Positions 1 to 38,874 of a DNA stretch of 38,874 nucleotides are shown one piece after another (positions within the stretch are counted from its first letter, which is position 1; every line of letters starts with the position of its first letter). The notes under the pieces are model-generated. The model ran no database searches, was not told the DNA's origin, and saw nothing but the letters and a program-made list of their open reading frames with translations. Origin of the DNA: Mariniblastus sp. (lineage in GTDB: Bacteria; Planctomycetota; Planctomycetia; Pirellulales; Pirellulaceae). The stretch lies in NCBI GenBank assembly GCA_014237975.1, contig JABACA010000031.1, positions 1-38,874 of the forward strand, written 5' to 3'. A program made the position numbers and the translations under genes.

Positions 1-142
1 TCAACTGGTTGGCCAGGTGCTCCAAATTCGGCAGAGGTTCGATGCCCATCTCTGGGCAGGCGAGTTTTACCGCATTTTCCCACTTACCGGTAGATTCAAG
101 CACAACCACCGAAGGCCTTGTCTGGCAACATGATAGGTTCAC
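1..142 (-). CDS. Partial hypothetical protein coupled to the PAS/AAA regulator
   Basis: A reading frame of 47 codons is open on the minus strand from a GTG at 142-140 to the left edge, so the gene is cut by the window. The GTG overlaps the TGA stop of the upstream regulator (GTGA, 4 nt), which suggests translational coupling and one operon. The visible protein contains the stretch VVVLESTGKWENAVKL, whose beta-strand/helix character looks like a real protein. I do not recognise the family. Internal GTG codons at 109 and 103 are alternative starts. Being coupled to a regulator, it may work in the same pathway; this is inference. Confidence 0.55.
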   Translation of the reverse strand, partial: MNLSCCQTRPSVVVLESTGKWENAVKLACPEMGIEPLPNLEHLANQL

Positions 143-1569
143 AAGCTGGCCTCGTTTTCGTCGGCTGCTTCGAGAAAGGCGGATGAATCGACACGGCTCT
201 CCTGCTCGCTGTTGGCGTGGGTGTTCAGGTCGAAATGGGCCAACCGACGGAGCAGTTTGGCCCGGTTGATTCCGAGCAACTTGGCCGCCTTGGATTTATT
301 TTGCTTTCCTTGGTTAAGTGCCCGCACAATCAACTCTCGTTCGATCGATTCCAGGTACGCATCCAAGTCAATCTTAAGTTCCGGTCTGGTTTCATATCGG
401 GTTGCCTTGGCCCGTTGCTGGATCGATTCGGAAAAGTCAGCAGCCTGGATCTCGGGACCTTGAGCATTTTGACAGGCTTCCAGAACGGCCTGTTTGAGTT
501 GATCAAGGTTCCTGGGCCATCGGCATTGCGCCAGGAGTTCGAGGGCCGATTTGGAACAACCGCCAAACTGTCTTGAATGGTGAGCATTGCGTTCTTCGAC
601 GAATGCTTGAACCAGCATCGGTATATCTTCCAATCGCTCGGCCAAGGAAGTTGTTTGAATGACCATCGTACTTAGATAAAAGGCCAGATCCGGATCGTAT
701 TGGCGCTGTTGGGCCATTTCGAGCAGGGAGCGGGAGCTGGTAGCCATGATTCGCAATCGAAAGTCAGGAAGTTGTATGAATCCACAAAGCTCCTGTTGGG
801 CTGCCGAATCAAGTTGGTCGACATCCAAAATCAGCAGCCAGTCTTTTCCAGTTCGATCACGTTGGTCATCAACCCAGCTCTTGACCGTTTTTTGCAGCAT
901 TTCTCGATCCGTCAAACTGCCATGAATGGTAACCAACTGATCGTTGATTTGCTTTCGCTCGTTGAACAGGGTGTTTGCCAAATGAGCTTTGCCCGTTGCC
1001 GGTGGCCCAGTGATTAGCAAATCACTATTGCATTCGATCGCGACCATCGCTTGTCGGCGCATCCGGTTGGCGGCAGGTGATTGGCCCACCAGGTGATTCA
1101 AACTGTAGTTAGCGTTCAATTCTCGACTGAGCGCAGCGAGTTGAGTATGCAGGTTCTCGCTGTCGTCATTGACGGATGGTTCAAGTGCCGACCGGTCCGA
1201 CGGTTCGGCAATCGCAAAAATGAGACCACTGGACTCCATGTCTTGAACTTCAAGTCGAGTAAAATGGACGTTCCTGTAACGAACGTCACCTTGTTCTTCA
1301 CGAAAAACAGTGGCTTGAACGGACGGTTTGTTTTCGATAGCAGGAGGCGGGCACAGACCGCGGACACGGTTCTTGGTGTCGTTGTTTAGCTCGGCGGAAG
1401 TGTAGACACAACGCTGTCCAATCAATTGGTCCAGCTCAAGTCCAACCCACTTTGCGCAGGCCTTGCTGGCATACAGGATCTCGAAGTCCAGATTCAATAC
1501 GTAAGCAAATGCGGGTGATCCTTCGAACAACTTGGCAAGAGAAGGCATTCGGGTTCTAGACTTGGCCAT
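139..1569 (-). CDS. PAS / sigma-54-like AAA+ / Fis-type regulator with degenerate activation domain
   Basis: Predicted DNA-binding regulator of 476 aa. Order of parts: PAS-like sensor (about 15-65), linker (125-160), AAA+ domain resembling sigma-54 activators with Walker A GPPATGKA at 188-195 and a Walker B-like LLILDVD at 245-251, and a C-terminal Fis-type helix-turn-helix (about 408-445, SKAAKLLGINRAKLLRRL). The GAFTGA loop that canonical activators use to contact sigma-54 is missing, and the Walker B acidic pair DE is DV. It is therefore unlikely to be a standard sigma-54 activator and may act as a plain DNA-binding sensor. The open frame extends back to 2103, but that part is antisense to ruvB. 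The ATG at 1569 is preceded by GGTGGAAACGGT and begins MAKSRTRM, directly before the PAS domain, so I chose it. Divergent from ruvB. Confidence 0.85.
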   Translation of the reverse strand: MAKSRTRMPSLAKLFEGSPAFAYVLNLDFEILYASKACAKWVGLELDQLIGQRCVYTSAELNNDTKNRVRGLCPPPAIENKPSVQATVFREEQGDVRYRNVHFTRLEVQDMESSGLIFAIAEPSDRSALEPSVNDDSENLHTQLAALSRELNANYSLNHLVGQSPAANRMRRQAMVAIECNSDLLITGPPATGKAHLANTLFNERKQINDQLVTIHGSLTDREMLQKTVKSWVDDQRDRTGKDWLLILDVDQLDSAAQQELCGFIQLPDFRLRIMATSSRSLLEMAQQRQYDPDLAFYLSTMVIQTTSLAERLEDIPMLVQAFVEERNAHHSRQFGGCSKSALELLAQCRWPRNLDQLKQAVLEACQNAQGPEIQAADFSESIQQRAKATRYETRPELKIDLDAYLESIERELIVRALNQGKQNKSKAAKLLGINRAKLLRRLAHFDLNTHANSEQESRVDSSAFLEAADENEASL

Positions 1570-1837
1570 ACCGTTTCCACCGGTTAAATTTTGTTCGTCA
1601 GGGAACTGGCAGCAAGTGGCCAACGGGTTATCCATCGGACGGCTGCCACAACGATCATTCCATTCTGTTTCAATCTGCCTTGGAATTCGAGGCCGAGACC
1701 CGTTTTTTAGGTGGCTTGGCGAAAATTCATTGTTTCTTGAACCTGCCAATCTCCATGGGGCCAAGGCGATGGAGGTAGGCGAAGCCAGACGGACTCTGCT
1801 ATAGTTTGAAAAACAGTGAACCTCAAAGCGCCAAGTT
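1570..1837. promoter_or_regulatory. Divergent intergenic region between the regulator and ruvB
   Basis: This 268-nt spacer separates two divergently transcribed genes and must hold both promoters. A TATAGT at 1800-1805 could be a -10 element for ruvB, 33 nt before its ATG, but I see no convincing -35 at the right distance. No gene is supported here. Confidence 0.3.
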
Positions 1838-2866
1838 ATGTCACGAGAAAAAATTCTCTCCAATGCTCCCAATCCCGAAGACGACGATCCCAAGCTGCGT
1901 CCGTCACGGATGAGCGAGATGATTGGCCAAAGGAGGGTTATTGAACGGCTCAGAATCGCCATCGAGGCGGCCAAGAAACGGGAAGACGTTCTTGGGCATA
2001 TTTTGTTTGATGGACCACCCGGGTTGGGCAAGACGACGTTTGCCCACTGTATACCGAATGAAATGAACGTTCCGGTGGAATTTCTGGCGGGTCCCAGTCT
2101 CAAAGCCCCTAAGGACCTGGTTCCCAGTTTGACGAATCTGCAAAAAAAACAGGTGTTGTTTATCGATGAAATTCACAGGATTCCCAAAGCGGTGGAAGAA
2201 TATCTCTACACGGCGATGGAAGATTTCAGAATTGACCTGATTATTGGCGATGGGCTTAATGCCAGAACTCATAACGTGAAATTAAGTCCGTTTACCTTGA
2301 TCGGCGCCACGACCCGTGCAGGAATGCTGACAGGTCCACTACGAGACCGTTTTCAGATTCGCGAACACCTCGATTTTTATTCACTCGAGGAATTAACCAT
2401 GATTGTCATCAAAAATGCTGCCAAATTGAATATCGAAATTGATCAACAGGCGGCCAATGAAATCGCCAGTCGCAGTCGTAATACGCCGCGCATCGCCAAC
2501 AACCGGCTACGGTGGGTGCGGGATTATGCCCAAAGCCGTGCCGATGGTGTGATTACGTTAGACGTGGCCAAATCCGCGTTGCAGATGGCGCAAATTGACG
2601 AATTGGGATTGGATCGACAGGATGTGAAATACCTGGAGACATTGATTCGTGTTTGCATGGGAGGCCCTGCTGGAGCTGAAACGATTGCGGCGACAATGAA
2701 TGCGTCTAGCGACACGTTGGTGGATGAGATTGAACCGTTTTTGTTGCGCATCGAATTGATCACGCGAACGCCGCGTGGCCGGGTAGCGACTGCCAAAGCC
2801 CACGCTCATCTGGGAATCAACAACCCGGCAGGCCTCGATCAGGGCGGCCTGTTCACCGATTCCTGA
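1838..2866 (+). CDS. ruvB: Holliday junction branch migration helicase RuvB
   Basis: ATP-driven motor of the RuvAB complex, which migrates Holliday junctions during recombination and repair. The 342-aa protein has the usual RuvB length and all landmarks: Walker A GPPGLGKT (59-66), Walker B with DEIH (110-113), sensor 1 GATTRAG (156-162), an arginine finger in GPLRDRF (R169), and the C-terminal winged-helix domain with TPRGRVAT. Small departures from consensus are visible (NTPRIANNRLRWVRDYA), none in a catalytic residue. The ATG at 1838 has no strong Shine-Dalgarno sequence, but the N-terminus aligns with the family. ruvA and ruvC are not adjacent, so the gene stands alone here. Confidence 0.97.
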   Translation: MSREKILSNAPNPEDDDPKLRPSRMSEMIGQRRVIERLRIAIEAAKKREDVLGHILFDGPPGLGKTTFAHCIPNEMNVPVEFLAGPSLKAPKDLVPSLTNLQKKQVLFIDEIHRIPKAVEEYLYTAMEDFRIDLIIGDGLNARTHNVKLSPFTLIGATTRAGMLTGPLRDRFQIREHLDFYSLEELTMIVIKNAAKLNIEIDQQAANEIASRSRNTPRIANNRLRWVRDYAQSRADGVITLDVAKSALQMAQIDELGLDRQDVKYLETLIRVCMGGPAGAETIAATMNASSDTLVDEIEPFLLRIELITRTPRGRVATAKAHAHLGINNPAGLDQGGLFTDS

Positions 2867-3129
2867 ACCTGGCGGCTTCCCGACCGGCTCCACGCGGGAT
2901 CGCGATGGCTTTCCTAATCCTTATGATCGAAGTACACTCACCGCAAATCAGGACTTCCGACATTCGGGACGTTGACACGTTTTCGGACGAATCCTACCAT
3001 TTTTCGGTTGATTCATGATGGGCAGTTGAATTTCAAGGGCCTCGCAGCGCTCCGTTGCGGAATCGTGAATTTCCGGTTTAGATCATCGCTGTATTGGCGA
3101 CAGCCAAAATCTGAAAAAGGAAGTTAGTA

Positions 3130-4041
3130 TTGGACAAAATCGCTTTCCTGTTTCCCGGGCAAGGTGCACAGCAAGTAGGCATGTGCCGTGAGATCTGTGA
3201 GGCGTTGCCGGCTGCTCGTGAGCTGTTGGAACGGGCCAATGACGTACTACGGTACGATTTGGCGAAAATCTGTTTTGAGGGGCCTGAAGATCGCCTGAAC
3301 TCGACCGTGGTTAGCCAGCCGGCGCTGTACGTCTCCAGTTTTTTAGCTTTGGAAAAATTGCGAGACGAGTCTCCCCAGTTGATTGACGATTGCCAGGCCG
3401 CAGCCGGGTTGAGTTTGGGTGAGTATACCGCGATCGCCTTCGCCGGTGGGTTTTCATTCGAAGACGGCCTCAAACTGGTTCAGAGGCGAGGTGAGGCAAT
3501 GCAGGCCGCTGCCGATGAAACGCCGAGCGGGATGGTGAGTGTTCTTGGATTGGAACGGAGCCAGGTAGCGGAGGTCTGCGATGCAGCCCGTCAGGAGGGT
3601 GAAATACTACAGATTGCGAATCTTCTTTGTCCGGGTAACACGGCCGTATCTGGGCATCAGGAGTCGTGCAATCATGTCGCGGCGGTCGCTGAATCTGCCG
3701 GTGCCATGAAGAGTATTCCACTTGCCGTGGCGGGGGCCTTTCATACTTTGATCATGGAATCGGCTGTCGCAAAACTGGAATCAGCATTGGCCGAGGTCGA
3801 AATTCAACCTAGCCGAATTCCTGTTTATTCCAACGTGGATGCCAAGCCACACACGGAGCCCGACGAATTCCGCGAGTTGCTGGTCCGCCAGGTTTGTTCT
3901 CCCGTCCTTTGGCATGATTCGATACAACAGTTGCTGGACGATGATTTTAATGAGTTTTTTGAAGTGGGATATGGCCGGGTATTGCGGGGGCTGATGAAAC
4001 GAATCGCTCGTCGTACGCCTTGTCATGGTGTCCTTGAATAA
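3130..4041 (+). CDS. fabD: Malonyl-CoA:ACP transacylase FabD
   Basis: Loads malonyl groups from CoA onto acyl carrier protein for fatty-acid elongation in the cytoplasm. The 303-aa product shows the family's N-terminal FPGQGAQ, the nucleophile elbow GLSLGEY with Ser95, an Arg at 120 within the LVQRRGEAM block, and the catalytic His205 in AGAFHT. The start is TTG: an AAAGGAAG Shine-Dalgarno at 3116-3123 lies 6 nt upstream, and the protein then begins exactly at the conserved DKIAFLFPGQG. It is the first gene of a fabD-fabG-acpP-fabF cluster. plsX and fabH, which often precede fabD, are absent from the upstream sequence. Confidence 0.96.
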   Translation: MDKIAFLFPGQGAQQVGMCREICEALPAARELLERANDVLRYDLAKICFEGPEDRLNSTVVSQPALYVSSFLALEKLRDESPQLIDDCQAAAGLSLGEYTAIAFAGGFSFEDGLKLVQRRGEAMQAAADETPSGMVSVLGLERSQVAEVCDAARQEGEILQIANLLCPGNTAVSGHQESCNHVAAVAESAGAMKSIPLAVAGAFHTLIMESAVAKLESALAEVEIQPSRIPVYSNVDAKPHTEPDEFRELLVRQVCSPVLWHDSIQQLLDDDFNEFFEVGYGRVLRGLMKRIARRTPCHGVLE

Positions 4042-4095
4042 GACAGAATAAAACGATCGAACTTGTCGATCTCAACTATTTTTGAAGGAAGTGAA

Positions 4096-4857
4096 ATGAG
4101 TTTGGATTCCCTGAAAGTTGACCTGACTGACCAGACAGCGATCGTTACCGGTGCATCGCAGGGTTTGGGAAGAGCCATGGCGATTGGCTTGGCCGGTGCC
4201 GGAGCCCGTGTCGCTTGTGTTGCGCGAAATGCTGAAAAGTTGGCAGACACGGTTGAGGTGATTAAACAGGCAGGAGGTGATGCCGAGGTGATGGCTGCCA
4301 ACGTGAGTGACAGCGAATCAGTTGACAACATTGTTAGTACGGTGGCCGAGAACTGGGGGCGACTGGATATCATGGTCAACAACGCCGGTATTACCCGCGA
4401 TAATCTGTTGCCTGCCATGTCAGACGAACAATGGGACGATGTGATCAACATTAATTTGCGAGGAGCATTTCTTTTTAGTCGAGCTGCCAGCAAGGTGATG
4501 ATGCGGGCCAGATCGGGGCGGATTATTAATATTTCAAGTGTTTCCGGGTTGATTGGGAACGCGGGCCAGACCAATTATTCAGCCTCCAAGGCGGGTATGA
4601 TTGGAATGACCAGGAGTTTGAGCAAGGAGCTTGCCAAGCGAAAGGTCACGGTTAACGCGGTAGCCCCCGGTTTCATCGCCAGTGAAATGACCGAAGCTTT
4701 GGGAGATGCCATTTTGTCGGAAGTCAAAAAAGCCATACCTGCGCGGCGTTTGGGGACTCCTGACGACGTTACGGCATGTGTTTTGTTTTTGGCCAGCCCG
4801 GCAGCGGCTTACGTTACGGGGCAAGTCTTGACCGTTGATGGCGGGATGACTGGCTAG
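4096..4857 (+). CDS. fabG: 3-oxoacyl-[ACP] reductase FabG
   Basis: NADPH-dependent short-chain dehydrogenase that reduces 3-oxoacyl-ACP in each elongation cycle. In the 253-aa protein the cofactor motif TGASQGLG is at 18-25, NNAG at about 95-98, and the catalytic Ser148, Tyr161 and Lys165 (YSASK) are all present. The C-terminus ends VTGQVLTVDGGMTG as in bona fide FabG. An in-frame TTG at 4063 exists, but the ATG at 4096 follows GAAGGAAGTGAA and gives the normal N-terminus. It lies 54 nt after fabD, consistent with one transcript. Confidence 0.95.
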   Translation: MSLDSLKVDLTDQTAIVTGASQGLGRAMAIGLAGAGARVACVARNAEKLADTVEVIKQAGGDAEVMAANVSDSESVDNIVSTVAENWGRLDIMVNNAGITRDNLLPAMSDEQWDDVININLRGAFLFSRAASKVMMRARSGRIINISSVSGLIGNAGQTNYSASKAGMIGMTRSLSKELAKRKVTVNAVAPGFIASEMTEALGDAILSEVKKAIPARRLGTPDDVTACVLFLASPAAAYVTGQVLTVDGGMTG

Positions 4858-4915
4858 AAATAGGCCTGCCTGGGATAAAATGGCTCTTGAACGGTTGCAA
4901 ACTCTGTTTCACGCC

Positions 4916-4945
4916 TTGACCCTTTTGTCGATAATCCTCTATCTT
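4916..4945 (+). promoter_or_regulatory. Candidate promoter for acpP
   Basis: TTGACC (4916-4921) and TATCTT (4940-4945) are separated by 18 nt, a fair match to a housekeeping -35/-10 pair. They lie in the 181-nt spacer between fabG and acpP, about 95 nt before the acpP start. The spacer is long for an operon, which fits separate boosting of acpP. This is inference from motif matching only. Confidence 0.35.
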
Positions 4946-5038
4946 TGGATGTCAATGCAAATTACACTGGCCCCTGAAAAATGGCGAGCAGACTGTAAAA
5001 CTTAGAATTTTCAATGATTTAACAAAGGAGGCCGATCA

Positions 5039-5272
5039 ATGTCGTCGGTCGAAGAGAAAGTAATCGATATTGTTGCCGGACAATTAGGTGTGGATAAAGA
5101 GAAGATCAAACCGGAGTCCAATTTTGTCAATGACTTGGGAGCCGATTCTTTGGATACGGTGGAACTGGTTATGGAGTTGGAAGAGGAGTTTGATATCAGT
5201 ATCCCGGATGAAGACGCGGAAAAGATCCAGACCGTTGGTGAAGCGATCAAACACATCGAGAATGGTAGCTAA
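5039..5272 (+). CDS. acpP: Acyl carrier protein
   Basis: Small acidic carrier that holds growing acyl chains on a 4'-phosphopantetheine arm. The 77-aa length is typical. The modification site is Ser37 in [18 protein letters not shown], the universal ACP signature. A strong AAAGGAGG Shine-Dalgarno sequence sits just upstream of the ATG, as expected for one of the most abundant proteins in the cell. It lies between fabG and fabF, the standard position. Confidence 0.97.
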
Positions 5273-5283
5273 GTTTTTTGGTT

Positions 5284-6525
5284 ATGAAGCGTCGAATCGT
5301 TGTTACCGGGTGGGGCCTCGTTAGCTCACTTAGTTGCGAGGTTGAGGATTGCTGGAACCGCATCTTGGCAGGCGAGAGTGGTGTTCACGAGATTCGCTTG
5401 ATTGAGACCGGTGACATGAAGGTCAAGATAGGCGGTGACGTCTACGACTGGGAGTGTTCGGATTTCCTGAATCCAAAAGCCTGCAAGAAGATGGATCGAT
5501 TTTCCCAGTTTGCAATGGTCGCTGCAGATCAGGCGATCAAGTCATCGGGTATCGATTTTTCAACGGGTGATAATCTTCGATACGGTTGTCTTTTAGGTTC
5601 CGGCATTGGTGGCCTGATTACCATTTCCGAACAGATGGAGCGACTGGTCATCAAAGGTCCCAGCCGCGTTTCACCACTGACGATTCCCAAATTGATGTTA
5701 AACGCCGGTGGTGGCAACATCGCGATTCAACACAATTTGCGGGGCCCCAACTATTCCGTGGCTACGGCCTGCGCCAGTGCCGGAAATGCAATGGGCGATG
5801 CCTTGAATCTGATTGGCAAGGGCGAATGCGATCTGCTTGTCACCGGGGGAGCCGAGTGTGCCTTGACGCGAATCGGCGTCAGTGCGTTTCAGAACATGCG
5901 GGCACTTTCTTTGCGTAATGACAATCCCAGCGCGGCAAGCCGGCCGTTTGACCGTGGCAGGGATGGCTTTGTGTTGAGCGAAGCGGCTGGCATCCTGATT
6001 TTCGAGGAGCTGGAGCATGCCAAGGCCCGTAATGCGGAAATTCTGGGCGAGGTGATTGGGTTTGGAACCACCTGCGACGCCGGCCACATTACGTCTCCCG
6101 ACCCGACCGGATCGGGTGCGACACGTGCCATGAGCCTGGCTTTGCAGGATGCGGGCATTGCACCCGAAGAGGTTGACTACATCAACGCTCACGGCACCAG
6201 TACACCCTTGGGTGACAAAGCCGAAACGATCGCCATGAAAAATGTTTTTGGCGATCACGCCTATCGCGTCAGTATTTCCAGTACCAAGAGCCAGATCGGG
6301 CATTCATTGGGTGCCAGTGGTGGGCTGGAATTGATCTTTTCGCTGAAGGCGATCTTGAACAATTTAGTGCCGCCCACGATTAATCTGGATGATCCCGACC
6401 CGGAATGCGATCTGGATTATACGCCCAACGTTCCCAAGGAGCGCAAAATCAGGACCGCCATGAGCAATAGCTTCGGTTTTGGTGGCCACAATGCCTCGAT
6501 GATCGTGAAAGAATTCTCCGACTGA
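5284..6525 (+). CDS. fabF: 3-oxoacyl-[ACP] synthase II FabF
   Basis: Condensing enzyme that extends acyl-ACP with malonyl-ACP. The 413-aa product has the thiolase-fold triad Cys163 (VATACASAGNA), His303 (NAHGTSTPLGD) and His340 (GHSLGASGG), plus Lys335, and ends with the SNSFGFGGHNAS block. The ATG at 5284 begins MKRRIVVTGWG, the expected N-terminus; a TTG two codons earlier (5278) is an alternative. No clear Shine-Dalgarno sequence is present and the acpP stop is only 11 nt away, so translation may be coupled. A terminator follows at 6646-6670. Confidence 0.96.
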   Translation: MKRRIVVTGWGLVSSLSCEVEDCWNRILAGESGVHEIRLIETGDMKVKIGGDVYDWECSDFLNPKACKKMDRFSQFAMVAADQAIKSSGIDFSTGDNLRYGCLLGSGIGGLITISEQMERLVIKGPSRVSPLTIPKLMLNAGGGNIAIQHNLRGPNYSVATACASAGNAMGDALNLIGKGECDLLVTGGAECALTRIGVSAFQNMRALSLRNDNPSAASRPFDRGRDGFVLSEAAGILIFEELEHAKARNAEILGEVIGFGTTCDAGHITSPDPTGSGATRAMSLALQDAGIAPEEVDYINAHGTSTPLGDKAETIAMKNVFGDHAYRVSISSTKSQIGHSLGASGGLELIFSLKAILNNLVPPTINLDDPDPECDLDYTPNVPKERKIRTAMSNSFGFGGHNASMIVKEFSD

Positions 6526-6645
6526 CGAATCAGTACGATTACCGGTAACCTTCTCTGAAAACCGAGTCATGGGTGGTTCGTGTTATTTGCCTGAATTCTT
6601 TAGCAGCAGCGTTTTGATGGCAATTCACTGTTTGGGTCACGTGGT

Positions 6646-6670
6646 AGCCGCCTCGGCAAGGCAGCTTTTT
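6646..6670 (+). terminator. Rho-independent terminator of the fab cluster
   Basis: AGCCGCCT (6646-6653) pairs with AGGCAGCT (6659-6666) around the 5-nt loop CGGCA with one C-A mismatch. The stem runs straight into TTTTT (6666-6670). It lies about 120 nt after fabF and before the 3' end of the convergent PLP-enzyme gene. Confidence 0.6.
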
Positions 6671-6689
6671 CACTGGGGGAATCACCCCG

Positions 6690-8477
6690 TCAGTATCCCG
6701 GACAATCCTGTAGCTCAACATCGACAAACTTGGCATGGGCCTGGACGTAGTTTTGGCGGACCAGTTCGCGAGCATCTGACTCAGGCATGAAGCCATCTGA
6801 AAAATTCGGTATGTCAAGGTCGATGGTGCCTCGTGCAGCAAAAACGAGGTGCCGAATCAGATCAAATGGATCCTCGTCACCGATCGCAAACCGGAGTGTT
6901 GTCGGGCTGAGTCCGGCCGCATTAAGCGCCTCTTCATCTAGCTCGGAATGTGTCGTGAGTGCCGGGCAGCTAACGATGGTGTTGGATTGCCCCAGGCTGA
7001 TCATGTGGCCAAACGTGGGCGACAGGGAGTCAACAAACCGTTTGAACGTGTTGGTTTGTATCTCGCCCATGTCAATAGTGAACAACGGCGCAGGCAGACC
7101 CAGATGCATATATTTTTGGCAAAGCTCAAAGTTGTCGTTACCAGCGACAGCATTGCAATGAACGGTAATACCGGGGTGGGCATCGAGGAATTTGGCGAAT
7201 ATCAGTGTGTTGATGCACTTGCGCAACATGCGCACGGCCAGGGTCCGCATCCCTTGCATGACTTCAAACGCGGCATCCGCATTAAGAAACGCTCCTTTGA
7301 CATAATAAACGTTCCAAAACATGGTTTGGTCCCAGGAGAATTCGCCGAACGACTCGCCTTTGGGAATAAACATGTTTTCATTTCTGCCAATCACGCAGCC
7401 GGCAATCGCACTACCACATCCACTGAGGTCCTTGGTGTAACTGTGAATGACGTAATCTGGACGTTCGACCGGGTCTTCGCGCTGCAGCGTGCGGTAGAGA
7501 AACGGAGTTCCCACGGTTGCATCCAGCACGACTGTCAGGTTCTCGGCATGGGCCTTTTTGCAGATTTCAGCAACGTCCATCACGTAGCCATGGGGATTAC
7601 AGGGTGATTCCAGATAGACATAAATTCTTCGTCCTTCCGCTAGCCGCTTGGCGTGCTTTTTCCGCGCCTGATCAAGACACGCTGAAAAGTCGGCTGCGGA
7701 GTAACCATCAAACGTCTCAACAGAGACTTCGAGGTTGCCGTCCTTGGCGTACCAGTCATGAATCAACTGGTAAGCGCCTCCGTAGATGTTGCGGCTGGTA
7801 ATCAGGATGTCATCGCGACCCAATACGTGTGCCAGGACGGCATCAATGGCGGCCATGCCACTGTTGAAGTTCCAGGCCAGGTACTCATTGGCATAAGGTC
7901 CCGCTTCCAGGTCGACAATATGATTTGCCAGGCAAACACTGGTTGGGTTGAGGAGTCGTGAGTAGATTTCCAACATCAGTTCCTTGCCGCGAAACGCATC
8001 GGCAATCCACTCGGAACATGCATAAATGTAGGTTGCCGTTCGGGTAATCACGGGGGTCGCCGAGAAAAGTGCCGTCACGTTGTCGAAAACAGGGTACGGG
8101 CCTTTGGCGATCTGCGTGGCACCGGAATAACCAAGGGCCTGGTACGATTTCCGGAACGGATGCTGCAGCGTGTCCAGCAATTTAGCGAGCTGGAATGAGA
8201 GGAATTTTTTGGCGTTGAATCGCTGGATTTTTTCCGTCTGGTCCAGATCGTTCATCGATTCAATTGTCAATTGCCACAATCGCTCAATGTCATGCTGGCT
8301 CTCGTACATTCGAGAGACAATTTGTTTTAATGTCTGCCCGTATTCGTCGTCCGGATTGATCCCAAAGTGTTCCAACTGTTCATCGACCAGCTCGGCAACG
8401 GTCGTGGCCTGGGTGGAATTACGGCGAGGAGACAGCTTTTTCAACAGGGCAATAGACGAATCGGTCGCGGTGGTCAT
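6690..8477 (-). CDS. Large PLP-dependent enzyme of the Cys/Met metabolism (trans-sulfuration) family
   Basis: Fold-type I PLP enzyme related to cystathionine gamma-synthase and methionine gamma-lyase. At 595 aa it is far longer than the roughly 400 aa usual for the family. The catalytic part starts after about 130 residues: YSRLLNPT (172-179), the cofactor Asp in VVLDAT (D319) and the Schiff-base lysine in HSYTKDLSG (K349). The first 130 residues are helical with charged segments and match no domain I know. Substrate cannot be read from sequence. The ATG at 8477 has GGAG 8 nt upstream. The gene is divergent from the small membrane protein at 8589 and isolated from any sulfur or methionine gene. 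Confidence 0.85.
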   Translation of the reverse strand: MTTATDSSIALLKKLSPRRNSTQATTVAELVDEQLEHFGINPDDEYGQTLKQIVSRMYESQHDIERLWQLTIESMNDLDQTEKIQRFNAKKFLSFQLAKLLDTLQHPFRKSYQALGYSGATQIAKGPYPVFDNVTALFSATPVITRTATYIYACSEWIADAFRGKELMLEIYSRLLNPTSVCLANHIVDLEAGPYANEYLAWNFNSGMAAIDAVLAHVLGRDDILITSRNIYGGAYQLIHDWYAKDGNLEVSVETFDGYSAADFSACLDQARKKHAKRLAEGRRIYVYLESPCNPHGYVMDVAEICKKAHAENLTVVLDATVGTPFLYRTLQREDPVERPDYVIHSYTKDLSGCGSAIAGCVIGRNENMFIPKGESFGEFSWDQTMFWNVYYVKGAFLNADAAFEVMQGMRTLAVRMLRKCINTLIFAKFLDAHPGITVHCNAVAGNDNFELCQKYMHLGLPAPLFTIDMGEIQTNTFKRFVDSLSPTFGHMISLGQSNTIVSCPALTTHSELDEEALNAAGLSPTTLRFAIGDEDPFDLIRHLVFAARGTIDLDIPNFSDGFMPESDARELVRQNYVQAHAKFVDVELQDCPGY

Positions 8478-8588
8478 TAATTTCTCCGGTGATTGTGAAA
8501 CGCTTGATCTGGTATCATTGGATAAGCATTTCTTGCAAAAGGCAAGCTCGCAGGGGCCTGGTTTTCTCCGTCACTTGGACGCAGATTT

Positions 8589-8954
8589 ATGAAGAAAACG
8601 TACAGAATTGGATTTCGAAGATCGTTCCGTTTTTATGGACTTATGTTCATTCTGTTTGGTTTGTTTCTCACCATTCTCGATATCCGAGACGGTTGGATCG
8701 ATGCGGAAGCCTGGCACGACGCGATCTGGTCGGCCGCTTTCAGTTTTGTAGGCATCTGTGGTCTGGGGGCCATTATCTGGAGTTTTCCACTTTTATATGC
8801 CCGCGGTCTCTCGCGCAGCCAGATCGGCAAATCGAATCGTCGCCCTCGTCAATCGTTTGCTGAAATGATCCACACCGACAGTGCTGATCTTGAAACGGCT
8901 GATGACCCTGCCGATGCCGACGGCAACGTCGCGGCGGATGAGCCTGCCAACTAG
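8589..8954 (+). CDS. Small two-helix membrane protein, unknown function
   Basis: A 121-aa protein with a basic N-terminus (KKTYRIGFRRSFRFY), a first hydrophobic segment at about 17-32, a second at about 45-68 (FVGICGLGAIIWSFPLLYA) and a hydrophilic acidic tail rich in Asp and Ala. The pattern predicts an inner-membrane hairpin with the tail in the cytoplasm. I do not recognise a family. Its last 4 nt overlap the 3' end of the convergent molybdopterin-domain gene. Confidence 0.7.
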   Translation: MKKTYRIGFRRSFRFYGLMFILFGLFLTILDIRDGWIDAEAWHDAIWSAAFSFVGICGLGAIIWSFPLLYARGLSRSQIGKSNRRPRQSFAEMIHTDSADLETADDPADADGNVAADEPAN

Positions 8955-9997
8955 TCGAATTGTGCCAGGAAATATTCTCGTTGGTCCGGCGTCAAAGGCT
9001 CCAGGATTTGACGGGGAAGAGTCGTCGTTGAGTCGATCCGGGCGCCCAGCACCGCCCTGCCCTGCCCGTCAAATTCGCAGAATGAGGATCCGATCAACGA
9101 ACTATCTGTCAGGTCGGCACCCCGCAAGTCAGCACCCGCCAGATTGGCTCCCTCGAGATCGGTTCCGATCAGTTTTGCGAATTGAAGGTTGGTCTTGCGA
9201 AGATGACTATTGGACATGTTCGCACGGGAGAAATCTGCGTCCTGTAAATTGGATTCATTGAAGTTTGCATTTCGCAAAGAGGCTCCTTGGGCCATCAGGT
9301 TTGATAAATCCCTGCCGCTGGCATCGATGCTGCGAAGATCGTGGCCCACAAAATTCCTGTCGGCAATTAACCGGGCCGCCGTTCGTCGATCTAGGGTGGG
9401 TGCCATGTAACGTTGCTCAAGCCAGGGGTCGGCGGCGTTGTGATAGCCAGATTCGGCCTCCCAAAAACCGAGCCTGTCTGCCCGTAACAAATCGATCGCC
9501 TTCAGCCATTTGACACTCTTGTAAAAATATTTGCCTGGTACGACGTTGCGGAGGGGACCGCCATGTTCGGGGGCCAGTGGTTGGCCATCGCAGGTATGGG
9601 CAATCAGAGTTTTTTGCTGGATCGCCTCCAGCAATGGCAGTGACGTGGAATGGTTCCGCGTGGATTGCGCGACAAATGAAACAAATTCAATACCCTCACT
9701 GACGGTTAGCGAGCGGATTAAATCTTCCAGTAACACCCCGGTGAATTCGACCGAGAGTTTGGACCATCTTGTGACACAATGGATGTCCATATTCAGCGAG
9801 GTCTGTTTCAGTTTGTGTAATGCTGGCAGTGAGAAATGGACGTTTGTTTCGTCCGATCCGGACACCGCCAGCTGCCACGGTTGGTTGCCCGAAGCTGGTT
9901 GGCGCTCGCCGATCAGGGGCCATTTACCCACTGCCACCAGCTGTTGACCCGGTGGAAGGGGCGGATGTTGTCGATCGGTCTGGTTGGGAGTCGACAT
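8951..9997 (-). CDS. Molybdopterin-binding oxidoreductase domain fused to pentapeptide repeats
   Basis: A 348-aa two-part protein. Residues about 30-180 resemble the sulfite-oxidase/MsrP (YedY) molybdopterin domain: HCVTRWS with Cys74 at the expected Mo-ligand position, VEFTGVLLEDLI, and the block HGGPLRNVVPGKYFYKSVKW (145-164). Residues about 215-306 are pentapeptide repeats of the A(D/N)LxG type (LEGANLAGADLRGADL), which fold as a right-handed beta-helix. No signal peptide or Tat motif is visible, so it is probably cytoplasmic, unlike MsrP. No haem partner gene is adjacent. The fusion is unusual; the substrate is unknown. The start at 9997 gives MSTPNQTDRQ; the first 25 residues are low-complexity and may be disordered. 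Confidence 0.85.
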   Translation of the reverse strand: MSTPNQTDRQHPPLPPGQQLVAVGKWPLIGERQPASGNQPWQLAVSGSDETNVHFSLPALHKLKQTSLNMDIHCVTRWSKLSVEFTGVLLEDLIRSLTVSEGIEFVSFVAQSTRNHSTSLPLLEAIQQKTLIAHTCDGQPLAPEHGGPLRNVVPGKYFYKSVKWLKAIDLLRADRLGFWEAESGYHNAADPWLEQRYMAPTLDRRTAARLIADRNFVGHDLRSIDASGRDLSNLMAQGASLRNANFNESNLQDADFSRANMSNSHLRKTNLQFAKLIGTDLEGANLAGADLRGADLTDSSLIGSSFCEFDGQGRAVLGARIDSTTTLPRQILEPLTPDQREYFLAQFD

Positions 9998-10263
9998 GGT
10001 TACTGATTCGCTCTACCCGCATCAATGTGATTACAGGTGTAGCCTAATCGATTACATGATTTCCTGCCTGAAAACACCATCTGATTCCCGAAAAAAATCC
10101 CCAAGTCATTGCACCTGAATGGTTTGTATTCCAAGCAAAAATAAGGGCACGGAAAATGCACGTAATTTTGGAAGGTAGGAATATGGAATGACTGGAAGTT
10201 TTCCAGTTTCCATTACCAATGTAAATCCCCCCCTCTCGATCATTAGTTTAAGGAGAACAGGCA
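9998..10263 (+). promoter_or_regulatory. Intergenic region with a strong inverted repeat upstream of the His-rich gene
   Basis: No gene is supported here. At 10184-10212 an inverted repeat folds as TGGAA, a 2-nt bulge, ACTGGAA, loop GTT, TTCCAGT, TTCCA: 12 pairs in total. It lies 51 nt before the ATG, where it could be a 5'-UTR stem or an operator. No clear -35/-10 pair was recognised. Confidence 0.45.
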
Positions 10264-10626
10264 ATGAAATATTGTTCATTTTCATGGAAAGGTCTTTCAT
10301 TCATCGTCGCAGCAATTCTTCTGGTTTTCGTAACCAGTTCCGAGTCTCAAGCTCAGTTGCATCACGGTGGTCACAGGACTCTTCACCACGGGCACCATCA
10401 TGGACATCATCACGGACATCGTCATGGACATCGTAATGTCGGGTTTTCTTTGCGAATTGGTAGCGTCCCATATGGTTATTATGGCAACAGTTACAACACT
10501 TATTATGGCTATCGATCGCCCGGCTGTTATGGCTCTCCAGTTTATGGTTCGGCCTACCGATCCTACGGAAGCTATTACGGAGGACATGGGTGTAGGCAAG
10601 GCGGCGGAATCTATATTGGCTGGTAA
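10264..10626 (+). CDS. His-rich, Gly/Tyr-rich secreted small protein
   Basis: A 120-aa protein with a signal peptide (basic start, hydrophobic core about 12-24, likely cut after SQA near residue 30). A histidine block follows at about 33-57, where (H/R)HGH units repeat. The second half is rich in Gly, Tyr and Ser with YGYYG/YGSYYGG motifs and two Cys. A strong AAGGAG Shine-Dalgarno sequence lies 8 nt before the ATG. The His block could bind Ni, Zn or Cu outside the cytoplasm, and the Tyr/Gly tail resembles structural or surface proteins; both are inference. Hairpins at 10184-10212 and 10655-10696 flank the gene. Confidence 0.8.
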   Translation: MKYCSFSWKGLSFIVAAILLVFVTSSESQAQLHHGGHRTLHHGHHHGHHHGHRHGHRNVGFSLRIGSVPYGYYGNSYNTYYGYRSPGCYGSPVYGSAYRSYGSYYGGHGCRQGGGIYIGW

Positions 10627-10654
10627 GTAGCCATTTCGCCATTTTCGATTTTCT

Positions 10655-10696
10655 CGGCAGCGATTGCTCATCGAATCTGATGGGTAATCGCCGTTG
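10655..10696 (+). other. Long stem-loop downstream of the His-rich gene
   Basis: The arms 10660-10672 and 10679-10691 pair over 13 positions (two G-T wobbles) around the 6-nt loop GAATCT, and a second block 10655-10658/10693-10696 extends the stem after one mismatch. It starts 28 nt after the stop codon. No T-tract follows on either strand, so it is not a standard terminator. A 3'-end stability or processing element is possible. The rest of 10627-10890 holds no supported gene. Confidence 0.5.
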
Positions 10697-10890
10697 GGAG
10701 AATGCGGCTCTGTCGGGTCTCGTTCATGGATGATTACCGGTTGGCAGCTGGCTGGTGATTTGATTGGGAATCGTTCCCGATGGCGGCAGAACTTCTTGGG
10801 TTTGACGAAAAAAATAGAATATTCCTGAGTGTATTGTGATCATAATGGTGGAGATCTGATTTCCTAACGAGGATTCAAGGATATTTTCTG

Positions 10891-11754
10891 ATGCTGTTTC
10901 AGTTTGTTTGTCTTCCACATCGTTTGAATGTGTTGAGCCTGGCGTGTCTGCTCCTGTCCACCCTGGCCGGCGGATTCAGCTTTGATTCCTGCGACGCTTT
11001 TTCCGTGGCCAGTAAGCCTCTCCAGGATAATGGTTCGAATTCCCGCTTTGATCAACGGATTGACGAACTCAAGAAAGAGTTGGCAAGGCAGCAGCGGGTG
11101 TTGGGCAGCCGTCACCCCAGGGTCAGGGAGTTGCAGGTAGAACTGCAAGTCAGGATGAAACATCTCGATCAGGAACTGGACGAGATTTCAAGAAAAATAA
11201 TCGGCCTGGAAATCGATTTGGCAAAAGCCCAGTTGCAATTCTCCGGCAATCACCCTGAAGTCAAATCACTGCGCAAACAGATTTTGCTATGGCAACAGTA
11301 TTCCAAACAGGAGCGGGTTGGATCAAATGAATTAGTCAGGTTGGATACTGCTATCGAAGCCTTGCGGATTGAGTTGGTCATGTCGGGCAATCTGGGAGCG
11401 GGTCATCCGCTCGTCAAAGATCTCAGAAAGGAATTCGCCGATGTACAGATGGAAAGGAATGTGTTGGGGATGCAGGAAGAATGTGAGCGTCAAAAACTGC
11501 ATATCTGGCGGAGCGAAATAGACCGTAAAATCTCGGCACGGGCCAAACAGTCCGGGATCTCGCCAGAACAATGGTTGACACAAAAGTCGCGGGCAGCAGG
11601 GATCGGTCCAGACAAATATCGACAATACGTTATCTGGCGCGAATTGGCGCTGGAAAAATTGGCGACTTTGGAATCGCCATTGCAAGACAAGAAACTGCAA
11701 GGGCTAGTGGATAGCTTCCGGAACTCGCAAAAACCGGACCAGCAAGATCCGTAA
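10891..11754 (+). CDS. Exported coiled-coil protein with three HPxV motifs
   Basis: A 287-aa protein with an N-terminal hydrophobic segment (about 13-30) that reads as a signal peptide or anchor. The body is mostly helical and charged. Three related units occur: LGSRHPRVRELQVEL, FSGNHPEVKSLRKQI and LGAGHPLVKDLRKEF, with HP at 75, 121 and 172. The GxxHPxVxxL pattern is also seen in the coiled-coil parts of polysaccharide chain-length (Wzz/GNVR-type) proteins, but the transmembrane architecture of those is absent. AAGGA lies 10 nt before the ATG. Function unknown; a periplasmic scaffold is the best guess. Confidence 0.7.
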   Translation: MLFQFVCLPHRLNVLSLACLLLSTLAGGFSFDSCDAFSVASKPLQDNGSNSRFDQRIDELKKELARQQRVLGSRHPRVRELQVELQVRMKHLDQELDEISRKIIGLEIDLAKAQLQFSGNHPEVKSLRKQILLWQQYSKQERVGSNELVRLDTAIEALRIELVMSGNLGAGHPLVKDLRKEFADVQMERNVLGMQEECERQKLHIWRSEIDRKISARAKQSGISPEQWLTQKSRAAGIGPDKYRQYVIWRELALEKLATLESPLQDKKLQGLVDSFRNSQKPDQQDP

Positions 11755-11787
11755 ATGATGAATCCTTGCTAATGGAGACCTGGTGGT

Positions 11788-12954
11788 TTAGACCTCGTCC
11801 AAGTCTCGGGTAACGGGTTCCATTACTTTGGTGTTCCGCTCGATCGCCAGCACAGTCGTTCGCTGCTGGGTGCCATCTCGACTGGCAGCGACAATGGGCA
11901 AAATCTGGCGGCGGTCCGGCAGATTGATCTTTACCGAAAAGGTACCATCGTTTTCGAGTTTAACCGGTTCGCCGGCAAGTGTGACGTTGGCGTTGGGGTC
12001 AGCCACGCCTTGAATAACCATGTGGGCATCGACCTCGAAATCAAAGCAATGGAATCCATTGTTGACGCCATTGCCGAGCCGCACGAATTCGGGTTGGTTC
12101 ATGGGCCGTCTCAGTTTTTCCTCAAACACCTGTTGCAGGTCGTTGGTAGTCGTCTTCGCATAACCGCCACTCAAAGCATAAAATTTCTTGAAGTCATCGG
12201 CGATGTCCGCCCAATTGTGATCAAACGAATCGGTGTTGGGGGCGGGAGTTGTGACACAATTGCTCTTGGCAACCAAATGGAATTTCCCGTCGTCGGTGGC
12301 GTACCCGATCGCAATGCGGTAGCTCATGGAAGGTTCAGGAACGTCAATAAACCAATTCCTCACGCCGCCATGAACCGGGATTTCACGAATGATGTTCTCT
12401 GTAGAATTGGTGGAACCGTCATTGACCACGTTCAAGACACGCAATACGGGGCGCGCGGTGTGCCATCGATCCACCAGGGCCACTTTCGCACGTGCAACCG
12501 TTGATTTACTGACTTCCCAATAAACCTGGATCCAGTACGCATCGCGCACGATGGCGATGACTCGATCCTGTTCCGGGTCGTTCCCACCCCGTTCCAAGCT
12601 ATTGATCAAGGCCAAGTTTTTAAGGCTTTCCTGTTGCTGACGGTCCTGCCGGATCTGCCTGGCAATGCGGGATTCAGACACGGTCGTCTTGTTCGTCGCA
12701 GTGGAACGGGACGTATTGTTACCCGTGCGGGATAGTTTTCGAGCCACCGTTTTCTTGGTCAGAGCCGTTTTTCCAAGCGTTTTGGGCGAGCCACGTTTCC
12801 GGCTGCCGGAGCGAGGTTTTGACCTTGCCTGCTTCAAAAGAGCTTTGACCAACTGTTCCTTGCGCATCGAGTGCCAACCTGGGACACCATGGGTTTTGGC
12901 CATCTGAGCAAGGTCTTTAGAGGTGTGGGACCGGAGGGTTGCTGCAGTAATCAA
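11788..12954 (-). CDS. Rho_N-like plus DUF4912 domain protein
   Basis: The N-terminus (TLRSHTSKDLAQMAKTHGVPGWHSMRKEQLVKALL) matches the Rho N-terminal/SAP-like helical domain. A basic low-complexity linker of about 60 residues follows, then a DUF4912 domain recognisable by the DAYWIQVYWEVS block and a beta-rich C-terminal half. Rho_N plus DUF4912 is a known but uncharacterised combination. The basic linker suggests nucleic-acid binding. The frame is open to a GTG at 12984, but a TTG at 12954 has GGGAG 7 nt upstream and starts right at the Rho_N domain, so I prefer it. It converges with the HPxV protein, 33 nt apart. Confidence 0.8.
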   Translation of the reverse strand: MITAATLRSHTSKDLAQMAKTHGVPGWHSMRKEQLVKALLKQARSKPRSGSRKRGSPKTLGKTALTKKTVARKLSRTGNNTSRSTATNKTTVSESRIARQIRQDRQQQESLKNLALINSLERGGNDPEQDRVIAIVRDAYWIQVYWEVSKSTVARAKVALVDRWHTARPVLRVLNVVNDGSTNSTENIIREIPVHGGVRNWFIDVPEPSMSYRIAIGYATDDGKFHLVAKSNCVTTPAPNTDSFDHNWADIADDFKKFYALSGGYAKTTTNDLQQVFEEKLRRPMNQPEFVRLGNGVNNGFHCFDFEVDAHMVIQGVADPNANVTLAGEPVKLENDGTFSVKINLPDRRQILPIVAASRDGTQQRTTVLAIERNTKVMEPVTRDLDEV

Positions 12955-13085
12955 TCGAATTCTCCCGTTCAGTGCCAATGGCACCGATGTGCGACCCAGG
13001 AGCCGCTCACTTTGGTCAACAGGATGTCCCAGTCCTATCGAACAACTTTCTTTACACTCGGTTCCTCCCGAGCCACCGCCAATGT

Positions 13086-13229
13086 TTATTTTTGTTCGGT
13101 CCAGCTGTCCCAGTATGCGGCGAGCATTTTGAAGAGATCTCGGTTCAGCGGGCAGGAAGTTACGTCGGACGTGGCCTTGTTATCGTGCGGCTTACGGCGA
13201 CGAATATTCCGTTCCAAACTGTTGTCCAT
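13086..13229 (-). CDS. Possible 47-aa small protein upstream of the DUF4912 gene
   Basis: An ATG at 13229 opens 47 codons ending with TAA at 13086-13088. The product starts MDNSLERNIRRRKPHDNK and ends FKMLAAYWDSWTEQK: a basic N-terminal half and an amphipathic, Trp-containing C-terminal half. It lies on the same strand about 130 nt before the DUF4912 start and could share its transcript. No strong ribosome-binding site is seen. The composition looks protein-like, but there is no family evidence. Confidence 0.4.
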   Translation of the reverse strand: MDNSLERNIRRRKPHDNKATSDVTSCPLNRDLFKMLAAYWDSWTEQK

Positions 13230-13494
13230 GTTAGTCTAAATCCTGAATTCCACAACCTCCGGAGCGTTGAACAGGCGTTAAACAGTCGTCGTAAGTCATT
13301 TGTATCAATGTGTTTGTGAAAATGATTCGAATATGTGGAATGGTCCGTTTGACCCGTTCCTCGGCTCGCTGGGGGATTGGAGTTTAAATGGCCGCGGTAT
13401 TTATTTTTAAACCATTGGTTTTAAACAGCTTACGACTACTTCGTGAAAAATTTCTCAAAGTTATCCCGTTGATTGGGTTGTCAGTTTTTGACAG
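13230..13494. promoter_or_regulatory. Divergent spacer upstream of the ATP synthase operon
   Basis: The spacer between minus-strand genes and the atp operon should hold the operon promoter. A short inverted repeat, TGTCA-GTTTT-TGACA (13479-13493), lies immediately before the first possible start codon. I could not assign a convincing -35/-10 pair. No gene is supported. Confidence 0.3.
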
Positions 13495-13830
13495 GTGGAT
13501 AGATTCGTTGGAGTTGAGTTGGTTGCCTCCTGTCCGATAAATGGAAATGCGTCTGTGGTAACTTCGTCCGATACCCGCTCCCCTGCTGCCCAGGGGTTTC
13601 ATCTGGCCAGCCATGTGACGACGATCAGTCTGATGATGGTTTTACCGGCAGGTGGTGGCTACTACGCGGACAAGTACTTTGGTACCTTGCCCCTGTTTAT
13701 GGTTTTGGGCCTGATCCTGGGGCTGATTGCCGGGGTTTGGCAGTTGATTCGACTCGCTCAAAACGAGCCCCCCAAGCACGAAGATTCCACGTCCCCAAGC
13801 ACTACCGATGAGTCCTCCCATCCAAACTAA
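13495..13830 (+). CDS. AtpZ/AtpI-type small membrane protein of the ATP synthase operon
   Basis: A 111-aa protein whose core (FHLASHVTTISLMMVLPAGGGYYADKYFGTLPLFMVLGLILGLIAG in segments) matches the F0F1-ATPase gene-1 family: two hydrophobic helices joined by a GxxxDKxxGT turn. Family members are accessory proteins, possibly aiding c-ring assembly or Mg2+ uptake. The C-terminal tail is hydrophilic. The start is uncertain: GTG at 13495, TTG at 13519 with GGAG 5 nt upstream, or GTG at 13555. The gene leads the atp operon and overlaps the next by 23 nt. Confidence 0.8.
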   Translation: MDRFVGVELVASCPINGNASVVTSSDTRSPAAQGFHLASHVTTISLMMVLPAGGGYYADKYFGTLPLFMVLGLILGLIAGVWQLIRLAQNEPPKHEDSTSPSTTDESSHPN

Positions 13831-14272
13831 ATCGCTACTTCGACAAGACGACCTGCCGGGTATGTTGTTACGCGCGCTTTTGCTGACGGCGATCATTGGG
13901 TTGACGACTTTTTTGGCAGCCGTACTTCAGTCGGCCGTGATCGATACGCCGGCCACACCAATCAACGCGTTGGTGGTATTTTTGACGATTTGGTTCCCGA
14001 TGATCCTGGGCCTGTTGGCGAGTGAACTGCCCAGGGGTGAAGAGTTTATTTTCATCCGAATGGGCGGGGCGACATTTTGTCGCACTGGAATGCCGCTGCT
14101 CGTCATTCTGTTGTTAAGGTATTCTATTCCGGATCTTGTCGACCAAGTCGTTTTCATGATCGTCTTCGTATACGCCGTAGGGTTCATTGCCAGTGTTTTG
14201 CTGTCCGTTTTCCGGTTGGGTCGCTCACCGGGTGGTCAGAATTTGAGTGAGGTCCAAAGTGCCATTCATTGA
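13808..14272 (+). CDS. Membrane protein preceding atpB, unknown role
   Basis: A 154-aa protein with four predicted hydrophobic helices (about 19-40, 52-70, 92-105 and 112-135) and short polar ends. Its place between the AtpZ/AtpI-like gene and atpB, overlapping both, marks it as part of the ATP synthase operon and probably an assembly factor of the AtpI type, but the sequence similarity I can see is weak. The ATG at 13808 lies inside the previous gene, so translation is likely coupled. Confidence 0.75.
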   Translation: MSPPIQTKSLLRQDDLPGMLLRALLLTAIIGLTTFLAAVLQSAVIDTPATPINALVVFLTIWFPMILGLLASELPRGEEFIFIRMGGATFCRTGMPLLVILLLRYSIPDLVDQVVFMIVFVYAVGFIASVLLSVFRLGRSPGGQNLSEVQSAIH

Positions 14273-15269
14273 GGATGAAAAAGAGACCAAAGATGATCCG
14301 CATGATGAAAATCATGAGGATGCTGGCCAGCACTCCGATGATGCTGCGCACGATGCCGGTTCATCCAGCAGCAGTGATGGCTATACGCTCGAAGAGGGGT
14401 TGGAGCATTACATGGATCCCGGACACCTGTTCGGACACGTCCAGGATAGCCATCATTTCGAGGTTCCCAAATTTTTGTCATCCAGTGGCAAACTTTCGAT
14501 CCCCAACCTGACTGGTTACACCAAAGAGAACCCGATGATTCCGGGTATCAATTTTGTGGGTCGACCGACCAAGTTCATGGCGCTTGAGCTGGCGGCCGCG
14601 ATCGTGATTACCGTGGCCTACGTCTGGCTGGCCCGCAAAGTAACGCACGAGGGGAACGCTCCCAAGGGCAAGGTCTGGAATTTCCTCGAGTCGATTGTCT
14701 GTTTCATACGAGACGACATTGCCGTTCCCAGTATTGGTAAACAGGATGCGGATCGTTTTTTACCGTTCCTGCTAACCCTGTTTTTTTTCATCATTGTTCT
14801 CAACCTGTTCGGCATGATTCCATTTATGGGAGGTGCCACCGGCGCCTTGGGCGTGACGGCCGTCCTGGCGGTGATCACGTTTGTGATTGTGATGGGTGTC
14901 GGAATGAAAAAAATGGGTGTCGTCGGGTTCATCAAAGCGCAGGTTCCCACCATGGACCTGTCACCCGCTTTGGCATTCTTTTTGATTCCAGCAATTTGGG
15001 CGATTGAGGTGTTTGGCCTGTTTGTCAAACATTTCGTGTTGGCCATTCGTCTGTTTGCCAACATGTTCGCCGGTCACCTGGTGTTGGCGGTGTTCCTCGG
15101 GTTTATCGGGGTGGCGGCGGCCAGCTTAATGATCTATTTGATTGGGCCCTTGGTAGTCGTGGTTGCGGTTGCCCTGAGCCTGTTGGAACTGTTTGTCGCC
15201 TGTTTGCAGGCATATGTTTTCACTTTTTTGGCGGCCCTGTTTATCGGGGCGGCCTTGCATCCTCACTAG
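14259..15269 (+). CDS. atpB: F-type ATP synthase subunit a
   Basis: Stator channel subunit of the membrane Fo sector. The essential arginine is in LAIRLFANMFAGH, and the C-terminal helix LLELFVACLQAYVFTFLAALFIGAALHPH is typical. About 60 N-terminal residues before the core are acidic and His-rich (KDDPHDENHEDAGQ), an extension beyond the E. coli protein. Starts at GTG 14247 and GTG 14259 are both open; GAGG at 14249-14252 sits 6 nt before 14259, so I prefer the latter. It overlaps the preceding gene by 14 nt. Confidence 0.93.
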   Translation: MPFIEDEKETKDDPHDENHEDAGQHSDDAAHDAGSSSSSDGYTLEEGLEHYMDPGHLFGHVQDSHHFEVPKFLSSSGKLSIPNLTGYTKENPMIPGINFVGRPTKFMALELAAAIVITVAYVWLARKVTHEGNAPKGKVWNFLESIVCFIRDDIAVPSIGKQDADRFLPFLLTLFFFIIVLNLFGMIPFMGGATGALGVTAVLAVITFVIVMGVGMKKMGVVGFIKAQVPTMDLSPALAFFLIPAIWAIEVFGLFVKHFVLAIRLFANMFAGHLVLAVFLGFIGVAAASLMIYLIGPLVVVVAVALSLLELFVACLQAYVFTFLAALFIGAALHPH

Positions 15270-15276
15270 CGTGAGG
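15261..15276 (+). other. Hairpin overlapping the atpB stop codon
   Basis: CCTCAC (15261-15266) pairs perfectly with GTGAGG (15271-15276) around the loop TAGC that contains the atpB stop codon. No T-tract follows. It sits between the a and c genes, where many bacteria tune c-subunit output at the mRNA level, so an mRNA processing or translation role is possible. Confidence 0.4.
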
Positions 15277-15340
15277 TTGCCATTGATCCAGTTAACAAAT
15301 TTACATTTACATTGGCAACGAATACGACGGAGACTTTTAG

Positions 15341-15667
15341 ATGTCTAAATGGGTAATGATCGCGGTCTTTTTGGGGCTTGGGTTGCTTAGCACACCGCTG
15401 ATGGCGCAGGAAGTGGGAGAAAATAGTATCGACGGATTAGAGCGGGCAATGGGAGTTATGGTTCCTGGAATTGCCGGGATCGGTGCTGGCCTGGCAATTC
15501 TCGGTGCCGGTATTGGCATCGGTAAAATTGGTGGATCGGCTTGTGAAAGTGTTGCTCGCCAGCCGGAAATGGCAGCCAAGGTTCAGACAGTCGGCATTAT
15601 TTTCGCGGCCCTGATTGAAGGTGCGGCGTTCTTTGCCTTGCTGATCTGTTTCCTGGTCGCTGGCTAG
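15341..15667 (+). CDS. atpE: F-type ATP synthase subunit c with signal-peptide-like extension
   Basis: Proteolipid of the rotor ring. The hairpin of two helices is clear: a Gly-rich first helix (GAGLAILGAGIGIGKIGG), the polar loop ARQPE, and the second helix with the ion-binding glutamate in ALIEGAAFFALL. The Gln and Ser/Thr ligands typical of Na+-type rings are absent, which suggests H+ use. The 108-aa length exceeds the usual 70-90 aa because of about 23 N-terminal residues that look like a cleavable signal peptide (LLSTPLMAQ). The gene follows atpB by 71 nt. Confidence 0.95.
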   Translation: MSKWVMIAVFLGLGLLSTPLMAQEVGENSIDGLERAMGVMVPGIAGIGAGLAILGAGIGIGKIGGSACESVARQPEMAAKVQTVGIIFAALIEGAAFFALLICFLVAG

Positions 15668-15703
15668 GTTGGTTCCGCTCGACCATTGAATTTGGAGTAA
15701 GCG

Positions 15704-16252
15704 ATGTTGGATAGCTGTTTTACACGGTTGCTGATATTGGCCTCAGGCGGTGACCAAGCCGATCCTCTCGTCTTCGATGCAGACTTGGCGTTGTGGACGT
15801 TGATCATCTTCCTGGGGATGATGTTTGTCCTGGGCAGGTATGCCTGGAAGCCACTGATCCAGGGGCTCAATAACCGCGAAGAGAATATTGCCAAGAAGAT
15901 CGAGGACGCTGACAAGGCACACGATCACGCTCAAGCGAACCTTCGTCAATACGAAGAGAAGCTTGCTTCGGTCACCGACGAAGCGAAGGCCGTGTTGGAT
16001 GAAGCCAAAAAGGATGCGGTTGCCGTCAAGGACCGTATCCTGGCCGAAGCCCAGGAAGAGGCTCAACGGATCCGGGATCGGGCGTTGGGTGATATCGAGG
16101 CAGCCAAGAATGCTGCGGTACGGGAACTGGCGGAGAAGAGTGTTGATTCCGCGGTCTCGCTGGCTGGCAGCATTGTTGGCAGGTCGTTGGATAAGCAGGA
16201 TCACGACAAGTTGATTGAAGATTCCATCAGCAGTTTTACCAGTGGAGCTTAA
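15704..16252 (+). CDS. atpF: F-type ATP synthase subunit b
   Basis: Peripheral stalk subunit that links Fo to F1. One transmembrane helix (about 28-46, LALWTLIIFLGMMFVLGRYAW) is followed by a long Ala/Glu/Lys/Arg helix that forms the b-dimer coiled coil, ending near residue 170. Length 182 aa is slightly over the E. coli value (156). TTGGAG lies a few bases before the ATG. Only one b gene is present, so the stalk should be a homodimer. Confidence 0.94.
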   Translation: MLDSCFTRLLILASGGDQADPLVFDADLALWTLIIFLGMMFVLGRYAWKPLIQGLNNREENIAKKIEDADKAHDHAQANLRQYEEKLASVTDEAKAVLDEAKKDAVAVKDRILAEAQEEAQRIRDRALGDIEAAKNAAVRELAEKSVDSAVSLAGSIVGRSLDKQDHDKLIEDSISSFTSGA

Positions 16253-16259
16253 TCCAGAG

Positions 16260-16880
16260 ATGGACCAGGAAGTAAAACACGCAACCGTTTTTGACTCGGA
16301 CCAACAACAGCTTGGAAATGTCTATGCCAAAGCCCTGTTGGGATTTGGACAGGAAAACCAAGCGGTTGATTCGTTGATTGACGAGTTGGATGGTGTTGTC
16401 GATGTAGTCGAATCCACACCGCAACTCAAGATGGCGCTGGAATCTCCGCGGATTTCCGTGGGGGAGAAGGACTCGCTGGTCCAGAAGATTTTCGGTGGCA
16501 AGGTCAGTCCGGACCTGGTCAATTTCCTGAAAATTGTCGGTGCCAAGAATCGGTTTGATTGCCTGGCAGTTATTCGTTCGGCCGCCCATCGTATGCACGA
16601 TGAGATGGCGGGCCGGGTGCAGGCAACGTTGATTACCGCTCATCAGGTCGATGACTCGGTGCGGCAGAAGCTGGAAACGAAGTTGTCCGGTGTTTTCGGC
16701 AAGCAGGTTGGTCTTGCCGCCAAAGTGGATAACAAGATTATCGGCGGCATGGTGGTTCGGATTGGCGACACGGTCTATGACGGCAGTGTGGTCAACCAGT
16801 TAAGTCGTGTTCGTGTCAAAGCCGTTAAACGAGCAACGGATGCAATCCGGCAATCCGTTGAGAATTTTATGACAGAGTAG
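16260..16880 (+). CDS. atpH: F-type ATP synthase subunit delta
   Basis: OSCP-type subunit that joins the b stalk to the top of the alpha3beta3 head. The 206-aa product has the helical N-terminal domain (YAKALLGFGQENQAVDSLIDEL) and the C-terminal domain with GGMVVRIGDTVYDGSVVNQL, the family's best-conserved segment. A TTG at 16215 in the same frame lies inside atpF; the ATG at 16260, 7 nt after the atpF stop, gives a normal protein. It follows b and precedes alpha, as in the classical operon. Confidence 0.93.
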   Translation: MDQEVKHATVFDSDQQQLGNVYAKALLGFGQENQAVDSLIDELDGVVDVVESTPQLKMALESPRISVGEKDSLVQKIFGGKVSPDLVNFLKIVGAKNRFDCLAVIRSAAHRMHDEMAGRVQATLITAHQVDDSVRQKLETKLSGVFGKQVGLAAKVDNKIIGGMVVRIGDTVYDGSVVNQLSRVRVKAVKRATDAIRQSVENFMTE

Positions 16881-16944
16881 CCACCGGTTACGTTCAGGCA
16901 AAACAATACAGTCCATGAACCGCCTGCGGGCGAGTAAGTAATAA

Positions 16945-18486
<1,542 letters not shown>

Positions 18487-18548
18487 GATGGATGGGCTGG
18501 TGTCTGCCTTGTGGCAGGTGCCGACCAAAACCAAGTTTGGAATAACAA

Positions 18549-19460
18549 ATGGCTAACGCCAGAGCACTTGATAAACGTCGCAAATCGATTCGCAATATCA
18601 AGAAGATAACGCGAACGATGGAATTGATTGCGACTGCGCGATTCAAAAAAGCGATGGATCGTGCCTCGGCCGCGACCGATTACACGCAGCGGATCACGGC
18701 AGTCGTTTCAGATCTGGCTCAAGCCGGATTGGAAGTAAGTCACCCATTGTTGGAAGCCCGCGAGACCAACGACACTTGCACTGTCCTGGCTTTATCTGCC
18801 AACCGAGGATTGTGCGGTGGTTACAACGGTAACGTCATTCGAGCGGCACTGGGTCGCCGCGAGGAGATGCAGAAGGATTTCAACGCCGTTCGAACAGAGG
18901 TTGTTGGCAAACGGGGTAACTCCGGTTTCCGGTTTCGGGGTATCCAGGTTGATGAGTCGTTTGTCGATGATCAAGGCGTTTCCTGGATCGAGGATGATCC
19001 GGAATTTGTGACGATTGACAAAATCGCCGATCGTTACCTGAGGGAATTCGCCGCCGGTGAGCTGGATCGCCTGGATGTTACCTATACCAAGTTCATTTCC
19101 AGTTCCCGCCAGGAGGCAATCGTGGAAACCTTGTTGCCACTGGGTGAGCTGGAAGGAGCCGATGCAACGGTTGACGAAGGAGCTGCCAACCAGGACGTTT
19201 CACTCTACGAGTTCTTGCCGGACGCCAAGAGTATCCTGGATGAGGTGGTACCCACCAGCTTTAAAGTAAAGCTATTCAAGTGTTTTCTGGACGCCGCAGT
19301 CAGTGAGCATATTTCCAGAATGGTTGCCATGAAAAACGCGACCGAGAATGCAAACGACATGATCAAGGATCTTTCTCGTACTTATAACCGTGCCAGGCAA
19401 TCGCAGATTACTGGTGAGATTATGGAAGTCATCGGTGGTGTTGAAGCACTCGAAGGCTAG
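18549..19460 (+). CDS. atpG: F-type ATP synthase subunit gamma
   Basis: Central rotor shaft. The N-terminal helix (DKRRKSIRNIKKITRTMELIAT) and the C-terminal helix (MKNATENANDMIKDLSRTYNRARQ) are the conserved coiled-coil pair, and the middle ALSANRGLCGGYN motif is present. At 303 aa it is slightly longer than the E. coli subunit (287). A weak GGAATAACAA precedes the ATG. It sits between alpha and beta as usual. Confidence 0.97.
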   Translation: MANARALDKRRKSIRNIKKITRTMELIATARFKKAMDRASAATDYTQRITAVVSDLAQAGLEVSHPLLEARETNDTCTVLALSANRGLCGGYNGNVIRAALGRREEMQKDFNAVRTEVVGKRGNSGFRFRGIQVDESFVDDQGVSWIEDDPEFVTIDKIADRYLREFAAGELDRLDVTYTKFISSSRQEAIVETLLPLGELEGADATVDEGAANQDVSLYEFLPDAKSILDEVVPTSFKVKLFKCFLDAAVSEHISRMVAMKNATENANDMIKDLSRTYNRARQSQITGEIMEVIGGVEALEG

Positions 19461-19517
19461 ACAAGAAGCAGACTGACAAATCACAAATTACAAATCATTG
19501 ACATAGAGACATCCTGA

Positions 19518-20969
<1,452 letters not shown>

Positions 20970-21024
20970 AGGGTTGCCTGGAACGGGTTGGTTTGCTTTC
21001 TGTCTGCCATGTTAGGTTTTTTAA

Positions 21025-21420
21025 ATGTCATTGCAAATTGTTGTTGTAACACCGGAAAAAACAACGCTCGACCAACAGGTCGATTCCGTTACGCTGCCCA
21101 TGTTTGATGGTGAGCGGGGGATTCACCTCGGGCATGCTCCTCTGATCGGACGGTTGGGGCCGGGTGAATTGCGGTCGGTCAACGGAAGTCAGGTCAACCG
21201 GTATTATGTTGACGGCGGTTTTGTCCAGGTATCCAACGACGTGGTCTCTGTTTTGACCGGTCGCAGTATTCCCGTTGCGGAAATAGACCTATCGGCCGCC
21301 AGGCAGGAACTGGAAGCGGCAGAAAGAGAGCCCGCGGCAAACTCCGAACTGATGGAATTGAAACATAAAGCGATTGCCCAGGCCAAGGCGCAAATTCGAA
21401 TGGCTGAGAACAACGGTTAA
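21025..21420 (+). CDS. atpC: F-type ATP synthase subunit epsilon
   Basis: Rotor subunit that binds gamma and can inhibit ATP hydrolysis. The 131-aa product has the N-terminal beta-sandwich (VVVTPEKTTLDQQVDSVTLPMFDGERGIHLGHAPLIGRLGPGEL in segments) and a C-terminal helical pair ending AKAQIRMAENNG, so the regulatory helices are present. It is the last gene of the operon. Its stop overlaps by 4 nt the stop of the convergent PH-domain gene, leaving no room for a terminator between them. Confidence 0.94.
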   Translation: MSLQIVVVTPEKTTLDQQVDSVTLPMFDGERGIHLGHAPLIGRLGPGELRSVNGSQVNRYYVDGGFVQVSNDVVSVLTGRSIPVAEIDLSAARQELEAAEREPAANSELMELKHKAIAQAKAQIRMAENNG

Positions 21421-22013
21421 TTGATACTCGCTTCGGTTTCTTTGGCGGATGTCAGCTGCTGGCGAATGGTTTCAACGAACCGATCGGCATCATCGATCGC
21501 CAATAAAGCAATTTGAAAATCGCGATTCTTGCGGTTCAAAATCTTCGCTTCCATGGGTTCTTTTAATCGCAATACGACGTTGTGAGTTGCTGGAAAGCCA
21601 GCATTCAGTGGCCGCATTTCGCCTTTCTCTGACTTGACTTCCTTGATCGATTTTTCGATCGAGTCCACTTGCGAAATGGCAACGTCAGTCAGATCAAACG
21701 CACCGTTTCGCAGGATGAGATGCCCTTGGTCAATGTAGATAGGCCGCATTCCCATGGCCCTGATTTGAGCTATTATCTGCAGGACCAACCAAACGGAAGT
21801 TAAGGTAAACGCCAAGGCGACCCAATGATTCCACATCGAGATCAGTAAATGAACCCCCGCCGCCTCGGTAATAGCCGCCAATATCAAGCCACCTAATAAT
21901 GCTTGTCCGGCGTGTTTTTGGTGGTATGTGAAGACTTCGGCGTCCTGCGGAACATCCAACCACCTTGGATCTGGTGAAACTCCAGCCGGTTTTGCAAACA
22001 GGTATTTGAGCAT
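21417..22013 (-). CDS. PH-domain-like membrane protein, unknown function
   Basis: A 198-aa protein with two hydrophobic helices (about 37-57 and 62-84) followed by a beta-rich domain (YIDQGHLILRNGAFDLTDVAISQVDSI) that resembles the bacterial PH/DUF304 fold. Such proteins are usually inner-membrane proteins with a cytoplasmic PH module. A charged Ser/Glu-rich tail ends the protein. No partner gene is adjacent except the inositol phosphatase-like gene upstream on the same strand (93-nt gap), with which it may be co-transcribed. Confidence 0.65.
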   Translation of the reverse strand: MLKYLFAKPAGVSPDPRWLDVPQDAEVFTYHQKHAGQALLGGLILAAITEAAGVHLLISMWNHWVALAFTLTSVWLVLQIIAQIRAMGMRPIYIDQGHLILRNGAFDLTDVAISQVDSIEKSIKEVKSEKGEMRPLNAGFPATHNVVLRLKEPMEAKILNRKNRDFQIALLAIDDADRFVETIRQQLTSAKETEASIN

Positions 22014-22105
22014 CTCGCTCTACTCTTCTTGATTTGCTTGGGTTCTTTCGCAGTTAAATGTCACCTGGCAATTTACCAGTGGTTTCTTTAACGGCGAAGA
22101 TCACA

Positions 22106-22957
22106 TCAGCCGTCACCAGTCGGGTGGTTTCGGATGACGATCGGTAATGCCTGCTGGAACAGGTGATGGTTGGTTGCCAGAACCGATGTTGGTTCGAGTC
22201 GCAACTCGTTACCGTGTCCGTCGGTGATGATGCCTCCCGCTTCTTGCAGAAAGATCCAGGCAGCAGCAAAGTCCCAGGGAGACAGGGCATACTCGAAGTA
22301 TACGCCAAATCGTCCTAGCCCGACATAGGTAATGTCCAGAGCGGCCGATCCCATCCGGCGAATACCGTGCACCTGCGAATCAAAAAACTCTTCCATGGCT
22401 GCCAGGGTAGCACGCATCATCGCACCACGGTCGTAATAAAATCCAACAGCGACTATGGTCTCCGAAAGTAATGGCCGATCGTTGACGTGAACTTTGTGCT
22501 GGTTGTGCCAGGCCCCCTTGCCCTGCTCTGCCAGGTACCATTGGTCGTGCACTGGATCCAGGATGACGCCACAGATCGGTTTGCCCTGGTAGCAATAAGC
22601 GATGGAAATCGAAAAATGTGGAATTCCATGGGCAAAGTTGTTTGTCCCGTCCAGCGGGTCAATCACCCACAGATGGTCTTCCACAACGGATTGGTCCATT
22701 GTTTCCTCGGCCAAAATGTGGTGTTCTGGAAATGCATTTCGAATGATTTGAATGATCGCCTGCTCCGAGGCAATGTCGGCTTGGGTTACAAGTCCTGCCG
22801 ACTCACCGGCCGTCGATTTATCCCTGGTTTCAAATCCGTTCTCGTAAAACTCATTGACAATACGGCCGGCCGTTTTGGCTGCCTGAATTGCGACTTCGAG
22901 TTGTGGCGAGGGTTGGAACGGCATGCTCAGAATCTTTTCACAATGGTCATTCGCCAT
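22106..22957 (-). CDS. Inositol monophosphatase family enzyme (SuhB-like)
   Basis: Mg2+-dependent phosphatase of the IMPase superfamily. The metal-binding motifs are complete: AEET, DPLDGTNNFAHG (the family signature) and the C-terminal block LSPWDFAAAWIFLQEAGG. The length (283 aa) is normal. The family includes inositol-1-phosphatases, SuhB and fructose-1,6-bisphosphatases; the substrate is not decidable here. The frame is open to a TTG at 22969; the ATG at 22957 follows GGGGACAAGA and a further ATG lies at 22924. Confidence 0.92.
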   Translation of the reverse strand: MANDHCEKILSMPFQPSPQLEVAIQAAKTAGRIVNEFYENGFETRDKSTAGESAGLVTQADIASEQAIIQIIRNAFPEHHILAEETMDQSVVEDHLWVIDPLDGTNNFAHGIPHFSISIAYCYQGKPICGVILDPVHDQWYLAEQGKGAWHNQHKVHVNDRPLLSETIVAVGFYYDRGAMMRATLAAMEEFFDSQVHGIRRMGSAALDITYVGLGRFGVYFEYALSPWDFAAAWIFLQEAGGIITDGHGNELRLEPTSVLATNHHLFQQALPIVIRNHPTGDG

Positions 22958-23267
22958 TCTTGTCCCCAAATGGCCGATTACAATCTAGTCCGAAATTCAG
23001 TAGGCCTACATTAAACCAGAAGTCCGGACGATTAAAAGAAAGGCCCAAACCAGTCAGTAGCCGCCGTCATGCGAACCTCCAAGTTCAGTCGCTTGATGGT
23101 CGAAATTTTCTTAATACTCGGCTGCTCCGCCATGACTGGAGCGGGCAAACACCCTGACAAATCTGGGTTTTTTGGGCGAAACAGGCCGGCGGCGAGGCCT
23201 GAAAACCACCCATTAGAGTGGTGGAAAAGAGTGAATCTTGGTTGTGTGTATGATATCGTACAATAGT
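22958..23267. other. Non-coding spacer with small inverted repeats
   Basis: No gene is supported in this 310-nt stretch between the divergent phosphatase and zinc-ribbon genes. CAGGCC/GGCCTG at 23182-23187/23196-23201 and CCACC/GGTGG just after it form two small adjacent hairpins. They are not followed by T-tracts. A 65-codon ORF at 23069-23266 has no protein-like features beyond a short hydrophobic run. Confidence 0.3.
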
Positions 23268-23740
23268 ATGAATATCGAATTTCAATGCGAATGTGGTCAG
23301 GAGCTTTCGGCTCTCGGCATCAGGTCGGCGAATTGATCGATTGCCCGAACTGCATGCAGTTAGTGCAGATACCACCCAGGCCTGGGATTGTTCCACAACC
23401 AGCGGTAGCAGAGCCTCAGGGAAGTGTTGAGCGGCGGGAACTTCCTCGAATTAGTCGCGCGCCCAGTTGCAAGCGTTGTAAAACCCGGTTGGTACCGACT
23501 GCGACCAAAGAGGACAATGTTTTTGGCAGCATTTTAGGACGAGCCATTTTCGTGGTGGGACTCTTGATGGCGCTCATTGGGTGGCTGGTTGGCTCAAGCG
23601 TTGCCGCGGTCATATTTGGCCTTGCCATGATAGTGGGTGGCTTGCTTGCCGTTTTTCTATTGCGGGAAACAAAAATGACATTGAGTTGCCCCCAGTGCCA
23701 GCCAGTAATGAAGTCGAAAAAAATGCTCAGGGCAAGTTGA
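23268..23740 (+). pseudogene. Zinc-ribbon membrane protein with probable one-base frameshift
   Basis: The ATG at 23268 starts MNIEFQCECGQELSALG, a CxC-type first half of a zinc ribbon, but that frame stops at 23334-23336. The matching second half, GELIDCPNCMQLVQIP, continues in the -1 frame and runs to 23740. Joining the two frames between about 23312 and 23329 restores the pattern CxC...CxxC seen in planctomycete zinc-ribbon proteins. The rest carries another CxxC (CKRCK), two hydrophobic helices (about 89-107 and 110-126 of the 23285 frame) and a final CPQC. As the sequence stands, only a frame from ATG 23285 (151 aa) is intact. Sequencing error, a real mutation, or a recoding site are the options; no classical slippery heptamer is seen. 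Confidence 0.65.
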
Positions 23741-23776
23741 TTACGGTTGATTGACGTAAAGCAACCGTCGAGGCTC

Positions 23777-23796
23777 CAATGGCTAATGGGCCATTG
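23777..23796. other. Short perfect inverted repeat
   Basis: CAATGGC (23777-23783) and GCCATTG (23790-23796) pair around the 6-nt loop TAATGG, 36 nt after the zinc-ribbon gene. No T-tract follows, so it is at best a weak terminator or a 3'-end structure. The remainder of 23741-23968 holds no supported gene. Confidence 0.3.
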
Positions 23797-23968
23797 TCGA
23801 GCGCGGTCATGGTGTTGGCACCAGACCTAATGCCATTGCCATCTACGGTTTTCGACGTTTCAAATTGGGTGTCCCTACTAGTTGGAACCTCCTCCGACAA
23901 ATCTAATGCATGTTTTGGTTATTAGCGTAACCCGCATTTCCGAGTGATAACGGACATTTTTCTTTCTT

Positions 23969-26392
23969 GTGAACCAAGACGTGACTTCCATTGTCTCTGA
24001 TCGTCGCAGCCTTTGGCATCGATTTTGGCCAGCCCTGATCATTGTCGGGCTGTGGCTATGGGTTTTTTGGCCATTTATTACTGGCCAGCAAGTTGCCGGG
24101 TTTCGCGATTCCGCTTACCTGTATTATCCGCTGTTCAAGTTCATTGATATGGAGTGGGCATCCGGAGTCATTCCCTTGTGGAATCTCTATGATGGTGCCG
24201 GACAACCGTTGATGGCAGATGGCTCGAGTAGCGTTTTTTATCCTGGCAAACTCATTTTTCTTTGTCGGTTTTTTTCCTTTCCGACACGTTACGGTTTGTA
24301 TTTGTCGATTCATGTTCTGCTGGCTGCCGCAACCTCCTACTATCTTGCCAAAATACTGGGATGTAACCGGTTGGGTAGAACCACAGCGGCTATTAGCTAT
24401 GCGTTTGGTGGGAGCGTATTGTTTCAGGTGAATAATGTTATCTACCTGGTCGGAGCAGCATGGTTGCCTTTAGCGCTTTGTTGTGTCTGGATGATGTTCC
24501 AAAGTACAAAATGGAAGTGGCCTTTGTTGGGCGCCGCTGTCTGTGCGTTGATGCTGTTGGGAGGCGACCCCCAGATGGTTTACAACGTCGGTTTAATTGC
24601 CGCAGCAACTCTGATTGGCACATGGATTTCCCGTAGTCGACAAGCTGGCCCGATACGACAGTCTGGTTTTAACCGTTCATGGGTGGCGGGGAAATCTTTG
24701 CGTCTATTGGTTTTCGTAGGGGTGGCCGGGATCTTGTCAGCCATTCAGCTGTTGCCGAGCTATGAAATGGTCAAGTCGAGCAAGCGGGCGCAACAACGTT
24801 CTCTGCCTAGTAACATTTACGGAACTATCTCGTCGTCAGCCAATGGATCGACATCTCAAGCACGGCCGACCGTGGCAGAAGGCTTGTTGGGAACACCGCG
24901 TCCTGGAACACATCAGTCCCACATTTACGAATTCAGTCTGCCACCGTGGTCATTGGCCGAATTGGTATGGCCGAACGTCAGTGGGCAGCCGTTTCCCATT
25001 TACAATCGATGGACGGACGGGTTGCCCGGCGCTGACCGGATGTGGGTCCCTTCGATTTATTTGGGTCTGTTGCCGTTGATTCTGGCCATGTGCAGTTTTC
25101 GTTTATGGGGCCAGATTGGCCAGGACATTTGGCTTTCTCGGGTTGCGCTTTGGTTTACATTGGCTTCGTTTGGATGGTATGGGGTTATCTGGTTTGCCGG
25201 TGAACTGGGGCACTTGTTGGCAATGAGCCAGCCAGGTCAGGCAGTCCCAGATGCCACTTCTTGGCAGTTTGGACCGCAGGTTGGTGGATTGTATTGGCTG
25301 ATGGTCATTGCGCTTCCCAAGTACTTTTGGTTTCGTTATCCTGCCAAACTGTTTGTGATTGCCGCATTGGCAATTAGCATCTTGGCCGGTCGAACGTTGT
25401 CACAACGTCTGCCCGGCCGGCTGATTACCGGGTTGGGGGTCGGGACCCTGCTGCTCAGTTTGCTCGGATTCCTGTTGGTCTTTTGGGCGGCCCGGTGGGC
25501 TGAGCCGGTCCGAGACCCAATCTTTGGCCCACTTCAAATGGGGCAGTTGCCAGCAACGATCGTTGCAGCGTTACTTCAATCAGTGCTGGTGTTGGTTGTT
25601 GGCTTGCTTGTTTTAAAAAGAATGACGCAAACGCAACCCATCGGATCCTGCTCGGCTACTGTCTTTCTCGCGATATTGATTGCAGATCTGGTTGTTGCCA
25701 ATACCTGGATGTTGGCGGCAGTCCCGGTGTCTGCTTTTGAGTCACCAGTCGAACCAACGTATACCACTCGGGCTCCCTGGGGTGAATCGGCGAATTCGAT
25801 ACGATTCAAAACCAGTCACCCAAAATCGAATCCCTACCAGGGTTCAGGCTTTTCAGAGGAACCTTCGGCCAATCGGCTGGTTGAGAATATTGTCTGGCAG
25901 CGGGAGGTTTTGTTTCCCAAGCATCATTTGCCGTTACGGATTATCAACCCGAATTCATTTTCTTCGATTGAACCGGACCATTCGCAATCCGGGATGTTGA
26001 GTTTGATCGACCAGTACAAGCGGGTCCTGGGGGATTCGTTAAAGATGGAGCTAGGTTCCAATTCTTTCGAGCTGACCTTTGACGTGCCCGAAGATTTGCC
26101 AGCCCAGCTGTTACCCAGTTCGGACGGTGGTCCTTGGAAAATTCAACTGATGAATCAAATGGATGGTCGGCAAGTGTTTCCCGCAATCGTAACCGTGGCG
26201 GATCTAGAGTTTTACCAGATCCCGGCAGGTTCTTGGCGAATCCACGGTTTCTACTGGCCTGAATCATTCGTTCGTGGAGCCGTGATCAGTCTGGTTGGTT
26301 GGAGTGCCTGGCTGGTGGTGATGTGTTTATTGTATGTCAGGAAACGGCAACGAGATCGCCGACCTTTACCTGCCGTTACATCTTCAGATTAA
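23969..26392 (+). CDS. YfhO-like large multi-pass membrane protein
   Basis: An 807-aa protein with about a dozen hydrophobic helices in the first 560 residues, a soluble region (about 590-765) and a last helix (about 770-790, VISLVGWSAWLVVMCLLYV). The N-terminal block GQQVAGFRDSAYLYYPLF and the sentence IPLWNLYDGAGQPLMADGSSSVFYPG carry the Asp and N-Y-G-PL pattern of YfhO-like proteins, a GT-C-type family proposed to glycosylate envelope polymers. Start is GTG at 23969; no good Shine-Dalgarno sequence was seen. Its 3' end overlaps the convergent sulfotransferase by 4 nt. Confidence 0.8.
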   Translation: MNQDVTSIVSDRRSLWHRFWPALIIVGLWLWVFWPFITGQQVAGFRDSAYLYYPLFKFIDMEWASGVIPLWNLYDGAGQPLMADGSSSVFYPGKLIFLCRFFSFPTRYGLYLSIHVLLAAATSYYLAKILGCNRLGRTTAAISYAFGGSVLFQVNNVIYLVGAAWLPLALCCVWMMFQSTKWKWPLLGAAVCALMLLGGDPQMVYNVGLIAAATLIGTWISRSRQAGPIRQSGFNRSWVAGKSLRLLVFVGVAGILSAIQLLPSYEMVKSSKRAQQRSLPSNIYGTISSSANGSTSQARPTVAEGLLGTPRPGTHQSHIYEFSLPPWSLAELVWPNVSGQPFPIYNRWTDGLPGADRMWVPSIYLGLLPLILAMCSFRLWGQIGQDIWLSRVALWFTLASFGWYGVIWFAGELGHLLAMSQPGQAVPDATSWQFGPQVGGLYWLMVIALPKYFWFRYPAKLFVIAALAISILAGRTLSQRLPGRLITGLGVGTLLLSLLGFLLVFWAARWAEPVRDPIFGPLQMGQLPATIVAALLQSVLVLVVGLLVLKRMTQTQPIGSCSATVFLAILIADLVVANTWMLAAVPVSAFESPVEPTYTTRAPWGESANSIRFKTSHPKSNPYQGSGFSEEPSANRLVENIVWQREVLFPKHHLPLRIINPNSFSSIEPDHSQSGMLSLIDQYKRVLGDSLKMELGSNSFELTFDVPEDLPAQLLPSSDGGPWKIQLMNQMDGRQVFPAIVTVADLEFYQIPAGSWRIHGFYWPESFVRGAVISLVGWSAWLVVMCLLYVRKRQRDRRPLPAVTSSD

Positions 26393-27342
26393 TTTTTCTT
26401 GTCGGTGCGGTTTCGATTAGAGGATGATGCCGAAGGATCATCCGCATTTTTGGCGAACTCCGGCATCGGCTCCCCAGCTGCACGGGGTGGATGAAAATTG
26501 TGGTACCGACGACCGCAACGTTCCTGGAAACCGTGCAGCGTACTCTGCCCGTCTTCTTTGGAATAGTATGTTTTTTCCAGAGCCGCATCTAGTTGCTGCT
26601 GGGCGAGTTGATAAACAGGGTAGTCCTTTTTCAAATAATGCCTTACAAAATCACGATCTTCGTCGTTGATATCAGTGTCTTTTTTGGAGACATTGGCTCG
26701 GACATAGGACAGGTCTGGAAAAGTAGTGGGGTATGTTCTTTCGATGCAGGCACAAGCTTCATCAAACCTCTCGATCGGGTAGAGCAGTACCCGGCCGGTA
26801 TCTACCGCTTCATTAATAATGGTCATGTCATCAAAATTAGTGCCGCCATTAAGGAAGTAGATTTGACTGTTGGTCTGAGGGTGGACGTATTCCTGGACAA
26901 GTTCTGCATCGGCAAATTCACGGAATGTCATCCGTTGGGCAATGCAGTTTACCTCTTCAAAGTTGCGGTGGAAAAAATACCTCGAGATAAACCGTTCGAC
27001 AGGGTCGCGAACAAAACAGATGGCATGGACCTTGGCGTGTTCGTGAGAATAGGGCAAGTTCAGCGACAACTTGTGATCACTCATGCAGCGAACCCACGGG
27101 TGGCAACGGACAATCTCGCTGACATCCTCGAAAGTATATTGTTTTGTTTCAAGTAACGAATTTGAGTTGTAGTACCCTTCGCCAAAACTGCGATTCATTA
27201 ACTGTCGAAGGGTAGAACCACCCGCTTTGGGTACATGAACGTGTAGCCAAACGTCACGCATATTATGGATTCCATGTAAAAGAATATTGCCGCATTTCAG
27301 TTTCCCAGTATTAGCCATCTTGAGCAAGATTAATAATTGCAT
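26389..27342 (-). CDS. Sulfotransferase family 2-type protein
   Basis: Predicted PAPS-dependent sulfotransferase of 317 aa. The 5'-phosphosulfate-binding loop HVPKAGGSTLR is at 36-46 and the 3'-phosphate motif FVRDPVERFISRYFF at 110-124 (R112, S120). Similar enzymes sulfate carbohydrates; planctomycetes are known for abundant sulfated-polysaccharide metabolism. The C-terminal 40 residues are charged and Ser/Asn-rich and probably disordered. The ATG at 27342 has GGGA 6 nt upstream; ATGs at 27318 and 27261 are alternatives, the last starting just before the first conserved strand. Substrate unknown. Confidence 0.85.
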   Translation of the reverse strand: MQLLILLKMANTGKLKCGNILLHGIHNMRDVWLHVHVPKAGGSTLRQLMNRSFGEGYYNSNSLLETKQYTFEDVSEIVRCHPWVRCMSDHKLSLNLPYSHEHAKVHAICFVRDPVERFISRYFFHRNFEEVNCIAQRMTFREFADAELVQEYVHPQTNSQIYFLNGGTNFDDMTIINEAVDTGRVLLYPIERFDEACACIERTYPTTFPDLSYVRANVSKKDTDINDEDRDFVRHYLKKDYPVYQLAQQQLDAALEKTYYSKEDGQSTLHGFQERCGRRYHNFHPPRAAGEPMPEFAKNADDPSASSSNRNRTDKKN

Positions 27343-27589
27343 CAGTTTCCCGATGGTCCAGTGAATCCGGCCGATGGGAGGCGGAGTTTGATGTTGGGAT
27401 TTGAATAGTTAATGGGGCCGAATCACGAGTCAAAACGGGAGCCGCCAAGCCTCTAGTTTTCCTGGCAGAATTTAGAATTTTCTTCTTGTGTCGTGCAACA
27501 GTGGGCTATGGTTGGGGACGGCTTGGCCAACGGATCTATCTCATCTGACTCTATTTCTCTAATCGACTTTATCGATCGAAAGCCTATTT
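27343..27589. other. Spacer between the sulfotransferase and redB-like remnant
   Basis: Divergent spacer of 247 nt that should hold the sulfotransferase promoter. I see no gene and no clear promoter motif in it. Confidence 0.25.
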
Positions 27590-27856
27590 ATGCCTTCTAC
27601 ACGATTATTGCGCGACATGGGTTTCTGTACATTCAGTCTGTGTTTTTTTTGGTTTGTGGCCGTTGGGACCATTCTTTTCGTGTTGATGAGTTATAATCAC
27701 AAGCCGACTGGTTTAGGTCATTCTCCGGCGCGGCCGCTCAATAAATCACCGGCAACTGAAAAGGTGCGATCCACCGTGATTTTATTTGCCCAACCCGTGA
27801 ATTTTCTTGCCCAAACTGGTACAGTCGAACTCCAGAAGATGAATTCGAGAAGATGA
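27590..27856 (+). pseudogene. Decayed redB-like thioredoxin-fold gene remnant
   Basis: An 88-codon frame with one hydrophobic N-terminal helix (about 12-33) and then STVILFAQPVNFLAQTGTVEL. Intact RedB-like proteins, which commonly sit beside the same kind of kinase as the next gene, read roughly TLVMFAHPxCPCTRASxxEL at this point. Here the framework is recognisable but the CPC redox centre is gone (VNFL) and the protein stops within a repeat tract (27827-27876), with no C-terminal half found before the kinase. I infer a relic. The similarity is from memory of the family and is partial, so an unrelated small membrane protein remains possible. Confidence 0.4.
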
Positions 27857-27876
27857 ATTCGAGAAGATGAACTCCA
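27827..27876 (+). repeat. 14-bp tandem repeat, about 3.5 copies
   Basis: The unit GAAYTCSAGAAGAT recurs directly: GAACTCCAGAAGAT (27827-27840), GAATTCGAGAAGAT (27841-27854), GAATTCGAGAAGAT (27855-27868) and a partial GAACTCCA (27869-27876). It lies at the end of the redB-like remnant, whose stop codon falls inside it. From 27877 to 28083 I see no further gene. Confidence 0.8.
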
Positions 27877-28083
27877 GCGGCTTGATGGACCGGATCAAGA
27901 CAGGTTTTGATGTGCGACGAAACTGATAATTTAATTTTCGTTTGTGGCGTCTACTAATGAGGCTTTGGCGCGGGACTAATATGTGCCTTGACGATTTTGA
28001 GAACTGTTTGCTTTCTGACAGCAGTAATGTATTGTCTCCTGAAAATCTGGTCACATCTCTGATCGATGAGGTGGAGTAGCCTG

Positions 28084-29565
28084 GTGAGTGATTCAAACAC
28101 GACCAAGAAAATTGAAGATCGCGGCAGGGAGTTGGTGCAAACACAACTAGCCAAGATTCGCGGTCGCGTCAGTTATTGGTTTGCCTGGTTAATGTTTGCT
28201 CAATGGCTGGCCGCACCATTGGTCGCGTTTCTTTTAATTACTCCCTTTTCCTGTTTTGGTAATACGGGTAATTCCTACGGTCATGTCTGGTACTCCCTTG
28301 TATTGGGTACCGTCATCGTCGTGGTCCCGATTTTCTTGGCGGTTACCCAGCCAGGACGTGCCAGGACTCGCTATGTGATTGCCGTTGCGCAGATGTTGAT
28401 GTCTGCCTTGATGATTTACGTGATCGGCGGCAGTGTTGAGGCCCATCTCCATGTATTTGTCTCATTGGCCCTATTGGCCTTCTATCGCGACTGCAGAGTT
28501 TTGATGTTAGCGACACTCGTGGTGGCCGTTGATCAAGTCATCCGGGGAGTCTATTGGCCACAGACAGTATTTGGAGTACTTGTCGAGGGCGAATTGCAAT
28601 GGATAGAACACGCATGTTGGATCCTTATCGAGGTTGTTTTGCTATGTCGATTCGTCCAGGCAAGTATTAACGAAACAAAACGGTTCGCAGAAATTCAGGC
28701 CCAGCTCGAATTAACCAATGATATTATTGAAACGGAAGTAGTCCAGCGGACAAAAGAAATTGAATCTAGCCGTCGTAAATTGCTCCATGCCAAGGAGCAG
28801 GCGGAAAGTGCAGCCCGTGCCAAAAGCGCGTTTTTAGCCAACATGAGCCATGAAATACGCACACCGATGAACGGCATTATCGGAATGACCGAGCTGACTT
28901 TGGATACAGACTTGGATCAGGAACAGCGAGATTATCTTTCAACCGTTCAATTAGCTGGCGATCAGATGATGACGTTAATCGATGACATTCTTGACTTCTC
29001 AAAAGTGGAAGCTGGCAAGATGAATATTGTCGAAACAGAATTTTCACTGCTGGAAAGCGTTGCCCAATGGATGTCGACGTTGGCATTGAAGGCGGATTCC
29101 AAAAACCTGGAATTAAAGGTTCAAGTTGGTTCGGATATTCCAAATTTACTCATCGGTGACATACAGCGAATCCGACAAATAGTGCTCAACCTAGTAGATA
29201 ACGCAATCAAGTTTACTGCCAACGGCGAGGTCAAGGTGCAGATTGAACGTTTGCCGTCATCATTAGCGCAAGGTGATAGAAAACGGGTTAACTTGAGATG
29301 TAGCGTGATCGATACAGGCATCGGTATGACTGAGGATAAACTTGAGTTGGTCTTTTTGCCTTTTGAGCAAGTTGATTCATCGATGACTCGCAACTACGGC
29401 GGTACGGGACTGGGGCTGGCAATCTCCAAACAACTGGCCGAATTGATGGCCGGGAAATTGTGGGCCGAAAGCACAGTGGGGCAAGGTTCGACTTTCTTTT
29501 TTCAAGTTGAACTTGCTGAGGCTGATCACCGTCGGGATGACGCGGCAAATCAAGGTGGGACGTAG
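28084..29565 (+). CDS. Membrane sensor histidine kinase (redB-associated type, no receiver domain)
   Basis: A 493-aa kinase. The N-terminal part has about six hydrophobic helices, with the conserved-looking [22 protein letters not shown]; related kinases keep ExHxHxF, a possible metal- or cofactor-binding element. A coiled coil (about 195-245) leads to HisKA with the phospho-acceptor in [10 protein letters not shown] (H256) and a HATPase_c domain with N box ([10 protein letters not shown]), G1 (DTGIGM), F box and G2 (GGTGLGLAI). There is no receiver domain and no response regulator next door. The start is probably GTG 28084, with GGAG 7 nt upstream; the ATG at 28066 is six codons earlier. Confidence 0.88.
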
Positions 29566-29704
29566 TAATCGATCGATTCCGTTCGTGCTTCGAACTGGCC
29601 GCCAGGCGGGTTGTTGATTGATGGCAAGAACATTGCCTATGGAAACGATCGCTGGGGATCGCACATTGCATCATGTGGGCCGTTTTGGGGTCACTGGTTC
29701 GCCT

Positions 29705-29734
29705 CCCGCTAGATTTGATAATCGAGCGGGTTTT
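29705..29734 (+). terminator. Terminator for the histidine kinase gene, overlapping cysE
   Basis: CCCGCT (29705-29710) pairs with AGCGGG (29725-29730); inside it GATT pairs with AATC around TGAT after one A-G mismatch. TTTT follows at 29731-29734. It lies 140 nt after the kinase and overlaps the last codons and stop of the convergent cysE gene. Confidence 0.5.
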
Positions 29735-30725
29735 CTGATTCCTGAGGATTTTCGCTCCGCATTCGCAGTTTGGGTTTTTCCATGACAACCGTTGTGAACG
29801 GGTCAACGCTGCTGGTTAACCAGACACTCGATCCGATGACCGAATCATGTCCGACAACCGTATTGCCTCCCAAAACCGTGGTGTTGGCATAAATCACAAC
29901 CCGGTCCTCAATCGTAGGATGGCGTTTGCTGGTTCGGATCAACTGCCCCTGATCGTCTTTTGGAAAACTCAATGCACCGAGCGTAACGCCTTGGTAGATT
30001 TTTACATGTTCGCCAATCACACATGTTTCGCCAATCACGACGCCCGTGCCATGATCGATGAAAAAGTGCCGCCCGATTTGAGCACCCGGATGAATATCAA
30101 TTCCCGTTTCACCATGAGTCCATTCGGCCATCATTCGGGGCAGGAAGGGTATTTGGAGTTTGTAGAGCTGGTGAGCCATCCGGTGGACCGTGATCGCCAT
30201 CAGTCCCGGGTAGCAAAGTACGACTTCGAAAAGGTTCTGACAAGCCGGATCACCGTCGAATGCGGCTCGGACATCAGTTGCCAGGCAGGATCGTATTTCG
30301 GGAAGACTTTCCAGGAATTTAAAAGCCAAATCTTGTCCCTGTTCCAGTAACCGGTGGTCACTAGGCAAGATGGCCGCTTGCTCAACCTGGGAATCACAGT
30401 TTTCCGAGTGTGCAAATCGTCGATCCAGGATCAGGGACTGCGATATCAAACCGGATAATTGCTCGGCGACATCTTTTAATCGGATTTCCAGAAATTGGTG
30501 CAAATCGTCACCATTACCAGATTCACTTTGCAGGAATCCCGGGAACAAGATTGACTTAAGGTTGTCAATGACCGATATCAGGACATCGCGCTTGGGAATC
30601 GGATTGTTTTCCAGTCGAGTGACTTTGGGATGAGTTGACGCCAACTCGCAGGCGAGGCGGTCAGCCAGATCCGAAATAGCACCGATATGTGAAGATTCAA
30701 TTTTCATAGCGAAACGGTTCATCAT
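29709..30725 (-). CDS. cysE: Serine O-acetyltransferase (CysE/EpsC-like)
   Basis: Makes O-acetylserine from serine and acetyl-CoA, the first step of cysteine synthesis. The 338-aa protein has a helical N-terminal domain (about 1-200) and a left-handed beta-helix of hexapeptide repeats with GIDIHPGAQIGRHFFIDHGTGVVIGET (about 208-233; catalytic His225) and the KRHPTIEDRVVIYANTTVLGG loop. The C-terminal tail ends NPLDYQI; a C-terminal Ile is the residue that docks into cysteine synthase in many CysE proteins, so the complex may form here. AAAGGG lies just before the first ATG. No cysK is adjacent. Confidence 0.93.
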   Translation of the reverse strand: MMNRFAMKIESSHIGAISDLADRLACELASTHPKVTRLENNPIPKRDVLISVIDNLKSILFPGFLQSESGNGDDLHQFLEIRLKDVAEQLSGLISQSLILDRRFAHSENCDSQVEQAAILPSDHRLLEQGQDLAFKFLESLPEIRSCLATDVRAAFDGDPACQNLFEVVLCYPGLMAITVHRMAHQLYKLQIPFLPRMMAEWTHGETGIDIHPGAQIGRHFFIDHGTGVVIGETCVIGEHVKIYQGVTLGALSFPKDDQGQLIRTSKRHPTIEDRVVIYANTTVLGGNTVVGHDSVIGSSVWLTSSVDPFTTVVMEKPKLRMRSENPQESENPLDYQI

Positions 30726-30982
30726 CCCTTTAAGATCGGATCGAGCACCAGGCTAACTTCATTGAGTGGCAAGCCATCCCTAGTTCTTGGCTATATACCT
30801 TATTTTCCGCTATCTGAATGCAATTTGGCAACCTGCCCATCAACGATATCCCTTGGAAAGGAATGACTCCGGGCAGCCAGATTGCCTGTTTTGTCATGCT
30901 CCAATGCTGTCAAGCTAAACTAGTTGAAGCCGCTCGACAGAGATGGGTGTGGAATCGTCCGTAGTCGATGCGAAGGGCACGG

Positions 30983-33076
30983 CTAGCTTTCGTCGTCGTC
31001 ATCACCCATTTTTGCCTTGGAAATAACATCCTGCTGAATGTTGGCCGGCATGATGTCGTAGTGGCTAAATTCCATCGTGTAGCTACCCATCCCTCCGGTC
31101 ATACTCGACAGGGTTCGGGCATAGGTCGTCACCTCGCGCAACGGGACTTCGCAATGAACGGTTGTGAAATTACCACCCGCGGGGTCACTTCCCGAAACGC
31201 GTCCGCCACGTCCCGACATATCGCTGTACACGTCGCCCACGTTGGCTTCAGGAATCGTGATATTCATATGGACGATCGGTTCCAACAGGCTGGGCCGGGC
31301 CTGTTCAAAGACTTTTTTGAAGGCCATTTTCCCTGCCGTTTTAAAGGCTGCCTCGCTCGAATCGACCGGGTGGTGTTTGCCAAAATGGACAACCACGCAT
31401 ACATCTTGAACCGGATAACCTGCGATCACGCCATTGACGATTCGTTCTGAAAACCCTTTCCCAACGGCAGGCATGAAGTTGCCGGGGATCACGCCACCGA
31501 CGACTGCATCCAGCCAAAGGAAGTTGGCATTTTCGTCATAATGCACCTCTTTAAGTCCATTAAAATTGGCTTTGGTAGCAAACTCTTCGATATTGGTTCC
31601 TCGCGGAAGCGGCATCATTCGTATATGCACTTCTCCAAATTGCCCCCGGCCGCCTGACTGTTTCTTGTGCCGGTAATCCCCCTCTGCTTTGGATTGAATG
31701 GTTTCCCGAAACGCAATCCTAGGTACTTTAGTTTCAACTTCTAGTTTATCTCGGCGGATCAATCGTTCTTGGATGACATTCAAATGCAATTCGCTCATAC
31801 CCGTCATCACCAATTCCTTGGTCTGGGGATCGCGATCGAGTTTGAATGTTGGGTCTTCTTCAACGACTTTATTGACCGCCCCGGAAAGTTTGGTTTCATC
31901 ACCCCGACTCTTGGGCGATACCGCAAAGCTAACCATTGGCATGGGGAATTTGAAATCAGCCATGGTGAATTCACCCAGCATGGTACCCGTATGGAGATCA
32001 TCCATCTTGGCGACCGCAACGATGTCTCCCGGACCTGCCGAGTCGACGTTTTCTGTGGATTCACCCTGGACACGCAATAACTGGTTCATCTTGACACCTT
32101 TACGTGCGTTTGATGCGGCGACGTTATCATCCCGTTTCAAAGTGCCGGAAAAAACCCGAATGAAATTCAGTTTTTGAACAAAGGGGTCAATCCGCGTCCT
32201 GAAAACGCGGGCGATGAGAGGGCCATTGGGGTCAGGTTGAATTTCAACTTCTTCTTCACCCGATGTCGCATGCCTGGTTAAATCCACTGGCGACAGTCCG
32301 CACATGGCGACGGCATCGAGCAACTCCGTCAGCCCCAGTTTGGCTTTTGCACTGCAACAGACAATAGGAATCAACGTTCCTGCCCGTACCGCCTGGACAA
32401 TCAGGGAGCTGAGTTCTTTATCGGTCGGAGGTGTGCCTTCAAAGTACCGCTCCATCACCGCGTCATCGACTTCTATGATCGACTCAATCAAAGGTTCACT
32501 GATTTCATTAGGATCGAGAATGGCGCCGGTTGTATCGTCGGGCACTTTGAGGGTACTGACGACTCCTTTGAAATCGGCACCGATTCCCACGGGTACATTC
32601 AGAAGAACACATTGCTTGCCCCACATTTCACGAATGCCATCGACAATATTCTGAAATTCAAGATTGTCGCTATCCAGCTTGTTCAGAACAATTATTCGCC
32701 CAAGCCCCGCTTTACCAGCTTCGTCGAATACTCGTCGCGTGTTGACTTCAATTCCGGATGATGCATTCACAACGATCAGTGCGGTGTCAACCGCATGCAT
32801 GGGGCCGATTACTTGACCGATGAAATCCGGGTAGCCTGGAGTGTCCAGCATGTGAAAGCTCTTGCCGCCATGTTTGAAATGGATGGCAGCACTTTCAATG
32901 GAGTATTTATGCGTTTTTTCTTCCGGATCAAAATCACAAATGCTAGAGCCGTCTTCCACACTGGGTGTGCCGCTTACCGTATTGGTAATCGTCAGAAAAG
33001 AGTCGGCCAACGTTGTTTTCCCAGACGAGCCATGACCGCACAGGATAACATTTCGAATCGATTCAACATTTGCCAT
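30983..33076 (-). CDS. Elongation factor G-like GTPase (EF-G2 type)
   Basis: A 697-aa translational GTPase with G1 GHGSSGKT (14-21), G3 DTPGYPDF (78-85) and G4 NKLD. Domain IV has the DYRHKKQSGGRGQFGEV block, and the C-terminus ends MGDDDDES. The switch region reads DFDPEEKTHKYSIESA instead of the EQERGITI of the canonical translocase, which places it in the EF-G-like (EF-G2) paralogue group whose role is not settled. No ribosomal-protein genes are near, unlike canonical fusA. It lies downstream of hisA on the same strand with an 85-nt gap. Confidence 0.9.
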   Translation of the reverse strand: MANVESIRNVILCGHGSSGKTTLADSFLTITNTVSGTPSVEDGSSICDFDPEEKTHKYSIESAAIHFKHGGKSFHMLDTPGYPDFIGQVIGPMHAVDTALIVVNASSGIEVNTRRVFDEAGKAGLGRIIVLNKLDSDNLEFQNIVDGIREMWGKQCVLLNVPVGIGADFKGVVSTLKVPDDTTGAILDPNEISEPLIESIIEVDDAVMERYFEGTPPTDKELSSLIVQAVRAGTLIPIVCCSAKAKLGLTELLDAVAMCGLSPVDLTRHATSGEEEVEIQPDPNGPLIARVFRTRIDPFVQKLNFIRVFSGTLKRDDNVAASNARKGVKMNQLLRVQGESTENVDSAGPGDIVAVAKMDDLHTGTMLGEFTMADFKFPMPMVSFAVSPKSRGDETKLSGAVNKVVEEDPTFKLDRDPQTKELVMTGMSELHLNVIQERLIRRDKLEVETKVPRIAFRETIQSKAEGDYRHKKQSGGRGQFGEVHIRMMPLPRGTNIEEFATKANFNGLKEVHYDENANFLWLDAVVGGVIPGNFMPAVGKGFSERIVNGVIAGYPVQDVCVVVHFGKHHPVDSSEAAFKTAGKMAFKKVFEQARPSLLEPIVHMNITIPEANVGDVYSDMSGRGGRVSGSDPAGGNFTTVHCEVPLREVTTYARTLSSMTGGMGSYTMEFSHYDIMPANIQQDVISKAKMGDDDDES

Positions 33077-33161
33077 ATTATTTTAAACCTCTAGAGACTG
33101 GATTTCATGGACATGATCGGGAGTCGTAATGAATCAACGAATTGGGAGACTCCAGTATGCT

Positions 33162-33899
33162 TTAAACGGGTGCTTGCGCTGCTTCCAGCGCCTGGGTAAG
33201 GGTTAGAAAACCTTCGTATAGGGTTCGTCCAAGGATTGCCCCCGCCAAATTCAGCTGAGCCAGCTGGGTAATGTCTTTCGTAGTGGTGATGCCGCCCGAT
33301 GCGATGATTGAGGTATCGACGGCGGCTGCCATCTCTTGCATTTCCGCGAAATTGGGACCATTAAGCATCCCGTCTTTGGCAATATCTGTATAGATGATGC
33401 CGGCAATGGGCTGCTGCGCAAAATGCTGTGCGTGCTGAATCGCGGTTGTCTTCGACGTTTTCAGCCAACCATCGGTTGCAACCCGACCGCGCCGGGCATC
33501 GATTCCGATAATCAGGTGACCTGGAAACCGTTCAATCATGCGAGATGACCAATCGGGGTCGGTCAGAGCACGCGTACCAATGACCAACCGCTTGATTCCC
33601 ATTTGAAGGTAATCTTCGATGGTCGATTCATCTCGGATTCCGCCACCAATCTGAATGTCGACGGAAACTTCTCTAGTAATTCGGGCAATGGCATCTCGAT
33701 TGGGGCTGCTTCCGTCAGGGTTCAAACCATCACGGGCTCCATCCAAATCAACTATGTGCAATCCGGTTGCACCTTCGGCAGTCCAACGATGGGCCATGTC
33801 GGCCGGGTTGTCGCCATAGATCGTTTCTTGTTGGTAATCACCCTGCGCGAGTCGGACACACTTGCCACCACGAATATCAATGGCTGGCCAAATACGCAT
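33162..33899 (-). CDS. hisA: Phosphoribosylformimino-AICAR-phosphate isomerase HisA
   Basis: TIM-barrel isomerase of histidine biosynthesis. The 245-aa protein carries the two catalytic aspartates, D8 in PAIDIRGG and D134 in IGIDARRG, and both phosphate-binding halves (DIQIGGGIRDE and IASGGIT). Frames open to 33923, but the ATG at 33899 with GGGAG 6 nt upstream gives the canonical MRIWPAID start. Other his genes are not in the window; neighbours are ilvE and the EF-G-like gene. Confidence 0.95.
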   Translation of the reverse strand: MRIWPAIDIRGGKCVRLAQGDYQQETIYGDNPADMAHRWTAEGATGLHIVDLDGARDGLNPDGSSPNRDAIARITREVSVDIQIGGGIRDESTIEDYLQMGIKRLVIGTRALTDPDWSSRMIERFPGHLIIGIDARRGRVATDGWLKTSKTTAIQHAQHFAQQPIAGIIYTDIAKDGMLNGPNFAEMQEMAAAVDTSIIASGGITTTKDITQLAQLNLAGAILGRTLYEGFLTLTQALEAAQAPV

Positions 33900-34204
33900 T
33901 CTTTCTCCCGCTGTGTAATACAAACTTGGTTCAAAACCGGGATGTGGAAGCTTTGGTCATGGGTTTGAATTCAGCTGCTGCAGCTGCGATGTCATCACCC
34001 TGCTTCAACCAACCGGTTGGGCACCAGAGAACCGAGTAATATGCCATAAAAACCAGTAAATCGCAAGTAGCGAGCAGTTTGAGCAAACTGGGTTACCTTG
34101 GTGGAACGGGTCGAAAAACCAAAGAATAGACCGGAGTCGTGGTGTAAAAACTGTCAACAGATGCCGACTTCATTAGCTCAAACAGAGTGGTTGCAACGCG
34201 GGAA
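33900..34204. other. Spacer between ilvE and hisA
   Basis: A 305-nt spacer on the path of minus-strand transcription. It has a 12-bp perfect palindrome, CCAACCGGTTGG (34009-34020), and no supported gene. It probably contains the hisA promoter, but no clear motif was found. Confidence 0.3.
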
Positions 34205-35125
34205 TCAGAGCCGATCCAGCCAGTTCCATTGATCTTGTGTTGAGCCATCGAACAGGCCAAAAAAAGCAGATTGAAGCGCTTTGGTGATGGGACCCGGTTT
34301 TCCATTTCCAACCGGCAGTTGGTCGACGCTGCGAACGGGAGTGATCTCGGCCGCCGTACCGGTCAGGAAAATTTCGTCGGAAACATATAGCAAATCTCTG
34401 GGAAGTGACTGTTCGCGAATTTCAAATCCCAATTCGCGTGCCAATACCATCACAGAGTCGCGGGTGATTCCTCCCAGGATGGCTGCTGCAAGAGGAGGTG
34501 TGAAGATCACTCCGTCTCGGACAATAAAAATATTCTCCGCTGATCCTTCGCTGATTAAGCCGTTGTTGACGACAATCGCTTCAGCGTAGCCATTGCGTCG
34601 CGCATCACTGGCCACCAGTTGGGAATTGAGGTAGTGACCACCTGCCTTGGAAAGGACCGGGTTGGTAGCGCTGGTCGTACGACTCCAGGAAGAGACACAA
34701 ACGTCGATGCCGTTCTTGAGTCCCTCTTCACCCAGGTAGGCTCCCCATTGGATGGCAGCAATAATTACCTCTGCCGTCATTTCCTCCGGTGGCAACACGG
34801 CCAAGGTTCCAAAGCCATAGTAGATCAATGGCCGGATATAAGCGCTTTCAAGTTGATTCTCGACAATGACCAGGCGACACGCTTCTAAGAGTTCTTGTTC
34901 GTCATGGTTAATCGAGAAGCGGTATATTTTGGCCGAATCAAATAATCGCTTTATATGTGCCTCGAGGCGAAAGATGGCTCGGCCATCGGTTGTCTTGTAA
35001 CATCGGATGCCTTCAAAAACGCTTGTACCGTAGTGCATTGCGTGGGCCAAGACGTGAACCTGGGCATCCTGCCAGGCAATGAGTTTTCCGTCTTTCCAAA
35101 TCGACTTGGTGGGTTCGATGGCCAA
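34205..35125 (-). CDS. ilvE: Branched-chain amino acid aminotransferase
   Basis: PLP-dependent class IV aminotransferase that makes valine, leucine and isoleucine. The 306-aa length is standard. The N-terminal HYGTSVFEGIRCY, the Schiff-base K160 in LSKAGGHYLNSQL, and the signature block NGLISEGSAENIFIV are intact. The start is TTG at 35125; AAGG lies 7 nt upstream and the product begins exactly at the family N-terminus (MAIEPTKSIWKDGKLI). It is separated from the DUF1559 gene by a strong terminator. Confidence 0.94.
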   Translation of the reverse strand: MAIEPTKSIWKDGKLIAWQDAQVHVLAHAMHYGTSVFEGIRCYKTTDGRAIFRLEAHIKRLFDSAKIYRFSINHDEQELLEACRLVIVENQLESAYIRPLIYYGFGTLAVLPPEEMTAEVIIAAIQWGAYLGEEGLKNGIDVCVSSWSRTTSATNPVLSKAGGHYLNSQLVASDARRNGYAEAIVVNNGLISEGSAENIFIVRDGVIFTPPLAAAILGGITRDSVMVLARELGFEIREQSLPRDLLYVSDEIFLTGTAAEITPVRSVDQLPVGNGKPGPITKALQSAFFGLFDGSTQDQWNWLDRL

Positions 35126-35153
35126 TGGGAAACCTTGTTCAGATTGTTACCGT

Positions 35154-35188
35154 AAAAAAACGCGACGCCGGAGAGAACTGGCGTCGCG
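35154..35188 (-). terminator. Strong terminator of the DUF1559 gene
   Basis: On the minus strand CGCGACGCC (35188-35180) pairs perfectly with GGCGTCGCG (35169-35161) around a 10-nt loop, followed by seven T (35160-35154). It lies about 125 nt after the DUF1559 stop and just upstream of ilvE, insulating the two genes. Confidence 0.85.
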
Positions 35189-35313
35189 GAGTATCATAGC
35201 CAAAACAGGCCCTGTTTTAAACCGAATTCGGATAATTCAAAATTTTGTCCGAGCAACTTGAGTTTCGATTGAGTCTGAATTCAAATGGTTACCCGAAATA
35301 ACAGCCAAATCAA

Positions 35314-36354
35314 TTATTCCGAGATTATCTCACCCCCGTCACGGGTTGCCAGTGATCGCCAAACTTTCAGATCGATCGATTCGGTGACGAAAGCGGAAGA
35401 ACCGTCCATGCGAGCCGTGTTGACTCCAGTGGGGTGATAGCTTCGCGAAGTGACGGCTGCCCAGGTTGGTTTGGCCGAATTTCCATTTTTACCTTCTTGC
35501 CAGTTGGTCCAGTCCACATCGTAGGTTATGCCACCAACGGTGTGTAGAGCTTCTGTGTTGGGGCTAAAGGTTGCTGTAAATCCAGATTGGTGAGTACGGC
35601 CATCGACCCATTCTGTATGACCCGAATTGGTCTTGAAATCACCACCTAAGCTGGCAAGGTTCGCTGGATTGGTTGGCATTCCCGGATCGGTGTCCGAACC
35701 GAGATTGCGGAAGTAGGGGGTGTAAGCTTTGACTTCGGCCAGCATCAACGTGTTGCTGGTACCGTCACAGCTAAGGAAATGGTTCATATCGAAATGGTTA
35801 TCCGGACCGAAAGCCCCGTTTCCCCAGGAACGGTTTTGCGGGTTGTGAACGAACCAGATCCCGTTGTTCACGCCATAGTTGAGCGGATAGTTTTCTTCCG
35901 ATGTTCCCTCGCCCCGTCGTTCGTCATTGATTTCGCTGGGACAGAGAAAGGTCGGAATCCTAAAGCGCGATATCTGAGCTACGGATCCACCGATGTCGAC
36001 CGGGGGATGGTCCTTGTAACCCATTTTGTAATTGATCGTTGAGCTCAAATTGGATTGCTCGAGATAGGGAAGGATCTGGGCGTGAAAGGACCAGCCGTTT
36101 CGGCTGCTTGCTGAACTGAGTGGTGTGACGCCGTCGGATGCAACGACGGGATAAAGAGACCCAGCAGGAAATTCCATCACCCCGCTCTGATAGTTGTGTG
36201 CAGCCAGGGCAACTTGGCGGATATTGTTAGCACACGAAGTACGGCGAGCCGCTTCTCGAACCATCTGAACCGCTGGTAACAACATTCCAATCAGGATGCC
36301 GATGATGGCAATAACAACCAATAGCTCGACAAGCGTGAACCCCTTCTTTTTCAT
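35314..36354 (-). CDS. DUF1559 prepilin-like secreted protein
   Basis: A 346-aa member of the large planctomycete DUF1559 family. The N-terminus MKKKGFTLVELLVVIAIIGI is a type IV prepilin/pseudopilin leader, cut between G5 and F6, with the following hydrophobic helix. Next come LLPAVQMVREAARRTSCANNIRQVALAAHNY and a C-terminal HPTGVNTARMDGSSAFV segment, both typical. Family members are proposed to be exported and assembled at the cell surface; no molecular role is proven. AAGGA lies 7 nt before the ATG. A Fur-box-like inverted repeat lies 36 nt upstream of the start, and a terminator follows the gene. Confidence 0.93.
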   Translation of the reverse strand: MKKKGFTLVELLVVIAIIGILIGMLLPAVQMVREAARRTSCANNIRQVALAAHNYQSGVMEFPAGSLYPVVASDGVTPLSSASSRNGWSFHAQILPYLEQSNLSSTINYKMGYKDHPPVDIGGSVAQISRFRIPTFLCPSEINDERRGEGTSEENYPLNYGVNNGIWFVHNPQNRSWGNGAFGPDNHFDMNHFLSCDGTSNTLMLAEVKAYTPYFRNLGSDTDPGMPTNPANLASLGGDFKTNSGHTEWVDGRTHQSGFTATFSPNTEALHTVGGITYDVDWTNWQEGKNGNSAKPTWAAVTSRSYHPTGVNTARMDGSSAFVTESIDLKVWRSLATRDGGEIISE

Positions 36355-36389
36355 CGTAATTCCTTTGTTTTTCGGCGTTTTCTGGTCTT

Positions 36390-36406
36390 TTGAGAATGAG
36401 TCTCAA
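36390..36406 (-). promoter_or_regulatory. Fur-box-like inverted repeat before the DUF1559 gene
   Basis: TTGAGA (36390-36395) and TCTCAA (36401-36406) are perfect inverted arms with a 5-nt centre. Read on the minus strand the core TGAGACTCATTCTCA matches the Fur consensus TGATAATNATTATCA at 11 of 14 defined positions. It lies 36 nt upstream of the ATG, a normal operator position. Iron control of the gene is inference. Confidence 0.4.
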
Positions 36407-37033
36407 TTAGCAATCGCCTTTTTATAATCTGTTTTTAATTCTCGCAACCCTATATGTCAAAATTATTAAATAATTTCCAAGGTCTTTGGATCGCTTCGAT
36501 GAAACAGCGGAATCTGATTGGCTCGCTGAAAAATTTCGCGTAATTATTGCCCATTCAGCTGAATGGAATCTCGGCTGCCGGTCGGAAACCGCCCAGTCGA
36601 AATTGGTCGATTCTTGAAATCGTTTGCCAACGGGTCGATGAAGAGCTCGATGATTGTCCAAGACGCATCCGATTGACTGCTGGAAAGGCTGAAAAACGTT
36701 GCCCATCGATCAACCCGGAGCTTTCCACATTTGACCGAAAATACAACGACAAGAACTTGGAAAACAACTTCAGGGAACACTGCAAAGTACGGGTAGTTTC
36801 AGTCAGTTGGTTGGAGAGCTTGGTAGAACCTCAATGGGACACCGTTTATCAGCACGCTCAGCTTGGCTCCATCATGACAGGCGATATCATGGCGGCATGA
36901 GCGGCGCACGACCAGCTGCCTATTCGCCCGATCGCCCAAGGGAAATACGAACTCATCCGCCGTGATGCTGAAGATTTCTCCATCGATTACGCGGGTGACT
37001 GGACTGTTTAGAGGCAATATTGCGAAAGACCTG
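36407..37033. other. Long stretch without a convincing gene
   Basis: Apart from the DUF1559 promoter area I cannot support a gene here. A plus-strand frame of 117 codons (36547-36900, TTG start) and minus-strand frames at 36544-36780 and 36799-37122 are open, but none shows a recognisable domain, a ribosome-binding site or a protein-like pattern. A degraded gene is possible. Confidence 0.3.
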
Positions 37034-37546
37034 ATGAATTCACTGCCCCAAATTGGAAAGGTTGTTTGGCTTGGTATTCGACCGGAACGGCGAGCCAAAC
37101 TCCATGCCGTCGAAAGCGTCATGCTAGACGTTGATGATGGCGTGGCAGGAGATCATTTCAACGGACCGGCCGGCTCGAAACGTCAGGTGACACTGTTTCA
37201 GGATGAACATTTACGTACGATTGCAGAGTTGTTGCACAGGGAAGCGGTGGATCCGTTAGATATTCGTCGAAACATTGTTATTCAGGGGATCAACTTACTG
37301 GCGCTCAAGGATCAGGAATTCAGAATCGGAGACGCCTTGTTGTGTGGAACCGGCACTTGTCCACCCTGTAGCAGGATGGAAGAGAATTTGGGACCGGGAG
37401 GTTACAACGCAATGCGGGGTCATGGAGGGATTACCGCGCGAGTAGTTCAGTCCGGGTTGGTGTCGGTGGGCAATCCGGTGAGTCGTTGCGTTGTCAAAGA
37501 TGTGTCAGCCGCCAGTTGCCATACGCCGGGCGGTCCAGCTAAATAG
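37034..37546 (+). CDS. MOSC domain protein
   Basis: A 170-aa single-domain MOSC protein. The core shows VAGDHFNGPAGSKRQVTLFQDEH, DIRRNIVIQGINL, and the C-terminal block CGTGTCPPCSRMEENLGPGGYNAMRGHGGITARV, with the conserved Cys that in this superfamily handles sulfur or molybdenum-cofactor chemistry. Small stand-alone MOSC proteins are mostly uncharacterised. The frame is open to GTG 36962 and ATG 36965; I chose the ATG at 37034 because it starts just before the first conserved strand (IGKVVWLGIRPERRA). No ribosome-binding site clearly decides. Confidence 0.88.
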   Translation: MNSLPQIGKVVWLGIRPERRAKLHAVESVMLDVDDGVAGDHFNGPAGSKRQVTLFQDEHLRTIAELLHREAVDPLDIRRNIVIQGINLLALKDQEFRIGDALLCGTGTCPPCSRMEENLGPGGYNAMRGHGGITARVVQSGLVSVGNPVSRCVVKDVSAASCHTPGGPAK

Positions 37547-37557
37547 ACTAGACGACG

Positions 37558-37586
37558 AAAAAAATCCCGGTTTGAGTAACCGGGAT
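37558..37586 (-). terminator. Terminator of the msrB operon
   Basis: On the minus strand ATCCCGGTT (37586-37578) pairs perfectly with AACCGGGAT (37572-37564) around a 5-nt loop, followed by a run of T (37563-37558). It begins about 37 nt after the msrB stop. It lies only 12 nt after the convergent MOSC stop and may also slow transcription from that side, though no T-tract follows on the plus strand. Confidence 0.85.
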
Positions 37587-37622
37587 CTGTGTCCTTATCT
37601 TGATAGCAAAAAATTCGGTTGG

Positions 37623-38342
37623 CTAGTCGCCGCCACCCGCCTTCTTTTTGGGTGAATCCTTTTGTTTTTTGGTATCTGTTTTCCCGGGGTCTTTCTTCGG
37701 GTTTTTTTCAAACAGACCGACGTACTCGCCGTACCCTTCCTTCTCCAGTTCTTCCTTGGGAATAAAACGTAGCGAGGCTGAGTTAATGCAGAATCTCAGT
37801 CCGCCCTTTTCCTTGGGTCCGTCTGAGAAAACATGCCCCAGGTGGGAGTCGGCAGTTTTCGCCCTGACTTCGGTTCTCGCGTACCCCAAATGATAATCTG
37901 TATTGGTTGTGAATTCATCTTTTTTGATGGGCTTGGTAAAGGCTGGCCAACCACAGCCCGAATCGTACTTGTCCAATGAAGAAAAAAGTGGTTCACCGGA
38001 AATGATGCAAACGTAGATTCCGTCCTTGAAATGCTTGTCATACTTGTTGGTGAAAGGTCGTTCGGTTGCTTCGTTTTGCGTGACATCGTATTGAAGACGA
38101 GTGAGTTTTTTCTTGAGTTCTTTGTCCGAAAGAGGAACGTACGGATCTCGTTTTTTCTCTGTCGTTTTGGACGTATCCTGATCTTGCGGAGCCGAGTTTT
38201 CTTCGATGTTACTCACTGGGTTTTTCTCATGTGGTTGGGTGGAAGAAGAAGTCGATTCCGTTGCCAAATTTTGACCGAGGTCGTGCCAGATAATCGCTGC
38301 GACAACGATTAGAATTGCAGCCATCAAATAGATTTTGCTCAT
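37623..38342 (-). CDS. msrB: Membrane-anchored peptide-methionine (R)-S-oxide reductase MsrB
   Basis: Repairs oxidised methionine (R-sulfoxide) in proteins. In the 239-aa product an N-terminal hydrophobic helix (about 4-19) acts as signal or anchor, followed by a Ser/Glu-rich linker (about 25-68) and the MsrB domain: [18 protein letters not shown] and the catalytic Cys185 in [12 protein letters not shown]. The zinc-binding CxxC pairs of many MsrBs are missing (CIIS, ADSH), so it is the zinc-free form. The Lys/Asp-rich tail is low-complexity. The ATG at 38342 overlaps the TGA of the upstream gene (ATGA), so the two are coupled. Export suggests envelope protein repair. Confidence 0.92.
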
Positions 38343-38845
38343 TGGTTTAATTTCTCGCACAAAAGGTTCATGCGCCGACGGTTGACCCCCATGTCGGAGT
38401 AGCCGATTCGTGACGCGGAGCGAAACTGAACAACTTTTTCTTTATCATCGATAAAAAACTCGACGTCGTCAACAAACCTGAATATCCGGCTGGTAAATTC
38501 TGCTCGCAGGTAATGACTGTCTTGTTCGACAATTTTAGAGCCTGGCATTGATTTAACGGCAGCCACAAGCCGCTGCATTTCTTCGGTATTGCTGCCTGTA
38601 AACGGGATTGGCGCCATTTGCTGGCCTGGCTTTGAAGATTGGGTGGATACTCCATTGGGCGTCGCGGCCAGTGGGGAAAAACGACCGTTCTTTACCCCAA
38701 GATTGACTGGACGCTTAGCAGAGAAACTCAAAAAATACATCCCGAAAACTCCGACCAAGGCCAATATCAATATTTTTCGAAACCAACGCAAGTGGCGAGG
38801 TGGATGGCTCCCGTTTTCAGCAACTGTTGGTGTTGTTTCATTCAT
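38339..38845 (-). CDS. DUF1499 family protein
   Basis: A 168-aa protein with one N-terminal transmembrane helix (about 24-42, [17 protein letters not shown]). The C-terminal half has the DUF1499 signature: [24 protein letters not shown] and [19 protein letters not shown]. The function of the family is unknown; it is usually envelope-associated. The stop overlaps the msrB start by ATGA, implying a joint role or at least joint expression. The ATG at 38845 opens the frame 29 nt from the window edge. Confidence 0.85.
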
Positions 38846-38874
38846 TCCGTCAATTCTGCCGATCCGGCCAATAC

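Follow-up and report, generated by a model that had tools for sequence, protein, structure and literature searches.

What might a protein do that carries, in a single reading frame, a molybdopterin domain of the sulfite-oxidase family and a run of pentapeptide repeats? The question is raised by a gene at positions 8951..9997, minus strand, of a 38,874-nucleotide stretch of DNA from Mariniblastus sp. (here called the window), for which an initial annotation had proposed such a fusion from the sequence and its open reading frames. The plus strand of 8951-9997 is full of stops, and the open reading frame, which encodes 348 residues, is that of the minus strand. A Pfam search bore out both parts of the fusion: Oxidored_molyb (PF00174) matched the window protein at residues 38-179 (9461..9886, minus strand) with 113.1 bits against a cut-off of 24 (E 1.3e-32), and Pentapeptide (PF00805) matched it with 66.6 bits against a cut-off of 20.2 (E 1.3e-18). 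The same search found neither a dimerisation nor a haem domain. The two motifs that had been singled out, HCVTRWS with the putative molybdenum ligand Cys74 (codon at 9776..9778, minus strand) and HGGPLRNVVPG, are both present in the translation. Beyond the Oxidored_molyb match, parts of residues 15-31 and 180-196 are conserved too. The pentapeptide-repeat region, a predicted beta-helix, covers about residues 219-308 (9074..9343, minus strand) and is followed by a less conserved C-terminal tail of residues 309-348 (8954..9073, minus strand), which could form a cap.

The N-terminus of the window protein has 14 residues ahead of the sequence PPGQ, and motif and hydropathy tests found no twin arginine or hydrophobic stretch in it, the peak hydropathy over 19 residues being 1.08; the earlier remark that an export signal is apparently missing thus held. 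An RR pair occurs in the N-terminal part of four of the 56 fused sequences (L011, L029, L040 and L059), two of the 56 not being placeable by the PPxQ motif in this survey. With no export signal visible, the fusion protein is predicted to be cytoplasmic. Comparison of the window gene with that of L011 gave dN/dS of about 0.11 for the N-terminal half and 0.09 for the C-terminal half, with dS >1 and, judged from these ratios, purifying selection is acting on both halves. The reading that we favour, and hold tentatively, is that the protein is a cytoplasmic molybdenum oxidoreductase whose substrate is a small sulfur compound, that a pyridoxal phosphate (PLP) enzyme encoded beside it acts in the same pathway and that the helix serves protein contact.

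Cys74 was invariant in the alignment, in 56/56 fused and 16/16 standalone sequences; homologues lacking it, which the initial annotation had named as evidence against its proposal, do not occur among these 72. Also invariant in all 72 were H73, T76, W78, G146, P148, R150, Y157, K160, K163, W164 and Y185, and the G-x-P-x-R...Y..K..KW block showed no variation across the fused and standalone sequences. When a profile of the molybdenum domain, built from 20 fused and standalone sequences, was run against the PDB, the top match was MsrP/YedY (1xdq; E 4.4e-21), followed by other sulfite-oxidase enzymes, and Cys74 aligned with the cysteine of E. coli MsrP/YedY 1xdq and with that of 1ogp. This homology to MsrP, together with MoeA- and MoaA-type genes found in the same genome, strongly suggests that the fusion protein binds the molybdenum cofactor.

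The kinship with MsrP also raises an alternative, namely that the fusion is a cytoplasmic MsrP-like reductase of protein methionine sulfoxide whose helix docks oxidised client proteins, which we consider unlikely. MsrP/YedY is the nearest PDB relative and the best NCBIfam match as well (NF003767 equivalog, 56.2 bits), and the residue five past Cys74 is Ser or Thr in 72/72 sequences and never the Arg of canonical sulfite oxidases. However, the score lies far under the MsrP cut-off of 207 bits, no Tat signal was seen in the window protein, and the repair of methionine sulfoxide in the cytoplasm is usually carried out by MsrA/MsrB. Furthermore, MsrP depends for its electrons on the membrane protein MsrQ, from which it receives them (excerpt of PMC7759655). 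Elsewhere in the window, some 27 kb away from the fusion gene, positions 36962-37546 (plus strand) encode a protein with a MOSC domain (PF03473, E 1.3e-14), and its gene adjoins that of a SelR/MsrB-type protein (PF01641, E 1.5e-47) at 37623-38360 (minus strand).

A second alternative, a cytoplasmic sulfite-oxidising enzyme that serves sulfite detoxification, would fit the sulfur-enzyme neighbour and the weak matches to the SoxC, SorA and SorT models, but we regard it as quite unlikely, as these matches (45.3 bits against a cut-off of 420, 28.6 against 600 and 28.0 against 570, respectively) are far under cut-off. Canonical sulfite oxidases have an Arg five past the Cys (as in CAGNRR) and a dimerisation domain, whereas in the fusion both are absent. 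In addition, contig C38 of the same genome carries, cut short by the contig end, the start of a protein with TCAGNRR and, by eye, a Tat-like N-terminus (L002 1282-1775), so that sulfite oxidation may be covered elsewhere in the genome; the gene ahead of it resembles what we take to be a TAXI-type solute-binding protein. A sulfite oxidase proper was rejected on the model cut-offs, the missing Arg and this separate TCAGNRR protein.

In the C-terminal half, 14 consecutive pentads at residues 239-308 fit the pattern [ASTCVG]x[LFMIV]xx, as against a longest run of 4 in 2000 shuffles of residues 200-348, and the looser first coils at ~219-238 bring the total to 17-18 pentads, in agreement with the about 17 repeats counted originally. 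This half of the protein matches solved repeat proteins, among them All3740, NP275, Alr5209, QnrB1 and 'beta1' entries. Conservation was 2.68 bits in the molybdenum domain, a lower but still substantial 2.33 in the helix and 1.70 in the tail. Within the helix, the surface positions of every fourth pentad were more conserved than the others (3.09 versus 1.44-1.78 bits, permutation p 0.004), and this 20-residue periodicity fits a four-sided helix with one conserved face. As a control, a second pentapeptide family encoded in this genome was analysed from 30 of its 43 matches, thinned to 21 rows, and it gave a comparable period-4 signal (p 0.018 in the core, p 0.006 over the longer stretch). Since the control family behaves likewise, the conserved face supports the fold and not a special docking role, and we dropped it as evidence of a docking surface. 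The helix may be a docking or oligomerisation platform; the initial annotation had suggested a scaffolding or target-binding role.

Some pentapeptide proteins bind gyrase, and the protein might conceivably be a non-enzymatic, cofactor-binding sensor or carrier with a helix directed at some regulatory target, perhaps DNA gyrase in the manner of Qnr and MfpA. Weak matches to the Qnr and MfpA models speak for this, but for each curated pentapeptide model among the listed matches the score falls far short of its cut-off (MfpA 29.4 bits against 360, Qnr 25 against 240), and the residues expected at the molybdenum site are strictly conserved, which makes a sensor or carrier highly improbable. A Qnr-like protein was rejected on the same curated model cut-offs.

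To what extent is the fusion shared by other bacteria? Scanning genome contigs with six peptide patterns, a procedure that recovers close relatives only, yielded 71 loci, in 55 of which both halves lie in one frame and in 16 of which the molybdenum domain is alone in its frame. Alignment A1, comprising 50 members (the window protein and 49 of the 55 fused loci), matched both Pfam families throughout, with Oxidored_molyb at E<=0.001 in 50/50. Most of the named hosts are Pirellulaceae or further members of Planctomycetota, including named strains of Rhodopirellula, Aporhodopirellula and Roseiconus; further hosts, according to metagenome-assembled genome (MAG) labels that may be wrong, are Alphaproteobacteria, Rhodobacteraceae, Pseudomonadales, Armatimonadetes, Tectomicrobia and Acidimicrobiia, and a complete Hyphomicrobiales chromosome (L047) carries the fusion. 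An artefact of annotation or assembly is next to impossible as an explanation and was rejected, given a single uninterrupted frame conserved across 55 named loci, the complete chromosome and named strains among them, and dN/dS of about 0.1 in both halves.

In a sample of 199 Pirellulaceae genomes, fused homologues were present in 49, all with E of 1.8e-82 or lower and three of the matches ending early on one side; 33 had a standalone form, which is short and matched with E between 5e-38 and 9e-25, in some cases with terminal stops read through. The initial annotation had suggested checking the co-occurrence of both domains across planctomycetes, and the fusion proved to be conserved in the phylum. 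Fused and standalone forms were found together in one Pirellulaceae genome (G057) against 8.1 expected (p 5e-4, uncorrected for kinship), as if the two were alternatives. However, in a phylum sample of 392 genomes, of which 78 matched at E 1e-30 or better and 11 had matches spanning both halves, two of the 11 fused genomes (G556 and G263) also had the standalone form, about the chance number; as there is no avoidance in this sample, that in Pirellulaceae may be no more than an effect of lineage. In an unrooted 92-row tree of the molybdenum domain, whose bootstrap is unsettled and in which L064 and L057 form long branches, a branch with support 98/79, recovered in 100% of 200 bootstrap trees, separated the 59 fused rows from the others. 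Because the fused rows are placed together in this way, a single fusion event would be the simplest history.

Several variants of the arrangement were seen. In L081, a Thermoflexales contig, a pentapeptide gene (1958-2494, plus strand) lies directly upstream of a standalone molybdenum-domain gene (2555-3268, plus strand), the sole such split counterpart seen when the 16 standalone loci with names and another 17 stretches with a standalone gene were examined. L058, from a Pseudomonadales MAG, has an N-terminal DUF454 (E 7.8e-33) in frame with the molybdenum-pentapeptide protein (4572-6011, plus strand) and is possibly a membrane-anchored version. The fused gene of genome G057 has another pentapeptide ORF, separate from its own repeats, just upstream of it (L094 1403-1813, plus strand). 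Long upstream frames in L016, L039, L046, L047, L053 and L059, and likewise in L061, L062, L063, L065 and L095, looked by eye like non-coding read-through; of these only L059 and L063 were alike (41% over 121 residues, E 8e-6). Among 695 plasmid records matching the query, none covered 80% of it.

Directly downstream of the fusion gene, at a distance of 473 bp and on the same strand, the window carries a gene for a 595-residue PLP-dependent enzyme of the Cys/Met-metabolism type (6690..8477, minus strand). Its Cys_Met_Meta_PP domain spans residues 139-544 (E 2.9e-58), and its best curated models were O-acetylhomoserine (OAH) sulfhydrylase and methionine gamma-lyase, with the cut-off reached by none of the best 25. 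The N-terminal extension of ~138 residues has no Pfam match and is partly conserved in 20 aligned copies. Between the two genes lies a small ORF of 121 residues (8589..8954, plus strand), tail-to-tail with the fusion gene, whose 3' end it overlaps by 4 nt; its product has a hydrophobic N-terminal half and no Pfam match, and it recurs, 55-57% identical, on the opposite strand between the same two genes in L011 and L012.

The gene pair itself recurs. Of the fused loci, 54 offered 500 nt or more of flanking room. In 18 of these the PLP gene follows the fusion gene directly and in the same orientation, in one it lies upstream on the opposite strand, and in 35 the flanks read contain no PLP gene. 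In L040, L048, L049 and L054 the fusion and PLP genes share a 4-nt ATG/TGA overlap (seen at base level in L048 and L040). The fusion was present in 49, the PLP gene in 22 and both in 16 of the 199 Pirellulaceae genomes, an association with p 5e-7 (uncorrected for kinship), and the two are adjacent in 10 of the 16. The PLP gene also occurs alone: six of the 22 PLP-bearing Pirellulaceae genomes have no fusion, five of seven PLP-bearing genomes in the phylum sample have no fusion match at E 1e-30, and around 16 of 17 non-adjacent PLP copies (that of G084 left out) there was no molybdenum-domain or pentapeptide gene and no recurrent neighbour. On the tree, the presence of a downstream PLP gene requires seven changes (51 of the 59 fused rows, eight on short contigs being dropped). 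Mariniblastus-type loci have the pair, by eye, between ATP-synthase-like and fatty-acid-like genes; in L034, L043 and the L040/48/49/54 group, these Mariniblastus neighbours (clusters c2, c3 and c5-c7) do not appear in the flanks read, whereas the PLP gene is retained. Some fused loci also have nearby a member of a broad, recurrent ABC-ATPase cluster (c4). The neighbours of L031, L039 and L056 were mutually unrelated (M56 peptidase, ThuA and kinase) and, of eight neighbours scanned, that of L064 was a tRNA synthetase and four had no match. Around standalone genes, no electron partner was found among the neighbours in L085 and L086, and in L066, L067, L070-L073, L075 and L076 (Delta/Desulfobacterales-type labels) three recurring genes (clusters c12-c14) that run in the opposite direction flank the gene.

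The recurrent PLP neighbour hints at sulfur amino-acid metabolism as the setting in which the fusion acts, and gives a possible shape to the small-sulfur-compound oxidoreductase that we favour. Such an enzyme would be a cytoplasmic, molybdenum-cofactor-dependent member of the sulfite-oxidase superfamily, with the thiolate of Cys74 as ligand and a four-sided pentapeptide beta-helix in place of the usual C-terminal dimerisation domain. Its molybdenum domain would most likely catalyse oxygen-atom transfer with a small sulfur compound (a sulfoxide, a sulfinate or a sulfite-like molecule) as donor or acceptor, in a reaction of sulfur amino-acid metabolism; the neighbouring Cys/Met-type PLP enzyme, where present, would act in the same pathway; and the helix would most likely make protein-protein contacts, either in self-association or in docking a redox or metabolic partner. 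A bolder version, which we think improbable, is that the helix acts as a docking rail, keeping the molybdenum domain pressed to its partner, the PLP enzyme, with a sulfur intermediate passed directly between the active sites; were this true, one fusion would give rise to a two-enzyme sulfur-handling assembly across Planctomycetota and some other phyla.

We found no paper on a fusion of pentapeptide repeats to a sulfite-oxidase-type domain in the open-access literature searched, and the Cys/Met-type PLP gene directly downstream of fused loci is a new observation. Together, the conserved fusion and its recurrent neighbour provide a concrete lead, towards sulfur amino-acid metabolism, on the role of an uncharacterised enzyme group, and, with the repeats joined to a likely metalloenzyme, their function could be assayed via catalysis.

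How does the fusion compare with known systems? Closest are standalone sulfite-oxidase-like oxidoreductases, which are 33-44% identical to the fusion over the molybdenum domain and share its HCVT and Y..K..KW motifs in 16/16 sequences but, unlike the fusion, lack the pentapeptide repeats; a ferredoxin reductase gene adjoins one of two annotated relatives on plasmids and not the other. Matched by description, they apparently belong to group 3 of the sulfite-oxidase family, described in an excerpt of PMC7759655 as uncharacterised cytoplasmic single-subunit enzymes, and the window protein, compared by description only, would fit this group in its small size, the absence of a visible signal and its standalone relatives. 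A gene called 'sulfite oxidase-like oxidoreductase', linked to these proteins by name only, is upregulated in Gordonia on organosulfur sources (excerpt of PMC7661421). The repeats of the fusion are of the type found in MfpA, Qnr, HetL and Alr5209, from which it differs in the attached molybdoenzyme domain and in scores below every curated subfamily cut-off. E. coli MsrP/YedY (1xdq) is like the fusion in its molybdenum domain by profile, its aligned catalytic-type Cys and its CVxxWS pattern, but it is periplasmic with a membrane partner (excerpt of PMC7759655), whereas the window protein has no visible signal, carries repeats and scores below the MsrP cut-off. With the canonical sulfite oxidases and dehydrogenases (1ogp, 1sox, SorA and SoxC), the fusion has the superfamily and the position of the Cys in common.
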